A stretch of DNA of 62,445 nucleotides from positions 1 through 62,445 of the forward strand of contig JACZXH010000007.1 of the NCBI GenBank assembly GCA_022571715.1. The letters run 5' to 3'. The DNA is from Bacteroidota bacterium. Its GTDB lineage: Bacteria > Bacteroidota > Bacteroidia > Cytophagales > Cyclobacteriaceae. Position 1 is the first letter of the stretch, and the number at the start of each line of letters is the position of its first letter. A program made the position numbers and the translations under genes. Below the pieces are notes generated by a model. That model worked only from the letters and a program-made list of their open reading frames with translations. It had not been told where the DNA came from and did not search any database. This document shows, piece after piece, positions 1 through 62,445 of this stretch.

Positions 1-606
<606 letters not shown>

Positions 607-724
607 AATATATTCTCGATATCCTCATTTAAGAATATCTGTAACTTGATCTTGGTCTCGCGCTTTGTTAAATCCAAAATTGACTTCGTCTTTAATTAAG
701 CAAAGTCGCTACCTGATAGCATCC

Positions 725-735
725 GTTCAAAGAAC
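725..735 (-). promoter_or_regulatory. boxA-like antitermination element in rRNA leader
   Basis: The minus strand reads GTTCTTTGAAC about 120 nt before the 16S start. It resembles the boxA core (TGCTCTTTGA type) that loads Nus factors on rRNA transcripts. Position and sequence fit; the function is inferred. Confidence 0.5.
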
Positions 736-855
736 TTTATGCCATATCTATCCAAATCCTCTTCCCGGTTAGCTCTATCATTACTATTTTGTACGGTCTT
801 ATTGATCTGGTATGACTCGTGTCGGAGGGTCCTTCTAACCACCCGTTTTCCAGAT

Positions 856-882
856 AAAAAAGAGCGTGCGTCCGGCACGCCC
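856..882 (-). terminator. Hairpin followed by a U-tract in the rRNA leader
   Basis: On the minus strand GGGCGTGC (882-875) pairs with GCACGCTC (869-862) around a 5-nt loop and is followed at once by six T (861-856), the form of an intrinsic terminator. It lies downstream of the purA stop, so it may end the purA operon. It also lies downstream of the rRNA promoter, so rRNA transcripts must cross it. Confidence 0.6.
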
Positions 883-897
883 TCATTAAACGGATTG

Positions 898-928
898 CAA
901 AGGTAAACGCATTATTTCTTATACCAAA
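898..928 (-). promoter_or_regulatory. Bacteroidota-type promoter of the rRNA operon
   Basis: The minus strand has TTTG (928-925), exactly 19 nt, then TACCTTTG (905-898). This is a full match to the Bacteroidota -33/-7 consensus TTTG-N19-TAnnTTTG. Transcription would start near 890 and give a leader of about 285 nt before 16S. I found no other full consensus match between here and the 16S gene. Confidence 0.8.
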
Positions 929-1020
929 CAATAAAGGTAGAATTACCATAATAATATTTCAGAAATGTATTGTAATTGCAAATGGCTGGTTTGATAAGTA
1001 TCGTTACTACTATACCCCTG

Positions 1021-2295
1021 TCATTTCCTTACAAGTGTCTGGGATCTATCGGGGCCAAACGACACTATATTTATTGGAGTTTTCAACTCAGATTCCAAAA
1101 ACAAAATATATTTTACTAACTGTGCAGGTAACAGGTCGAAGGTGGTGGCTTCGTTGACCTCCAGATTCCCCCAACCATCAAATGTCCGATACACTGGTTC
1201 AACATCCTGGTTAAGGCTTTCATAGGTCAGTGTATTTGCCATACTCCCGTCTTTAAGCTTATAATGGGTACAAACTTTTATTTTTTCAAATACATTCAGA
1301 ACGTCTGTTTTCATCATAAACAACTGAGTAACACCGTTCAATGTTACCACATACTTCAGTGCAGGCAAATCCAGCCAGCCACATCTTCTTGGCCTGCCGG
1401 TTGTAGCTCCAAACTCCGCACCTTCCTTTCTTAGTTGTTCCCCGGTTTCATCCTGAAGTTCGGTAGGGAATGGGCCACTTCCTACGCGCGTGCAATAGGC
1501 CTTAAATACACCAAACACCTCACCGATTTTTGACGGAGCTATACCCAAACCCGTGCAGGCTCCTGCGGCCATCGTGCTGGAACTTGTCACGAACGGATAG
1601 CTACCGAAATCAATATCCAGCAATGATCCCTGTGCACCTTCCGCAAGTATGCGTTTTCCCTCTTCGATCGCTGTATTGATAAACTGCTCCGTATCCATAA
1701 GCTGAAATTTTTTTAAAAAATCGATTGACTCAAAAAATTTTGCTTCTGACTCTTTATGATCTGCCTCAAATTTCAAATATGCAAGCATATCCAGGTGTTG
1801 ATTAGTCAGGTGGTGGAAACGCTTTTTAAAATCTTGGGCCAGAATATCCCCGACACGCAATCCATTTCTGCCAATCTTATCCTGATATGCAGGCCCGATG
1901 CCTCGGAGTGTAGAACCGATTTTATCTTTCCCCTTTGATGCTTCCATAGCTGAATCCAAAAGCCGGTGAACCGGAAGGATTAACGTTGCACGTTTAGATA
2001 TAAGAAGCTTTTTATTGAGATCAATATTATACTCGCTGAGTTTCTCAACTTCATTTTTGAATATAACCGGATCAAACACAACACCATTTCCAATTACATT
2101 TTGGATGTTATCTCTGAATATACCTGAGGGTATCTGATGCAATACGTGTGTGATACCTCCGAATTTAAGTGTATGACCTGCATTGGGTCCGCCTTGAAAA
2201 CGGCATACAACATTGTATCCCGGAGCCAAAAAATCCACAATTTTTCCTTTGCCTTCATCTCCCCATTGAAGGCCTAGCAATACATCCACTCCCAC
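1021..2295 (-). CDS. purA: Adenylosuccinate synthetase
   Basis: Joins IMP and aspartate using GTP to make adenylosuccinate, the first committed step from IMP to AMP, in the cytoplasm. The 424-residue length is normal for the family. The N-terminus carries the diagnostic GDEGKGK phosphate-binding loop (residues 12-18), followed by GGPNAGHT; later come the IMP-site QGSLLDIDFG and the TGRPRRCGW segment. It is the last gene of a minus-strand run and starts only 3 nt after the STAS gene, so the two are probably cotranscribed. PurA of several bacteria is inhibited by (p)ppGpp, which makes its place in an operon with rel notable; the regulatory link is inference. Confidence 0.98.
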   Translation of the reverse strand: MGVDVLLGLQWGDEGKGKIVDFLAPGYNVVCRFQGGPNAGHTLKFGGITHVLHQIPSGIFRDNIQNVIGNGVVFDPVIFKNEVEKLSEYNIDLNKKLLISKRATLILPVHRLLDSAMEASKGKDKIGSTLRGIGPAYQDKIGRNGLRVGDILAQDFKKRFHHLTNQHLDMLAYLKFEADHKESEAKFFESIDFLKKFQLMDTEQFINTAIEEGKRILAEGAQGSLLDIDFGSYPFVTSSSTMAAGACTGLGIAPSKIGEVFGVFKAYCTRVGSGPFPTELQDETGEQLRKEGAEFGATTGRPRRCGWLDLPALKYVVTLNGVTQLFMMKTDVLNVFEKIKVCTHYKLKDGSMANTLTYESLNQDVEPVYRTFDGWGNLEVNEATTFDLLPAQLVKYILFLESELKTPINIVSFGPDRSQTLVRK

Positions 2296-2298
2296 TGT

Positions 2299-2643
2299 TT
2301 ATGAATTTATTAGTCCGTTAATTGCTTCTTCTTCACTTTCAGCAATATTGAATATTGCATTCAATTTAGTAATAATAAGGAGCTTTTTTACGTTTTCTGA
2401 TGGTTTTACCAACCAAACTTCACCTCCTTTATTTCTGAACTTGGTCAGAATGGTTATTAGTACACCGATTCCGCTGCTGTTTATATATCTGACATCTGAA
2501 ATGTCGACGATGCAGTTGAGTATTTTCTGATTTATATGATCTGTAATAGTTTCCATAATACTTGCTCCATTGTCTTCTCCAATCAGGTCGCCCGATAGCC
2601 GAAGAATAACCGTGTTATTATTTATTTCGTGGGTATATTTCAT
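2299..2643 (-). CDS. STAS-domain anti-sigma factor antagonist (SpoIIAA/RsbV-like)
   Basis: Single-domain STAS protein of 114 residues. In the SpoIIAA/RsbV family such proteins bind an anti-sigma kinase and are switched by phosphorylation of a serine. The motif NSSGIGVL is present at residues 55-62 with the expected serine at about 56. No RsbW-type kinase or anti-sigma factor lies nearby, so the partner is unknown. It sits 42 nt after the Fur-family gene and 3 nt before purA, in what looks like one transcription unit. Cyclic-nucleotide or other ligand-binding STAS roles cannot be excluded. Confidence 0.85.
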   Translation of the reverse strand: MKYTHEINNNTVILRLSGDLIGEDNGASIMETITDHINQKILNCIVDISDVRYINSSGIGVLITILTKFRNKGGEVWLVKPSENVKKLLIITKLNAIFNIAESEEEAINGLINS

Positions 2644-2685
2644 ATGATTCGTTTAACACTTTCGGAAAAGTATCCGGTGTATAAA

Positions 2686-3156
2686 TTATTTGTTTATTTT
2701 GTTTTCACAATTCTCATTTTTGCAGGCAGCATATAATATAAGTGAATGATTAAACACCTCATAACCAAGTAATTCTCCAACAGTTTGTTGAATGCTATGA
2801 ATCCTGGGATCGCAAAATTCCACCACTTTATTACAATCATCGCAAATTAAGTGATCATGCTGTTTATATCCATACGCTTTTTCATATTGTGCGATATTCT
2901 GACCAAACTGGTGTCGAGATACAAGATCGCATTCGATCAGAATATCGAGCGTATTATACACTGTTGCTCTGCTAACCTGGTATTTCTTTTTTTTCATGCT
3001 TAAAAAAAGTGATTCTACATCAAAATGATCATCCTTTGAGTACACTTCTTCCAGAATAGCAAATCTTTCGGGAGTTTTACGGAGGCCCTTATTTTCGAGA
3101 TATGAATTAAATATTTGCTTAACTACTCCAAATTTTTTATTTAGAACTACAGGCAT
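2686..3156 (-). CDS. Fur-family metal-dependent transcriptional regulator
   Basis: Winged-helix repressor of the Fur/PerR/Zur family, 156 residues. The N-terminal DNA-binding part contains GLRKTPERFAIL and SRATVYNTLD (about residues 24-72). The C-terminal part has HDH (100-102), CDDC (C105, C108) and C145-x4-C150, the pattern of the structural zinc site of Fur. Whether it senses iron, zinc or peroxide cannot be read from the sequence. It follows rel by about 50 nt and precedes the STAS gene. Confidence 0.92.
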   Translation of the reverse strand: MPVVLNKKFGVVKQIFNSYLENKGLRKTPERFAILEEVYSKDDHFDVESLFLSMKKKKYQVSRATVYNTLDILIECDLVSRHQFGQNIAQYEKAYGYKQHDHLICDDCNKVVEFCDPRIHSIQQTVGELLGYEVFNHSLILYAACKNENCENKINK

Positions 3157-3208
3157 AGCAATATTTACTTTGAGTTACAAAAATACACTATCTATTAACT
3201 ATCGGAAA

Positions 3209-5452
3209 TTATGCTTGCTTCTTTACAGGTTCATCATCCGGTGTGTAATCAAATCGCTTTACTTTTACTACACCGGAAACCAGTTCAAGTCTAGTAATTA
3301 AAATATCAAGATGTTTTGAGTCATTGATATATAAAACTATCTTTCCTTCAAAAATACCGGTGTCGGTATCCACTGAAATGGACCTCATGTTCACTTTTAG
3401 TTCAGTCGATATTACTTGAGTTACATCATTGATTAACCCAACACGGTCTGTTCCTAAAATTTCCAGTCCAACCGTATAAGCTTCCTGATGTTTAGACGCC
3501 CATTTAGCCTTTACAACACGGTGCCCATGATTTGACAATAATTCAGGTGCATTCGGACACGATGTGCGATGAATCTTTATACCTTCGTTTACGGACACAA
3601 AACCAAATACATCATCACCAGGTATCGGGCTGCAGCATTTTGCAAACTTATAATCCACAAGGTCCATATCTTCACCTATAAGGAGAATATCTTCCTTACG
3701 TTTTCTGATTTTAGTAATTTCCTTTTCGAAAGATTTCGCATCAGTAATCTTACCTATTTTTTTCCTGCCATTTACTTTGCTGCTGTCTTCCTTAAATTTC
3801 TTCAGGTCTTTTACTTCGATAAAACCTTTAGCCATTTTATAAAAAAGATCGAGTTGATTGTTAACATTGAAAAATGCTCTCAGTTTATCAAAATTTTCAT
3901 TATTTGGATCAATTTTAAGCTTTTTTAGTTTCCGGAGCATAATTTCTTTCCCCTCTGCTGCAATCACCTTCTTTTCCTCTTTCAATCCTTCTTTTATCCG
4001 CTGGCTTGCTTTTGAACTAACCACAAATCTCAACCAGTCTTCACTTGGTTTTTGTTTCTCAGAAGTCAGTATTTCAACCTGATCGCCGTTTTTCAATACA
4101 TAATGAAGAGGCACCAGCTTTTGATTGACTTTGGCGCCAAGGCATCTCATACCCACTTCAGAATGGATCTCAAAAGCAAAATCTAATGCGGTTGATCCGT
4201 TAGCTAATCGTTTCAGATCCCCTTGCGGGGTGAATACAAATACCTCCTCCTGAAATAAATTGGAACGAAAGTCCGTGATAAACTCAATAGCTGACATATC
4301 GTTTTGTTGGAGTAACTCACGAATTTTATCTATCCATTGCTCCAGACCCGACTCCTGACTTGCGGCAGTATCTTTATATTTCCAATGGGCGGCATATCCC
4401 TTTTCAGCAATATCATCCATTCTTTTGGCCCTTATCTGAACCTCAACCCACTGGCCATCGTTACTCATTACAGTGGTATGCAACGACTCATATCCGTTTG
4501 CTTTAGGGGTGCTGATCCAGTCACGAAGCCGATCAGGATTTGGCTTATAGAAATCCGTAACAATAGAATATACCTTCCAGCATGCGGATTTCTCGTTATC
4601 AAGAGGTGTTTCTATAATGATCCGTATCGCAAATAAATCATATACTTCGTCAAAAGGTATATCCTGTTTATTCATTTTGGTCCAGATGGAATGGATAGAT
4701 TTAGGCCTACCTTTGATCTCAAACTTAAAATTGCAACCATTTAATTCCTTGTGAATCGGCCGTATAAATCTTTTTATAAAGCGGTTACGAACTTCTTTTG
4801 TCGCATCAATATCTTTGATGATTTCAATATAGGTATCCCCATCTGTATATTTCAAAACCAGATCTTCCATTTCTGATTTTATAGCGTACAATCCTAGCCG
4901 ATGAGCCAGGGGAGCATACAGATAACTCGTTTCGGAAGATATCCGAAGCTGCTTGTTTCTGGGCATGCTGTCCAGTGTCCGCATATTATGTAGTCTGTCG
5001 GCAAGTTTTATCAGAATTACCCGTACATCTTCTGATAAGGTAAGCAGCATTTTTCTGAAATTTTCAGCTTGTTGCGAACTTCCATATTCAAATTCACCTG
5101 AAATTTTTGTTAGTCCATTTATAATAGAGGCTACTTTACTACCAAAATCATTCTCAATATCTTCCAGCTCAATGTCGGTGTCTTCTACCACATCGTGCAA
5201 TAATGCAGCCACAATAGAAGTAGTACCCAGTCCGATTTCATCCACACAAATATGGGCTACTGCCAGCGGATGATAGATATAGGGTTCGCCTGATCTTCTC
5301 CTCGTACCTTTGTGCGCTTCAAGGGCGATGTTAAATGCCTTTCTTATCAGCTTCGCATCGTCACTCTGAAGAAATGGTTTGGCATGTCTCAGCAGTGTCC
5401 GGTACTTTCTTATTATCTCAATTTTTTCCTGCTCAATGTCTATTCCTATCAT
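3209..5452 (-). CDS. RelA/SpoT-family (p)ppGpp synthetase/hydrolase
   Basis: Bifunctional stringent-response enzyme of about 747 residues. The order is: HD hydrolase domain with an intact LLHDVVEDTD; synthetase domain with NGYESLHTTVM and EVQIRAKRM; TGS domain (VFTPQGDLKRL); a long linker; and a C-terminal ACT domain. The DRLRDWIS stretch resembles the RxKD type of bifunctional enzymes. The first in-frame start is a TTG at 5467, but an ATG at 5452 gives MIGIDIEQEKIE and is preferred. It is the first gene of the run rel - fur - STAS - purA. A tRNA promoter lies just upstream on the opposite strand. Confidence 0.96.
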   Translation of the reverse strand: MIGIDIEQEKIEIIRKYRTLLRHAKPFLQSDDAKLIRKAFNIALEAHKGTRRRSGEPYIYHPLAVAHICVDEIGLGTTSIVAALLHDVVEDTDIELEDIENDFGSKVASIINGLTKISGEFEYGSSQQAENFRKMLLTLSEDVRVILIKLADRLHNMRTLDSMPRNKQLRISSETSYLYAPLAHRLGLYAIKSEMEDLVLKYTDGDTYIEIIKDIDATKEVRNRFIKRFIRPIHKELNGCNFKFEIKGRPKSIHSIWTKMNKQDIPFDEVYDLFAIRIIIETPLDNEKSACWKVYSIVTDFYKPNPDRLRDWISTPKANGYESLHTTVMSNDGQWVEVQIRAKRMDDIAEKGYAAHWKYKDTAASQESGLEQWIDKIRELLQQNDMSAIEFITDFRSNLFQEEVFVFTPQGDLKRLANGSTALDFAFEIHSEVGMRCLGAKVNQKLVPLHYVLKNGDQVEILTSEKQKPSEDWLRFVVSSKASQRIKEGLKEEKKVIAAEGKEIMLRKLKKLKIDPNNENFDKLRAFFNVNNQLDLFYKMAKGFIEVKDLKKFKEDSSKVNGRKKIGKITDAKSFEKEITKIRKRKEDILLIGEDMDLVDYKFAKCCSPIPGDDVFGFVSVNEGIKIHRTSCPNAPELLSNHGHRVVKAKWASKHQEAYTVGLEILGTDRVGLINDVTQVISTELKVNMRSISVDTDTGIFEGKIVLYINDSKHLDILITRLELVSGVVKVKRFDYTPDDEPVKKQA

Positions 5453-5483
5453 CTTGTTGCTACTCAAAAAAATATTTTCACTG

Positions 5484-5514
5484 TTTGTGATACATTCATA
5501 TTTAGCTATCTTTG
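5484..5514 (+). promoter_or_regulatory. Bacteroidota-type promoter of tRNA-Leu
   Basis: TTTG at 5484-5487, a 19-nt spacer, then TATCTTTG at 5507-5514: a perfect TTTG-N19-TAnnTTTG match. Transcription would start near 5521, about 35 nt before the tRNA. Confidence 0.8.
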
Positions 5515-5555
5515 CAGTCCATTTTTCAGACCTGCTTATGGTCTTTTTTATTCAT

Positions 5556-5637
5556 GCGGATGTGGCGAAATTGGTAGACGCACTAGACTTAGGATCTAGC
5601 GCCGTTAGGCTTGGGGGTTCGAGTCCCTTCATCCGCA
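5556..5637 (+). tRNA. tRNA-Leu (anticodon UAG)
   Basis: The acceptor arms GCGGATG (5556-5562) and CATCCGC (5630-5636) pair perfectly, with discriminator A at 5637. The anticodon stem CTAGA/TCTAG encloses loop CTTAGGA, giving anticodon UAG, which reads CUA. There is a long variable arm (class II) and the T-loop GGTTCGAGTCC. The terminal CCA is not encoded. Confidence 0.97.
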
Positions 5638-5652
5638 CAAAAAATATATCAC

Positions 5653-5698
5653 CCTCAATTACCTGTAATGTTTTAACTTGATTGAGGATTTTTGATTT
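5653..5698 (+). terminator. Probable terminator after tRNA-Leu
   Basis: CCTCAAT (5653-5659) and ATTGAGG (5681-5687) are perfect complements around a 21-nt loop and are followed by a T-rich tract. The loop is long for an intrinsic terminator. The right arm covers a TTG at 5682 that could otherwise be read as the start of trigger factor. Confidence 0.5.
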
Positions 5699-5729
5699 TA
5701 TCATAGTCAAAAATATAAATTTTATAATT

Positions 5730-7064
5730 TTGGATATAACACTTATTAAAAAAACTGCCACTGAAGGCTTTATTAAAATTAAATTATTCCCGGGGGATTA
5801 TCAACCTAAAGTGGATGAAAAAGTAAAAGAGTATGCCCGAAAGGCAAATATAAAGGGTTTTCGAAGAGGTAAAGTGCCTTCCGGTGTCATAAAAAAGCTA
5901 TATGGCAAATCGATCAAGGCCGAAGAAATCAACCATATTCTTTCTCATTCACTAAGTGACTACATAAAAGAAAACAAAATTCAGCTCTTAGGCAATCCAA
6001 TCCCTGAAACGGATAAAACTCAAAAAATTAACTGGGATACCCAGACGGAATTCGAATTTGAATTTGCCATAGGAATGGTGGATGATTTTAAATATGATTT
6101 GTCGTCTAAAGTGAAAGTAAAAAAACATATCATAAATCTGGATGATAAAGTATTGAGATCTAATATAGAAGATATACGGATGCGATATGGCAAAATGATA
6201 AATCCTGACATAGCAGCGGTTGACGATTCAATTTACGGAAATTTCAAACTCTCAGGAACCGACAGAGAAAACGACGCGGTGTTGGATTTAAATAGGATTA
6301 ATAAAAATAATCTGAAAAATTTTACCGGGCTCAAAAAAGACGATATCCTTTCATTTGACCTCCGCAATGTAATAAAGGATAATGAGATGGTTGCGAGTCT
6401 TTTTGCAACTACCATTGAAGATGCCAAAAATATCAGTGGAGAAGTGATTCTCACTGTTAAAAATATAAACCGAGTAGAACCTGCAAATTTGAACCAGGAT
6501 CTTTTTGACAAAGTATTCGGTAAAGATCAGGTGAAGTCGGAAAAGGAATTTAAGGATAAAGTAAAAACCACCGTCCAGGAAAACTATAACAAAGAAAGCG
6601 AATATCTGCTAATACGGGATATCAAAGACACATTGACAGGAAAAACTAAAATCGAGACGCCCGATGCTTTCCTGAAAAGATGGCTTCAATATTCTAACGA
6701 AAATAAGATAAGTGCTGAAGATATCGAAAAAGATTATGAATTATACCTTAAAGATCTGAAGTGGAATCTTGTCGGGAACCGGATTTTTAACGATTTCAAA
6801 ATTAAAGTTGAAAATGAAGAAGTTACAAAAACTGCGCGTAAACAGATTATTAATCAGCTTGGAGGTACTTCCGTTGCCGATGTATATAAGGAACAATTGA
6901 ATGGCATTGTGCAGAACTTTCTTCAAGCTGAAAACGGGAAAAATTACTCAACTATCTACAATCAGGTGAAAGAAGAAAAAATAATAAAAGTGATACGGGA
7001 AAATATTTCGATTTCAGAAAAAAAAGTAGATCTTGAAGCCTTCAAAAAGCTTGCAAACGAATAA
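5730..7064 (+). CDS. tig: Trigger factor (ribosome-associated chaperone/PPIase)
   Basis: Binds the ribosome exit tunnel and shields nascent chains. The protein is about 444 residues. The N-terminal ribosome-binding signature is clear in IKGFRRGKVPSGVIKKLYG, followed by the PPIase-like middle part and a C-terminal helical region. The family N-terminus (DITLxKK...YQPKV) points to the TTG at 5730; an earlier in-frame TTG at 5682 lies in the tRNA terminator hairpin and would add 16 atypical residues. There is no in-frame ATG near either. It leads the classic tig-clpP-clpX cluster. The PPIase domain is weakly conserved, as in many Bacteroidota. Confidence 0.93.
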   Translation: MDITLIKKTATEGFIKIKLFPGDYQPKVDEKVKEYARKANIKGFRRGKVPSGVIKKLYGKSIKAEEINHILSHSLSDYIKENKIQLLGNPIPETDKTQKINWDTQTEFEFEFAIGMVDDFKYDLSSKVKVKKHIINLDDKVLRSNIEDIRMRYGKMINPDIAAVDDSIYGNFKLSGTDRENDAVLDLNRINKNNLKNFTGLKKDDILSFDLRNVIKDNEMVASLFATTIEDAKNISGEVILTVKNINRVEPANLNQDLFDKVFGKDQVKSEKEFKDKVKTTVQENYNKESEYLLIRDIKDTLTGKTKIETPDAFLKRWLQYSNENKISAEDIEKDYELYLKDLKWNLVGNRIFNDFKIKVENEEVTKTARKQIINQLGGTSVADVYKEQLNGIVQNFLQAENGKNYSTIYNQVKEEKIIKVIRENISISEKKVDLEAFKKLANE

Positions 7065-7177
7065 TTATCATCAAAACCAGTATCGTTGTTATCAACCAAT
7101 TTTAATCATTTGATGACTTTTTTCGGCAATTTCTTGTTATTATTGGAGGCTGAAGCCGTAAAATTGAACGCTAATCA

Positions 7178-7849
7178 ATGAACATTAAAGAAGAGTTCAG
7201 AAAATACGCCATAAAAAGTCAACATATAGGAAGTTCCGTATTTGACAGGTATATTGATCATATTGAAAGTATGACCCGCTCAGTAATTGAAGAGCGACCA
7301 ACACATTTCAGGGAAATTGACGTTTTTTCACGTCTTATCATGGACAGGATTGTATTTTTGGGGCTTCCTATTGATGATAACATCTCAAATATTATCACAG
7401 CCCAGCTTTTGTTTCTTGAATCGACTGATCCTAAGAAAGACATTCTTATTTACATCAATACTCCGGGCGGATCGGTATATGCAGGTCTGGGTATTTATGA
7501 TACTATACAATATGTAAACCCTGACGTTGCAACCATATGTACGGGATTGGCTGCCTCGATGGGTGCCGTTATCCTGGCGGGGGGCGCCAAAGGTAAGCGT
7601 TCTGCCTTGCCACATTCAAGGGTAATGATACATCAACCATTGGGAGGCGCCCAGGGACCGGCATCAGACATTGAAATTACTGCCAGGCAAATAATTCTAC
7701 TCAAAAAAGAGATTTATGAAATACTTTCAAAACACTGTGGCAAGACAATTGAACAGCTTGAAAAAGATGCAGACCGGGATTATTGGATGATAGCGGAAGA
7801 GGCCAAAGAATATGGTCTTATCGATGAAGTACTTGTAAAACATAAATAA
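7178..7849 (+). CDS. clpP: ATP-dependent Clp protease proteolytic subunit
   Basis: Serine peptidase that forms the tetradecameric proteolytic chamber for ClpX. The 223 residues carry the catalytic triad: S127 in AASMGAV, H152 in MIHQP and D201 in ADRDYW. The [12 protein letters not shown] and [12 protein letters not shown] blocks are typical. The N-terminal extension of about 30 residues is probably a propeptide. It lies 113 nt after tig and 8 nt before clpX. Confidence 0.98.
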
Positions 7850-7857
7850 TATCTGTA

Positions 7858-9084
7858 ATGGCAGAAGTTACCTGTTCATTTTGTGGCAGAAACAAAAAAG
7901 ACGTGGATTTAATGATCTCAGGTATCCATGCCCATATCTGTGATAAATGCATCACCCAGGCAAATCAAATCCTGCTGGAGGAAACCAAAAGCAAAGCCTC
8001 CGATACACCTAATTACAACCTGATCAAACCTGTTGACATGAAGAAATTTATGGATGATTTTGTGGTGGGTCAGGATGAAGCCAAAAAAATAATTTCGGTT
8101 GCTGTTTACAACCATTACAAAAGACTGATGCAGCCCAAATCAGATGATGACGTGTTGATCGAAAAATCAAATATAATCATGGTGGGAGAAACTGGAACAG
8201 GCAAAACCTACCTGGCACGCATACTGGCCAAAATACTGCAGGTTCCGTTTTGTATCGCTGATGCCACCGTACTGACCGAAGCGGGTTATGTTGGTGAAGA
8301 TGTGGAGAGCATTCTTACGAGGCTTCTGCAGGCTGCCAATTATGACGTGGAATCAGCAGAAAGAGGTATTGTGTATATTGATGAAATAGATAAGATCGCA
8401 AGGAAATCCGATAACCCCTCTATCACGCGTGATGTCAGTGGCGAGGGTGTTCAGCAGGCATTACTCAAACTTCTTGAAGGCACATATGTAAATGTACCTC
8501 CCCAGGGCGGCCGAAAGCACCCCGACCAAAAAATGATCTCGGTAAATACCGAAAACATTCTATTCATTTGCGGTGGTGCTTTCGATGGCATTACAAAGAA
8601 TATTGCAAGCAGGGTAAATGCTCAACCCCTTGGATTTTCAAGTGCGCCTGATAAGATACATATGGCCACTGACAGTGATGAATTGCTGCAATATGTAAAT
8701 GCTCAGGATTTGAAAAGCTACGGCCTGATACCTGAATTGATTGGCCGTCTTCCGGTAATTGCTTTTTTAGACCCGTTAAGTGCTGAAATACTAAAAAAGA
8801 TACTTACAGAACCGAAAAATGCGCTCACCAAACAATACAATAAGCTGTTTGAGATGGAAGGCGTCAAACTAACTTTTAAGGAACAGGCACTTGATTTTAT
8901 TGTTGAAAAGGCTGTTGATTTCAGACTTGGTGCCCGGGGACTACGATCGATCTGTGAGGCTATTATGACCGATGCCATGTTTGAATTTCCTTCAAAAGAA
9001 GGCGTCGACAAACTGATAATAACCAGGGGCTATGCCGAAGAAAAATTCAGCAAATCGAAGTATAGCAGGCTTAAAGTAGCCTAG
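7858..9084 (+). CDS. clpX: ATP-dependent Clp protease ATP-binding subunit ClpX
   Basis: AAA+ unfoldase that recognises substrates and feeds them to ClpP. The 408 residues begin with the C4 zinc-binding domain (C6, C9, C28, C31). They continue with Walker A GETGTGKT, Walker [11 protein letters not shown], the IGF-like loop region, and the sensor 2 stretch GARGLRS. Length and motif order are standard. It is cotranscribed with clpP (8-nt gap). Confidence 0.98.
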
Positions 9085-9156
9085 TTATAAGTAATTTGCC
9101 TCTATCAGTCAGCCATATAATTTGGTTCATGATATTTAATTAAATTTCCATTCTAA

Positions 9157-10116
9157 CTAAGCTATTTTCATAAGATACTCCCGAACATACTCCTCCACGC
9201 CATCTTCCAATGAATGAAATGGCTGTTCATACCCTATAGCCTTCAGTTTTGCCATATTTGCTTCAGTGAAATACTGATACTTATCACGAATGTCTTCCGG
9301 TGTATCAATAAACTCCATGTTTTCAGTTTCTCCCATTGCGCGAAAGATCACCCTGGTAAGATCTAGAAAAGTCCGTGCCTTTCCGCTTCCCAGGTTATAG
9401 ATACCCGGATCTTTACGGTGGTGCATGAGAAACAACATCACATCTGCAACATCCTTTGCATATACAAAGTCACGTCTTTGTTCACCATCTTTATATTCGG
9501 AGTTATGTGACCTGAACAATTTCATTTTGCCTGTCTTACGAATCTGATGAAATGCATGCCAGATAACTGATGCCATGCGACCTTTATGCTCTTCCCCGGG
9601 TCCAAAAACATTAAAAAACTTTAATCCTGCCCAGTAGAATGGCTTCTGGTCCTGCTTTAGCACCCATTTATCAAACTCATTTTTTGATTCCCCGTATGGA
9701 TTCAAAGGCTTGAGTTGCGGGATCAGCTTTTCATCGTCATCAAAACCAGATTCTCCTAATCCGTACGTAGCTGCGGAAGAAGCATATACGAGAGGGATTT
9801 GGTACTTTACACACTTTTCCCACATTGTTTTGGAATAATTCGTATTTAAACGCCACAGCAATTCCCTGTCAAACTCTGTCGTATCCGTACGCGCACCAAG
9901 ATGAAAAATAAATTCTACTTCATGCTGATTATTGTCCAGCCAACTAAAAAAATCATCGCGGTGAATGCGCTCTGCGATACGTTTTTGCTCCAGGTTATGA
10001 TTTTTTAACATACTACTGAACTCATCAACAGCTATTAATGCGTTAAAATTATTTTTGTTCAAGCTTCCAATCAAATAGCTGCCTATAAAGCCAGCAGCTC
10101 CTGTTATTACGATCAT
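9157..10116 (-). CDS. hldD: ADP-L-glycero-D-manno-heptose 6-epimerase
   Basis: Short-chain dehydrogenase/epimerase that makes the L-glycero-D-manno-heptose nucleotide used in LPS inner core. The 319 residues begin with the NAD(P)-binding motif TGAAGFIGS. They contain ASSAATYG, the catalytic Y-x3-K in NPYGESKNEFD, and FFNVFGPGE typical of the HldD/RfaD branch. gmhA, an earlier step of the same pathway, lies at 60.0 kb, which supports the assignment. It is convergent with clpX, and no clear terminator was seen in the 72-nt gap. Confidence 0.95.
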   Translation of the reverse strand: MIVITGAAGFIGSYLIGSLNKNNFNALIAVDEFSSMLKNHNLEQKRIAERIHRDDFFSWLDNNQHEVEFIFHLGARTDTTEFDRELLWRLNTNYSKTMWEKCVKYQIPLVYASSAATYGLGESGFDDDEKLIPQLKPLNPYGESKNEFDKWVLKQDQKPFYWAGLKFFNVFGPGEEHKGRMASVIWHAFHQIRKTGKMKLFRSHNSEYKDGEQRRDFVYAKDVADVMLFLMHHRKDPGIYNLGSGKARTFLDLTRVIFRAMGETENMEFIDTPEDIRDKYQYFTEANMAKLKAIGYEQPFHSLEDGVEEYVREYLMKIA

Positions 10117-10426
10117 ATACAGTCAGTTAAGTCAAAATTCAGAAATTATTTACAGGTAAATTCGTTTCGATATCATGTGCAGGTGGGCTCTTCGTTCAGA
10201 ATGACGGCTCCTCTTGTGGCGCAGCCTAAGTGCACTCTCGCACATTTGTCCCGATGGGATGTGTGGATTTACGATTATTATCATACAATTCAACGTTCAA
10301 TAGTGTCTGTTTTGTGGCATATTTTCGGCCCAATTTGTGTCTTATCTCTGCCATTTATGGTGGAATTGAATCAGGCTTTACAATCCATGGGCTTTAGCCT
10401 TAATACTTAAAACCCTAATCCTAAAT
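10117..10426. other. Intergenic region, no gene supported
   Basis: This 310-base spacer lies upstream of hldD and downstream of the DUF255 gene. A 77-codon open frame (10177-10410, plus) shows no recognisable protein features. A short TTCAGAATGACGG motif at about 10193 recurs at about 36453 as GGTCAGAATGACGG, suggesting a dispersed repeat remnant. No consensus promoter was found. Confidence 0.5.
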
Positions 10427-12532
<2,106 letters not shown>

Positions 12533-12590
12533 AAAATGTAGTCCGAACGACGAAATTACTAACAATTTATTTTTTAACTCTTCAAAAATT

Positions 12591-12598
12591 TATATTTG
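12591..12598 (+). promoter_or_regulatory. Putative -7 element upstream of the PTPS-family gene
   Basis: TATATTTG matches the Bacteroidota -7 box TAnnTTTG, 23 nt before the start codon. The -33 position carries only a T-rich sequence rather than TTTG, so support is partial. Confidence 0.4.
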
Positions 12599-12621
12599 CA
12601 TGAATATTTAATTCCGTACGA

Positions 12622-13041
12622 ATGGTTTATGTTAACAGAAAAGAACATTTTAATGCTGCCCACAAGCTTTCGAACCCCACCTGGAGCAAAGCAAAGAATG
12701 AAGAAGTATTCGGGCCCTGCGCAAATGAAAACTTTCATGGCCACAATTTTGACCTTTATGTGACTGTAAAAGGAATGCCTGATCCCGAAACCGGCTTTAT
12801 CGTAGATCTGAAAAAATTGAGCCGGCTTATACAGAAGGAAGTGATCGATCAGGTAGATCACAAAAATATTAATCTGGATGTACCTTTTATGCAGGGCAAA
12901 ATGGCCAGTTGCGAAATTCTTATTATAGAATTCTGGAAGATTCTTGAACCGGCAATAAAGGAAATCACGGATTATGGTACGCTGCATAAATTAAAACTGG
13001 TTGAAACGCCTCGGAATTTTGTGGAGTATTTCGGTGAATAA
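12622..13041 (+). CDS. 6-pyruvoyl-tetrahydropterin synthase/QueD family enzyme, PTPS-I/III-type motif
   Basis: Zinc-dependent enzyme of the PTPS/QueD (COG0720) family, 139 residues. The zinc histidines are H14 in NAAHK and the HGH pair in NFHGHNF. The active-site stretch C-A-N-E-N-F-H-G-H fits CxxExxHGH, not the CxxxHGH of typical QueD. In this family that combined motif is linked to enzymes able to make both 6-carboxytetrahydropterin (queuosine) and 6-hydroxymethyl-dihydropterin (folate). queE and folD are also in the window but about 26 kb away. I call the family with confidence and the exact reaction with less. Confidence 0.88.
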   Translation: MVYVNRKEHFNAAHKLSNPTWSKAKNEEVFGPCANENFHGHNFDLYVTVKGMPDPETGFIVDLKKLSRLIQKEVIDQVDHKNINLDVPFMQGKMASCEILIIEFWKILEPAIKEITDYGTLHKLKLVETPRNFVEYFGE

Positions 13042-13189
13042 TGGCTGATGTAAATATTTAGGTGGTGATTGTTTAATATTCCAAAATAATTTACCGAAAA
13101 CCTACATGCCGGCAGGCTGATCCTGGAGTTACTTAATCCATCACATTTCCTTTTATGAATCTCATATTACATAATCAACTTCTTAAAAT

Positions 13190-13421
13190 TTGATCTCAAA
13201 ATATGGTATAGTATAATAGACATACGGGCTAAATTGATCTTTTCTAATAAAGCTGGTGTAAAAGTATTAAAAGGAACAGATAGTATTCATAAATACTCCA
13301 GAGTACATCTAAAACAGATATCCGTATTACCACAGACATCAATGGATTAACCTAGCGGCTTTTGGAAAAAGAGGACTTTAATAATCTGGCTGAAGTAATA
13401 AATGAATATAATTTCTGCTAA
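13190..13421 (+). pseudogene. Possible gene remnant of unknown family
   Basis: This spacer holds two adjacent open stretches that read like protein. Frame 1 gives KAGVKVLKGTDSIHKYSRVH and ends near 13350. The other frame gives TDIRITTDINGLT, a TAG, then RLLEKEDFNNLAEVINEY up to a TAA at 13419-13421. One frameshift and one stop would break a once continuous gene. I cannot assign a family, and chance open frames remain possible. Confidence 0.25.
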
Positions 13422-13424
13422 ATT

Positions 13425-16400
13425 TCAAGGCCTGTTGTTAATTCTATAAACTGATATTGAATCGTTGTTGAACCCAATGATCGCATAATCATTTCCTGCC
13501 TGGTCTTTGATGATCTCAATTGATTTTGAGTTTCCGTTAATATAAAATTCCGAGTTCAGTTTTTGTCTGGTGTAATATCCTTTCTTATGATCTGAGATCA
13601 AGACTAAACCCGAACCAGAATCAAATCGAGGTGTCTCCGGTTCAGTATTGTAAATACCACCGACAATAACCAGATCCTCATAACCATCTTTATTTATGTC
13701 ATAAGTTGCAATATCCAAAATTGGGAAGAACTGTGCCTCAACTGGTAATGGGATTCGTTCAAACTTGCTTTCACCCAGATTTAGCAACAATACAGATTCA
13801 AAAGTAGTTACCTCACGCTGGTATGAACTGGCCAATCCTTCTCCAAATATATCTATGAGAGAGGCTCTGGCAAATGAGTCGTAGGTTGGAAATTTTTCAC
13901 GAATAAACGGCATTTGATCAGATGAACATTCTTTGCCTCTGAAGGGCACATAAGCTCCTTGATATTTGGTGCTTAGTACGATATCAAAGGTGCCATTAAC
14001 ATCGAAATCACTGGCAAATACCTTGAGAGGCTTATCACTTGATGCCTTATATTTAGTGTTAAGTCCAACATTTCCTACCACAAAGTCTGGCAACCCATCA
14101 TCATTTATATCAGTCTCTTTGACTGTATACCACCAACCTAATTCCTGATCCAAATTATTTTCCGTGGAAATTTCTTCAAACGATCCATGATTATTTTTGT
14201 AAAGACCAATTTTGGTCCATTCCCCTATGATCACAATGTCCCTCCAACCATCCCCATCAAAATCAGTGTGTATGATTTTATTGACAATGCCAAAAGACTG
14301 CAATTCGGGAAATACTTCTTTCGTGACATCCTTAAATTGCCCATTATCGTTTTCAAAAATATAAGATGGAGCAGCCTTAGGATAGTGCTGAGGTATTATC
14401 CTATTCCCAATGATGAGGTCCAGATCATTATCATTGTCATAATCAACTACACAAACAGTTTTGCCGCTATGGGTATAGTCATTGAAGAACTTATCTTTGG
14501 ATTTGGCGAAATTTCCCTGACCGTCATTTACATACAAACGGTCTCTGTAACTTTCCGAACCTGGTTCTTTTTCATTACCTCCGCTTACCACAAATAAATC
14601 TAAATCCCCATCACCATCAAAATCAAAGAAGATTGATTCCATATCCTCATAATAGGCATCAAGGTCAAATTCGTTATTTTTTACAGGCTCATAAGTTTTT
14701 CCATTCCAAATAAAGAGTTGCCCACTTTGACCTGAAGCTCCGCCTATGTACAGGTCGTCAATACCATCGCCGTTCACATCGCCCTTCGAAATGAAAGGAC
14801 CCAGCGTAGATTGCTTGTATGGAAGTAATTTCTCTTTTTCGAAATCATTGTAATCATTCTCCTGATGCTTAAATGCTAATCCCAGCTTAGAAGCGGTAAC
14901 TTTTTCAAATATAATTGACCGATCTTGTGCATTATTCACTAAAGTAAAAGAGGCGTCATATTCTTCAAACAAAACCACTTGATTTACCGCTACGTTGTAT
15001 TTTTCTTCGCTTTTACCTGACAGCCATTCAACACGCACTGTGTCTACCTCCTGGGCATCACCTAATCCAAAATGAGCCAGATTATCAACTGAAGATCGAT
15101 ACCCACGTACCCTTTTACTTTCTATTACTTGTTTTCTACCCTCATTTATTAAGGTTATTTTTGGGAAAGATTCACTTAGATTCCCTATTGTTTTCACATT
15201 CAGGTAATTCCCATTCTTATTTTCAACAGATAGATTCTTATAGAGAAAAGCTTCTTCATCTATATTGTTTATTACCAACTCCAGATCCCCATCATTATCC
15301 AGGTCTCCATATGCTGCACCATTTGAATATGACAAATCATCTATCCCCCAATCCCCGGATTTATCAGAGAATTTAAAATTGCCCTTATTTTCATATATAA
15401 TGTTCGGTAGCTTTTCAGTTGGCATCGCATAATATATTCGTTTCTTAACGTCAAGCGGTACGTCATTTTTAAATACTTGTTTGGCCAACGCTACAGCCGT
15501 TCTTGTGTCATTGTCGGTCGCGTACCTGCGATATCCGTTTGTAATGAATATATCCTTATTCTCATCATTATTAAAATCAACCATCAGAACTGCCCAACTC
15601 CAATTAGTTTTTGCCAAACCCGAGATGTGGGCGATATTCTTAAATTTATTGTTCCCGTTATTCAACTGTAATGAATTAAACATATACTGATAATGGTAGC
15701 CCAATTGATTCACAAAATAATCAAAACTCTTGCTATCCATTGTAGCCATCAATGTCTTATTTCGGTAATGGTCAGCTGAAGCCATATCTAGAACGAAGAT
15801 ATCTGTGTAGAGGTCATTATTAATATCAGCGATATCCACGCCCATTCCAGCAAAGGAAATCTGATTGGTCAGGGAGCTCGCGCCATCCAGAAATGTGCCA
15901 TCCCCTTGATTCAGGTAGATCGCATCAGGTAGATAATAGTCATTAGCGATATATATGTCCAACCAATTATCATTATTGATATCACTTATAACCAATCCAA
16001 GGCCAAAACTAGGGCTTAATAATCCCGCATTTTCGGTTATGTCATGAAATTTTCCATTGTCATTTCTATAGAGATGGCTGCTGCTCATATGTAGTAAAGC
16101 CTTATCTTGAGCCAATCTTTTATTAAATTCAATCGGGCCGAATCCATATAGGGGATTCTCATTTATCACAATGCAATCCAAATCCCCGTCTTTATCGAAA
16201 TCAAAAAATCCAGCTTGTGTACTGATGGAATTATCGGCAAGTCCATAATATTCCGCACGCTCTATAAAGGTTAGGTCGTGCTGATTAATAAACAGAAGAT
16301 TTTTTCTTTTTTCAGGTAGAAAAGGCCCCCCTTGACTGATGTAAATGTCTAACCATCCATCATTGTTGATATCAACGAATGTCACTCCGTTAGACCACCC

Positions 16401-16757
16401 TTTTCCTACATTTATTTGTGATTTTTCCGTTATATCTTCAAACCTAAGATTACCTTTATTTAAATATATTTTATTAGGAACTTGATTACCACAGAAAATT
16501 ATATCACTCAAACCATCATTATTGATGTCAGCAATGCCAACTCCTGCCCCATTATAGAAATAGTCGTAATCAAAAATATTCTCTTTGGTTTCAATATTTT
16601 CCAGTATTGAATTGGAAAAGTGAATTCCTGATTTCTCATTGTTTACTTTTTGAAATACACTCCTTTCGATAAGTGTATCATCAATTTTCTTATCAGGAGA
16701 GCAACTAATGATAAAAAAAAGTAATATCGGAATTGAAAAACTTTTCATAAATGACAA
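13425..16757 (-). CDS. VCBS/FG-GAP repeat lipoprotein with ASPIC (UnbV) domain
   Basis: Large cell-surface protein of 1110 residues. The signal peptide ends in a lipobox (FFIISC, Cys about residue 19). Many calcium-binding FG-GAP/VCBS motifs such as DINNDGLSDI, DFDKDGDLD and DFDGDGDLDLF occur in two blocks. Between them lies an ASPIC/UnbV segment (VRVEWLSGKSEEKYNVAVNQ, about residues 545-575). Such proteins form integrin-like beta-propellers and are common beside SusC/SusD genes in Bacteroidota; the ligand is unknown. It lies 190 nt after the sulfotransferase gene on the same strand. An internal ATG three codons in is an alternative start. Confidence 0.9.
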   Translation of the reverse strand: MSFMKSFSIPILLFFIISCSPDKKIDDTLIERSVFQKVNNEKSGIHFSNSILENIETKENIFDYDYFYNGAGVGIADINNDGLSDIIFCGNQVPNKIYLNKGNLRFEDITEKSQINVGKGWSNGVTFVDINNDGWLDIYISQGGPFLPEKRKNLLFINQHDLTFIERAEYYGLADNSISTQAGFFDFDKDGDLDCIVINENPLYGFGPIEFNKRLAQDKALLHMSSSHLYRNDNGKFHDITENAGLLSPSFGLGLVISDINNDNWLDIYIANDYYLPDAIYLNQGDGTFLDGASSLTNQISFAGMGVDIADINNDLYTDIFVLDMASADHYRNKTLMATMDSKSFDYFVNQLGYHYQYMFNSLQLNNGNNKFKNIAHISGLAKTNWSWAVLMVDFNNDENKDIFITNGYRRYATDNDTRTAVALAKQVFKNDVPLDVKKRIYYAMPTEKLPNIIYENKGNFKFSDKSGDWGIDDLSYSNGAAYGDLDNDGDLELVINNIDEEAFLYKNLSVENKNGNYLNVKTIGNLSESFPKITLINEGRKQVIESKRVRGYRSSVDNLAHFGLGDAQEVDTVRVEWLSGKSEEKYNVAVNQVVLFEEYDASFTLVNNAQDRSIIFEKVTASKLGLAFKHQENDYNDFEKEKLLPYKQSTLGPFISKGDVNGDGIDDLYIGGASGQSGQLFIWNGKTYEPVKNNEFDLDAYYEDMESIFFDFDGDGDLDLFVVSGGNEKEPGSESYRDRLYVNDGQGNFAKSKDKFFNDYTHSGKTVCVVDYDNDNDLDLIIGNRIIPQHYPKAAPSYIFENDNGQFKDVTKEVFPELQSFGIVNKIIHTDFDGDGWRDIVIIGEWTKIGLYKNNHGSFEEISTENNLDQELGWWYTVKETDINDDGLPDFVVGNVGLNTKYKASSDKPLKVFASDFDVNGTFDIVLSTKYQGAYVPFRGKECSSDQMPFIREKFPTYDSFARASLIDIFGEGLASSYQREVTTFESVLLLNLGESKFERIPLPVEAQFFPILDIATYDINKDGYEDLVIVGGIYNTEPETPRFDSGSGLVLISDHKKGYYTRQKLNSEFYINGNSKSIEIIKDQAGNDYAIIGFNNDSISVYRINNRP

Positions 16758-16947
16758 CTATTGTTAGTTAGTATAACCCACACTGTAAATTTATAAAGCA
16801 TGTTAGTGATCCCCCAATTGTCAGGTCAGATTTAGTATTTATTTTTAATTTTGCAGTGAATTATAAAAAAGAATCAGAACAGTTTCAAAATAATTTTATT
16901 TAAACTTTCCGGTCAGTTTTTTTCTTTTATTTGGATGCTGGTACATG

Positions 16948-17967
16948 CTAGTCCACTGAAAGTCTTGCTTTAATATTTTTTAATAATTCTTCCTGTTTCG
17001 AGCGCTTTTTAAGATCTGAAGGAGCTGCATTTTTACGTACTTCAAGCATCATTTCTTCGTTAGCCCGCTCAAATTCCCGCATCTGTTTTTCAGTAAAAGT
17101 ACCGTTGAGATTTTCGTGCACATGTATGTTGTTATAATTCAGGTCTTTTAGTACATCTCCAGCTATCAGATCAAAGAGCTTTATATCATTGACGGATAAT
17201 TCATTTACGTACATTCCATAATGATCTCTGATAATAGGCTTGGTAAGATTCTTCCACATTTGGCCTGAAGATGCCGTATTGATTGATTCCTGTGAATTAT
17301 AATACGCCAATATATCAGGACTGTATGGTAGATTCAGTTTGTTGCTGAGTGAATGCAAAACCTTCTCGGGTTCCCTTAGAAGCTGTTCGTATTTAATACT
17401 GAAAAACCGGTTCTTCCCTACCAGTTCCAGAACCTGACGGGCTTTTAGCTGTTCGTTTTTCCACTTGTGGGCTATGTGATAAATGTGTTTGGGGCCGACA
17501 ATTGCTTTTCTGAATGATGAAGCCACATCCCTTCCATCACGATACAAATAAATATAGAATGGCTTGATCCCATGCCTCTCCATATCAGAACAATAATAAG
17601 CATTATGCATGCTTTTACAACACCATATTTCGGCATTGTCCAGACGGGCTTTTATCTGGTACACGGCGCTTACGATTTCATAAATGTTATTTGTTCTGCA
17701 TTCCTTACGTATCTCGTCGGCATGCATTTCGATACCCCACGAAACGGGATTAGTGTTTACCAGGTCTGCAACATCGGTAGCAAGCTGTATGAAGTTTTGA
17801 GTCTTTTTGAGATTTCCGTAATAGGTTATCAGCGGGACAAATGTTTTCAGGATATGCGGAGGGTGCGGAGCAGATACCTGTTCAAACTGGTTCAATATTA
17901 ACCGAAGCAGATTCGAACCAGAACGCTGCGTACCAATAATTTGTATGGAATCGATTCTATTCATCAT
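16948..17967 (-). CDS. PAPS-dependent sulfotransferase family protein
   Basis: Probable cytoplasmic sulfotransferase of about 339 residues. The 5'-phosphosulfate-binding loop is seen in GTQRSGSNLLRLIL near the N-terminus, and the 3'-phosphate-binding motif in YRDGRDVASSFRKAI. The acceptor is unknown. The longest frame starts at a TTG (17973) overlapping the chrA stop; the ATG at 17967 is more likely. The overlap or near-overlap implies cotranscription with chrA. Confidence 0.85.
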   Translation of the reverse strand: MMNRIDSIQIIGTQRSGSNLLRLILNQFEQVSAPHPPHILKTFVPLITYYGNLKKTQNFIQLATDVADLVNTNPVSWGIEMHADEIRKECRTNNIYEIVSAVYQIKARLDNAEIWCCKSMHNAYYCSDMERHGIKPFYIYLYRDGRDVASSFRKAIVGPKHIYHIAHKWKNEQLKARQVLELVGKNRFFSIKYEQLLREPEKVLHSLSNKLNLPYSPDILAYYNSQESINTASSGQMWKNLTKPIIRDHYGMYVNELSVNDIKLFDLIAGDVLKDLNYNNIHVHENLNGTFTEKQMREFERANEEMMLEVRKNAAPSDLKKRSKQEELLKNIKARLSVD

Positions 17968-17969
17968 TT

Positions 17970-19157
17970 TCAAGTAAACAATAATCCTGCAACACCGAAA
18001 ATCAAAATTAAATACAAATAATTAATTTTAAACCGGATCAGCAGCAAAGCCGTAACCGCAGAAACTGCAAAGGTAAACCATACATTTGAAGATGCCTCAA
18101 ACAGAATAAATAAAGATGAAATAATGAATGAAACCACAACCGGTTTTAATCCTTCAAGTATGGCAAGCCAATACCTGTTATTAGTAGCCCGTCTGAATAT
18201 ATCCGCAATAAAAATGATGAGCATGGCCGATGGTCCGAAGATGGCCAGAGTTGATAAAAATGCTCCTGATATTCCTCCTATTTTATACCCGATAAATGTT
18301 GCGCTAACTAATATCGGCCCGGGCGTGATCTGTCCCAGTGTAATGGCATCCATAAATTCAGTAGAATTTAACCAGTGGTATTTTTCTACGATGATACTAT
18401 GGAGCATCGGAATCATGACATAGCCACCCCCAAACAGTGTCAGGCTTATTTTTGAAAAAACGGCAGCCAGTTTCAAGTTGATTACTTCAGAATTCTGGAA
18501 AACAAAAGTTAGTACTATTACAATCAGAAATACCAGATGCCAATACACCCTTCGCTTTCTTTTGGTAGTTGTGACCATCAACGATCTTGAATCCGGTATA
18601 TTTCTTAAAAAGAGTAAATACCCCATCAGGCCTCCGAACACCAGAGAAAGTATATAAAAAAAATATCCTGTAAAATACAACTGAATGGCTAGCGATGCAG
18701 CCAAAATGAATAACTGACGCCAGTCTTTCAAATTCTTTTTCGACATATTATAGCCCGCTGTAAGTATTATTCCCATAACTACCGGCAAAATACCCTGCAT
18801 AATACTCGCAACTTCAGGAATGGCGCCATACCGTAAATAAAAGTGGGTAAGTACGATCATCAGAAAAAATGAAGGGGTTATTACTGAAACCATACTCACC
18901 ATGGCACCTGGCCATCCACGCAGGCTAAAACCTATATAGGTTACCGTATTCACTGCTACCGGGCCTGGTAAAACCGAAGCAAGTGAAAATCCTTCGACTA
19001 TGATCTTATTCGAAATCAATTTATCCCGCTCAACAAGCCTGTCCTGAACCACAGAAATCAGTGCCGAATAGCCTCCGAATGAGGATGCCCCGACAACTAA
19101 AAAAGTTTTGATTAAATATAATAAAGATGGCTTGCTGTCAGATCCGGATTGTTCCAT
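17970..19157 (-). CDS. chrA: Chromate transporter family protein (two CHR domains)
   Basis: Polytopic inner-membrane protein of 395 residues. It has two homologous CHR domains: the first contains SSFGGYSALISVVQD and LASVLPGPVAVNTVTYIG, the second LFGGGYVMIPMLHS and LGQITPGPILVSATFIG. This duplicated layout is that of long-chain ChrA transporters, which export chromate in characterised cases; many homologues may move other anions such as sulfate. Its pairing with a sulfotransferase makes a sulfate-related role worth considering, but that is inference. Confidence 0.92.
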   Translation of the reverse strand: MEQSGSDSKPSLLYLIKTFLVVGASSFGGYSALISVVQDRLVERDKLISNKIIVEGFSLASVLPGPVAVNTVTYIGFSLRGWPGAMVSMVSVITPSFFLMIVLTHFYLRYGAIPEVASIMQGILPVVMGIILTAGYNMSKKNLKDWRQLFILAASLAIQLYFTGYFFYILSLVFGGLMGYLLFLRNIPDSRSLMVTTTKRKRRVYWHLVFLIVIVLTFVFQNSEVINLKLAAVFSKISLTLFGGGYVMIPMLHSIIVEKYHWLNSTEFMDAITLGQITPGPILVSATFIGYKIGGISGAFLSTLAIFGPSAMLIIFIADIFRRATNNRYWLAILEGLKPVVVSFIISSLFILFEASSNVWFTFAVSAVTALLLIRFKINYLYLILIFGVAGLLFT

Positions 19158-19276
19158 GGGATGCTAAAAATAAAGAATACCTCAAAAGAGACATACAAGA
19201 AACCATTTTAATTACCAAATTGATGTATAATTAATGGTTAGGAATAATTTGAACAAAAAGAAACCTGATCTGGTTG

Positions 19277-19470
19277 TGTCAAGATAACAGGCCTGTAAAA
19301 ACCATGACCGTTCCTGGCAAGCTTAATTAGCTCGCCTTGACCATTGGTAAATCGCAGAGTTTACTCTATGGACTACGAAATAGAACCTGTCCTCTGCAAT
19401 CTGGAAAACGCTCTGCTGTGTAAATGTAAACAACGAATCCGGTAAGTCGATTGCAAAGGTATTACGAAAT
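19277..19470 (-). pseudogene. Decayed 3' fragment of an arylsulfotransferase-like gene
   Basis: Read on the minus strand, this stretch encodes IDLPDSLF, then QIAEDRF, then ITNGQGEL and LARNGHGFYR in shifting frames. These match IELPDSLF, QFAEDRF, ITNRQGDI and LAKSDHAFYR at the C-terminus of the intact gene at 26095-27168. At least two frameshifts are needed, one being a missing C in the GGCCCTGT stretch. It lies in the same orientation as the intact copy, on the other side of the plus-strand island. The rest of the 19158-19838 spacer holds only a promoter and AT-rich sequence. Confidence 0.8.
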
Positions 19471-19615
19471 CAAATCCTTAAAACAATTGAATTTGATCCA
19501 AACCGGGCAATTCCTTTACCACCCATCCATCGTTTCCAGCATTAACTAAAATCAATGATTAAAAATCCTGATTAATAACGTCAAAGCTGTATAACCTCAA
19601 TTATTGATTTTTAAA

Positions 19616-19645
19616 TTTGGGATATATATATATTCCTTATATTTG
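19616..19645 (+). promoter_or_regulatory. Bacteroidota-type promoter of the kelch/TonB/DUF4249 operon
   Basis: TTTG at 19616-19619, an 18-nt spacer containing an alternating TA run, then TATATTTG at 19638-19645, matching TAnnTTTG. The start site would be near 19652, leaving a 5' leader of about 185 nt before the GTG at 19839. Confidence 0.65.
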
Positions 19646-19838
19646 GCTCTATACTTTATAAACGCTTGATTTTATTGAGATAATTATTTGACAATCAAGG
19701 TAATTTGTAAGTACGCCTTTTTGAAATAAATATTCACCCATCTCATCCAGTCATAGCTGGTTGTGTCCCTGGTGTAGATAAAGTAAATCGAAATCTAACA
19801 GATATGAATAAGCAAATTTAACTCTTAATTATAGATTT

Positions 19839-21341
19839 GTGAAAAGCAGGAAGTCCCATTGCTGGAAAGTATTCAACACCCATATCACATTAATATTAAT
19901 GTCAATATTTTATTTATTTGGGTGCACCAATGATGAGCCATTTTCTGAAATTGTTGTTATTCCCGAGCAGGTACTGCTGATTAGCGGGGATCGTGTTCGG
20001 TTATCCGGAAGGATTATTGCCAATGGTTCTTTAATAATTGTTGATCATGGATTTGAAATTTCCCTGACTGAAGAATTTAATACACCGCTCATTATTGCAT
20101 TAGGTTCAAGAACAAATCCTGGACGGTTCTTTGGTGATACGGGGGATCTTAAAATAAAAACATCATATTTTTGGCGTCCATTTATTCAAATGGGGAATGA
20201 AATACGCTACGGTGAATCCAGAACATTTTCAACCCTTACTCCATCCATTCTGGATTTTAATCCCAAACTAGGATTCGGAGGAATATTAATTACCATTGAG
20301 GGTTCGAATTTCACCGAAAATACCCAGGTTATCATTGATGGAAGAAATGCCCAAATCAAAGAGAGGATAATCGATACCAAAATAATAGCTATAGTACCTC
20401 CATTGGAAAACAACCGTTTTGCCAAAATAGAATTGATTGTTCAGGATAAGGAAATTTCACTTGAATTCAGTACGCTCTACGAATATGTAATAGGTACATG
20501 GGAGGAGTTGGGTATGTTTATTACCAACAAATACTATCATAGAACACTAAGTATGATTGTTGGTAATAAACTAATATTCGGATTGGGCCTGGAAAATTTT
20601 GTCCATAGTAACAGACTTTGGACTTATGACCTCGATACAGATAACTGGACCCCTCTGGAATTTCCTGGTACTGCGGTAAGTAGTCCCTTCAGTGCAGCGC
20701 CTTACTTTGGCGGAGGAAATATTGTTGACGATATCAGAACTGGCTTGCTCCTTAACAGTAATGAGTTCTATAAGTATGAGGAAAATCAGATTGTTTTTTT
20801 GGGTTTCACACCTTTTAAGCTAACACGAAGCATGGCATTCGTCTGGGACAACAAATTATATGTGTTTGGCGGTGAGCTTGAAAACAAGACAATCAATAAA
20901 ACAATTTACCAATATGATCCTGCTTCGGACGTATGGACCGAAATAGGCGAGGCTCCTGAAATGTTTGAGGCCGATTTTCCAAATTTTCAATACCAGGATG
21001 AATTATTCTTTATTGCTCCTGATGGCGTTTTATGGTGTTATAAAATCGAAAGCGGATTGTGGGAAATCCGATCAATATTTCCTTTGGGAATCGGAAGGAA
21101 TGGCATAAGTGAAGTTATTGGGAGCAAAGCATACATAGGGCTGTCAAGAGGTAACAAGTCATTAACTGAATATGATATTCTTCAGAACAGCTGGTTAAAG
21201 AAATCAGCTTTTGAAGGGGACTTTCTTGAAGAAACGGGAGGTTCCTGGGTATATGACGGTAAGCTTTACTTATTAAAAAATAAAAGGATTATCAATAGAA
21301 AGCCAATGATTTTGTGGAGTTTTTCTCCCGATGAATTTTAA
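19839..21341 (+). CDS. IPT/TIG- and kelch-repeat lipoprotein
   Basis: Surface lipoprotein of 500 residues. It starts with GTG and has a signal peptide with lipobox FYLFGC. An IPT/TIG Ig-like domain follows at about residues 130-215 (ILDFNPKLGFGGILITIEG). After it come kelch-type beta-propeller repeats such as DNKLYVFGGE and YQYDPASDVWTEIGEAP. It is the first gene of an operon and lies 9 nt before a TonB receptor. A ligand-capture role for that receptor is inferred from position only. Kelch/IPT proteins in Bacteroidota have no single known substrate. Confidence 0.85.
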   Translation: MKSRKSHCWKVFNTHITLILMSIFYLFGCTNDEPFSEIVVIPEQVLLISGDRVRLSGRIIANGSLIIVDHGFEISLTEEFNTPLIIALGSRTNPGRFFGDTGDLKIKTSYFWRPFIQMGNEIRYGESRTFSTLTPSILDFNPKLGFGGILITIEGSNFTENTQVIIDGRNAQIKERIIDTKIIAIVPPLENNRFAKIELIVQDKEISLEFSTLYEYVIGTWEELGMFITNKYYHRTLSMIVGNKLIFGLGLENFVHSNRLWTYDLDTDNWTPLEFPGTAVSSPFSAAPYFGGGNIVDDIRTGLLLNSNEFYKYEENQIVFLGFTPFKLTRSMAFVWDNKLYVFGGELENKTINKTIYQYDPASDVWTEIGEAPEMFEADFPNFQYQDELFFIAPDGVLWCYKIESGLWEIRSIFPLGIGRNGISEVIGSKAYIGLSRGNKSLTEYDILQNSWLKKSAFEGDFLEETGGSWVYDGKLYLLKNKRIINRKPMILWSFSPDEF

Positions 21342-21350
21342 ACTAATTCA

Positions 21351-23750
21351 ATGAATAAAATATTCATATACGCTGTGTACCTGATATTGGCGCTCACAGC
21401 GATTGAGGGGTATTCTCAAAAGGCCCTGATAATCGGGAAGCCGGACGGTTCATCGGGACCTTTTAAAGTTACGGGAAGGATACTGGATGGTAAAACCAAT
21501 GAAGTCCTCATTGGTGCGAATATTTACTCAAAGTCACGTCGAATAGGTACAACTACTAATTCGGAAGGATGGTTTCAACTCTACCTTCAAAAAAGAAGAC
21601 ATAATTTGCAAGTTAGCTTTATTGGCTATCTACCAAAAGAGATGGTCCTTGATATTAAGGGTGAGGGATATGTTGAAATTTATCTTGATGAAGATCTCGT
21701 GCAGTTGGGTGAAGTAATTATTTCCGCTGAAGGTGAAGATGTCAACATAAAAAGGGTCACAATAGGAATAGCGAAACTTTCGATTGAAGATATTGCAGCG
21801 TTGCCTCCTTTTGCGGGTGAAGTGGATGTCCTTAAGTCTATTACGCTACTTCCGGGAATAAGTACGATCGGTGAATCCTCCAGTGGATTTAATGTTCGTG
21901 GAGGCAGTGCGGATCAGAACCTGATATTATTAGGAGGCGCCCCACTTTACAACCCCTCACATTTATTCGGTTTCTTTACCGCCTTCAATTCTGACATCAT
22001 AAAAGACGTAACCATCTACAAAGGCGGCATACCCGCACGGTATGGAGGCCGGGGATCGTCCGTTATTGACCTCAAATACCGTTCGGGTAACATGTCCGTT
22101 TGGGAGGGCAAAGCAACACTGGGTACTGTTTCATCAAAACTCACTGTGGAAGGTCCGCTTATCAAAGAAAAACTTAGCCTGCTGGTAGCAGGACGTGTAT
22201 TTTATGCCAATTGGATTTTACGGAGTGTAAAGGACCCTGATATTTCCAACAGCGCTGCCTCATTCAACGATGTTAATGCAATTTTAAATTATAAATTGAA
22301 TTCGAATAACAACCTCCGGTATAGTTTTTACAGGAGTTTTGACGATTTCAAATTTGTGAATGACACTACCTTCCAATGGAGCAACCTCAACCATGTTATT
22401 GAATGGAATCATCTATTCAACAATCGATTATCGATGAATTTAAGCGGAGTCATTAGCCAATATGACTTTTCAATCGTAAATGAGGCGGGATTTAACAATT
22501 TTGAGTTAAAAACGACCATTCTGGATCAGAATGTCAGCCTGCGTTTCGACTATGAAATTAATAAAAACAACATCGTTACACTCGGTGCGGAAAGTAAAAT
22601 AATCCATATAGATCCTGGTACTTTTGTACCCCTTCAGAGCACATCTTCCATTACCCCGTTAGACATTGAAGAGGAGCAGGCTATTGAATCGGGCGCTTAT
22701 TTACAACACGACATTAATATCGGTAACCATCTGGGACTTTCCTATGGGCTACGATACAGTGATTTCAGATATATTGGTGAAAAGACAGTCTTTTCTTACG
22801 AAGAAAATGCCCCTCGTAGAGATGAGAACATTATTGGTAACCAACTATACGGTAAAAATGAGACAATCCAGCAATATAGTGGTTTTGAACCCCGATTATC
22901 TGTTCGATGGTCATTCTGGAATGATGCTTCAATTAAAGGGGGATTTAACCAGATTTACCAATACATCCATTTGATTTCAAATACAACTACCATTGCCCCT
23001 ACAGATATATGGAAGCTTAGTGATACTTACCTTAAACCCCAAAAAGTAACACAGTATTCAATTGGAGTCTTTAAGAACTTTTTTCTGAATACAGTAGAAA
23101 CTTCGATCGAAGGTTTTTACAAAGAAATAGACAACATCATTGAATATAAAGACGGGGCACAATTACTGTTAACCGAACGTATTGAAACACAACTCGTAAG
23201 TGGACAAGGAAAAGCTTACGGGATCGAGGTATTTGTCAAACGTAAAAAAGGAAGGTTGACAGGATGGGCAAGTTATACGTATTCAAGAAGCGTGAGGCAG
23301 GTCATTGGCTCCTACCCCGAGGAATTAATTAATAACGGTGAGTGGTTTTCCTCGAACTATGATAAACCACATGATGTAACGGCAACCATGGAATATAAGT
23401 TAAGCGAATATGTAAAAACCTCTGCTATATTTACCTATAGCTCCGGTCAGCCGGTGACATATCCACTGGCAAAATTTAATTATTACGGAACAATCGTTGC
23501 TTATTTCGAAAATAGAAATGAAAACCGTGCCCCGGATTACATGCGTATCGATCTGTCATTTACATTCAATTTCAATACAACCCGAAAATATCTCAAAGGA
23601 GACCTGATATTATCTGTTTACAACCTGTTGGGGAGAAAAAATGTATTTTCCATATTTTTTGACGATGTTGAAAATTCTCCCCCCCTGGCCTTCAAACTTG
23701 CAGTATTAGGTACGCCATTCCCCTCACTTAGTTATTCAATAAAGTTTTAA
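21351..23750 (+). CDS. TonB-dependent receptor with carboxypeptidase-regulatory-like domain
   Basis: Outer-membrane transporter of 799 residues. The N-terminal signal peptide ends near GYSQ. A CarboxypepD_reg-like domain covers about residues 35-110 (VTGRILDGKTNEVLIGANIY). The plug follows with ISTIGESSSGFNVRGGSADQ and a 22-stranded-type barrel takes up the rest. This is the subclass that is usually followed by a DUF4249 gene rather than a SusD gene, and indeed the next gene starts 5 nt downstream. Substrate unknown. Part of its 3' end is duplicated downstream together with the DUF4249 gene. Confidence 0.92.
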   Translation: MNKIFIYAVYLILALTAIEGYSQKALIIGKPDGSSGPFKVTGRILDGKTNEVLIGANIYSKSRRIGTTTNSEGWFQLYLQKRRHNLQVSFIGYLPKEMVLDIKGEGYVEIYLDEDLVQLGEVIISAEGEDVNIKRVTIGIAKLSIEDIAALPPFAGEVDVLKSITLLPGISTIGESSSGFNVRGGSADQNLILLGGAPLYNPSHLFGFFTAFNSDIIKDVTIYKGGIPARYGGRGSSVIDLKYRSGNMSVWEGKATLGTVSSKLTVEGPLIKEKLSLLVAGRVFYANWILRSVKDPDISNSAASFNDVNAILNYKLNSNNNLRYSFYRSFDDFKFVNDTTFQWSNLNHVIEWNHLFNNRLSMNLSGVISQYDFSIVNEAGFNNFELKTTILDQNVSLRFDYEINKNNIVTLGAESKIIHIDPGTFVPLQSTSSITPLDIEEEQAIESGAYLQHDINIGNHLGLSYGLRYSDFRYIGEKTVFSYEENAPRRDENIIGNQLYGKNETIQQYSGFEPRLSVRWSFWNDASIKGGFNQIYQYIHLISNTTTIAPTDIWKLSDTYLKPQKVTQYSIGVFKNFFLNTVETSIEGFYKEIDNIIEYKDGAQLLLTERIETQLVSGQGKAYGIEVFVKRKKGRLTGWASYTYSRSVRQVIGSYPEELINNGEWFSSNYDKPHDVTATMEYKLSEYVKTSAIFTYSSGQPVTYPLAKFNYYGTIVAYFENRNENRAPDYMRIDLSFTFNFNTTRKYLKGDLILSVYNLLGRKNVFSIFFDDVENSPPLAFKLAVLGTPFPSLSYSIKF

Positions 23751-23755
23751 TTGAA

Positions 23756-24808
23756 ATGTATATGTATAGACGGATGTTATTGATACTACTTACGCTTATC
23801 TACGGTTGTATTGATCCCATTGAATTAGACATCAGTGAAGAATTACGAATACTGGTAGTTGAGGGCTTCATCAGTACCGGACCGGGACCTCACCAGATCA
23901 AACTATCGAAAAGCGGCAAATTTGGTGATTTATTGAAATCAGTGATCAAAAACGAAGTGGACGCCGATGTATGGATCAGAGCCAACGATGGAAATGTAAC
24001 ATTTCTGACTGAAGTTAGCCCCGGAACCTATTTTACCCCAGACAATTGGCGAGCAGAATTAAATAAATCATATACGCTGAACATTATAACCGGTGCTGGT
24101 ACCCAATATACATCATCACCCGAAACTATCGTCCCCGTAGCTCCCATAGATTCTTTAATTCTACAATTTAAAAAAATACCAACTGCTGAACCGGCTATAT
24201 TCATATCAGGCGTTGAGGTATTTGCCCGCTTCCAGGATCCTCCTGACTCAAGGGACTTCTATATCTGGCGAAACAACGGTACCTATATTACTGAAACTCA
24301 TCCGGAGTTATTTACAATTCGGCCTTTTTTCGGAGGACCACCAATACCGGCTCCAAAAGATTGCTGTTCTATTTGCTGGATTTTTGAATTCAATGCTGAC
24401 TTTTCGATCAAAATCCTCGATGACAAAAACAGTAACGGGACTATCAATACTGAACTGGCAGCATTCATACCTGATAATGGGTTAAGGTTCTCTTCTAAGT
24501 ATATGGCTGTTATCCACCAGCTATCCATTTCAAGTGAAGCCCACGCTTTTTTTGATCTGCTTGAAAAGCAGTTAAGTATCGACGGCGATATTTTTGATCC
24601 GCCGCCGGCTACAATCCGTGGAAATATGATCAACCTGGATCGTCAGGATGAAAATGTGATCGGGTATTTTCACGCATCAGATGTGTCCATTGACACCGTA
24701 TTTATTGAACGCAGTGTTTTAGAAGAATTCCAAAATGCCAGGCAGATAAATGATGACTGTCGGGTACTACGTTTAGCTACGGTTGATAAACCTGATTTCT
24801 GGAAATAG
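23756..24808 (+). CDS. DUF4249 lipoprotein, copy 1
   Basis: Outer-membrane lipoprotein of 350 residues. The signal peptide ends in a lipobox (LIYGC, Cys about residue 18). The body carries the Cys-rich PKDCCSICW motif at about residue 206 and the closing NDDCRVLRLATVDKPDFW that marks DUF4249 proteins. The family is almost always encoded next to a TonB receptor lacking SusD and is thought to be its surface partner; the substrate is unknown. It lies 5 nt after the receptor gene. About nine in ten residues match copy 2. Confidence 0.9.
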   Translation: MYMYRRMLLILLTLIYGCIDPIELDISEELRILVVEGFISTGPGPHQIKLSKSGKFGDLLKSVIKNEVDADVWIRANDGNVTFLTEVSPGTYFTPDNWRAELNKSYTLNIITGAGTQYTSSPETIVPVAPIDSLILQFKKIPTAEPAIFISGVEVFARFQDPPDSRDFYIWRNNGTYITETHPELFTIRPFFGGPPIPAPKDCCSICWIFEFNADFSIKILDDKNSNGTINTELAAFIPDNGLRFSSKYMAVIHQLSISSEAHAFFDLLEKQLSIDGDIFDPPPATIRGNMINLDRQDENVIGYFHASDVSIDTVFIERSVLEEFQNARQINDDCRVLRLATVDKPDFWK

Positions 24809-24966
24809 GGCGTACGGACATGACCCAATCCTTATTTGTTTTACGTGTAGTGACTTTTACATACCGTTGCCTGACAAGGAGTTCATTAGACATGAATTTA
24901 TTACGAAACTCAAACCTTCATACTTTCAGTGTCAGGCATTTCCCATCACTTAGTTATTAATAAAGT

Positions 24967-26031
24967 ATGATTGAAATGAAAATGAATAGACGGATACTAT
25001 TGATAATACTTACGCTTATTTACGGCTGTATTGATCCCATTGAATTAGACATCAGTGAAGAATTACGAATACTGGTAGTAGAGGGCTTCATTAGTACCGG
25101 ACCGGGACCGCACCGGATCAATTTATCGAAAAGCGCGAAATTTGGTGATATCTTTACTGCAGTGATCAAAAGCGAAGTGGGCGCCGATGTATGGATCAGA
25201 GACAACGATGGAAATGTAACATTTCTGACTGAAGTTAGCACCGGAACCTATTTTACCCCAGACGATTGGCGTGCAGAATTAAATAAATCATATACGTTGA
25301 ACATTATAACCGGCGCTGGCGCCCATTATACATCATCACCCGAAACTGTCGTCCCCGTAGCTCCCATAGATTCTTTAATTCTTCAATTTAAAAAAATACC
25401 AACTGTTGATCCGGCTATATTTATATCAGGCGTTGAGGTATTTGCCCGCTTCCAGGATCCTCCTGACTCAAAGGACTTCTATATCTGGCGCAACAACGGC
25501 ACCTATATTATTGAAACTCATCCGGAGTTATTTACCATTCGGAATATTTTTGATCCTGGAATGCCAATACCGGCTCCAAAAGATTGCTGTTCTATTTGCT
25601 GGATTTTTGAATTCAATGCGGACTTTTCGATCAAAATCCTCGATGACAAAAACAGTAACGGGACTATCAATACCGAACTGGCAGCATTCATACCTGATAA
25701 TGGGTTAAGGTTCTCTTCTAAGTATATGGCTGTTATCCAGCAGCTATCCATTTCAAGTGAAGCCCACGCTTTTTTTGATCTGCTTGAAAAGCAGTTAAGT
25801 ATCGACGGCGATATTTTTGATCCGCCGCCGGCAACAATCCGTGGAAATTTGATTAACCTGGACAATCCGGAAGAAAATGTGATCGGGTATTTTCACGCAT
25901 CAGATGTGTCCATTGACACCATATTTATTGAACGAAGTGTTTTAGATGACTTCCAAAATGCCAGGCAGATAAATGATGACTGTCGGGTACTACGTTTAGC
26001 TACGGTTGATAAACCTGATTTCTGGGAATGA
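24967..26031 (+). CDS. DUF4249 lipoprotein, copy 2
   Basis: Near-duplicate of the preceding gene, 354 residues as the longest frame. The ATG at 24976 aligns exactly with the start of copy 1 and may be the true start. Signal peptide, lipobox and the PKDCCSICW motif are kept. Differences cluster in the N-terminal half and in a short loop near residue 200 (RPFFGGPP in copy 1, RNIFDPGMP here). From about residue 210 to 310 the two are almost identical at DNA level. No new promoter is obvious in the 158-base gap, so it probably depends on operon read-through. Confidence 0.88.
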   Translation: MIEMKMNRRILLIILTLIYGCIDPIELDISEELRILVVEGFISTGPGPHRINLSKSAKFGDIFTAVIKSEVGADVWIRDNDGNVTFLTEVSTGTYFTPDDWRAELNKSYTLNIITGAGAHYTSSPETVVPVAPIDSLILQFKKIPTVDPAIFISGVEVFARFQDPPDSKDFYIWRNNGTYIIETHPELFTIRNIFDPGMPIPAPKDCCSICWIFEFNADFSIKILDDKNSNGTINTELAAFIPDNGLRFSSKYMAVIQQLSISSEAHAFFDLLEKQLSIDGDIFDPPPATIRGNLINLDNPEENVIGYFHASDVSIDTIFIERSVLDDFQNARQINDDCRVLRLATVDKPDFWE

Positions 26032-26094
26032 TGAACTAACCGGATGGAGATAGATCATATTAAAATTTTCGCTATCGGCCGGATAGTCTTGAAC

Positions 26095-27168
26095 CTATCT
26101 AGTTAATATAGCCTTGTCCAGATAATAGGCCCTGTAAAATGCATGGTCACTCTTAGCAAGCCAAAGAATATCGCCTTGTCGATTGGTAATTGTTAAAATC
26201 TTTCTCATTGTGCTGCTAAATAGAAATCTGTCCTCAGCGAACTGGTAAACACTCCCCTGTCTTACCGTAAACAACGAATCCGGCAATTCAATTATCAACG
26301 TATTACGAATTGAATCTCCAAACCTGTTGAACATAACTGCTCGTGATGACCTTCTAATATCGGCCATACCGTTGTCAAAAACCATGTAGTCCCCATCTAA
26401 ATTCCGGTGGATACAATGCGGATGATAAATTTTATCATGCGCTCTTTTAATAGTTTCTGCTCCGTATTTCCATATGATTTCGCCGGATTCGTTATTGATT
26501 TTCCAAACCTGATTAAAATCCCTCCACGATATTAAATAATGCCCATCGTCGTCAACGGCAAGCGCATTCGCATGTCCCCAATCATTCTTAAACCGATTGA
26601 TCTCCGGATATTTCAAAGGATCCATCACCTGTTCAAGGCTCCAGCTCCATAATTTTTGACCGGTCTCGGAAAGCCTAATAATTCCATCTGTTTTTATGGT
26701 ATCTAATTGCTTTCCACCCAATTCCGATAAATCAATGCGTATTATTTCTTTTGTCAAAGCAAGTATATGATTGTTTCGATCTTTTATGATTTCGTGATGC
26801 AAAATCTTGTCAAATCCACCATCACCGTAAGATAATGTTAGCAAGGTGTCTCCATCATATGTAATTTCATGTATATCTTTATTGGTGTACAAGGCGATAT
26901 AACTCCTGTCATTAGGTGTAAATACTCTTAGTATCGTAGTATCAGAAATTTGATACCAAACAATTTGACCTTCGCTATTGATCATGAATTGCGCACCTGG
27001 ACTCTCAATTTTCCTTAAAAAAATATATCCGTCAAACGCTTCATCATTATTTACTAATATTTCGAATTTGGGCAAACTCGAAGGTATTTCCAGATCGGCG
27101 ATTTGTGAATGCTTCGTACAGGAAAAAACTAAACCGAATAAAATCAAATACAACAGTTGTTTGCTCAT
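26095..27168 (-). CDS. Arylsulfotransferase (ASST)-like beta-propeller lipoprotein
   Basis: Protein of 357 residues with a lipobox signal peptide (GLVFSC). The body carries propeller-type repeats found in PAPS-independent aryl-sulfate sulfotransferases: a His in LHHEIIKDRNNHILAL, then DWGHANALAVDDDGHYLIS, WKINNESGEIIWKYG, and HPHCIHRNLDGDYMVFDNG. In characterised ASSTs a propeller-centre histidine is transiently sulfated; which His serves here cannot be fixed by eye. It is convergent with the DUF4249 operon. A decayed 3' copy lies at 19277-19470. Confidence 0.8.
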   Translation of the reverse strand: MSKQLLYLILFGLVFSCTKHSQIADLEIPSSLPKFEILVNNDEAFDGYIFLRKIESPGAQFMINSEGQIVWYQISDTTILRVFTPNDRSYIALYTNKDIHEITYDGDTLLTLSYGDGGFDKILHHEIIKDRNNHILALTKEIIRIDLSELGGKQLDTIKTDGIIRLSETGQKLWSWSLEQVMDPLKYPEINRFKNDWGHANALAVDDDGHYLISWRDFNQVWKINNESGEIIWKYGAETIKRAHDKIYHPHCIHRNLDGDYMVFDNGMADIRRSSRAVMFNRFGDSIRNTLIIELPDSLFTVRQGSVYQFAEDRFLFSSTMRKILTITNRQGDILWLAKSDHAFYRAYYLDKAILTR

Positions 27169-27213
27169 TACAATATTTGTTGGATGTTGTTAACTGATTT
27201 GCAACCACATTCA

Positions 27214-27255
27214 CCTGCACGAATATCGCAAGAATACTTTAATCAAGCCTATTAA
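27214..27255. repeat. Direct repeat A, copy 1
   Basis: This 42-base block starting CCTGCACGAATATC and ending GCCTATTAA recurs at 28151-28192 with a single mismatch, in the same orientation. Copy 1 lies about 45 bases upstream of the ASST-like start codon. Confidence 0.85.
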
Positions 27256-27348
27256 ACAATTTATAACCAAATCAGTTTCATGTATGCCTCTTCTTGTTTT
27301 CCGCACTCTTTAAAAAACACTTTATAGGTTCAGTATAAGTCGATTAAT

Positions 27349-27637
27349 TTAAATATTGGGTAGCCCGGTGCAAATTTTAGGTGTTTTTTTACAAAAAAGA
27401 AACGTACTCATAGCCACCTGAAAAACCAGCCAGTGGCAGCCTCGGTCTTTGAGAATTATCCTGTTTTTTTCTTTCTCTTCATTTTTTGAGGCCAAAAAAC
27501 GAAGCAAAAAAGCCTTTGGAAAATTAATTAACCCACGGCCTGCGCACATCTTGCAACACGGCTGTTGGTCGCGCAAGCTGCCCGCCATTTTCCGGCCTCC
27601 CGCCTGGGCGCAGATGCCCCGCTCATACATTTGCTGA
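27349..27637. other. GC-rich block inside an AT-rich spacer
   Basis: Bases 27530-27625 are clearly richer in G+C than the flanks. The open frames on both strands here (for example CAQAGGRKMAGSLRDQQP on the minus strand) are of unusual composition and match no family I know. The block looks like an interspersed repeat fragment rather than a gene. Confidence 0.35.
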
Positions 27638-27775
27638 TACGTTGATGCTTTACTTACCGCGAAAAATCAATACACTTTTGGTAAACCAACAATAGCAACA
27701 TGCGTAATGCGTAAACAAAACTGTTTCGAAACATCATAATAATTTTCAAGGTGATACCCGCTGATGAAAATTGGA

Positions 27776-27839
27776 GGTGCAGAGCACCGGTCATCTTTAT
27801 AGATACTTAACAGATATCAAAATTAGGTGCAGATGCACC
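27776..27839. repeat. Two REP-like palindromes
   Basis: GGTGC-AGA-GCACC at 27776-27788 and GGTGCA-GA-TGCACC at 27826-27839 are perfect inverted repeats 50 bases apart. Both are followed by CG and an AT-rich tract. Their form is that of REP-like elements; no RAYT transposase gene is present in the window. Confidence 0.55.
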
Positions 27840-28150
27840 GTGATATTTTTGATGTCAAATATTCCTTATCCTGTTATCCGTACTCTTTTAAAACACCTTT
27901 TACGTTCAATACAGATTATTTAATACACTTACAGTACCACCAGCTGGTCGTAAGTTAAACCCTGCTATCGTGAGTGGTCCTACTACAGCTACTGATATAA
28001 TTAAAGCGTTGAATCAAAGGTCTCAGCATCCGCTACAACCAGAGAGTGAATACGGAACAATAATAACTTGCGTGATACGACTTGAGTAAACAAAACTATT
28101 TTGGGGCATCAAAAACTAATTTGAGCGTGTCTCAACGATTAAAACATTTG

Positions 28151-28192
28151 CCTGCACGAATATCACAAGAATACTTTAATCAAGCCTATTAA
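28151..28192. repeat. Direct repeat A, copy 2
   Basis: 41 of 42 bases match 27214-27255. It marks the right-hand side of the repeat array in this spacer. Confidence 0.85.
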
Positions 28193-28225
28193 CCTGAAAA
28201 ATTCACATGAATTTTCCGCCCGAAT

Positions 28226-28248
28226 GGTCCGACGATAAATGTCGGACC
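28226..28248. repeat. Perfect hairpin in spacer
   Basis: GGTCCGAC (28226-28233) and GTCGGACC (28241-28248) are perfect complements around a 7-base loop. No T-tract follows, so it is not a terminator. Confidence 0.6.
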
Positions 28249-28281
28249 CTGACAGAATCGTCATGAGCCGACGAACTCACT

Positions 28282-28348
28282 CGCGCGCATTTAGCCTCAA
28301 GGGAGGCCTATGGCGCCTCGTAGGAATGCCTATGGCATAATGCGTGCG
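28282..28348. repeat. Three-way-junction-like inverted repeat element
   Basis: The outer arms 28282-28291 (CGCGCGCATT) and 28339-28348 (AATGCGTGCG) pair over 10 positions with one G-T. Two inner hairpins lie within: GCCTC/GAGGC (28294-28307) and ATGCC/GGCAT (28326-28338). A related palindrome CGCATT-ACA-AATGCG follows at 28407-28421. Together they look like a compound REP-type element or a structured RNA. Confidence 0.55.
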
Positions 28349-28495
28349 GATTTATTTTCACTGTCATATAAATCAAACGTTATAATTTTTTAATACTAAA
28401 CCGGAACGCATTACAAATGCGCGCCAGGAATGGGGTGTACCCATACGGAAAACAGAAATCATTTTAATTGAATTACGGACCTTGTTGACAGTCCC

Positions 28496-28530
28496 ATTAA
28501 AAAGAGCCGACTCAAATCTTGAGTCGGCTC
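28496..28530 (-). terminator. Strong terminator of the SusC-SusD operon
   Basis: GAGCCGACTCAA (28504-28515) and its exact complement TTGAGTCGGCTC (28519-28530) form a 12-bp stem with a 3-base loop. Read on the minus strand the stem is followed by TTTTTAA. It lies about 70 bases past the last gene of the operon. Confidence 0.88.
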
Positions 28531-28597
28531 CTATTTAATTTAGCTAAAATTTAATTCCAGAGACTAATTCGCCTTTTAGAATTAAACCTATTCTACA

Positions 28598-29542
28598 CTA
28601 TGGCGCCAATGTAAATGGAACTCCACCTGGGAAGGTGATAACAGTAGAACCATTTTCTAACCCTCCTGCATATGTGAAGTTTAGCCAAATGATGGTCCAG
28701 TCATTACCACTTATGGAAGACGTAAACGACCAGCTGTCACCATAAGAGTCCGTACCGTCATTTAGGGTAACCGCCCCGCACACCTCTACAAAAGTAAAAT
28801 CACCTGATGCAGAACAACATCCATAACAAACACCATATGCACCAAAAGACCAATCATCAAACGAATAGACACCAGCACCCAGATCAACTATATCAACCGT
28901 ACCTGTATTACTGCCACCACACCATAAAGTCGTGGTTACATCGAAGGTGCCAGCTAAGTCAGATGGACATGCAGCCGGTAAAGTAAATGCAAAATGTCCA
29001 CGGAAGGCAGGTCCTTCAATGGCAGCAGACGAATTGTCTGATCTAAACACATCGCCATTTATCATATGGACCTCGCCATCGATATTAAAATTATCACCCG
29101 GATTAAGATCAGCATAAGTGACGCCCACTGCTGCGGCTACTTCACTAGCTACTAAAGTAATATTAGCCAATTCCTGGAATCCATTAGTATTCGTTGAAAA
29201 ATCAGCTGCCGTGTACGATTTGAATTCAATTCCTGTTACACTATTTGACCCATTGACATCAATATAATCAAGTATCAGGACATATCGTTCAACATCTTTT
29301 CCTCCGTTTTCATCAACAAATTCAATGGTATAACCATATTGAGATGCCTGAAAATCTGCTTCAGTTAAGATGTTAACCAATTTATCCCCCGTTTCTGAAA
29401 GCAAACGAGGATAGCCTCCATGTCCGGCCGTATCGAAAACTAATATTGGCGCTGAATCCTCATCCTCGCATGAGAATGCAATCAACACGGTACAAGCCAG
29501 TAATAAGGCTCTTTTTATTTTATTTATATTTATAAATTTCAT
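28598..29542 (-). CDS. SusE-position outer-membrane lipoprotein, unknown family
   Basis: Lipoprotein of 314 residues with lipobox LIAFSC (Cys about residue 25). It is the third gene of the SusC-SusD operon, the place where SusE/SusF-like surface proteins usually sit. The middle is rich in acidic residues. The C-terminal part has a Cys cluster (GVCYGCCSASGDF) and beta-rich repeats around TFDVTTTLWCGG. It starts 20 nt after susD. A glycan- or polymer-binding role is inferred from position alone. Confidence 0.75.
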   Translation of the reverse strand: MKFININKIKRALLLACTVLIAFSCEDEDSAPILVFDTAGHGGYPRLLSETGDKLVNILTEADFQASQYGYTIEFVDENGGKDVERYVLILDYIDVNGSNSVTGIEFKSYTAADFSTNTNGFQELANITLVASEVAAAVGVTYADLNPGDNFNIDGEVHMINGDVFRSDNSSAAIEGPAFRGHFAFTLPAACPSDLAGTFDVTTTLWCGGSNTGTVDIVDLGAGVYSFDDWSFGAYGVCYGCCSASGDFTFVEVCGAVTLNDGTDSYGDSWSFTSSISGNDWTIIWLNFTYAGGLENGSTVITFPGGVPFTLAP

Positions 29543-29562
29543 TTCAATTAGTGTTTATTTAA

Positions 29563-31296
29563 TCAATACAAATTTTTCATAGGAGACCAAAATACAGGGT
29601 CAGATAGCGTTTTTTGCTCCACGTTTGAATTACGATCTACATGATTAGTAGGATAAAAGAAAGAACGTGGAAATGGATCCGAGGATGTACCCGCGGCCGG
29701 TTCCAAAGCAGGTTGTAGGTTTGAAGGGAATCCGGTTCTTCTAACCATATTGTAAGCTTCCAGACCATTACCCCATGCAGCTATGTGAAATTCCTTGATC
29801 ACAACATCCAATCTTGCATTATCATCAGCTGCCGCATCGTACAACGCCAGGACTTCAGAAACATATAAGTCGATAGCATCATCATCCATCCCGAACAAAT
29901 CCTTAATCGTACCTGTACTACCATCTCGTAATACAACCGTAGCGCTCATCTTAGCTGAGACGAGGCTTTCAAAACTGAGTACTTTGTCCATAGATCCGCG
30001 GATACCATCTTCCAACATAGCCCTCGCATTACCACTAGCTCCCATCGAGAGTATTGCTTCTGCCCTCATGAAATCAACATAAAAAGATAACATGTAAGGC
30101 TCGATTCCTTCACCTAAGCCGCCTCTTGTTCCCGATTCTCTCGTATCGTCAAAGGTATCATCGTCAAAATCTCCTCCAAAGGGATACAGACCCCAGGAAG
30201 TACGAATCGGTCCATCCGGAGGAATACCTGATCCGTTCAGGTGATCTCTTCCTGAATATCCGTCAGTTACAACACAATAAGGCAGCCTGCCGTCAGGATC
30301 AACAACAGCCCAGTGACTCAGATTAGTACCTACGGATGCAGCAGGATCGTCTGTATAGTGACAAGAATAAGTGGTTAAATCCTGACCAAACGCATCAGAT
30401 ACCTTTCTATAGAAGTAATAACGTCTTCTTGGGTCAATGATTGTTACGCCTGAAGCATTGACCTTACCTTCCCTTAACGACCACATGAAATAATTAGACA
30501 AATAGTTGCCATCACCTGTTTCATAATGGTTGTTATAACGATAATGACGTGAATTCGGATTGCTTCGCTGACTTCCATAATTATATTGAAAATCGTCACT
30601 TGCACTCGAGATTATATTACCCCCGGAAACAAGCGAATTAAACGTACCGACATCACCCATATTTAATGCTGCTCGCAATTTAAGCGTATTAGCAGCCTTT
30701 ATCCATTTATCAGGGTCTCCGCCATAGAAGTTATCAAAAGCAGGGGCGCCGGCATTAGTACCTGTCAATTGTGCTATGGCATCATCTAACAGAGCGATAG
30801 CAGCGGCGTAGACATCCTGACCAGGATCAGATTTAGGACTAATAATATCCGTACCTTGTCCAGCTTCTGTATCTGGAACATTCCCGAAAAGATCCACTAA
30901 GATCATCATCGTATAAGCCTTCATGATTTTAGCAGATCCGTCATGAATATCAAATGGATTTTCCGCAGCCTCAGAGAGGTCATTTAATGCCTGAACATCC
31001 AAGAACAAATCATTATAAGCATTACCCCAAAGTGTGTTAAATGACGTCGGAGTAGTAAATGCAGTGTATGAAAAGCCGGCAGCATGATACATTCTGACAG
31101 CACGTCCAGGTATTCTTTCAGAGCTACTGAAAATTTGCTCTAACTCTATTTGAATGTTGTTATATAAGTCATTCAAACTAGCTTTTTCCGGGGTGATAGC
31201 ATTTGGGTTTGTCTGCAAATCCAAATCTAAATTATCACACGCATTTGTAACCCCCAGCAAAAAAGTAATGATTAATATTTTAGTTATAAATTTCAT
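29563..31296 (-). CDS. SusD/RagB family nutrient-binding outer-membrane lipoprotein
   Basis: Surface lid protein that works with the SusC channel. It has 577 residues and a signal peptide ending VTNAC (lipobox). The SusD N-terminal signature NLDLDLQTNPNAI is followed by TPR-like helices (AYTMMILVDLFGNVPDTEAG) and the C-terminal EFHIAAWGNGLEAYNMVRRTG typical of the SusD-like-2 type. It lies about 50 nt after the SusC gene. Substrate not readable. Confidence 0.93.
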   Translation of the reverse strand: MKFITKILIITFLLGVTNACDNLDLDLQTNPNAITPEKASLNDLYNNIQIELEQIFSSSERIPGRAVRMYHAAGFSYTAFTTPTSFNTLWGNAYNDLFLDVQALNDLSEAAENPFDIHDGSAKIMKAYTMMILVDLFGNVPDTEAGQGTDIISPKSDPGQDVYAAAIALLDDAIAQLTGTNAGAPAFDNFYGGDPDKWIKAANTLKLRAALNMGDVGTFNSLVSGGNIISSASDDFQYNYGSQRSNPNSRHYRYNNHYETGDGNYLSNYFMWSLREGKVNASGVTIIDPRRRYYFYRKVSDAFGQDLTTYSCHYTDDPAASVGTNLSHWAVVDPDGRLPYCVVTDGYSGRDHLNGSGIPPDGPIRTSWGLYPFGGDFDDDTFDDTRESGTRGGLGEGIEPYMLSFYVDFMRAEAILSMGASGNARAMLEDGIRGSMDKVLSFESLVSAKMSATVVLRDGSTGTIKDLFGMDDDAIDLYVSEVLALYDAAADDNARLDVVIKEFHIAAWGNGLEAYNMVRRTGFPSNLQPALEPAAGTSSDPFPRSFFYPTNHVDRNSNVEQKTLSDPVFWSPMKNLY

Positions 31297-31345
31297 AATC
31301 TTTTTATTAATTGATAAAACAATATCAAAATTTCAACCTCTTTGA

Positions 31346-34300
31346 TTAGAAGGTAAGCGCTAAGTTTATACCATATTTCTTTGCCGTAGGAGCGGTACGG
31401 AAGTCGAAACCAAGTCCGTTTCCTACCCCAAGACTCGAAATTTCCGGATCGAAATTTGTTCCGTCAGGAAAGTTTGGAGCACTGTACCAAAGGTTTTCTC
31501 CAGATATTGTTAAAGCTGCTGTACCGAAAGGAGTGTTTTCCAATATACTCTTTGGCAATACATAGCTCAACGATACTTGTCTCAAACGGACAACGGTAGC
31601 ATCAAAAACACCACCTTCATCCGCAAAGAAGTAAGCTCTAAAGAAGGTATCTCCCATGTAAGTTTGGATATCGTTGGGCACATAGATTGGAGTGCCATCT
31701 GATTCCACACCCGTTTGCTTAACCGAATTAGGCATGATTATAGGAACTCCACGATCCACATCAGTATCAATCGTGTTACCACGTGCAAGTATAGCCTGAA
31801 TAGTTGAAGATTGTATATCACCTCCTTGAATCCATTGAAAATGGAATCCAAATGAAACTCCTTTCCATGAAAAGTCGTTGATCCAGTTTGCCCGAAAATC
31901 AGGATTTGGGTCTCCAATTACACTAAGTTCACCCGAGCCTATATAGGCACCATCACTACCCACAACGAACTGTCCTTCGAATTGCCCTTCTTCGGCTCTT
32001 CTGAAAGCTTCTCCATAAAAAACATTAAAAGGTTCACCCGGTATAGCATAGTTACCCAAATTACTGAACCCAGCAACTTGTACTCGATCGATACCTTCGA
32101 ATATTTCCGTAACTTCACTTACATTCTTAGTATAATTCAAATTAATATCCCACCTGACTCCTCCAGGAAGCGGAGGTGATATATTCAATCCCAACTCAAT
32201 TCCCTTGTTATCAATGTTAGCGGCATTTACACCTGTAGATGTATAACCTGTTGACGGATCCAGAGGCAAGTTGATAATTAAGTCTTGCGACTCTTTTTGA
32301 TACACAGACAGATCTAATCCAATCCTGTTGTCCCAAAATTTTGCTTCAATACCAGCTTCAAATTCAACAAATAACTCATGTTTCAAATTTCGGTTACCCA
32401 AGAAATTTGATACGGAGTTGGTATTCAATATGGTTCCTCCACTGGAGACAAATTGGTTCGTCGCAGAATTCAAAACACTTCTTGTGCTGTACGGATCGGG
32501 ATAGCCGGCAGAAGTTCCATAACCAAATCTTACTTTAAGAAAGTTTAGGGCATTGCTGTTAAAGCCGGAAAAAGCATCCGTCGGTATAAATGATATACTG
32601 ACAGAAGGGTATAGCACTGAACGGTTCTCTTCTTCGAGTGTTGAAGTCCAGTCATTCCTTGCTTGTAAATTCAAGAACAAATAGTAATTGTAACTAAGTG
32701 TTGCAGTCCCAAACACACCTAACGTATTTTCCTCCCTGAGGTCCGAAAACGCAATATGCTCAATGAAATTTTGATGCACAAATAAATCATATACAAATTG
32801 TTCCGCACTTAATGTACCAGTTCGATTTCTTACAATCCTTCTCGTGTTAAAACCGACTACACCATTAAGTGTAAATACATCTGACAGTTCAAAGTTATAC
32901 ATCACATCGAATATTTGATCTATCGTATTACTTCGTATGTAGAGTTCCCCATACTCACCGTCCGGTATACGGGCACCACCTTTATTGATATGACGCGTGT
33001 TTACCTGATTGTATGTGTCCACACTCAAACGATAAAGCAACGTAAGATTATCAGTTATATCATAGGACAACTCCGTACTGGAAAAAAACCGTCGAATTTT
33101 TTCAGATTCTCCTGCATTGTTTAAGGTCCAACGCGGGTTCTGAATAGGAGATCCACGACGGTAATAAACATTAGAACCATCGATTGGTGACTGATAAGGA
33201 AGTCCCATCAAATCCATAGAACGCGGGGTGAACAGGATGGCTGCAAAAAGTCCATTACCATCGCCCCCAAATGCAGTTCCCGTAAGCGGTGTCAATCTGT
33301 CAGATTCCACAAAGTTGAAAGAAGTCTTTACATTAAGACCATTCTGTAACTTTCCTCTTACACCCAACCCAAAGTTATGCTTATCAAGAAAATTAGAACG
33401 TCCACCATCTCTTAGTTCATCTAATTTAGGTGTAAAACCATCTTCTGTCAGGTAACTATATGTTGCACTTAACGAAGAATTTTCACCTAATCTACTTTGT
33501 ATTGAAACCGATGTATTAGAAGTCAAACCCTTTTGAAAGAAATTTTCAACACTTTGATGTGGCTCGTATGGATATTCGGCACCAATGTATTCCGGAAAAT
33601 CATCACTATACTGCGTCTGATCATACGGATGCGTAATAAGCACTTGTCCGTTCTTTTCACCTTGATAATCAGAACCGTATGTTTCCGGATTTAAATCGTC
33701 GAAAGCAGCCCCCCAGTTTGAGAAGAACCAACCAAATCCACCACTAAATCCATTTCCAAAAGTGTTTTGGTAATCCGGCAAATTAGCCACTTCGGTAACA
33801 TAAACTCCTTGAGTGAAAGAAATTTCCATTTTCTTTGTTGCACCGGCGCCAGCTTCTCCATTTTTGGTAGTCACTAAAATCACTCCATTTCGACCAGCCT
33901 CACCGTACAACACCGTTGCAGAAAGACCTTTCAAAATACTAATAGACGCAATAGAGTTAGGGTCCAAATCCAGGAATCGAGAAGATGCTGTTGCGCTGCC
34001 AGTAGTGAAATTTTCATTGGTGTTGTTATCCGTGTTAAAAGGAATACCATCTACTACGAATAGGGGTTGGTTGCTACCTGTAATAGTAGAATAACCACGA
34101 ATGATAATATTCGTACCGGAACCGGCCAGACCAGAAGTTGAGTTGATAGCTACTCCAGTCGCTTTTCCCCTCAAAATACGCCCAATATCCGAACTTTGAC
34201 GATTGATTATTTGATCTCTATTAATCGTCTCAACGCCATAGCCCAGGGCTTTCTTCTCTTGCTTGACGCCAAATGCCGTAACCACAACTTCTGTCAACTG

Positions 34301-34597
34301 AGTAGATTCGGTAGCCAGCGAAATATCAAATACGCTCTGATTACCTACCTCCATCTCCACTGTTGCAAATCCAATGAATGAGAAAACAAGCACGGCACCT
34401 GTTTCCGGAACATCAAATTTAAAGTTACCTTCAACGTCGGTAACCGCACCTGAAGTAGTCCCCTTCAGGATCACATTTACACCGGGTAATGATGAACCAT
34501 CTTCGGCCGTCACTTTACCCGAAACAGTTTTCTCCTGAGCAAACACTACCGAAACGGCTAATGCAACGCTCAGAATAGTTAGTAAAAACTTTCTCAT
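31346..34597 (-). CDS. SusC/RagA family TonB-linked outer-membrane protein
   Basis: TonB-dependent channel of 1083 residues. The start at 34597 gives a clean signal peptide (MRKFLLTILSVALAVSVVFA); the open frame reaches 68 codons further but those residues look like untranslated leader. Then follow the CarboxypepD_reg-like domain (VSGKVTAEDGSSLPGVNVIL), the TonB-box region with the SusC signature LTEVVVTAFGVKQEKKALGY, the plug with GSGTNIIIRGYSTI, and the barrel. First gene of the three-gene uptake operon. Confidence 0.95.
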   Translation of the reverse strand: MRKFLLTILSVALAVSVVFAQEKTVSGKVTAEDGSSLPGVNVILKGTTSGAVTDVEGNFKFDVPETGAVLVFSFIGFATVEMEVGNQSVFDISLATESTQLTEVVVTAFGVKQEKKALGYGVETINRDQIINRQSSDIGRILRGKATGVAINSTSGLAGSGTNIIIRGYSTITGSNQPLFVVDGIPFNTDNNTNENFTTGSATASSRFLDLDPNSIASISILKGLSATVLYGEAGRNGVILVTTKNGEAGAGATKKMEISFTQGVYVTEVANLPDYQNTFGNGFSGGFGWFFSNWGAAFDDLNPETYGSDYQGEKNGQVLITHPYDQTQYSDDFPEYIGAEYPYEPHQSVENFFQKGLTSNTSVSIQSRLGENSSLSATYSYLTEDGFTPKLDELRDGGRSNFLDKHNFGLGVRGKLQNGLNVKTSFNFVESDRLTPLTGTAFGGDGNGLFAAILFTPRSMDLMGLPYQSPIDGSNVYYRRGSPIQNPRWTLNNAGESEKIRRFFSSTELSYDITDNLTLLYRLSVDTYNQVNTRHINKGGARIPDGEYGELYIRSNTIDQIFDVMYNFELSDVFTLNGVVGFNTRRIVRNRTGTLSAEQFVYDLFVHQNFIEHIAFSDLREENTLGVFGTATLSYNYYLFLNLQARNDWTSTLEEENRSVLYPSVSISFIPTDAFSGFNSNALNFLKVRFGYGTSAGYPDPYSTRSVLNSATNQFVSSGGTILNTNSVSNFLGNRNLKHELFVEFEAGIEAKFWDNRIGLDLSVYQKESQDLIINLPLDPSTGYTSTGVNAANIDNKGIELGLNISPPLPGGVRWDINLNYTKNVSEVTEIFEGIDRVQVAGFSNLGNYAIPGEPFNVFYGEAFRRAEEGQFEGQFVVGSDGAYIGSGELSVIGDPNPDFRANWINDFSWKGVSFGFHFQWIQGGDIQSSTIQAILARGNTIDTDVDRGVPIIMPNSVKQTGVESDGTPIYVPNDIQTYMGDTFFRAYFFADEGGVFDATVVRLRQVSLSYVLPKSILENTPFGTAALTISGENLWYSAPNFPDGTNFDPEISSLGVGNGLGFDFRTAPTAKKYGINLALTF

Positions 34598-35268
34598 ACT
34601 GTTAGGTTTAATTTTGGTTAAAAAAAATGATTTGTTACAAATAGCCATCTCGTAACAATACGCAACAAACCACGTTAACTTCAAGTTGCAATAAATAAAA
34701 TTGCTATTAAAAATAAAAATGTTTTCAATACAATAAGTCACCAGAATTAAAAAAAAAACAATTTTTATGAAATCGTTTTGATTTATCTTGCTATAATACA
34801 ATTAATTAGTATCATCTGGTTTGTTGAATACTTTTTGTATCCCTGTTTAAATCCGGTAATCATCCTATTTTTCCAGTAATCCCAAATTGATTTTCTGTAA
34901 AATTCTTCTTGTTCTTGTAGGTTCGATGTTAAAAAGTGTGTGAAATGAAATGTAGTCTACTTGCGATGAAATAAATCGTATTGATATAATCCTGATCCTT
35001 TTGCTATGGTCAGTTGTAAAATGGAGAGGTACAATACCCCTAAATATTTATAAAAAAAATTAATAGATGAATTAAGCACGACCATATTAGTCCACCTGTT
35101 CACATCATGCATTTAAAAGAAGCAAATAAATATTTTTCGTTAGGCCGCCCTGCATCATTTCCTGTACTTTGCTTGATTAACTCCGTATAAATTTTCTGAT
35201 TTGTAGTGCACAGATTTGTCATACACAGAATTGATGTCTGATGTCTAAAGTCTAAAATCTAATGGTTT
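34598..35268. other. Spacer between divergent SusC and lpxB genes
   Basis: About 670 AT-rich bases. The SusC side has an A/T-rich leader with a weak promoter-like pair (TTTG, 22 nt, TATTTG on the minus strand near 34630-34665) that does not meet the full consensus. Near lpxB lies a short degenerate tandem run (TGTCTGATGTCTAAAGTCTA, from about 35233). No gene is supported. Confidence 0.45.
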
Positions 35269-36380
35269 ATGAAATACTACCTCATTGCCGGGGAGCGCTC
35301 GGGTGACCTTCATGGATCAAACCTGATCAAAGCGCTTGCGCAGCATGATGGTTCTGCACAATTCAGGGTTTGGGGTGGAGATTATATGAAGGCTGCAGGA
35401 GCTGATCTGGTTATCCACTACAGGCATATTGCTTTTATGGGCTTGCTCGAAGTACTAAAAAACCTAAGGATACTAACTAAATACCTGAAGCAGTGCAAAT
35501 CCGATATTCTGAATTACGATCCCGACGTGGTTATTCTTATTGATTTTGCCGGTTTTAATCTTAAGATTGCTGCATTTGCAAAAAAAAAAACATCCGCGTG
35601 TTTTACTACATTTCACCTAAGGTATGGGCATGGAACACTTCAAGGGCATGGAAAATTAAAAAATATGTGGACAGGATGTTTGTGATACTGCCATTTGAAA
35701 AAGCATTTTACAAAAAATTTGACTGGGATGTGGATTACGTAGGTAATCCGGTTGCTGACGCAGTGGCTGGCTACCGGATTGACGAAAACTTTCGTAAACA
35801 GTACGAAAACTATGATTTACCACTTGTTGCTGTTTTACCAGGTAGCCGCATACAGGAAGTGGCCAAAATGCTGCCTGTGATGCTGGAGGTTATTGCACGG
35901 ATTCCGGAATATCAGTTCATGATTGCAGGGGTCAGTAGTCTGCCGGCCGAAGTTTATAAAAACATTTATCCTGACAACGTCAACTTACACATTGATAAAA
36001 CCTATGAAATCTTATCAGTTGCAAAAGCTGCCATCGTTACATCTGGTACTGCTACACTCGAAACGGCACTATGGAATGTGCCGCAGGTAGTTGGTTATAA
36101 AACCAGCCGGCTTACCTATGCCATTGGTTTACGTTTGGTGCGTATTACATATTTCAGCCTTGTAAATCTTATTGCCGATGAAAAGGTGGTAACCGAATTG
36201 CTTCAGGATGCATGCAATGTTGAAACATTGAGTCACGAAATCAGGCTTTTGACAGAAGATGAAGGCCGGAGAACCCGGGTTTTTGAAGGGTATCGAAAGG
36301 TGAAAAACATTCTTGGCAATGAAACTGCTTCGGATAAAACCGCACGGCTTATGATTGCTTACCTGAATAATAAAACCTGA
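35269..36380 (+). CDS. lpxB: Lipid-A-disaccharide synthase, frameshifted at a poly-A run
   Basis: Glycosyltransferase that joins UDP-diacylglucosamine and lipid X in lipid A synthesis at the inner membrane. The first part (35269-35592) contains IAGERSGDLHGSNL and DPDVVILIDFAGFNLKIA. The second part, in the -1 frame, continues with VFYYISPKVWAWN, LPFEKAFY, VGNPVADAV, LPGSRIQEVAKMLP and SGTATLETAL. The break falls exactly at 11 consecutive A (35580-35590). One more A, or a -1 slip on the A-AAA-AAA sequence, restores a normal protein of about 370 residues. Causes could be sequencing error, slippage expression, phase variation or recent inactivation. No residues are missing and codon use is even across both halves. 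Confidence 0.9.
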
Positions 36381-36421
36381 CAGGTTTTATTACATCATCC
36401 ATCATCAAACCTGACAGGTTT
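36372..36421. repeat. Pair of palindromes at the 3' end of lpxB
   Basis: AAAACCTG-A-CAGGTTTT (36372-36388) and AAACCTG-A-CAGGTTT (36407-36421) are perfect inverted repeats 20 bases apart. The first contains the lpxB stop codon and is followed by a short AT run, so it may act as a weak terminator between the convergent genes. The form suggests a dispersed palindromic repeat family. Confidence 0.6.
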
Positions 36422-36473
36422 CTGGGGTAGTAACGGACAGATTCTTCCCTTCGGTCAGAATGACGGTAAAACA

Positions 36474-38408
36474 CTACTCCACAATCCGGAACTCAATCCT
36501 CCGGTTCAGTGCCCTGTTTTCCTCCGTAGTATTTTCAGCCAGTGGTTTTAACAATCCGAAACCCTTGTAAGAAAGCCTTTCATTGTCAATTTCGTTGGCT
36601 AACAGATAGTCATAAACTGCTTTTGCCCGTTTCCCGGATAATTCCATGTTATAGGATGATGATCCTGTATTGTCCGTATGACCTTCAATGCGTATGCTGA
36701 TTTCCGGATTGCCATCAAGAAACTGGATTATTTCGCGAAGTTCGGTCCGCGACCTCGGATCCAGTTCAAACGCATCTACGGCAAAGAAAATATTATTTAA
36801 AATCGTTTTCGCGCCAGTAATTACCGGGTCGAGCCAGATATCAATGACAATGGGTTCTCCGGCTTCTTTCTTATCGTAATTAAACCGAAGACTTTTATAC
36901 AAATAACCTTGCCTGGTCACATAAAGACCATATTCCGCACCCTCGGTCAGTACCATCAGGTAATTTCCAGTGAGGGAGTCGGAACTTACAACCAATAACT
37001 TTTCATCATTCAACAGGTTAATGAGTTCCACTGTTGCTTCCATTGGACTTTTTGTGGCAGCATCATATACGATGCCTTTTACAAATGTACTTTTATAAAT
37101 AATCCGCAATGTTTCGGGGATATCAATTTCATAAATCAGGCTTCTTTTCTGATTATTATTATCTACCAGTTCCTTCGAATAATATCCCTTGCTTCCATCG
37201 GCAGTAATGAAAAGTGATACTTCATCCTTACCCGTATTTAACGGATATCCCATATTAACCGGAGTGCTCCACTGTGAGATCCGGTCCGAGAAATAAATAT
37301 CGAATCCTCCCATTCCGATATGTCCTTTCGAAGCAAAATACAGCCGCTGACCATTGGGGTGAATAAACGGGGATACTTCATCTTCGGGTGTATTTACTAC
37401 ATCCCCTGCATTTTCCGCCTTCGTCCAATTTCCATTTGCGCCTTTCCTGCTCACCCAGATATCTCTTTTGCCAAAACCGCCATCCCTGTCAGAAACAAAA
37501 TACAATGTGCGGCCATCGGCGCTCAGCGAAGGCTGTGATTCCCAGGCTCCGGTATTGATGCCCGGCCCCAGGTTTTCGGGTGGTGACCATTCACTTCCTG
37601 ATTTTATGCTTACAAACAGGTCGCAGCCTCCATACCCCTGCCTGCCATAGCATGAAGTAAATATGAGCATACGCCCGTCTGCGGAGATGCTGCATGTTCC
37701 TTCATTGAAAACGGTATTAATATGGTCTGATAAGGAAACAGGCACCTGCCAGTCTCCATCAGCGCTTTTGTGACTTACGTACAAATCCTCATCCTGTGAT
37801 GGATCAATACCCAGACGCCGGGTAAAAATCATACTTTGCTGATCTACAGGCATCACCGGAAAATACTGAAGCGCAAACCTATTTAATGCACCTCCTACAG
37901 GTCGGGGATTAAATTCAAGCGGAGCATCCATAGAGGAAATTGCAAATGCAGCACTTTTATATCTCATTTTTACATCCGTTTTCCTACGGCTGTTCGCTTT
38001 ATTCAACTCAAGATAGGTTGCAAATGCTTCTTTACTTTTCTGGTACTCACCAGTTTCAAAATATAACTCACCAATGTAATAATGAAGATAGGAATGCCCT
38101 GGGGACTCCCCTGCAATCGATATGGCTTTTTCCCAGTTACTGCGTGCCCGCAACGTGTCACCAAGCCTATAGTTGGAATTTCCAAGCCTGAAATATGCTT
38201 CGATAAATTCATTATCCTTTTTAATTGCTTTTTGCAGGTAACTCACGGCCGATCTGTAATCTTTCCGTAAATAATAAAAGTCAGCCTGTTCGTATAATTC
38301 TGCCGCCTTTTTTGATTTGGTTGAAAGATTGTTATACATCGTTCTCTGGCATGCACAGGTTAGTGCAGATAACAAGATAATGCTAAGCGAGCATGCTAAT
38401 CTGAGCAT
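36474..38408 (-). CDS. PorE-like TPR - PD40 propeller - CRD - OmpA lipoprotein
   Basis: Outer-membrane lipoprotein of 644 residues (lipobox near LTCAC). The order is: TPR repeats (about 35-150, AAELYEQADFYYLRKDYRSA); a PD40/WD40-like beta-propeller (about 180-430, LSADGRTLYFVSDRDGGFGK); a carboxypeptidase-regulatory-like domain (about 440-520, FVKGIVYDAATKSPMEATVE); and a C-terminal OmpA peptidoglycan-binding domain (IRIEGHTDNTGS). This is the layout of PorE, which anchors the type IX secretion complex to peptidoglycan, though related paralogues exist. It follows queE by 26 nt. No other T9SS gene lies nearby. Confidence 0.85.
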   Translation of the reverse strand: MLRLACSLSIILLSALTCACQRTMYNNLSTKSKKAAELYEQADFYYLRKDYRSAVSYLQKAIKKDNEFIEAYFRLGNSNYRLGDTLRARSNWEKAISIAGESPGHSYLHYYIGELYFETGEYQKSKEAFATYLELNKANSRRKTDVKMRYKSAAFAISSMDAPLEFNPRPVGGALNRFALQYFPVMPVDQQSMIFTRRLGIDPSQDEDLYVSHKSADGDWQVPVSLSDHINTVFNEGTCSISADGRMLIFTSCYGRQGYGGCDLFVSIKSGSEWSPPENLGPGINTGAWESQPSLSADGRTLYFVSDRDGGFGKRDIWVSRKGANGNWTKAENAGDVVNTPEDEVSPFIHPNGQRLYFASKGHIGMGGFDIYFSDRISQWSTPVNMGYPLNTGKDEVSLFITADGSKGYYSKELVDNNNQKRSLIYEIDIPETLRIIYKSTFVKGIVYDAATKSPMEATVELINLLNDEKLLVVSSDSLTGNYLMVLTEGAEYGLYVTRQGYLYKSLRFNYDKKEAGEPIVIDIWLDPVITGAKTILNNIFFAVDAFELDPRSRTELREIIQFLDGNPEISIRIEGHTDNTGSSSYNMELSGKRAKAVYDYLLANEIDNERLSYKGFGLLKPLAENTTEENRALNRRIEFRIVE

Positions 38409-38434
38409 TGGCTGGATTTGACTTTAAATAAATG

Positions 38435-39058
38435 TCATGGAATATCCATAAACTTATGGGTTTGTAAACTGATTTCCCAGGAGGGATGTGCTTTTATGTA
38501 TTTTACAATTTCGGGCATCATTATAGGCATTTTACCCCACTCAGGCTGCAAATACAACCTGCAATTTTTTCTTACCCGATGTACAAATGATGCGGCCCAC
38601 GCAAAATCATTTTTGTTGTAAATGATTACTTTAAGCTCATCAGCTTCTGGCATTAATTCATCGAGGGGGGCTTTGTTTTTTTTTGGTGAAAGGCAAACCC
38701 AGTCCCATGTTCCTGAAAACGGATAGGCCCCTGAGGTCTCCAGGTTAACAGCAAACCCGGCTTTCCTGAGCTGTTGTGTAAGCAACGAAAGATCATACAT
38801 CAGGGGTTCTCCACCGGTTATCACCACAAGCTTTGAGGCGTGGTTTAAAGCCATTTCAACCAATTGTTCGGATGTATAACGTGGATATCCTTCCGTATTC
38901 CAGGATGCTTTCACATCGCACCAGTGGCATCCCACATCACAACCCGCCAACCGGATGAAAAAGGCCGCCTTCCCCTGATGAAAGCCTTCGCCCTGAACGG
39001 AATAAAATGCTTCCATCACCGGAAGCGGTTCAGCATGTACAGACAATCCTTTAAACAT
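38435..39058 (-). CDS. queE: 7-carboxy-7-deazaguanine synthase
   Basis: Radical SAM enzyme that converts 6-carboxytetrahydropterin to 7-carboxy-7-deazaguanine in queuosine/preQ0 synthesis. The 207 residues include the Fe-S motif in AGCDVGCHWCDVKASW (C-x3-C-x2-C) and the SAM-binding GGEPLM. The substrate begins FYSVQGEGFHQGKAAFFIRL, the QueE N-terminal signature. Its start codon overlaps the folD stop by one base. Its substrate would come from the PTPS-family enzyme at 12.6 kb. Confidence 0.95.
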   Translation of the reverse strand: MFKGLSVHAEPLPVMEAFYSVQGEGFHQGKAAFFIRLAGCDVGCHWCDVKASWNTEGYPRYTSEQLVEMALNHASKLVVITGGEPLMYDLSLLTQQLRKAGFAVNLETSGAYPFSGTWDWVCLSPKKNKAPLDELMPEADELKVIIYNKNDFAWAASFVHRVRKNCRLYLQPEWGKMPIMMPEIVKYIKAHPSWEISLQTHKFMDIP

Positions 39059-39954
39059 TAGAGTTGGTGTGTTCGCTTATATGCATCGAGAGTGTTCAAC
39101 AACAAAGAGGCAATGGTCATAGGACCGACACCTCCTGGCACAGGCGTGATGTAACTGCACTTATCCGATACATTTTCAAAGTCCACATCCCCTTTAATCA
39201 CATATCCCCGCTGTACTGACGAATCAGGTATACGGTTAATTCCCACATCTACAATTACCACGCCGTCTTTAACCATATCACGCTTGATCAAATTAGGTTT
39301 GCCTACTGCCACGATTAATATATCGGCCTGGAGGGTATGAAATGCAAGGTCTTTTGTATAAATATGGCAAACGGTTACCGTGGCTTTGCCAGGGCCGGCA
39401 AGCAATAAACTCACCGGCGATCCAACAATATGGCTGTTACCAACTACCACGCAATGCTTCCCCCGGGTCTCAATATCATACCGTGTCATCAACTCCATAA
39501 TTCCTCTGGGTGTTGCCGGCAGCAGGCTTGGATGAGGCAATCCCATCTTGCCGAAATTTGCTGGTGTAAAGCCGTCAACATCCTTTTTAGGATCAATAAG
39601 GTCCGTCACTATCTCCACAGAGATATGATCGGGTAAGGGCAACTGTACAATATACCCGTCAAGTCTGGGATCATTATTGAATGCGGCTACTTTTTCCAGA
39701 ATCGTTTCCTGCGATACGGTGGTGTCAAATGTTGCTAATGTATCTTTGAACCCAACACGTTTACAGGCTTTGAATTTGCTTTTCACGTAGGTGTTACTGG
39801 CTGTGTCATCACCCACCAGAATGGCTGCCAGATGAGGAGGTCTCCCAACCACAGGCAAGAGTTTCCGGGTTTCTTCCCCAATCTCAACTTCTATTTCACG
39901 GGATGTCTTCTTGCCATCAAGAATTACAAATTGTTGCACTTCTTTGTCATTCAT
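39058..39954 (-). CDS. folD: Bifunctional methylenetetrahydrofolate dehydrogenase/cyclohydrolase
   Basis: Interconverts 5,10-methylene-, methenyl- and 10-formyl-tetrahydrofolate in the cytoplasm. The 298 residues carry the catalytic YVKSKFKACKRVGF block with the active-site lysine, QLPLPDHI, PKKDVDGF and GNSHIVGSPVSLLL, and end with TPVPGGVGPMT. Length and motif spacing are standard. It shares a one-base overlap with queE, so folate and queuosine steps are translated from one message. Confidence 0.97.
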   Translation of the reverse strand: MNDKEVQQFVILDGKKTSREIEVEIGEETRKLLPVVGRPPHLAAILVGDDTASNTYVKSKFKACKRVGFKDTLATFDTTVSQETILEKVAAFNNDPRLDGYIVQLPLPDHISVEIVTDLIDPKKDVDGFTPANFGKMGLPHPSLLPATPRGIMELMTRYDIETRGKHCVVVGNSHIVGSPVSLLLAGPGKATVTVCHIYTKDLAFHTLQADILIVAVGKPNLIKRDMVKDGVVIVDVGINRIPDSSVQRGYVIKGDVDFENVSDKCSYITPVPGGVGPMTIASLLLNTLDAYKRTHQL

Positions 39955-40150
39955 GGTGGTTTGTTTTTTAAAAAATGGTATTTATTGTTTGACAGCATTT
40001 GGGTAATATTAATGTAAATAAATAAACTTTTAATGCCCGGGACAGAAATGCAATAGGTCCTTCAAATTAAAATTACTAAACATGTTCTACACCTGTGACA
40101 AAATTCAATCGTTTGTATTTACAACATGCTTACACATATAATTTACCCGG

Positions 40151-41941
40151 CTACGTATCCAGTTGCAAAACCGCCATAAACGCTTCCTGCGGTATTTCCA
40201 CATTCCCTACCTGCCGCATTCTTTTCTTACCCTTTTTTTGCTTCTCGAGCAACTTTCGCTTTCGAGTTATATCACCGCCATAACATTTTGCAATTACATT
40301 TTTCCGGAGTGCTTTGACCGATTCGCGGGCAATTACTTTGGTGCCGATCGATGCCTGTATGGCTATATCAAACATTTGCCTTGGCAATAACTTTCTTAAT
40401 TTTTCACAAAGTTTCTTACCCCATTCATACGCTTTATCGCGATGCATTATGGCCGACAGGGCATCCACTTTTTCTCCGTTAAGCATGATATCGAGCTTTA
40501 CCATGTTTGACTTCCGGTAATCGATCATTTCATAATCGAGCGAGGCATACCCACGGCTGATGGTTTTGAGTTTATCATAGAAATCAAAAACAATTTCGGA
40601 GAGTGGCAACTCAAACGTAAGCTCCACCCGATCGGAAGTTAGATACATTTGATTTCTGACAATCCCTCTTTTGTCAATGCAAAGGGTAATTATAGGACCG
40701 ATATATTCCGATTTTGTGATGATCTGTGCCCGGATAAAAGGCTCTTCCATATGCGAAATGGTATTGGGTTCGGGCATTTCGGATGGGGCATTTATATCCC
40801 TGATGCGGCCATCGGTACTAACTGCATGAAACTTTACAGAGGGTACGGTGGTAATCACGGTCATACCAAACTCCCTTTCCAGCCTTTCCTGCACAATATC
40901 CATATGCAGCATACCCAGAAAACCACACCTGAAGCCAAATCCAAGCGCCACCGACGTTTCGGGCTCCCACACGAGTGAAGCATCGTTTAGCTGTAGTTTT
41001 TCCATCGAATTCCGTAGCTCTTCATATTCGTTGGTTTCAACGGGATAAATACCTGCAAACACCATAGGTTTTACATCCTCGAAACCTTTGACAGCTTCAC
41101 CGCATGGATTATCCGCGTTGGTAATCGTATCACCGACCTTGACTTCACTGGCTATTTTGATACCGGAAATCAGGTAACCTACATTGCCCACACTAATCGT
41201 GTTCTTTGGCTCCTGTTTTAACTTAAGCACCCCTATTTCATCTGCATGATAGGTTTTGCCCGTATTCACGAATTTCACCAGAGCTCCTTTGCGAATCGAC
41301 CCGTTGAAAACGCGGAAATACACTTCAATGCCCCGGTATGAGTTGAATACGGAGTCGAATATCATTGCCTGAAGGGGAGCATCCAGATTACCTTTTGGAG
41401 CAGGAATACGCTTCACAATAGCCTCGAGTATATTATCAATGCCTATTCCTTCCTTTGCACTTGCCCTGAGCACATCCTCCTGCGGACATCCTATCAGGTC
41501 AACAATCTGGTCTGTCACTTCTTCAGGCATAGCCCCCGGCAGATCTATTTTATTCAATACCGGTATTATTTCCAGATCGTTTTCAATGGCCAGGTACAGG
41601 TTTGAAATAGTCTGGGCTTCTATACCCTGCGATGCATCCACAATCAACAATGCCCCTTCACAAGCTGCAATCGACCTCGAAACTTCATACGAAAAGTCAA
41701 CATGACCGGGTGTATCAATCAGATTCAGAATGTACTCTTCTCCGTTATTAGAATATGACATCTGAATGGCATGGCTTTTAATGGTTATTCCACGTTCCCG
41801 CTCAAGGTCCATATCGTCCAGTAATTGATCCTGCATTTCACGTTCGGATACCGTTCCCGTAAATTGAAGCAGACGGTCAGCCAGTGTACTCTTGCCATGA
41901 TCAATATGGGCTATGATGCAAAAATTCCGGATATTCTTCAT
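40151..41941 (-). CDS. lepA: Elongation factor 4 (LepA)
   Basis: Ribosome-dependent GTPase of 596 residues that affects initiation and stalled ribosomes. The G1 motif [23 protein letters not shown] (G3) and NKIDLPGA (G4) are intact. The LepA C-terminal domain contains [21 protein letters not shown] and the end region [14 protein letters not shown] as split basic clusters. Normal length. A -7 promoter element lies about 45 bases upstream. Confidence 0.98.
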
Positions 41942-41982
41942 TCTGTAAATCTACAATTCGGATCGTACGGTTTTTGAAAGTG

Positions 41983-41990
41983 CAAAAGTA
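41983..41990 (-). promoter_or_regulatory. Putative -7 element upstream of lepA
   Basis: The minus strand reads TACTTTTG, an exact TAnnTTTG match, about 42 bases before the lepA start. A TTTG occurs 14 bases further upstream instead of the usual 19, so the -33 part is uncertain. Confidence 0.45.
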
Positions 41991-42060
41991 GTGATTGTTG
42001 CCTTCAAATAAGCAGATGTTTTGGAATCAGCCTGAAGGATTTTCTTATTCCTGTTAAATC

Positions 42061-42768
42061 TTATTTTATAACTGTCAAACGGCCCAGATAATGATCCGTT
42101 TCATCCTCATACAAAACCTGAAGCTCCCAGCCTTTCTTTTCAGCTATGTTCTTCATCTGTTCCTGATCAACATAAAGCCATTTAAACCATGCCCCCCATT
42201 TATCACCATACTGGTACCTGTATTCGATCTCCCCATAGTACGAGGCACCCGTCAGCAGATTATCTTTACGGATATAGGCCACATTGCTTGAATCAAAAAG
42301 AATCATCCCTTCCGGACTCAATAAATTACGGCTGTGGTCCAGTAGTTTTTCCAGGCCCTTCAGATTTCCGGGTATCCCGATGCCGTTCATCATAAACAAC
42401 AGTGTATCGAATTTTCGAGTAGTTCGATAATAAAAAAAATCTGCATTGACAATCTTTTTTACGCCTAGCTTTTGCATAATTTCACATTCAATTTTTGATA
42501 GCTCGAGGGCCGTAACATTCTTTTCAATATCCTGGAGATAGATTGTATGTGACCCCGTACCTGCGCCTACATCGAGTATCCTACCACGGCAATTACTGAG
42601 TGCGAACACTTCAATGTCTGGCATTCCAGAGATATCTCTGAAGTAAACGTCCGGTGACATCAGGTCAGGCTCGCCAAATTTATTATGAATCCATAATTCC
42701 GGGCATCCCTGCTTTCCTTCAAAATAATCGAGAAGGGCAATTTCAAGTATTTCAGCTGGATTATTCAC
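42061..42768 (-). CDS. Class I SAM-dependent methyltransferase
   Basis: Protein of 235 residues with SAM-binding motif I in GRILDVGAGTGSHTIYLQ, an acidic residue after the second strand (TALELSKIECEIM) and a motif IV-like LLFMMNGIGI. The substrate is not recognisable. Its start overlaps the stop of the upstream SUMF1-type gene by 8 nt, so the two are translationally coupled. Confidence 0.88.
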   Translation of the reverse strand: MNNPAEILEIALLDYFEGKQGCPELWIHNKFGEPDLMSPDVYFRDISGMPDIEVFALSNCRGRILDVGAGTGSHTIYLQDIEKNVTALELSKIECEIMQKLGVKKIVNADFFYYRTTRKFDTLLFMMNGIGIPGNLKGLEKLLDHSRNLLSPEGMILFDSSNVAYIRKDNLLTGASYYGEIEYRYQYGDKWGAWFKWLYVDQEQMKNIAEKKGWELQVLYEDETDHYLGRLTVIK

Positions 42769-45484
42769 TTTGTTTTAAATCGGCCACACACCGGAATCCT
42801 AATGTAGCATTTCTTTCAAATCCTTCAGAAACATGGAGCAATATCTGCCGGTGCTGCAACGGTTGGGGACCACCCTTTACATACCACAAACTAGATGTGG
42901 GCTTAAAATAGCTTCCTCCTTTGAGTATAGTGAAGGTATAGGATCCGCTTTCGTACGTATCGTTGGTAAGCTGCCATATACTTCCGGTAAGGTCCTGAAT
43001 CCCGTAGGGGTTGGCTGCATGCGGATACGCACCGACAGGTTCCGGTCTGCCATTGCCTGGGTTGCACATCAGGGAGTCATATTCCATCCCCCAGGGCCAG
43101 TTGAAATGAGCCGTTGTTTGCGCTGCATACTGCCACTCTATCTCTGTGGGTAATCGTTTTCCAGCCCAGTGCGCATACGCATGGGCATCCTCCTGTGAAA
43201 CATGCACAACCGGGTAGTTTTCCTGTCCTTCGGGTGGTATTCCATTATTCCAGTGTTTTAAAAAACCCGAACCGTCTTTAGGTTTATAACCCGATTTTTT
43301 CAGAAATATTTCGTACTGGGCGTTCGTAACCGGAAAAATATCTATTAAATAACTATTAAGTTTTATAATCTCAGGGCCGTTGTATTCCGGATAATAAATA
43401 AAAGAACCTCCATCTTTAAAAACCGGTTTGAAATCACCTGCTGGAACCTTCACCATGCCTTTCGGAGGGTTTTTGTGAATACGCCCTGGCGTCACCGAAC
43501 TTATTAGTTTGGGAGTTCCCGGTTTTATAAATAAAACTTCCTCGTCAAGAAGCAGGTCATTTTCAAAAAGCTGCACAACAATTTTACGTTCATACCTGGT
43601 TATATCAACGTTTCCACCTGTAATTATAACCGGTGTTTTTTCATAATCAGGCTCTCCATACCAAACTTTTAATTGTCCGTTACTTGCGCGAACTTTTATT
43701 TTTGATCCGAGTATTTCCGTATCGATCAGATCCGGTAACCTGACAATGCATCCCACTTCTCCCTCACTATTACTACCCAGGTATTCACGGGTAAATGCAG
43801 GAATTGAAACCAGTGCAAAAACCCTCCCTTCAAGCGTATCTGTTGTTACTTCCTCATGATTCCAAAGATCAATAAAATGTGTGTCAGGTGCAGGTTCTAC
43901 CTCCATCAGCGGCCCGTAAAATCCTTCCGGCACAAGGCTGAAAATGGTGTAAACAAGCTTTTCCTTTCCGGGCCATTTGTTTACATATATACTATCAACG
44001 GTTGTCGTAATTACAGGCGTCCAGTCATTTGAAATGAAATTTGTGTGGTTTTCCCGTAAAATTCTAGTGGTCCTTCCCAGAAAACGATAATCGTTTTCAA
44101 TCCACCCGGGCTGCCCGGGACGGAACATGTTTATTTCCGTACCGTACCCGTTGAAGAATGCGAGTGCATACTCTCTACGAATGGGTTCATGAGTTAACTC
44201 AGCTACCCTGAAAATTGCAAAGTCAGGACGGATAAATTTGTTCAGGTTAAGTATAGGCGGATAATAAAGCGCGTTATGTACTCTGCCGGCTATGATGCCT
44301 GGCATATCTTTGGGTATGGCCATGCCTTCCGAATACATAATAACCCCCTTCTTCACTTCATCGGCAACATCCTGCAGTTCCTTGCTAGAACTTCCACGTG
44401 TGTCAAGCACCACCCCATCGGCATCGGTTTTACGTATTAACTCCGCCATACCCTTGAGATGATCTTCCTTCCTCGTGCTTTCATCCCAGGGATTGTAAGC
44501 AATAAAGAGTTTTACGCCTTCATTTTTGAGCTGCTGGGACAGCTGTTTCAATGCCGGTAATCCACCCGGAAGACCCTGGTACAGATCCCACTGGTTACGC
44601 TGGTCAAGTCCGAGTGTAGGCCAGGTCGGCCATATACCAATCACATCGTCCCCGCCGTACCATTTTTTACCTCTCCGGATGAAGTCCACTACCTGATACT
44701 CCCCGGCATCATAAAAGTGATGATCCCATGCCATCATCATGTGTATGATATACGCACGTTTTATCCACTGAAAGTCCTGCCTTTTGTAAATTGAGTCATC
44801 AAAATTTTCCAGATCATATAAATAACGTTCTTGAAATACCCGCTTCAACCCGTCCTGCCATTCCCCTCTAAAAAATTCAGCGTAAAGAGTATATTCAACT
44901 TCCCCATTAAGATATAAGATTGTTTCAAACCTTTTTCTTTCTGCATTCTCCCATTTGGTCCTTCGCGCAAGTGCACAAATTTGTATATTGTCAAATGCAT
45001 AAGAGGCAAAACCAAGTTCCCAGGCGTTATCGGGAACGATCACGGACAAAGGAGCTTTCCCGGGCAAAAATAATTTAGTTTTGGAAAGCCACTCATTGCC
45101 CCTGCCAGTGATATAAACTTGTCCTCCCGGTTCACCGAAGGGAACAATGTTGGACAGTTTTAGGGTGTCATTCGTTATATTTTTGATTATAACCAGGGCG
45201 CTCCAGGCATACGGATGCTTCTTCCTTATGAATTCGAGCCTGACTTTTTTTCCGAGGTAGAAATAAATTCCATCTTCCGTCATTTCAGAAGTGGTGTAAT
45301 TGACATCATTGATATCAAATGACAGAAGCGGACGTGTTCCAGCCAAGAGATATTTGGCACCCGTTTTATCCGAGGCTCCTGCAATTTTTAAACCGTGTGT
45401 ATTGTCAATTAATAACGCATCAATTTTTTGGCTGCATAAAGCGCTGCAGAGAAATAAAACAATTATAGTAAAACCAAATTTCAT
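42761..45484 (-). CDS. Secreted barrel-like protein with C-terminal SUMF1-type (FGE-fold) domain
   Basis: Secreted protein of 907 residues (signal peptide ending SALCSQ). The middle, about residues 230-470, looks like a glycosidase-type (beta/alpha)8 barrel (DDVIGIWPTWPTLGLDQRNQ; VKLFIAYNPWDES; DADGVVLDTRGSS), but no known GH family can be named. A beta-rich part follows. The C-terminus from about 690 is a SUMF1/formylglycine-generating-enzyme fold (YLIDIFPVTNAQYEIFLK; WAGKRLPTEIEWQYAA; YGIQDLTGSIWQLTND). The cysteines of the FGE active site are absent (LKGGSYFKPTSSLWYVKGG), so this domain probably binds rather than oxidises. Coupled to the methyltransferase downstream. Confidence 0.75.
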   Translation of the reverse strand: MKFGFTIIVLFLCSALCSQKIDALLIDNTHGLKIAGASDKTGAKYLLAGTRPLLSFDINDVNYTTSEMTEDGIYFYLGKKVRLEFIRKKHPYAWSALVIIKNITNDTLKLSNIVPFGEPGGQVYITGRGNEWLSKTKLFLPGKAPLSVIVPDNAWELGFASYAFDNIQICALARRTKWENAERKRFETILYLNGEVEYTLYAEFFRGEWQDGLKRVFQERYLYDLENFDDSIYKRQDFQWIKRAYIIHMMMAWDHHFYDAGEYQVVDFIRRGKKWYGGDDVIGIWPTWPTLGLDQRNQWDLYQGLPGGLPALKQLSQQLKNEGVKLFIAYNPWDESTRKEDHLKGMAELIRKTDADGVVLDTRGSSSKELQDVADEVKKGVIMYSEGMAIPKDMPGIIAGRVHNALYYPPILNLNKFIRPDFAIFRVAELTHEPIRREYALAFFNGYGTEINMFRPGQPGWIENDYRFLGRTTRILRENHTNFISNDWTPVITTTVDSIYVNKWPGKEKLVYTIFSLVPEGFYGPLMEVEPAPDTHFIDLWNHEEVTTDTLEGRVFALVSIPAFTREYLGSNSEGEVGCIVRLPDLIDTEILGSKIKVRASNGQLKVWYGEPDYEKTPVIITGGNVDITRYERKIVVQLFENDLLLDEEVLFIKPGTPKLISSVTPGRIHKNPPKGMVKVPAGDFKPVFKDGGSFIYYPEYNGPEIIKLNSYLIDIFPVTNAQYEIFLKKSGYKPKDGSGFLKHWNNGIPPEGQENYPVVHVSQEDAHAYAHWAGKRLPTEIEWQYAAQTTAHFNWPWGMEYDSLMCNPGNGRPEPVGAYPHAANPYGIQDLTGSIWQLTNDTYESGSYTFTILKGGSYFKPTSSLWYVKGGPQPLQHRQILLHVSEGFERNATLGFRCVADLKQSE

Positions 45485-45555
45485 ACATTTGATGCAACTT
45501 GATAGCGGAAATTACATCAGCAAATCAGAAAACCAAAACAACAGACCTTCAAATA

Positions 45556-46227
45556 ATGGAAAAATACGAGATCACAAACCTTAATAAGATAAAGCGAATT
45601 CCGGAACGTGGACATTATGACAAAAATACCTTATATAATATCCTTGATGACGGGTTTTTATGTCATTTAGGATTTACAGTTGATAATCAAGTGTTTGTAA
45701 TCCCCACACTGTACGGGCGAAATGGAAATACGGTTTACATTCACGGTGCCAGCACCAGCAGGCTACTAAAAAACCTTCAAAAGGGAATACAAGTATGCCT
45801 GAATGTCACGCATTTAGACGGACTGGTGCTTGCCCGGTCGGCCTTTCATCATTCTATGAATTACCGGTCAGCAGTGGTATTCGGATCAGCAACAATCATA
45901 CCTGATGGTGAAAAAGAGACCGCGCTGCGTGTAATATCTGAAAATATCATTCAAGGCCGCTGGGAGGAAGTGCGCAAACCCAATGCGAAAGAACTCAAAG
46001 CCACTACGGTGCTTGCATTGGAAATAAAGCAGGCTTCGTGTAAAATTCGCACCGGCCCTCCATTGGATGAGAATCCGGACTATGAACTGAACGTTTGGGC
46101 AGGAACTGTCCCCATGCAAATCCGATATAGTCCTCCTGTAACTGATGAATTATTGAAAGAAGGAATACCGCTATCGCAGAGCGTACATAAATTTGCGAAT
46201 ATAAATCAAGGTCAGCCAAAGCCCTAA
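45556..46227 (+). CDS. Pyridoxamine 5'-phosphate oxidase-like flavin-binding protein
   Basis: About 223 residues. The N-terminal part resembles the split-barrel FMN-binding PNPOx-like proteins of the Pyridox_ox_2/NimA type (LGFTVDNQVFVIPTLYGRNG; YIHGASTSRLLKN). The reaction is unknown; relatives include flavin reductases and nitroimidazole-resistance proteins. A TTG at 45499 would add 19 residues, but the ATG at 45556 begins the conserved region (MEKYEITNLNKIKRIPERG). Divergent from the SUMF1-type gene. Confidence 0.85.
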   Translation: MEKYEITNLNKIKRIPERGHYDKNTLYNILDDGFLCHLGFTVDNQVFVIPTLYGRNGNTVYIHGASTSRLLKNLQKGIQVCLNVTHLDGLVLARSAFHHSMNYRSAVVFGSATIIPDGEKETALRVISENIIQGRWEEVRKPNAKELKATTVLALEIKQASCKIRTGPPLDENPDYELNVWAGTVPMQIRYSPPVTDELLKEGIPLSQSVHKFANINQGQPKP

Positions 46228-46308
46228 AAGCCTCTGAACCATATTCAGGAATGGCCCGGTAATTGAAGATGGAAACCATAGAATGTATCCAATCTGTTTC
46301 TATAAGTT

Positions 46309-46339
46309 TTTGACATTCTTAGAATTTTTCATAATTTTA
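46309..46339 (+). promoter_or_regulatory. Bacteroidota-type promoter of the M16 peptidase gene
   Basis: TTTG at 46309-46312, a 19-nt spacer, then TAATTTTA at 46332-46339 (7 of 8 consensus positions). The predicted start site near 46346 supports translation from the ATG at 46367. Confidence 0.6.
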
Positions 46340-46366
46340 ACAGTCGTTCAAAATCTACATGATATC

Positions 46367-49177
46367 ATGAAAAAAATCATCACTTTCCTTATGTTAATTG
46401 TCTTCATTCCATTTGCCGTTGCCCAGGAAGTTATTGTAAGCGGAAAGATGGACAATCTGCTACCTGTGGACCCACTCATACGCATCGGGCAACTTGAAAA
46501 TGGTCTTACCTACTACATCCGAAAAAACAAAAAGCCGGAAAAGCGAGTGGAAATGCGTCTTGTGGTGAACGTGGGGTCTATGATGGAAGATGATGACCAG
46601 CTCGGTATTTCCCATTTTGTAGAACACATGGCCTTTAACGGAACAAAGAATTTTGAAAAAAATGAAATTGTCAGTTACCTGCAGTCTATCGGAGTGCAAT
46701 TTGGGGCCGATTTAAATGCTTATACCACTTTTGACGAAACAGTATACATACTCCCCATACCGACAGATGACGAAGAAATTCTTAAGCAGGGGCTACAAAT
46801 ACTGGAAGACTGGGCGCACAATGTGACCTTTAGCGACGAAGAAATCGACAAAGAGCGGGGCGTGGTCATTGAAGAGTGGCGGCTAGGACGCGGCGCTGAC
46901 CAACGTATGCGCGATGAATATTTTCCGGTATTATTCAAAGATTCACGCTACGCCGAACGCCTGCCGATAGGTAAAAAGGAAATCATTGAAAATGCCACCT
47001 ACGAGACCATCCGAAGGTATTACCACGACTGGTACCGTCCGGATTTGATGTCCGTTATCGCTGTCGGTGATATTGACGTTGATCAAATGGAAGCCATGAT
47101 CAAAGCGCATTTTTCCAACTTAATTAACCCCGTGAACGAACGTCCGCGTAAATCCTATCCCGTTCCTGATCATGATGAATTCTTAATCGCTATCGCGAGT
47201 GACAAAGAAGCTTCATTTACGATTGTACGCCTGAACTACAAGACGGATAACGTTGAAACCAAAACCTTTTCCGATTTCCGCAGAGATGGCATTTATCAAT
47301 TATATAACGGTATGCTGAATGAACGCCTGAATGAGCTTAAGCAATCCGCAGATCCTCCCTTTATATTTGCAAGTACTGGTTTTGGAAGCATGGTCCGCAC
47401 TAAGAGCAGTTATTCCTCTTTTGCCGTGGTTGGGGCTGATGGGATTGAAAAAGGACTTAAAGCCATTATCACTGAAAATGAACGGGTACGTAAATACGGC
47501 TTTACAGAGGCCGAACTTGACCGCTATAAAAAGAAAATGCTCAACAATTATGACCAAGCCTATAAAGAAAGTGATAAAACGGAGTCGGGTATTTACGCCC
47601 GGGAATACATCCGGAGTTTTCTTACTCAAGAGCCTATACCCGGGATAAAATTTGAGTATGAATTTTATAAAGAAGTGCTACCGGGTATCCGGCTTGAAGA
47701 AGTAAATGCGCTTGCTCAGCAGTGGATCAAAGATAAAAACCGGGTATTGGTGGTAACTGCCCCTGAAAAAGAAGGAATAACCCTGCCTGCTGAAGCGGAT
47801 ATCCGGAAAATGCTGGATGAAGCCGATAAGATTGAAATCGAAGCCTATCATGAGGATGAGCTCGCGACAGAATTAATAGCTGATCTTCCTACGCCAGGTA
47901 AGGTAATAGCAACGAAAACATTTGACATTACAAATGTGACTGAACTCACCCTTTCAAATGGTGTGAAAGTAGTGCTTAAGCCCACGGATTTTAAAAATGA
48001 TGAAATACTAATGGCGGCTTCCAGCCCAGGAGGAAGTTCACTATATTCCGACGAGGACTATATGTCGGCCTCAAACGCAGCATCCATCATCAACGAAAGT
48101 GGTGTAAGTGACTTCTCCTCTATAGATCTGAAAAAAATGCTTGCGGGCAAAACGGTTCGCATATCACCCTATATCGGAAGTCTTTCAGAAGGATTTAATG
48201 GAAATGCCGCTCCTAAAGATTTTGAAAGCATGCTACAGCTCATCCATCTTTATTTTACAACTCCTCGTAAAGATGAAGATGCCTTCAAGTCAAAGATATC
48301 AAAAGACAAGATGTTATATCAAAACCTGATGTCAAATCCGCAATTTTATTTCCAGGATCAGGTTCAGAAAATTATGTCCCGGAACAACCCGCGTGGAGGG
48401 GGCTTCCCTACGGCAGAAGACCTGGATAAAATTGATTTTGAACGTTCCTACGCCATCTATAGAGACCGGTTTGCTGACGCCAGCGATTTTCATTTTGTAT
48501 TTGTCGGAAATTTTGACATTGATGAAATTACACCGAAACTGGAGTTATACCTGGGAAGTCTGCCTACTCTAAACCGAAACGAAAGCTGGAAAGACCTGGG
48601 AATACGACCACCGGAAGGTTTAGTGGATAAAATTATTTTCAGGGGAACTGACCCCAAAAGCCAGGTAGTAATCAATTTCACCGGTGAAAAGCCTTATGAT
48701 AAAAAATCGAATTATGATATCAGTTCGCTTGGAGAATTATTAACCATTAAGCTTGTGGAAATCCTTCGCGAGGAAAAAAGCGGGGTATATGGTGTTGGGG
48801 CGTCAGGAAGGTCATCAAAACGACCTTACGAATCCTATACATTCAGGATTTCTTTCCCCTGTGCTCCTGAAAATGTAGATGATCTGGTGTTGGCTACATT
48901 TGAGGAAATAAATAACATCAGGGAAAACGGGGTCTCTGATGAGGATCTGAAGAAAATAAAGGAAACGCAGCGTCGCCATCGTGAAGAAAACCTGAAAAAA
49001 AACCGGTACTGGGTAAACCAGCTCAATGCTTATTACAATCACAATACAGACCTGGATTCCTTTTACGAGCGGGAAAAGTTGGTGGAAGCATTAACATCTG
49101 AGGATATAATAGCCGCTGTGAATAAGTACCTGAATATGAATGAGTACATAAAAGTGGTATTGATGCCCGAACAGTAG
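46367..49177 (+). CDS. Secreted M16 family zinc metallopeptidase
   Basis: About 936 residues. The start at 46367 gives a signal peptide (MKKIITFLMLIVFIPFAVAQ); the frame is open 28 codons further upstream, but that part overlaps the predicted promoter. The first M16 domain has the inverted zinc motif HFVEH (in GISHFVEHMAFNGTKNF) with the downstream glutamate in the EIDKERGVVIEEW stretch. The second, inactive M16 domain covers the C-terminal half. The fused two-domain form is typical of PqqL/pitrilysin-like proteins of Bacteroidota. Probably periplasmic; substrate unknown. Confidence 0.94.
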   Translation: MKKIITFLMLIVFIPFAVAQEVIVSGKMDNLLPVDPLIRIGQLENGLTYYIRKNKKPEKRVEMRLVVNVGSMMEDDDQLGISHFVEHMAFNGTKNFEKNEIVSYLQSIGVQFGADLNAYTTFDETVYILPIPTDDEEILKQGLQILEDWAHNVTFSDEEIDKERGVVIEEWRLGRGADQRMRDEYFPVLFKDSRYAERLPIGKKEIIENATYETIRRYYHDWYRPDLMSVIAVGDIDVDQMEAMIKAHFSNLINPVNERPRKSYPVPDHDEFLIAIASDKEASFTIVRLNYKTDNVETKTFSDFRRDGIYQLYNGMLNERLNELKQSADPPFIFASTGFGSMVRTKSSYSSFAVVGADGIEKGLKAIITENERVRKYGFTEAELDRYKKKMLNNYDQAYKESDKTESGIYAREYIRSFLTQEPIPGIKFEYEFYKEVLPGIRLEEVNALAQQWIKDKNRVLVVTAPEKEGITLPAEADIRKMLDEADKIEIEAYHEDELATELIADLPTPGKVIATKTFDITNVTELTLSNGVKVVLKPTDFKNDEILMAASSPGGSSLYSDEDYMSASNAASIINESGVSDFSSIDLKKMLAGKTVRISPYIGSLSEGFNGNAAPKDFESMLQLIHLYFTTPRKDEDAFKSKISKDKMLYQNLMSNPQFYFQDQVQKIMSRNNPRGGGFPTAEDLDKIDFERSYAIYRDRFADASDFHFVFVGNFDIDEITPKLELYLGSLPTLNRNESWKDLGIRPPEGLVDKIIFRGTDPKSQVVINFTGEKPYDKKSNYDISSLGELLTIKLVEILREEKSGVYGVGASGRSSKRPYESYTFRISFPCAPENVDDLVLATFEEINNIRENGVSDEDLKKIKETQRRHREENLKKNRYWVNQLNAYYNHNTDLDSFYEREKLVEALTSEDIIAAVNKYLNMNEYIKVVLMPEQ

Positions 49178-49208
49178 CTGTATTTCCACTTTCAGGATTT
49201 TGATCATT

Positions 49209-49496
49209 ATGAAAGTAAAGGGGTGCTATCCCACCTGTCAGGAAGAAGAGATCCTCCAATACTGGCTCAGTGATAGGCACTGGGGCTTGTTCCTTGAAGT
49301 GGATAAGATAATATAAACTATATTTTATGGAATTGATTGTGATGATATCATCCTTAAGCTGTTAATTGATCAGAAAGCTGTCGAACTCTTTAATGGAAGC
49401 AAAGTCTATCTTAAAAATGACATGACTTTCCTGATTGCTCAAAGAAGGAAAAAAGAATTTACTGATACACTGAAGCAGCGCTATTTTACAATTTAA
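49209..49496 (+). pseudogene. Possible small gene broken by one stop codon
   Basis: In one frame the 49178-49532 spacer reads MKVKGCYPTCQEEEILQYWL (from 49209), then on to a TAA at 49314, then continues in the same frame as DCDDIILKLLIDQKAVELFN to a TAA at 49494. The amino-acid make-up is protein-like on both sides of the stop. I do not recognise a family. It may be a decayed gene or chance. Confidence 0.3.
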
Positions 49497-49532
49497 AATC
49501 AGTTATATACATTTATATTTACTCACAATCTC

Positions 49533-51995
49533 ATGAAATCCCCATACCCTATCTATTCTGTATTAATCTTACTTGTTCTTAATACTTTGCCTGCTCGGCA
49601 GTCATACAGTCAATCAATAGATTTTACCCTTCAATCTATAGACTCTACCCTGGCGAAGTTTGAGAGGTACCATCAACAAACACCCCTTGAGAAAGCTTAC
49701 CTCCACACGGACAAAGAAGTATATACCCAGGGGGAGACGCTTTGGTTCAGCGCATACCTAGTGGATGCCTCATCTCACATCCCCAGCAGCCTCAGCACTT
49801 TGCTGTATGCAGATTTGATCAACCCTGAAAATGAAGCGATTTCCACCCTTTCTATAAAATTAGAGGAAGGTACCGGCGCAGGTGAGTTTTTCCTTGATGA
49901 CTCCCTGGCTGAAGGGACATACACCCTGAGGGCATACACAAACTACATGCGAAACTTTGATGCAGATTACTTTTTCTCAAAACCCATCAAACTACTAAAG
50001 TTTAACCGGGATAACATCCGGGAAGATCCCAGCAGATCCTATCCGGCCATCGATTTTCAGTTGTTCCCGGAAGGCGGGCAGTTGATCAACGGGATGGTAA
50101 ACAATGTAGCCTTTCGCATTATCAATGAAAAAGGCTATGGGATGGACATAGCAGCCAAAATAGTGAATGATAAAGGTAAGGAAACCGGACAGTTTACGAC
50201 CCAGCACCTGGGCATGGGGGTATTCCGGTTTTACCCGAAAGAAGGTGAGCGTTACTTTGCCAAATACGAAATGAACGGCGTATCATCATCTGTACAGTTC
50301 CCAATGGCCAAATCCGAAGGTTATCAATTATCTGTACGACAAAATGCTGCTAAAACCTATGTGACCGTGAAGGCTACCAAGGGTCTTTCCTTTAATGATT
50401 GCTTTGTGCTGGCCCATGTCCGGGGAAGAGTGGTTTCGGTGTTCAGGGCAAAGCCTGGAATCCAGTTTATTTACCATGTTATCAACAATGAGCAACTGCC
50501 CTCCGGGATCATTCACTTTACAGTATTTAAATCCGGTGAGCCGATATTAGAGCGGTTAGCCTATATTGACAATCCTTCAGAACGACCAATACTTACGCCA
50601 ACGCTAAAAAATAAAAACCTCAAACGAAGGGAAAAGGTATATTTCGATCTGAATTTAAAGTCTGCAGATTCTCTTTTACTCTCAGCCAATTTGTCTGTCA
50701 GTGTATTAAAAGCAGCAGATGAGGTAAATAAAATAGACATTGAAAATTTCCTGTTGCTCACTTCTGACCTGAAGGGTACTATAGAACACCCTGAATATTA
50801 TACAGACAGGAACAACCCTGACCGGTTAAAATCCCTTGACCTCCTGATGCTCACCCATGGATGGCGAAAGTTCAGTTGGCAAGATATACTCGCTGATAGT
50901 TTACCCCCTATTTCATATTATCCAGAAAAAGGGTTCACAATAGAAGGGCAGGTGGTAAAATACATCAACCGGAAGAAAGGCCGGCCTACCAGGGTAGCGT
51001 TATCGTTTCTTGAGAATATGGATTTTCAACAGGAATCCGAAACACAGCCTGATGGCACCTTCTGGTTCGATGGGCTACAAATCGAAGATACTGTTACTGC
51101 GATAGTACGTACGCTGGAAATGGATCAGAAGAAATTGAAGAAGAAGATGGAAGGGAAAGAAGTAAGGGATAAGGGTACTTACATCGTATTGCACAATAAA
51201 AAGAGTCCGGTTACATCTTCCAATATCCTGGAGCCTTTTGAGGAAAAGGAAAGATATCGAAACTACCTGGATGACGCACTCGACGTAATGCAGATAGCTG
51301 CAGCTTACGATGAAAAATTAATAATCCTGGAGGAGATTGTAGTTAAGGGAAAGCGCCATGTCTCCAATCGACCGTATCAGCGACAAAATATGTTATACCG
51401 TAATCCGGGCAAGCGTGTCATTATGGATTCTATACCTGGTTCAGAGAGGTACACAAATATCTTCCAACTAATCCAGGGCAGAGTGGCTGGGGTTACAATT
51501 ACTGGCACTTATCCCAATAAATCTGCTACCATCAGGGGCAGAGAGGCACTATTCCTTCTTGACGGTTCGCCTGTGAACGGTACACTGGTGAATTCCATTG
51601 ACCCCCGGACCATAGAATTCATTGACGTACTTACAGGTTTGACGACAGCTGCAATATATGGTACATCCAATGGTGTGATAGCACTCTATACGTATCAGGG
51701 CCCCAGAGGAGGTTTGGATCCTGACCGGATGGGTTTTCAAGCATTTCGACATCCTGGATTTTATCCGGCCAGGGAGTTTTACGTCCCAAAATATGACCTG
51801 ATGAGTGCTGATGAAAAAATTCGACCTGACTACAGGACAACTCAATATTGGAACCCAAAGGTTAAGGTTTCCGACGGAAAAGCTTCTTTTAATTATTACA
51901 CTTCGGACAACAGAGGTGACTTTATATTATACCTGGAAGGTATCACTATGGATGGGAAAATTGTAAAGGATCAATTGAAGTTTAGTGTAGATTGA
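49533..51995 (+). CDS. MG2-domain protein with C-terminal TonB-plug domain
   Basis: Secreted protein of 820 residues (signal peptide MKSPYPIYSVLILLVLNTLP, cleaved near SYSQ). The N-terminal part contains a macroglobulin MG2-like domain (EKAYLHTDKEVYTQGETLWF), followed by beta-sandwich repeats. Near residues 615-715 is a TonB receptor plug-like segment (IFQLIQGRVAGVTITGTYPN; NKSATIRGREALFLLDGSPV; TTAAIYGTSNGVIALY). No barrel follows, so it is not a transporter. Such proteins are common in Bacteroidota, with unknown function. Confidence 0.82.
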   Translation: MKSPYPIYSVLILLVLNTLPARQSYSQSIDFTLQSIDSTLAKFERYHQQTPLEKAYLHTDKEVYTQGETLWFSAYLVDASSHIPSSLSTLLYADLINPENEAISTLSIKLEEGTGAGEFFLDDSLAEGTYTLRAYTNYMRNFDADYFFSKPIKLLKFNRDNIREDPSRSYPAIDFQLFPEGGQLINGMVNNVAFRIINEKGYGMDIAAKIVNDKGKETGQFTTQHLGMGVFRFYPKEGERYFAKYEMNGVSSSVQFPMAKSEGYQLSVRQNAAKTYVTVKATKGLSFNDCFVLAHVRGRVVSVFRAKPGIQFIYHVINNEQLPSGIIHFTVFKSGEPILERLAYIDNPSERPILTPTLKNKNLKRREKVYFDLNLKSADSLLLSANLSVSVLKAADEVNKIDIENFLLLTSDLKGTIEHPEYYTDRNNPDRLKSLDLLMLTHGWRKFSWQDILADSLPPISYYPEKGFTIEGQVVKYINRKKGRPTRVALSFLENMDFQQESETQPDGTFWFDGLQIEDTVTAIVRTLEMDQKKLKKKMEGKEVRDKGTYIVLHNKKSPVTSSNILEPFEEKERYRNYLDDALDVMQIAAAYDEKLIILEEIVVKGKRHVSNRPYQRQNMLYRNPGKRVIMDSIPGSERYTNIFQLIQGRVAGVTITGTYPNKSATIRGREALFLLDGSPVNGTLVNSIDPRTIEFIDVLTGLTTAAIYGTSNGVIALYTYQGPRGGLDPDRMGFQAFRHPGFYPAREFYVPKYDLMSADEKIRPDYRTTQYWNPKVKVSDGKASFNYYTSDNRGDFILYLEGITMDGKIVKDQLKFSVD

Positions 51996-52117
51996 GTGGT
52001 CTCTTTTCACCGTGAACCTTTTAAGAGAAACGTCACCCTGAGGTCCTCTATGGGTACAAAGTACCAAATGTCCTGGCTTCTGGTGTCTTACCGTTTCATG
52101 GCATGTCCTGCAAATAT

Positions 52118-52918
52118 TCAGGGAACAATGGCAAATATCCGTACCTGCCCGCCCGATCCGCCTTCCAGTTTGATAGGAGCTACAATCAGAAAAGCTCCCA
52201 CTGAGGGAAGGAGGTTTAAATCAGCTACATTTTCAAGATTGTATTTTCCTGCACCGTTTACAATATCGTGTGCAGGAAATCCGTCCGCAGCGCCGGCATC
52301 CACGCTCAGATTATCAATGCCAATCCCTTTGATGTTCCGGGCGGCTATCAGAAACCGTGCGGCTTCTTCTGAAAATCCTGGGAAATGCATCACACTGTCT
52401 TCATCCATATTTCGGTAGGCTTTCATATCGTTCCACTTTTCACCCCAACCCGTTTGCATCAGTACGATTGCTCCTTCGGGTATTTTCCCGTATTCAGATT
52501 CCCAGTCTTCAAGGTCTTGCCGGGACAGCGTATAATCCGGATTTTCTGTGCACTTTACAACCACATTTACTACCACGGCCGGACCAAACAAATCGGATAT
52601 TGCCAGCTTATGTACTGATGGTTGCCCATCTGCAAAATGGACCGGAGCGTCCAGGTGAGTACCAAAATGCTCCGGAATACGATACGCTCCCATGGCCGGG
52701 GCGCCACTCTTATGCGCTGCCAATGTGTCGTAAATAAAAGGGCTGGTATCGGAACCCGGCCAGTACGGATTCTTTTGATTCAGGGTATGCGTCAGGTCAA
52801 TTATCGTGAGATTGCCTGAAAACAATTGATCAAACCGGTCCTTATTTTTATTTTTAGTTTGTACACATGCGCTTAAAACAAACAAACTTAACAGCATAAA
52901 ATATATATTGTTTTTCAT
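52118..52918 (-). CDS. Cyclase-family (kynurenine formamidase-like) lipoprotein
   Basis: Metal-dependent hydrolase fold of 266 residues with a lipobox (LFVLSAC). The metal-binding signature HxGTHxDAPxHF is present as HFGTHLDAPVHF at about residue 84, and DLTHTLNQKNPYWPG marks the N-terminus of the fold. Substrate unknown; relatives act on N-formylkynurenine or polyketides. It follows the M14 peptidase gene by 19 nt, so it is probably in the same operon. Surface or periplasmic location is unusual for the family. Confidence 0.88.
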   Translation of the reverse strand: MKNNIYFMLLSLFVLSACVQTKNKNKDRFDQLFSGNLTIIDLTHTLNQKNPYWPGSDTSPFIYDTLAAHKSGAPAMGAYRIPEHFGTHLDAPVHFADGQPSVHKLAISDLFGPAVVVNVVVKCTENPDYTLSRQDLEDWESEYGKIPEGAIVLMQTGWGEKWNDMKAYRNMDEDSVMHFPGFSEEAARFLIAARNIKGIGIDNLSVDAGAADGFPAHDIVNGAGKYNLENVADLNLLPSVGAFLIVAPIKLEGGSGGQVRIFAIVP

Positions 52919-52937
52919 ATTAATTCATAAAGTTGAT

Positions 52938-55577
52938 TTATTCACCACTATCCACAGGAACAGAAATATGGTTTCCGAAAAACAATGCATTCAGGAAGAG
53001 CCTGTTGGTACCATACCACGAACCCCTGAAATTGGGATTGTCAGCAAACAATACCGCCCTGCCCCTGCCCATCGGGCTTACAATCAGCGAGGCCGACGGG
53101 ATCAGGAAATCGTTCAGGTTTTTCTTTGTTATAAATCCGTCTATATGTGGGTTCGAGGTGTACCGCGCTACCGTAGCATACGCATTTTTGCTTGGTGCGA
53201 TCCATACGGTGCTGTTCCGGTACACCGGCAGGCGGTTGTTGCGATATCCGAATGCCAGCGGATGGGTAATATCCAGATCAACCTCAAAAATAGCACCTCC
53301 AACCCTGCTTTTCCCGATATTTACCTGTGCGTCCACATAAGGAAGCCGCTTTACAGGTTCATCTTTTTTATCCGAATCCTTTTTGTCCGTATCCTTTTTG
53401 TCGGTATCCTTTTTGTCTTTGTTTTTATTTCCTTTTTCGATCAGTGATTCTTTTACCAGTTTTTTTTTGATCGCCCACGAAGAAGCTGTTCTTATGGTAA
53501 TCAGGGTATTTCCAGTAGCCGCCCATGCACTTATTTTCTGTCTTTTGGCAGAATCAAGTTGGTTGTAACTGCCCGACACCATCACCATTACATTGTATTT
53601 GCTCAGGTCAATCCGGTTAAAGTTACGGAGCTGAACTTTGGTAATCGGCATGTCAACCCGCCTGTCAAGCAGATGCCATACCTCTCCTGCTTCGTACGAC
53701 GACACCCCATCGCCTACAAACATCAAAGCCTCAGGCTTCTGAACGGTCATGAAATAGCGACTGCCCAGATCAATTCCTTTGTTGCTATACCCTGTGCTTA
53801 CCGTAAAAGCCGGAATCCGGTATTTACCTGAAGCTTCTTTTACAACCCTGTAAAGTGAGTCGGAGCTAATTTTTTGCTGACTTACCGGAATCATAAGTGT
53901 TCCGTAACTGAAATCTTTATTTATACCTTCAACAGAAGCCGAAAAGGGCTTAAAAGCGGCTTTTACAACGGCGCCGTTTTTTTGCAAAAAGTATAAAAAC
54001 GCCGGTGCAAAATAATCATCCCAGGGTATGAGATACGCGTACTGTGACGGTTTTACTTCAGGTACGGCTACTAAATTATCAGTATTCGTTATTTCGACGC
54101 CTGTTTTATATGCGCCTGTAATTCCAGTATAGGGCATGTTATAAAAATTCGCCACCGACCAGGCCGATGCATCATAAAACACACTGTCAGTATAGTTTTT
54201 GTACGTTTCGAACATCGTTTGCACCATGCGGTACTGTGATTGTTTTACCGGAACCACATACCCATAGGACGGATCAAATGATTTTCCGCTTTGGGTTACG
54301 GCTGCCCCAAGTCTATACACCTTCACACGGTGAAGAAGCAGTTTATCAATAAAAGCCAGGGTCCGGTTTTTATCATACCGATCACCGAAAACATATGCTT
54401 TCACCAGATTTTTTTCAGCCCGTGTTAAAGCGGATTTGAAAAAATCCTGCTGGTACGCGTAAAGCATATCTTTATTTTCTACCGCAGCCCGTATAGTAGC
54501 CAGGCTGGATGTAAACTGATTTCGTATAGCAAATGCAAAGGTGATCTTTCCTGTAGTGGTCTTCTGCACATGGCCCCGTGAACTGGCCTGCTCAAAAAGT
54601 AACCCAAGTCCTCCCTGGAGATCAGGATACGATGATCCGTAACCCGGATAGGTGCCATCAAAAATCTCTTTAGTAAAATAAAGGGATCCGATCTTATCAA
54701 GGTCTTGCTGAAAATATCTTGCAAAGGACTCATTTAATTTCGTGTAATTATCTATTGGCATGATCGGATCTTGGGAACCATTGTCTTTCATAGGTTCGAA
54801 AAAATATGAACTGTTCGAACCCATTTCATGAAAATCCGTCACTACGTTAGGATACCATTGGTGGTACCAGTTTAGTTTGCCGCGACTTTCCGGATGTATT
54901 CCCAGCAGCCAGTCCCGATTTAGGTCAAACCAATAATGGTTGGTGCGCCCCTGGGGCCAGTCTTCATTGTGCTCGGCATCCATCGGATCCTCAACCATAG
55001 GGTCACCTTTGTACATATTGGCCCAGTGGGTATGGCGGTCACGTCCATCCGGGTTGATGGTAGGGTCGATAAAAATGATGGCATTTTTCAGGTAATCCAA
55101 AATGGATTGATTGGTTGAAGCAACAAGTGTGTAAGCCGTAAGCATGGCTGCTTCGGAGCTCGAAGGCTCATTACCATGCACATTATATCCCAGGTTTATA
55201 AAAACAGGTAAATCAGAAAAATCATCAACCGTTGTAATAGGATTGCAAACATCAAGGTGCCTGGCTTTCAGGTTTTGAATGTTTGCAAGATTTACCGGAT
55301 CGGTTACCGTGAGCATGATCAGGGGCCGGTACTCATAAGTATTTCCATAAATTTCAATACTTGCCCTGTCGGAAATCCTGGCCAGCTCCTCCATATACGA
55401 AACCAACCTGTCGTAGCGCGTGTGGTGGGTGCCAATGGGATACCCAAGAAACTTTTCCGGTGTAGGTATATCAGGATTATACGGTCTGTTACCACCCAGA
55501 AAATAATCCTGGCATATAGCAGGGTTTATACGTATTACAGCAACAAGAATCAGAGATAATTGGAATAATTTTTTCAT
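52938..55577 (-). CDS. Secreted M14 family zinc carboxypeptidase
   Basis: About 879 residues. The ATG at 55577 gives a signal peptide (MKKLFQLSLILVAVIRINPA); the longer frame adds 10 residues. The peptidase domain carries the zinc motif HxxE as H134-GN-E137 (NVHGNEPSSSEA), FIDPTINPDGRDR and DFHEMGSN. After it comes a long beta-rich and Rossmann-like C-terminal region (ALMFVGDGVSSYEAGEVW). An insert near residue 775 holds a charged DTDKK tandem repeat. First gene of a pair with the cyclase-family lipoprotein. Confidence 0.93.
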   Translation of the reverse strand: MKKLFQLSLILVAVIRINPAICQDYFLGGNRPYNPDIPTPEKFLGYPIGTHHTRYDRLVSYMEELARISDRASIEIYGNTYEYRPLIMLTVTDPVNLANIQNLKARHLDVCNPITTVDDFSDLPVFINLGYNVHGNEPSSSEAAMLTAYTLVASTNQSILDYLKNAIIFIDPTINPDGRDRHTHWANMYKGDPMVEDPMDAEHNEDWPQGRTNHYWFDLNRDWLLGIHPESRGKLNWYHQWYPNVVTDFHEMGSNSSYFFEPMKDNGSQDPIMPIDNYTKLNESFARYFQQDLDKIGSLYFTKEIFDGTYPGYGSSYPDLQGGLGLLFEQASSRGHVQKTTTGKITFAFAIRNQFTSSLATIRAAVENKDMLYAYQQDFFKSALTRAEKNLVKAYVFGDRYDKNRTLAFIDKLLLHRVKVYRLGAAVTQSGKSFDPSYGYVVPVKQSQYRMVQTMFETYKNYTDSVFYDASAWSVANFYNMPYTGITGAYKTGVEITNTDNLVAVPEVKPSQYAYLIPWDDYFAPAFLYFLQKNGAVVKAAFKPFSASVEGINKDFSYGTLMIPVSQQKISSDSLYRVVKEASGKYRIPAFTVSTGYSNKGIDLGSRYFMTVQKPEALMFVGDGVSSYEAGEVWHLLDRRVDMPITKVQLRNFNRIDLSKYNVMVMVSGSYNQLDSAKRQKISAWAATGNTLITIRTASSWAIKKKLVKESLIEKGNKNKDKKDTDKKDTDKKDSDKKDEPVKRLPYVDAQVNIGKSRVGGAIFEVDLDITHPLAFGYRNNRLPVYRNSTVWIAPSKNAYATVARYTSNPHIDGFITKKNLNDFLIPSASLIVSPMGRGRAVLFADNPNFRGSWYGTNRLFLNALFFGNHISVPVDSGE
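53371..53415 (-). repeat. 15-bp tandem repeat inside the M14 peptidase gene
   Basis: Three 15-base units (53371-53385, 53386-53400, 53401-53415), each ending ATCCTTTTTG on the plus strand and differing at one or two positions, with degenerate flanking units. They encode a lysine/aspartate-rich DTDKK-type run. The multiple-of-three unit keeps frame if the copy number changes. Confidence 0.85.
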
Positions 55578-55797
55578 GGAATCAGAGGTTAAATTAAAAC
55601 GCGCCACAAGTTATAAAAGGATTGACTAAACCGGAAAGTTCATGATGTTGAAGGGCTCTTTTTATTACTTCAACGGTACTTTTCAGAATTTTCTGCTCCA
55701 TTACCCCCTTTTTATCACATTCTTTTTAACCCCGCCACTCATTTCCCTGCATTTTTTTTAAATCCTACGTATCTTGGATGCCCTGAAAATTTATGTT

Positions 55798-57492
55798 TTG
55801 AAAAAAATATTCCCCGTTATTACCGTGCAAATCATCCTGCTTGCTCACGCAGGTTGGTCGCAGAGCACCAATGCCACCCTAAGCTGGGATTATAACAGCC
55901 TTATTCAGCGCTATGAGATACTAAGCGGTACATTTACTCCCGGTTTTCATTCCTCCTACCAGGCATATCCTAAAAAAGGAATCGCCATGTTTATGGACAG
56001 TCTCCGGGAAAGTGATGTAAATTTTTCAGAACAGGACCTGTTTAACATCGCCTATTTTGAAAATGACAACTGGGAATGGAGGAAAGCGCCTCATGATGAA
56101 AGCGAGAAACCATTTTTAAACCATTTTTATAAAAACAAATCCGATTTCTGGCATTACACAACAGAAGATTTTGATGTTCATATTAACCCGGTTTTTTACT
56201 TTGGCGCCGGCACGGAAACAGAAGACGGCGTAACCCCGTGGATCAACACCAGGGGTATCGAACTCCGGGGTACGATTGACAACAAAGTTGGTTTTTACTC
56301 TTTTCTTACTGATAATCAGGCTACATTCCCTTTTTATGTACGTGAATATATAGGCAAAAGATCGGTGGTTCCTCATGAAGGTTTCCGGAAATCATTTAAG
56401 GACAATGGCGTGGATTTCTTCACAGCAAGGGGATACATAAGCTTTCAAATATCCAAACATATAAATGCCCAGTTTGGCCACGACCGGTTTTCGATCGGCA
56501 ACGGTTACAGGTCGCTGATCCTTTCTGATTTCGCACCTCCCTACCTGTTTCTTAAATTCAACACCCGGATTGGCAGGTTGCAATACACCAACTTATTTAC
56601 CCAGATGCGTGCTGACGCCTTTGGAAGACTCGGAGGGTCCCCTTCAGGCAATGATTTCCCAGTCAAATATTTCGTACTTCATCATTTAAGCATCAACATT
56701 GGAAAAAATCTGAATATCGGACTGTTTGAGTCGATCAACTATGGACGTGAAGATTCAACCGGAAATAACAACTTTGATATTAATTATCTGAATCCGATCA
56801 TTTTCTACCGCGCCATCGAACAACAGAACGGCAGTAAAGATAACGTGGCTCTTGGCATGGATCTCAGATGGAACATTGCCCGGAAGTTTTCATTTTACGG
56901 CCAGTTTGTGCTTGATGAATTCAAACTCAATGAGATTAAAGCCGGCGACGGATGGTGGGCAAATAAATATGCATTTCAGTTAGGTGGAAAATACATCAAT
57001 GTACTGAACCTAACAAACCTGGACCTGTTGATCGAGCATAATTATGCCAGGCCCTACATCTACTCCCACAGGAGCATTTATACCCACAACGGTCATTATC
57101 TCCAGGAAATCGCACATCCCATCGGGGCTAATTTCGGCGAGTGGATAGGTGAATTACGCTATCAGCCTTTCCGCCGGTTTACATTCAGCCTACGTACTTT
57201 CATTAATAATTATGGTGAAGATGAAGATGCGAATACAAACTGGGGTAAAAATATATTTAAAGATAACGATACCAGGGAGCAGGAATACGGCAACACCACC
57301 GGACAGGGTGTGGCTACACGTCTTACATTCATTGATTTCACAACAACATACCATTTCAGACAAAATGTATTTCTTGATTTAAAATATGTTTACCGGAATA
57401 TTGAAAGTGAAATTGATACGTTTGACAGGAATACGGGTTATCTGAGCTTCTCTTTTCGGTGGAATATCCCTCAGCGTCTGCATGAATTTTAA
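55798..57492 (+). CDS. Capsule assembly Wzi-like outer-membrane beta-barrel protein
   Basis: About 564 residues. A signal peptide starts at a TTG at 55798 (LKKIFPVITVQIILLAHAGW); another TTG at 55774 would add 8 residues. The body is beta-rich with alternating aromatic strands, as in the Bacteroidota Wzi-type barrels (GYISFQISKHINAQFGHDRF; SIGNGYRSLILSDFAPPYLF). In enterobacteria Wzi anchors capsule. The C-terminal residue is F, as in outer-membrane barrels. It precedes the ABC exporter by 35 nt, which fits an envelope-polysaccharide role. Confidence 0.8.
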   Translation: MKKIFPVITVQIILLAHAGWSQSTNATLSWDYNSLIQRYEILSGTFTPGFHSSYQAYPKKGIAMFMDSLRESDVNFSEQDLFNIAYFENDNWEWRKAPHDESEKPFLNHFYKNKSDFWHYTTEDFDVHINPVFYFGAGTETEDGVTPWINTRGIELRGTIDNKVGFYSFLTDNQATFPFYVREYIGKRSVVPHEGFRKSFKDNGVDFFTARGYISFQISKHINAQFGHDRFSIGNGYRSLILSDFAPPYLFLKFNTRIGRLQYTNLFTQMRADAFGRLGGSPSGNDFPVKYFVLHHLSINIGKNLNIGLFESINYGREDSTGNNNFDINYLNPIIFYRAIEQQNGSKDNVALGMDLRWNIARKFSFYGQFVLDEFKLNEIKAGDGWWANKYAFQLGGKYINVLNLTNLDLLIEHNYARPYIYSHRSIYTHNGHYLQEIAHPIGANFGEWIGELRYQPFRRFTFSLRTFINNYGEDEDANTNWGKNIFKDNDTREQEYGNTTGQGVATRLTFIDFTTTYHFRQNVFLDLKYVYRNIESEIDTFDRNTGYLSFSFRWNIPQRLHEF

Positions 57493-57527
57493 CCGGAATA
57501 ACATAAATTGCAGCCCGGTTTTCATTC

Positions 57528-59360
57528 ATGAATACATATTTTAGAATTCTTTCCTACGGCAAACCATGGGGTATATATATACCACAGTATGTTATATTCA
57601 CGTTGTTTTATGTTGTATTCAGCGTTATTAATCTTGTTTTGCTTATCCCCTTGCTTGATGTACTTTTCAACCAGGTAGATCAGGAAACCATAGGCGCCGT
57701 TTCGCAACTGCCGGACTTCAGGCTTGATGTGGCCTACTTCAAAGACTTTTTCAACTATTATTTTCTAAATATCATACGGGAAGAAGGTAAGATCGGCGCA
57801 TTAAAGTATGTATGTTTGATCATAGTAATCGCAAGTTTGTTCGCCAACTTATTTCGCTATTTTGTATCCGTAATACTTGCGTACATCAGGGCGCATGTAA
57901 TTAAAAACCTTCGCAATGATATATACGCCAACCTCACCAGGCTTCATCTTGGTTATTTCACCGAAAAACGCAAAGGTGATATTGTTTCACGGATTACCAA
58001 CGATGTGCAACAAGTGGAGTTTACGGTTGTTGATTCGCTAAAAGTACTTTTACAGGAACCGCTGTTCATCATCGGTCAGTTTGCCCTGCTTTTTGCTATT
58101 AGCGCGAAACTTACTCTTTACACGTTACTGATGATCCCAATATCAGGCCTCATTATTGGCATTATTTCCAAGAGGTTAAAACTCAAGGCCACCGAAGGTC
58201 AATCCTCACTCGGCAGGATCACAAACCATGTAGAAGAAACTCTGACGGGCATCCGGCTGATCAAGGCATTCACAGCCCGCAATTCAGTTATCAAGAGATT
58301 CAAGGAAGAAGTACGTATATATGCGGCCATAACCGTATCAATTTCCAAGAAAGCTGACCTTGCAAGCCCTTTTTCGGAATTTTTGGGACTTGCGGTGGTT
58401 GCGCTTATTCTCCTGATAGGAGGCACATCGGTATTGCAACATGATGCATCACTTACAGCCAGTCAGTTCATCACTTTTATTATTGTATTTGCACGCATCA
58501 TGCAGCCTGCAAAAGCGGTTGCAAATTCGTACTCTTTTTTACAACGCGGCATTGCCTCGGGAGAACGGATATTTGAATTGATCGATTCAAAATCGGAAAT
58601 TTTGGATGCTCCTGATGCAGTTCCAGCCCCTTTATTCAGCGAAACTTTAGAATTTAAAAACATTAATTTTTCGTATGAAAACAAGCCGGTACTCAAAAAC
58701 ATCAACATGGTGATACCCAAAGGTAAAACCATTGCGCTTGTAGGACCGTCGGGAGGCGGAAAATCGGCGCTTGTGGATTTGATCCCCCGTTTTTATGACC
58801 CGCAATCCGGCCAGATCCTGTTGGATGGTGTGGATATACGAAAATATAAACTGGATTCGTTCAGAAAACAGATGGGAATCGTAACACAGGAGTCAATTTT
58901 ATTCAACGATACTATATTTCATAATATTGCATTTGGAATAGAAGACCCACGGGAGGAAACGGTAATAAACGCTGCCCGTATTGCTAATGCACATGATTTC
59001 ATTATGCAAACTCCGGATGGATATCAAACCATAATAGGTGAGCGTGGAACAAAACTTTCGGGAGGGCAAAGACAGCGGTTGAGCATTGCCCGCGCAATCA
59101 TGAAAAATCCACCAATCCTCATTCTTGACGAGGCTACTTCCGCACTCGATTCGGAATCGGAGCGACTGGTACAGGATGCGCTTACCAAGCTCATGTCGCA
59201 CCGTACATCGATCGTAATTGCCCACCGGCTCAGCACCATTCAGTACGCTGACGAGATCATCGTTATCGACAAAGGTGAAATTGTTGAAAGGGGGTCGCAT
59301 GAATCCCTGATAAAAAAAGACGGGATTTACAAGAAACTCAATTTAATACAAAAAGGATAA
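57528..59360 (+). CDS. MsbA-type ABC exporter (fused permease and ATPase)
   Basis: Inner-membrane half-transporter of 610 residues. The N-terminal six-helix membrane domain (about 1-330) contains the coupling-region sequence YANLTRLHLGYFTEKRKGDI. The ATPase has Walker A GPSGGGKSALVDL, signature LSGGQRQRLS and Walker B ILILDEATSALD, with the H-loop in VIAHRLST. It would work as a homodimer. With lpxB, hldD and gmhA in the window a lipid A export role is plausible, but multidrug export cannot be excluded. Confidence 0.92.
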   Translation: MNTYFRILSYGKPWGIYIPQYVIFTLFYVVFSVINLVLLIPLLDVLFNQVDQETIGAVSQLPDFRLDVAYFKDFFNYYFLNIIREEGKIGALKYVCLIIVIASLFANLFRYFVSVILAYIRAHVIKNLRNDIYANLTRLHLGYFTEKRKGDIVSRITNDVQQVEFTVVDSLKVLLQEPLFIIGQFALLFAISAKLTLYTLLMIPISGLIIGIISKRLKLKATEGQSSLGRITNHVEETLTGIRLIKAFTARNSVIKRFKEEVRIYAAITVSISKKADLASPFSEFLGLAVVALILLIGGTSVLQHDASLTASQFITFIIVFARIMQPAKAVANSYSFLQRGIASGERIFELIDSKSEILDAPDAVPAPLFSETLEFKNINFSYENKPVLKNINMVIPKGKTIALVGPSGGGKSALVDLIPRFYDPQSGQILLDGVDIRKYKLDSFRKQMGIVTQESILFNDTIFHNIAFGIEDPREETVINAARIANAHDFIMQTPDGYQTIIGERGTKLSGGQRQRLSIARAIMKNPPILILDEATSALDSESERLVQDALTKLMSHRTSIVIAHRLSTIQYADEIIVIDKGEIVERGSHESLIKKDGIYKKLNLIQKG

Positions 59361-59545
59361 ATCCGTTTATGTTGCTTAAACCCATAATTGCCATTAGAAA
59401 TCAGCTGCAAACTCAAATTTACTTCACCTCAGGCACTTCCACATATTTTGGATCTCATCAATATTACGCTGCATGCGAACCAAAATTCTGCGGAGCACCT
59501 GATGCACAACAACTTCAAGTTTTAGTGACGAAGTCTAATCACAAT

Positions 59546-59576
59546 TCTGGGTTAAAGAATGAATTTTATATATTTG
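59546..59576 (+). promoter_or_regulatory. Putative Bacteroidota-type promoter of the small membrane gene-gmhA-comM operon
   Basis: TCTG at 59546-59549 (3 of 4 consensus), a 19-nt spacer, then TATATTTG at 59569-59576 (full TAnnTTTG match). The start site would be near 59583, about 16 nt before the first gene. Confidence 0.55.
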
Positions 59577-59598
59577 ACTGATACAGAATATACATACT

Positions 59599-59988
59599 AT
59601 GAAAAATCCCCGTAAACTTCTTTTTTATTCGTTACTCATCTACTTATTTATCGTATTCCTTGGTGCGTTATACATAGACTCCAGGTCTGCATTTGAATTA
59701 ATTGATGCCGTAAAGTTTATTCCGGCTATGAAATATGTATCATTTTTCGGCATACTGCTTTTCCTTATATTTTATGTGGTAGTAACAAGAGATACCCGGG
59801 TAATGGGTAAGGAGATTGATAAACTTAAGGATGAACATACTGGGCTCAAAGCCAAATTGTTCGATCTTCAGGAAGATAGCCGGCAAATTCAGAGCGCACC
59901 ATCCTCCTCAGAATCTACCCTTCCGGAAAACACCGGTAGTGAGGATAGTGGTGCATCTGCCAAAAGCATTGAGGAAGAGGACGAATAA
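59599..59988 (+). CDS. Small membrane protein with coiled coil, unknown function
   Basis: 129 residues. Two predicted membrane helices (about 7-26, [20 protein letters not shown], and 45-62, [18 protein letters not shown]) are followed by a charged coiled-coil stretch ([21 protein letters not shown]) and an acidic, Ser-rich disordered tail. No family recognised. It leads a three-gene unit with gmhA (about 20 nt downstream) and comM and has its own promoter-like sequence. Confidence 0.75.
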
Positions 59989-60011
59989 GTATAAACCTGA
60001 TATTTGTGCTT

Positions 60012-60590
60012 ATGGAGGCTACATTCATCATTCATGCGGAGTTGAAAGAAGCTGCTAAGGTGCTGCAGAAATTTATTGGCAACAAGCACAACATTGCCGC
60101 CATTGAAAAAGCCTCAAAAATTATTGCTGATGCAATCAACCACGGAGGTAAAATAATTTCATGCGGCAATGGCGGCTCACATTGCGATGCCATGCATTTT
60201 GCGGAAGAACTTACCGGCAGATTTCGTGAAAGCAGGCGCCCGTTGCCGGCTATTGCCATTTCTGATCCGGCACATCTCTCCTGCACATCCAACGACTACG
60301 GATTTGAATTTGTGTTCTCCAGATTTATCGAAGCCCTCGGTAAAAAAGCGGATGTTTTGCTGGCGATCAGCACAAGCGGTAATTCAACGAATGTAATTAA
60401 CGCCTTACATGAAGCCCGCGTAAAGGGAATGAAAACAATCCTGCTTACTGGTGAAGATGGAGGTAAAATGGCCGGATTGGCGGATGTGGAGTTACGTGTG
60501 CCACATCAGGGATACGCTGACCGAATACAAGAAATCCATATCAAGGTCATCCATATACTTATACTGCTTGTTGAAAAAATGGTGGATTAA
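60012..60590 (+). CDS. gmhA: Sedoheptulose-7-phosphate isomerase (GmhA)
   Basis: First enzyme of ADP-heptose synthesis; converts sedoheptulose 7-phosphate to D-glycero-D-manno-heptose 7-phosphate. SIS-domain protein of about 192 residues. Long stretches agree with E. coli GmhA from memory, including [30 protein letters not shown] and [18 protein letters not shown]. The zinc and substrate residues (H in SHCDAMH, E in EE, and the IQEIHIK glutamine/histidine) are present. GTG at 60006 or ATG at 60012 could be the start; ATG is preferred. It pairs functionally with hldD at 9.2 kb. Confidence 0.96.
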
Positions 60591-60593
60591 TTC

Positions 60594-62132
60594 ATGGTTT
60601 CAAAAATATATGGTTGTGCGGTCTTTGGTGTTGATGCGGTAAAAATTGCCGTTGAAGTACATGTAGGTCCCGGGAGGAAATTTTTTATGAGCGGCCTGCC
60701 TGATAGCGCTGTAAAAGAAAGTGAGCATCGTGTAGAATCTGCTATAAAATGCACCGGATTTGAGATGCCACGCACAAAGGTGGTTGTTAATCTTGCTCCT
60801 GCTGATATTCGCAAGGAAGGTTCGGCCTACGACCTTCCGATTGCCCTGGGAATTCTCAACTCTTCGAACCAGGTATCTTTAGATGGCCTTGAGGATTATG
60901 TAATAATGGGTGAACTTGCGCTCGACGGAACATTGCGAAATATGAGAGGTGTTTTGTCCATTGCCATAGAAGCCCGCCGCCGGAAATTCAAAGGGTTTAT
61001 TCTTCCTAAACGAAATGCAAATGAAGCGGCAATTGTTAATGATCTGGAAGTGATTGGGGTCGAATCACTGGATCAGGCAGTGCGTTTTCTAACCGGGCGC
61101 CTGGACATCAGGCCCTTGGTTATCGACACAAGGGATATCTTTAGCTATCAGCTAAACAACTATGATGCAGATTTTGTTGATGTACAGGGGCAGGAAAACA
61201 TAAAAAGATCATTGGAGATTGCGGCTGCAGGTGGCCACAATGTGATTATGATTGGTCCGCCCGGCGCCGGTAAAACCATGCTCGCCAAAAGACTGCCATC
61301 CATTCTGCCACCATTATCGCTCCATGAAGCGCTTGAAACAACTAAAATTCATTCCGTGGCAGGCAAACTAAGCGCTGATACTTCGCTGATTGCTACCCGG
61401 CCGTACCGAAGCCCGCACCATACGGTAAGTGATGTAGCCCTCGTTGGTGGCGGAGGATCACCGCAGCCCGGAGAAATTTCGCTTGCACATAATGGGGTTC
61501 TGTTTCTTGACGAATTACCAGAATTCAAACGATCGGTGCTCGAGGTAATGCGCCAGCCAATGGAAGAACGGAAGGTAACGATTTCCAGGGCAAAAGTATC
61601 GGTTGATTTTCCAGCCAACTTCATGCTGATCGCATCCATGAATCCATGTCCGTGTGGATTCTATAATCATCCCGAAAAAGATTGCGTGTGCGCCCCGGGG
61701 GTAGTTCATCGCTACCTGAACAGGATCAGCGGTCCGTTGCTCGACCGGATTGATCTGCACGTGGAGGTGACGCCTGTCTCGTTCGATGAAATGACCGGCT
61801 CGCGTAAATCCGAAACCAGCGCCGACATACGGGAACGAGTTATAAAAGGAAGGGAAATTCAGTCCGAACGGTTTAAGGACAACCCGCACGTTTACTGCAA
61901 TGCCATGATGTCGTCAAGCCTTGTAAAAACGGCCTGTCAGATCAACGCGGCCGGACGTAACCTTCTTAAAACTGCCATGGAAAAGCTCGGACTTTCAGCA
62001 CGGGCCTATGATCGAATACTCAAAGTGTCAAGGACCATTGCCGATCTCGCAGGAACCGAAGAAATAAAAGTGGAGCACCTGGCAGAAGCCATTCAATACC
62101 GCAGTCTTGACCGGGAAGGCTGGGCAGGATAA
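60594..62132 (+). CDS. comM: ComM/YifB family Mg-chelatase-like AAA+ ATPase
   Basis: Hexameric helicase of 512 residues that, in naturally competent bacteria, promotes branch migration during DNA integration. It has an N-terminal ChlI-like domain (MSGLPDSAVKESEHRVESAI), Walker A GPPGAGKTMLAKRLP, Walker B VLFLDELPEF, a Cys-rich zinc-like loop (NPCPCGFYNHPEKDCVCAP) and a C-terminal Mg_chelatase_C region (LSARAYDRILKVSRTIADLA). Complete and normal length. It begins 3 nt after gmhA. A second partial copy follows downstream. Confidence 0.95.
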   Translation: MVSKIYGCAVFGVDAVKIAVEVHVGPGRKFFMSGLPDSAVKESEHRVESAIKCTGFEMPRTKVVVNLAPADIRKEGSAYDLPIALGILNSSNQVSLDGLEDYVIMGELALDGTLRNMRGVLSIAIEARRRKFKGFILPKRNANEAAIVNDLEVIGVESLDQAVRFLTGRLDIRPLVIDTRDIFSYQLNNYDADFVDVQGQENIKRSLEIAAAGGHNVIMIGPPGAGKTMLAKRLPSILPPLSLHEALETTKIHSVAGKLSADTSLIATRPYRSPHHTVSDVALVGGGGSPQPGEISLAHNGVLFLDELPEFKRSVLEVMRQPMEERKVTISRAKVSVDFPANFMLIASMNPCPCGFYNHPEKDCVCAPGVVHRYLNRISGPLLDRIDLHVEVTPVSFDEMTGSRKSETSADIRERVIKGREIQSERFKDNPHVYCNAMMSSSLVKTACQINAAGRNLLKTAMEKLGLSARAYDRILKVSRTIADLAGTEEIKVEHLAEAIQYRSLDREGWAG

Positions 62133-62214
62133 GTCGGTATTTCAATTGACCTTTAGTATCCAGGAAAATACCAAATTTGCAATCTCTTCTTAACATTAAT
62201 TTTTAAAAATTATA

Positions 62215-62445
62215 ATCCGGAAGTAATTGGGGTCGAATCACTGGATCAGGCAGTGCGTTTTCTAACCGGGCGCCTGGACATCAGACCCTTGGCTATCGAC
62301 ACAAAGGATGCCTTTAGTTATCAGCTAAACAACTATGATGCAGATTTTGTTGATGTACAGGGGCAGGAAAACATAAAAAGATCATTGGAGATTGCTGCTG
62401 CAGGTGGCCACAATGTGATTATGATCGGTCCGCCCGGCGCCGGTA
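62215..62445 (+). CDS. Second comM copy, 5'-truncated, continues past the window
   Basis: From about 62215 the sequence repeats comM bases 61042-61272 with an offset of 1173 and about ten differences in 230 bases. The reading frame stays open: [20 protein letters not shown], then [16 protein letters not shown], to the Walker A GPPGAG at the window edge. The N-terminal 150 codons are missing; upstream the frame is open only to 62157 and has no obvious start. Changes include V to A, R to K and I to A. It may be a truncated paralogue or pseudogene; its 3' extent is unknown. Confidence 0.85.

Follow-up and report, generated by a model that had tools for sequence, protein, structure and literature searches.

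Introduction

Among the closest described systems is the tssM1 gene of Citrobacter rodentium, in which a run of 11 A's gives ~20% frameshifting by RNA polymerase slippage, with mRNAs carrying 10–15 A's; for this gene the slippage itself, the two protein products, and the proportion between them have been shown, and a Yersinia homologue also slips (PMC4256274). In Thermus dnaX nine A's already suffice for slippage, and runs of nine are avoided in many bacterial genomes (PMC1088944). Poly-A slippage also acts on broken genes in insect endosymbionts, where it corrects 12–50% of their transcripts (PMC5009743). Among LPS genes, wbeL and manA of Vibrio cholerae O1 are switched through poly-A tracts (PMC3441752), and poly-A frameshifts in lpxL1, a lipid A acyltransferase gene of Neisseria meningitidis, have been described as phase variation (PMC2667671).

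Here we describe an 11-A run at which lpxB changes reading frame in a Bacteroidota bacterium of the family Cyclobacteriaceae. The window, i.e. the whole stretch of 62,445 nucleotides that was analysed, constitutes contig 28 of a genome assembled in 136 contigs and 3.47 Mb (95% complete, ~40% G+C). As in tssM1, lpxB is interrupted just after 11 A's and the rest of the gene lies in a frame that becomes accessible if the mRNA carries a run of another length, but slippage and its products, demonstrated for tssM1, are a possibility in lpxB, and a sister genome lacks the run. A further parallel is offered by genes of Buchnera and Blochmannia that are frameshifted at long A runs: polymerase slippage corrects part of their transcripts, and in lpxB, too, the downstream part is retained; those genomes are small and >70% A+T, whereas the genome described here is 3.5 Mb with ~40% G+C and a single case was seen (PMC5009743). 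With lpxL1 and wbeL/manA the locus shares a one-base length change in an A run inside an LPS gene (PMC2667671, PMC3441752), but those genes serve late or peripheral reactions and differ from isolate to isolate, whereas LpxB is an early and normally indispensable step. We are confident that the break reflects a one-base slippage indel in an lpxB that still works, whether through an error in the deposited consensus or through a real allele that is bypassed.

An 11-A run splits the lpxB reading frame

The window contains one copy of lpxB, at 35269–36380 on the forward strand, and it is not a single uninterrupted reading frame. Its parts are as follows.

35269..35685, + strand: N-terminal lpxB frame (ORF and Pfam match), LpxB up to the run and then ~31 out-of-frame codons
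35580..35590, + strand: 11-A run and site of the frame change; the sister stretch is interrupted and one base longer
35591..36380, + strand: C-terminal portion of lpxB, –1 frame; 262 codons, first codon ATC at 35592, ending at TGA 36378–36380

The open reading frame beginning at the ATG at 35269 reads GCA AAA AAA AAA ACA at the run and ends at a TGA at 35683–35685, giving 138 aa, whereas past the run the remaining LpxB is encoded in the –1 frame, which stays open as far as the TGA at 36378–36380. We noted in the preliminary description that lpxB is split by a –1 frameshift at the run, and the coordinates and frame are confirmed from the sequence and its open reading frames. The Pfam LpxB profile (PF02684) matches the first frame over profile positions 2–106 (E 6e-24) and the second over 111–363 (E 1.7e-58), such that the two together cover positions 2–363 of 374 and the break loses almost no sequence. 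Strongly conserved positions, defined by conservation of at least 95% across 28 relatives, are all kept in the window (17 of 17 before the run and 43 of 43 after it).

The run is the longest homopolymer in the window. It lies on the coding strand where the frame changes, and its 11 A's exceed the minimum of nine taken for transcriptional slippage. We estimate the chance of a random break falling in the run at ~2–3 in 10,000, and the coincidence of this break, the only one against the sister in the sequence compared, with the run goes beyond chance.

The run is absent from the relatives examined

The nearest relative, a metagenome-assembled genome (isolate B34T3L8) of the same genus and referred to here as the sister, encodes an intact LpxB of 373 aa with 93% protein identity. 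At the lpxB site it reads GCCAAAACAAAAGGC vs GCAAAAAAAAAAAC in the window, and has no run; the tract is GCC AAA ACA AAA GGC ATC in the sister, and GC, eleven A's, and CATC in the window. This corresponds to 15 bases in the sister and 14 in the window, which lacks every base that interrupts the run, and because the sister gene is intact and run-free the window tract is lineage-specific and one base short. No such run is present in 11 further, more distant relatives in which the site was read by motif search; there it encodes variable and often lysine-containing residues and is interrupted, the longest run being eight A's. With the tract interrupted in the sister and in all 11, the run is a recent product of the window's lineage at an A-rich, tolerant spot.

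A survey of 295 family genomes gave an lpxB match in 268, with lower-ranked genomes judged by match count alone. Among the matches listed, seven were partial or double, including that of the window's own genome. In four of these (G078, G093, G252, and G267) a contig end truncates the gene, whereas the LpxB family model shows that of G159 to be intact. The remaining one, G220, is the only other internal frame break among the matches listed (G220:C132:8582-9600, L147); it lies ~40 codons further on than the break in the window and has no run of eight or more at the break. This single additional case, at another site and lacking a long run, does not amount to a family-wide habit of lpxB breaking in these 295 genomes.

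Several near-complete genomes of the family have no LpxB match with either a protein or the Pfam model, namely G092, G147, G176, G196, G217, and G233 of one genus (g90), G085 of a second (g83), and G059, G129, and G163 of a third (g57), some members of which have weak, partial matches only. These genera may lack lipid A or may make it in another way.

These comparisons bear on the proposal, also made in the preliminary description, that the run is an evolved contingency tract, in which replication slippage would switch LpxB on and off and the switching would be under selection. Poly-A tracts do switch LPS genes elsewhere, as in wbeL and manA of V. cholerae O1 and lpxL1 of N. meningitidis, but a contingency tract is expected to be kept in related strains or species and to vary in length, and at the species level the first of these expectations fails, the closest relative being intact with an interrupted stretch and the run being absent in every relative read at the site. 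The 295 genomes surveyed also lack a family-wide pattern of breaks, both halves of the gene are under similar purifying selection (see below), and the off state is expected to be lethal or very costly at the LpxB step. We therefore regard a contingency tract as very improbable. The accompanying suggestion that a lipid A switch would be new does not hold for lipid A in general, since phase variation of lpxL1 has been described (PMC2667671); it does hold for the LpxB step as far as the literature found goes, and a search for literature on Cyclobacteriaceae and lpxB found nothing.

Both parts of lpxB are constrained

Pairwise dN/dS for the window vs the sister is 0.12 in the 103 codons that precede the tract (dS 0.30) and 0.17 in the 262 codons that follow it (dS 0.27). 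There are no stops in the 262 codons after the run, and the differences are about evenly split between the two lineages, with none at a strongly conserved position. A pseudogene under relaxed selection after the break is not consistent with the similar dN/dS values and the 43 of 43 conserved positions kept, although a very recent loss would not show in these measures. A gene that had been broken during much of the period since the two lineages split would carry more amino acid change. The break is either very recent, absent from the true genome, or bypassed.

Genes for LpxC-type, LpxK, and WaaA proteins are intact, and there is no second lpxB copy in the genome that could stand in. That lpxB has just been lost, leaving a strain that lacks normal lipid A or makes do with lipid A precursors, would fit a frameshift that hits the only copy, and the same-family genera with near-complete genomes but no recognisable LpxB indicate that loss is possible in the group. 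However, both halves are fully constrained and the genes for the steps before and after are intact; the substrates of LpxB would be expected to accumulate, and we consider a recent loss unlikely.

Ribosomal and transcriptional slippage

The run includes an A-AAA-AAA slippery heptamer at 35580–35586 in the original frame, as reported initially, and programmed –1 ribosomal frameshifting on it would yield full-length LpxB. The heptamer is in the right frame for such an event, but the sister does not share the site. Nor do the sequences around it supply a stimulator: an RNA fold in the 90 nt downstream of the run is no better than in shuffled sequence (z –0.45), and no Shine-Dalgarno-like element was seen by eye just upstream. 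The earlier suggestion of ribosomal slippage thus receives no backing from these features, and we give programmed frameshifting very little weight.

A more substantial alternative, to which we nevertheless assign less than an even chance, is that the 11-A allele is real and recent and that RNA polymerase slips on it, adding or dropping A's such that some mRNAs give full-length LpxB. Such a rescue would be accidental rather than an evolved program, with an output sufficient for lipid A synthesis. The run has the length demonstrated to slip in C. rodentium tssM1, the part of lpxB downstream of it is still constrained, and in insect endosymbionts poly-A slippage corrects broken-gene transcripts (PMC5009743). 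Long A runs are also rarer in the genome than a Markov model predicts (see below), as expected where runs cause slippage, but their low number is also explicable by slippage at the DNA level, and since the sister lacks the run there is no sign of selection for slippage. Should the 11-A allele prove real, RNA polymerase slippage would probably rescue lpxB, as it does in tssM1, and this would then be another essential-type gene that survives a frameshift through polymerase slippage, in a genome neither tiny nor extremely A+T-rich. A stronger version, in which the allele is both real and stable and LpxB is made only through polymerase slippage, or lipid A assembly varies from cell to cell with run length, seems to us improbable.

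A runs and assembly quality

In ~44.7 kb of homologous coding sequence in the window, lpxB is the only frameshift relative to the sister open reading frames. The lack of a second frameshift in ~45 kb indicates that the assembly is not generally noisy, and a noisy assembly with many frameshifts is rejected for the stretch over which window and sister were compared.

Runs of at least nine A's begin at 144 positions in the genome vs 375 expected, and runs of at least 11 at five vs 44 expected, the expectation being that of a first-order Markov model from window composition; long runs are thus rarer than expected. The genome contains four runs of at least 11 A's, of which that in lpxB alone lies inside a gene and the other three are outside genes. 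Among the sampled loci with at least nine A's, lpxB is the only one in which two frames on the same strand adjoin at the run, and confinement of the break to the longest coding run among them is as length-dependent miscounting predicts. The lpxB break thus sits at the one place inside a gene where a length error, whether in vitro or in vivo, has the greatest chance of occurring. One of the three runs outside genes comprises twelve A's, in coding-strand orientation, directly before the rpoA start codon (L032 1501–1512; G000:C21:10396-10407).

We put at about an even chance that the deposited lpxB is one base short through a consensus error or through the choice of one length variant from a mixture. 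In this account lpxB would be an ordinary, functional, single-copy gene in which point changes in the lineage turned a lysine-rich stretch into an unbroken A run; the number of A's would then have been misread during library preparation, during sequencing, or in the assembly, or one length variant would have been drawn from a mixed population, and the true predominant genome would encode full-length LpxB. We infer that the missing base is a consensus error and not a real allele, although the otherwise clean genome, with no second frameshift over the compared sequence, makes a noisy long-read assembly less likely, and the sequence is explained just as well by a real 11-A allele. Short-read consensus errors at 11–12 A's are uncommon. 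In its present form the sequence matters mainly for annotation, which would call a core lipid A gene a pseudogene over one base in a long A run.

Genomic neighborhood of lpxB

Just after lpxB, ~30 bases within window coordinates 36436–36470 match many separate contigs of two same-genus genomes at 90–100% identity, and the segment thus resembles a dispersed intergenic repeat. Elsewhere in the window, the adjacent genes at 23747–24805 and 24967–26028 both match one 353-aa sister protein at 86–87%, so that the window carries a tandem duplication where the sister contig has one gene. Upstream of lpxB, a SusC/SusD-type gene pair at 29563–34801 is missing at that place in the sister contig, where other genes are present instead, indicating that the upstream lpxB neighborhood is rearranged.
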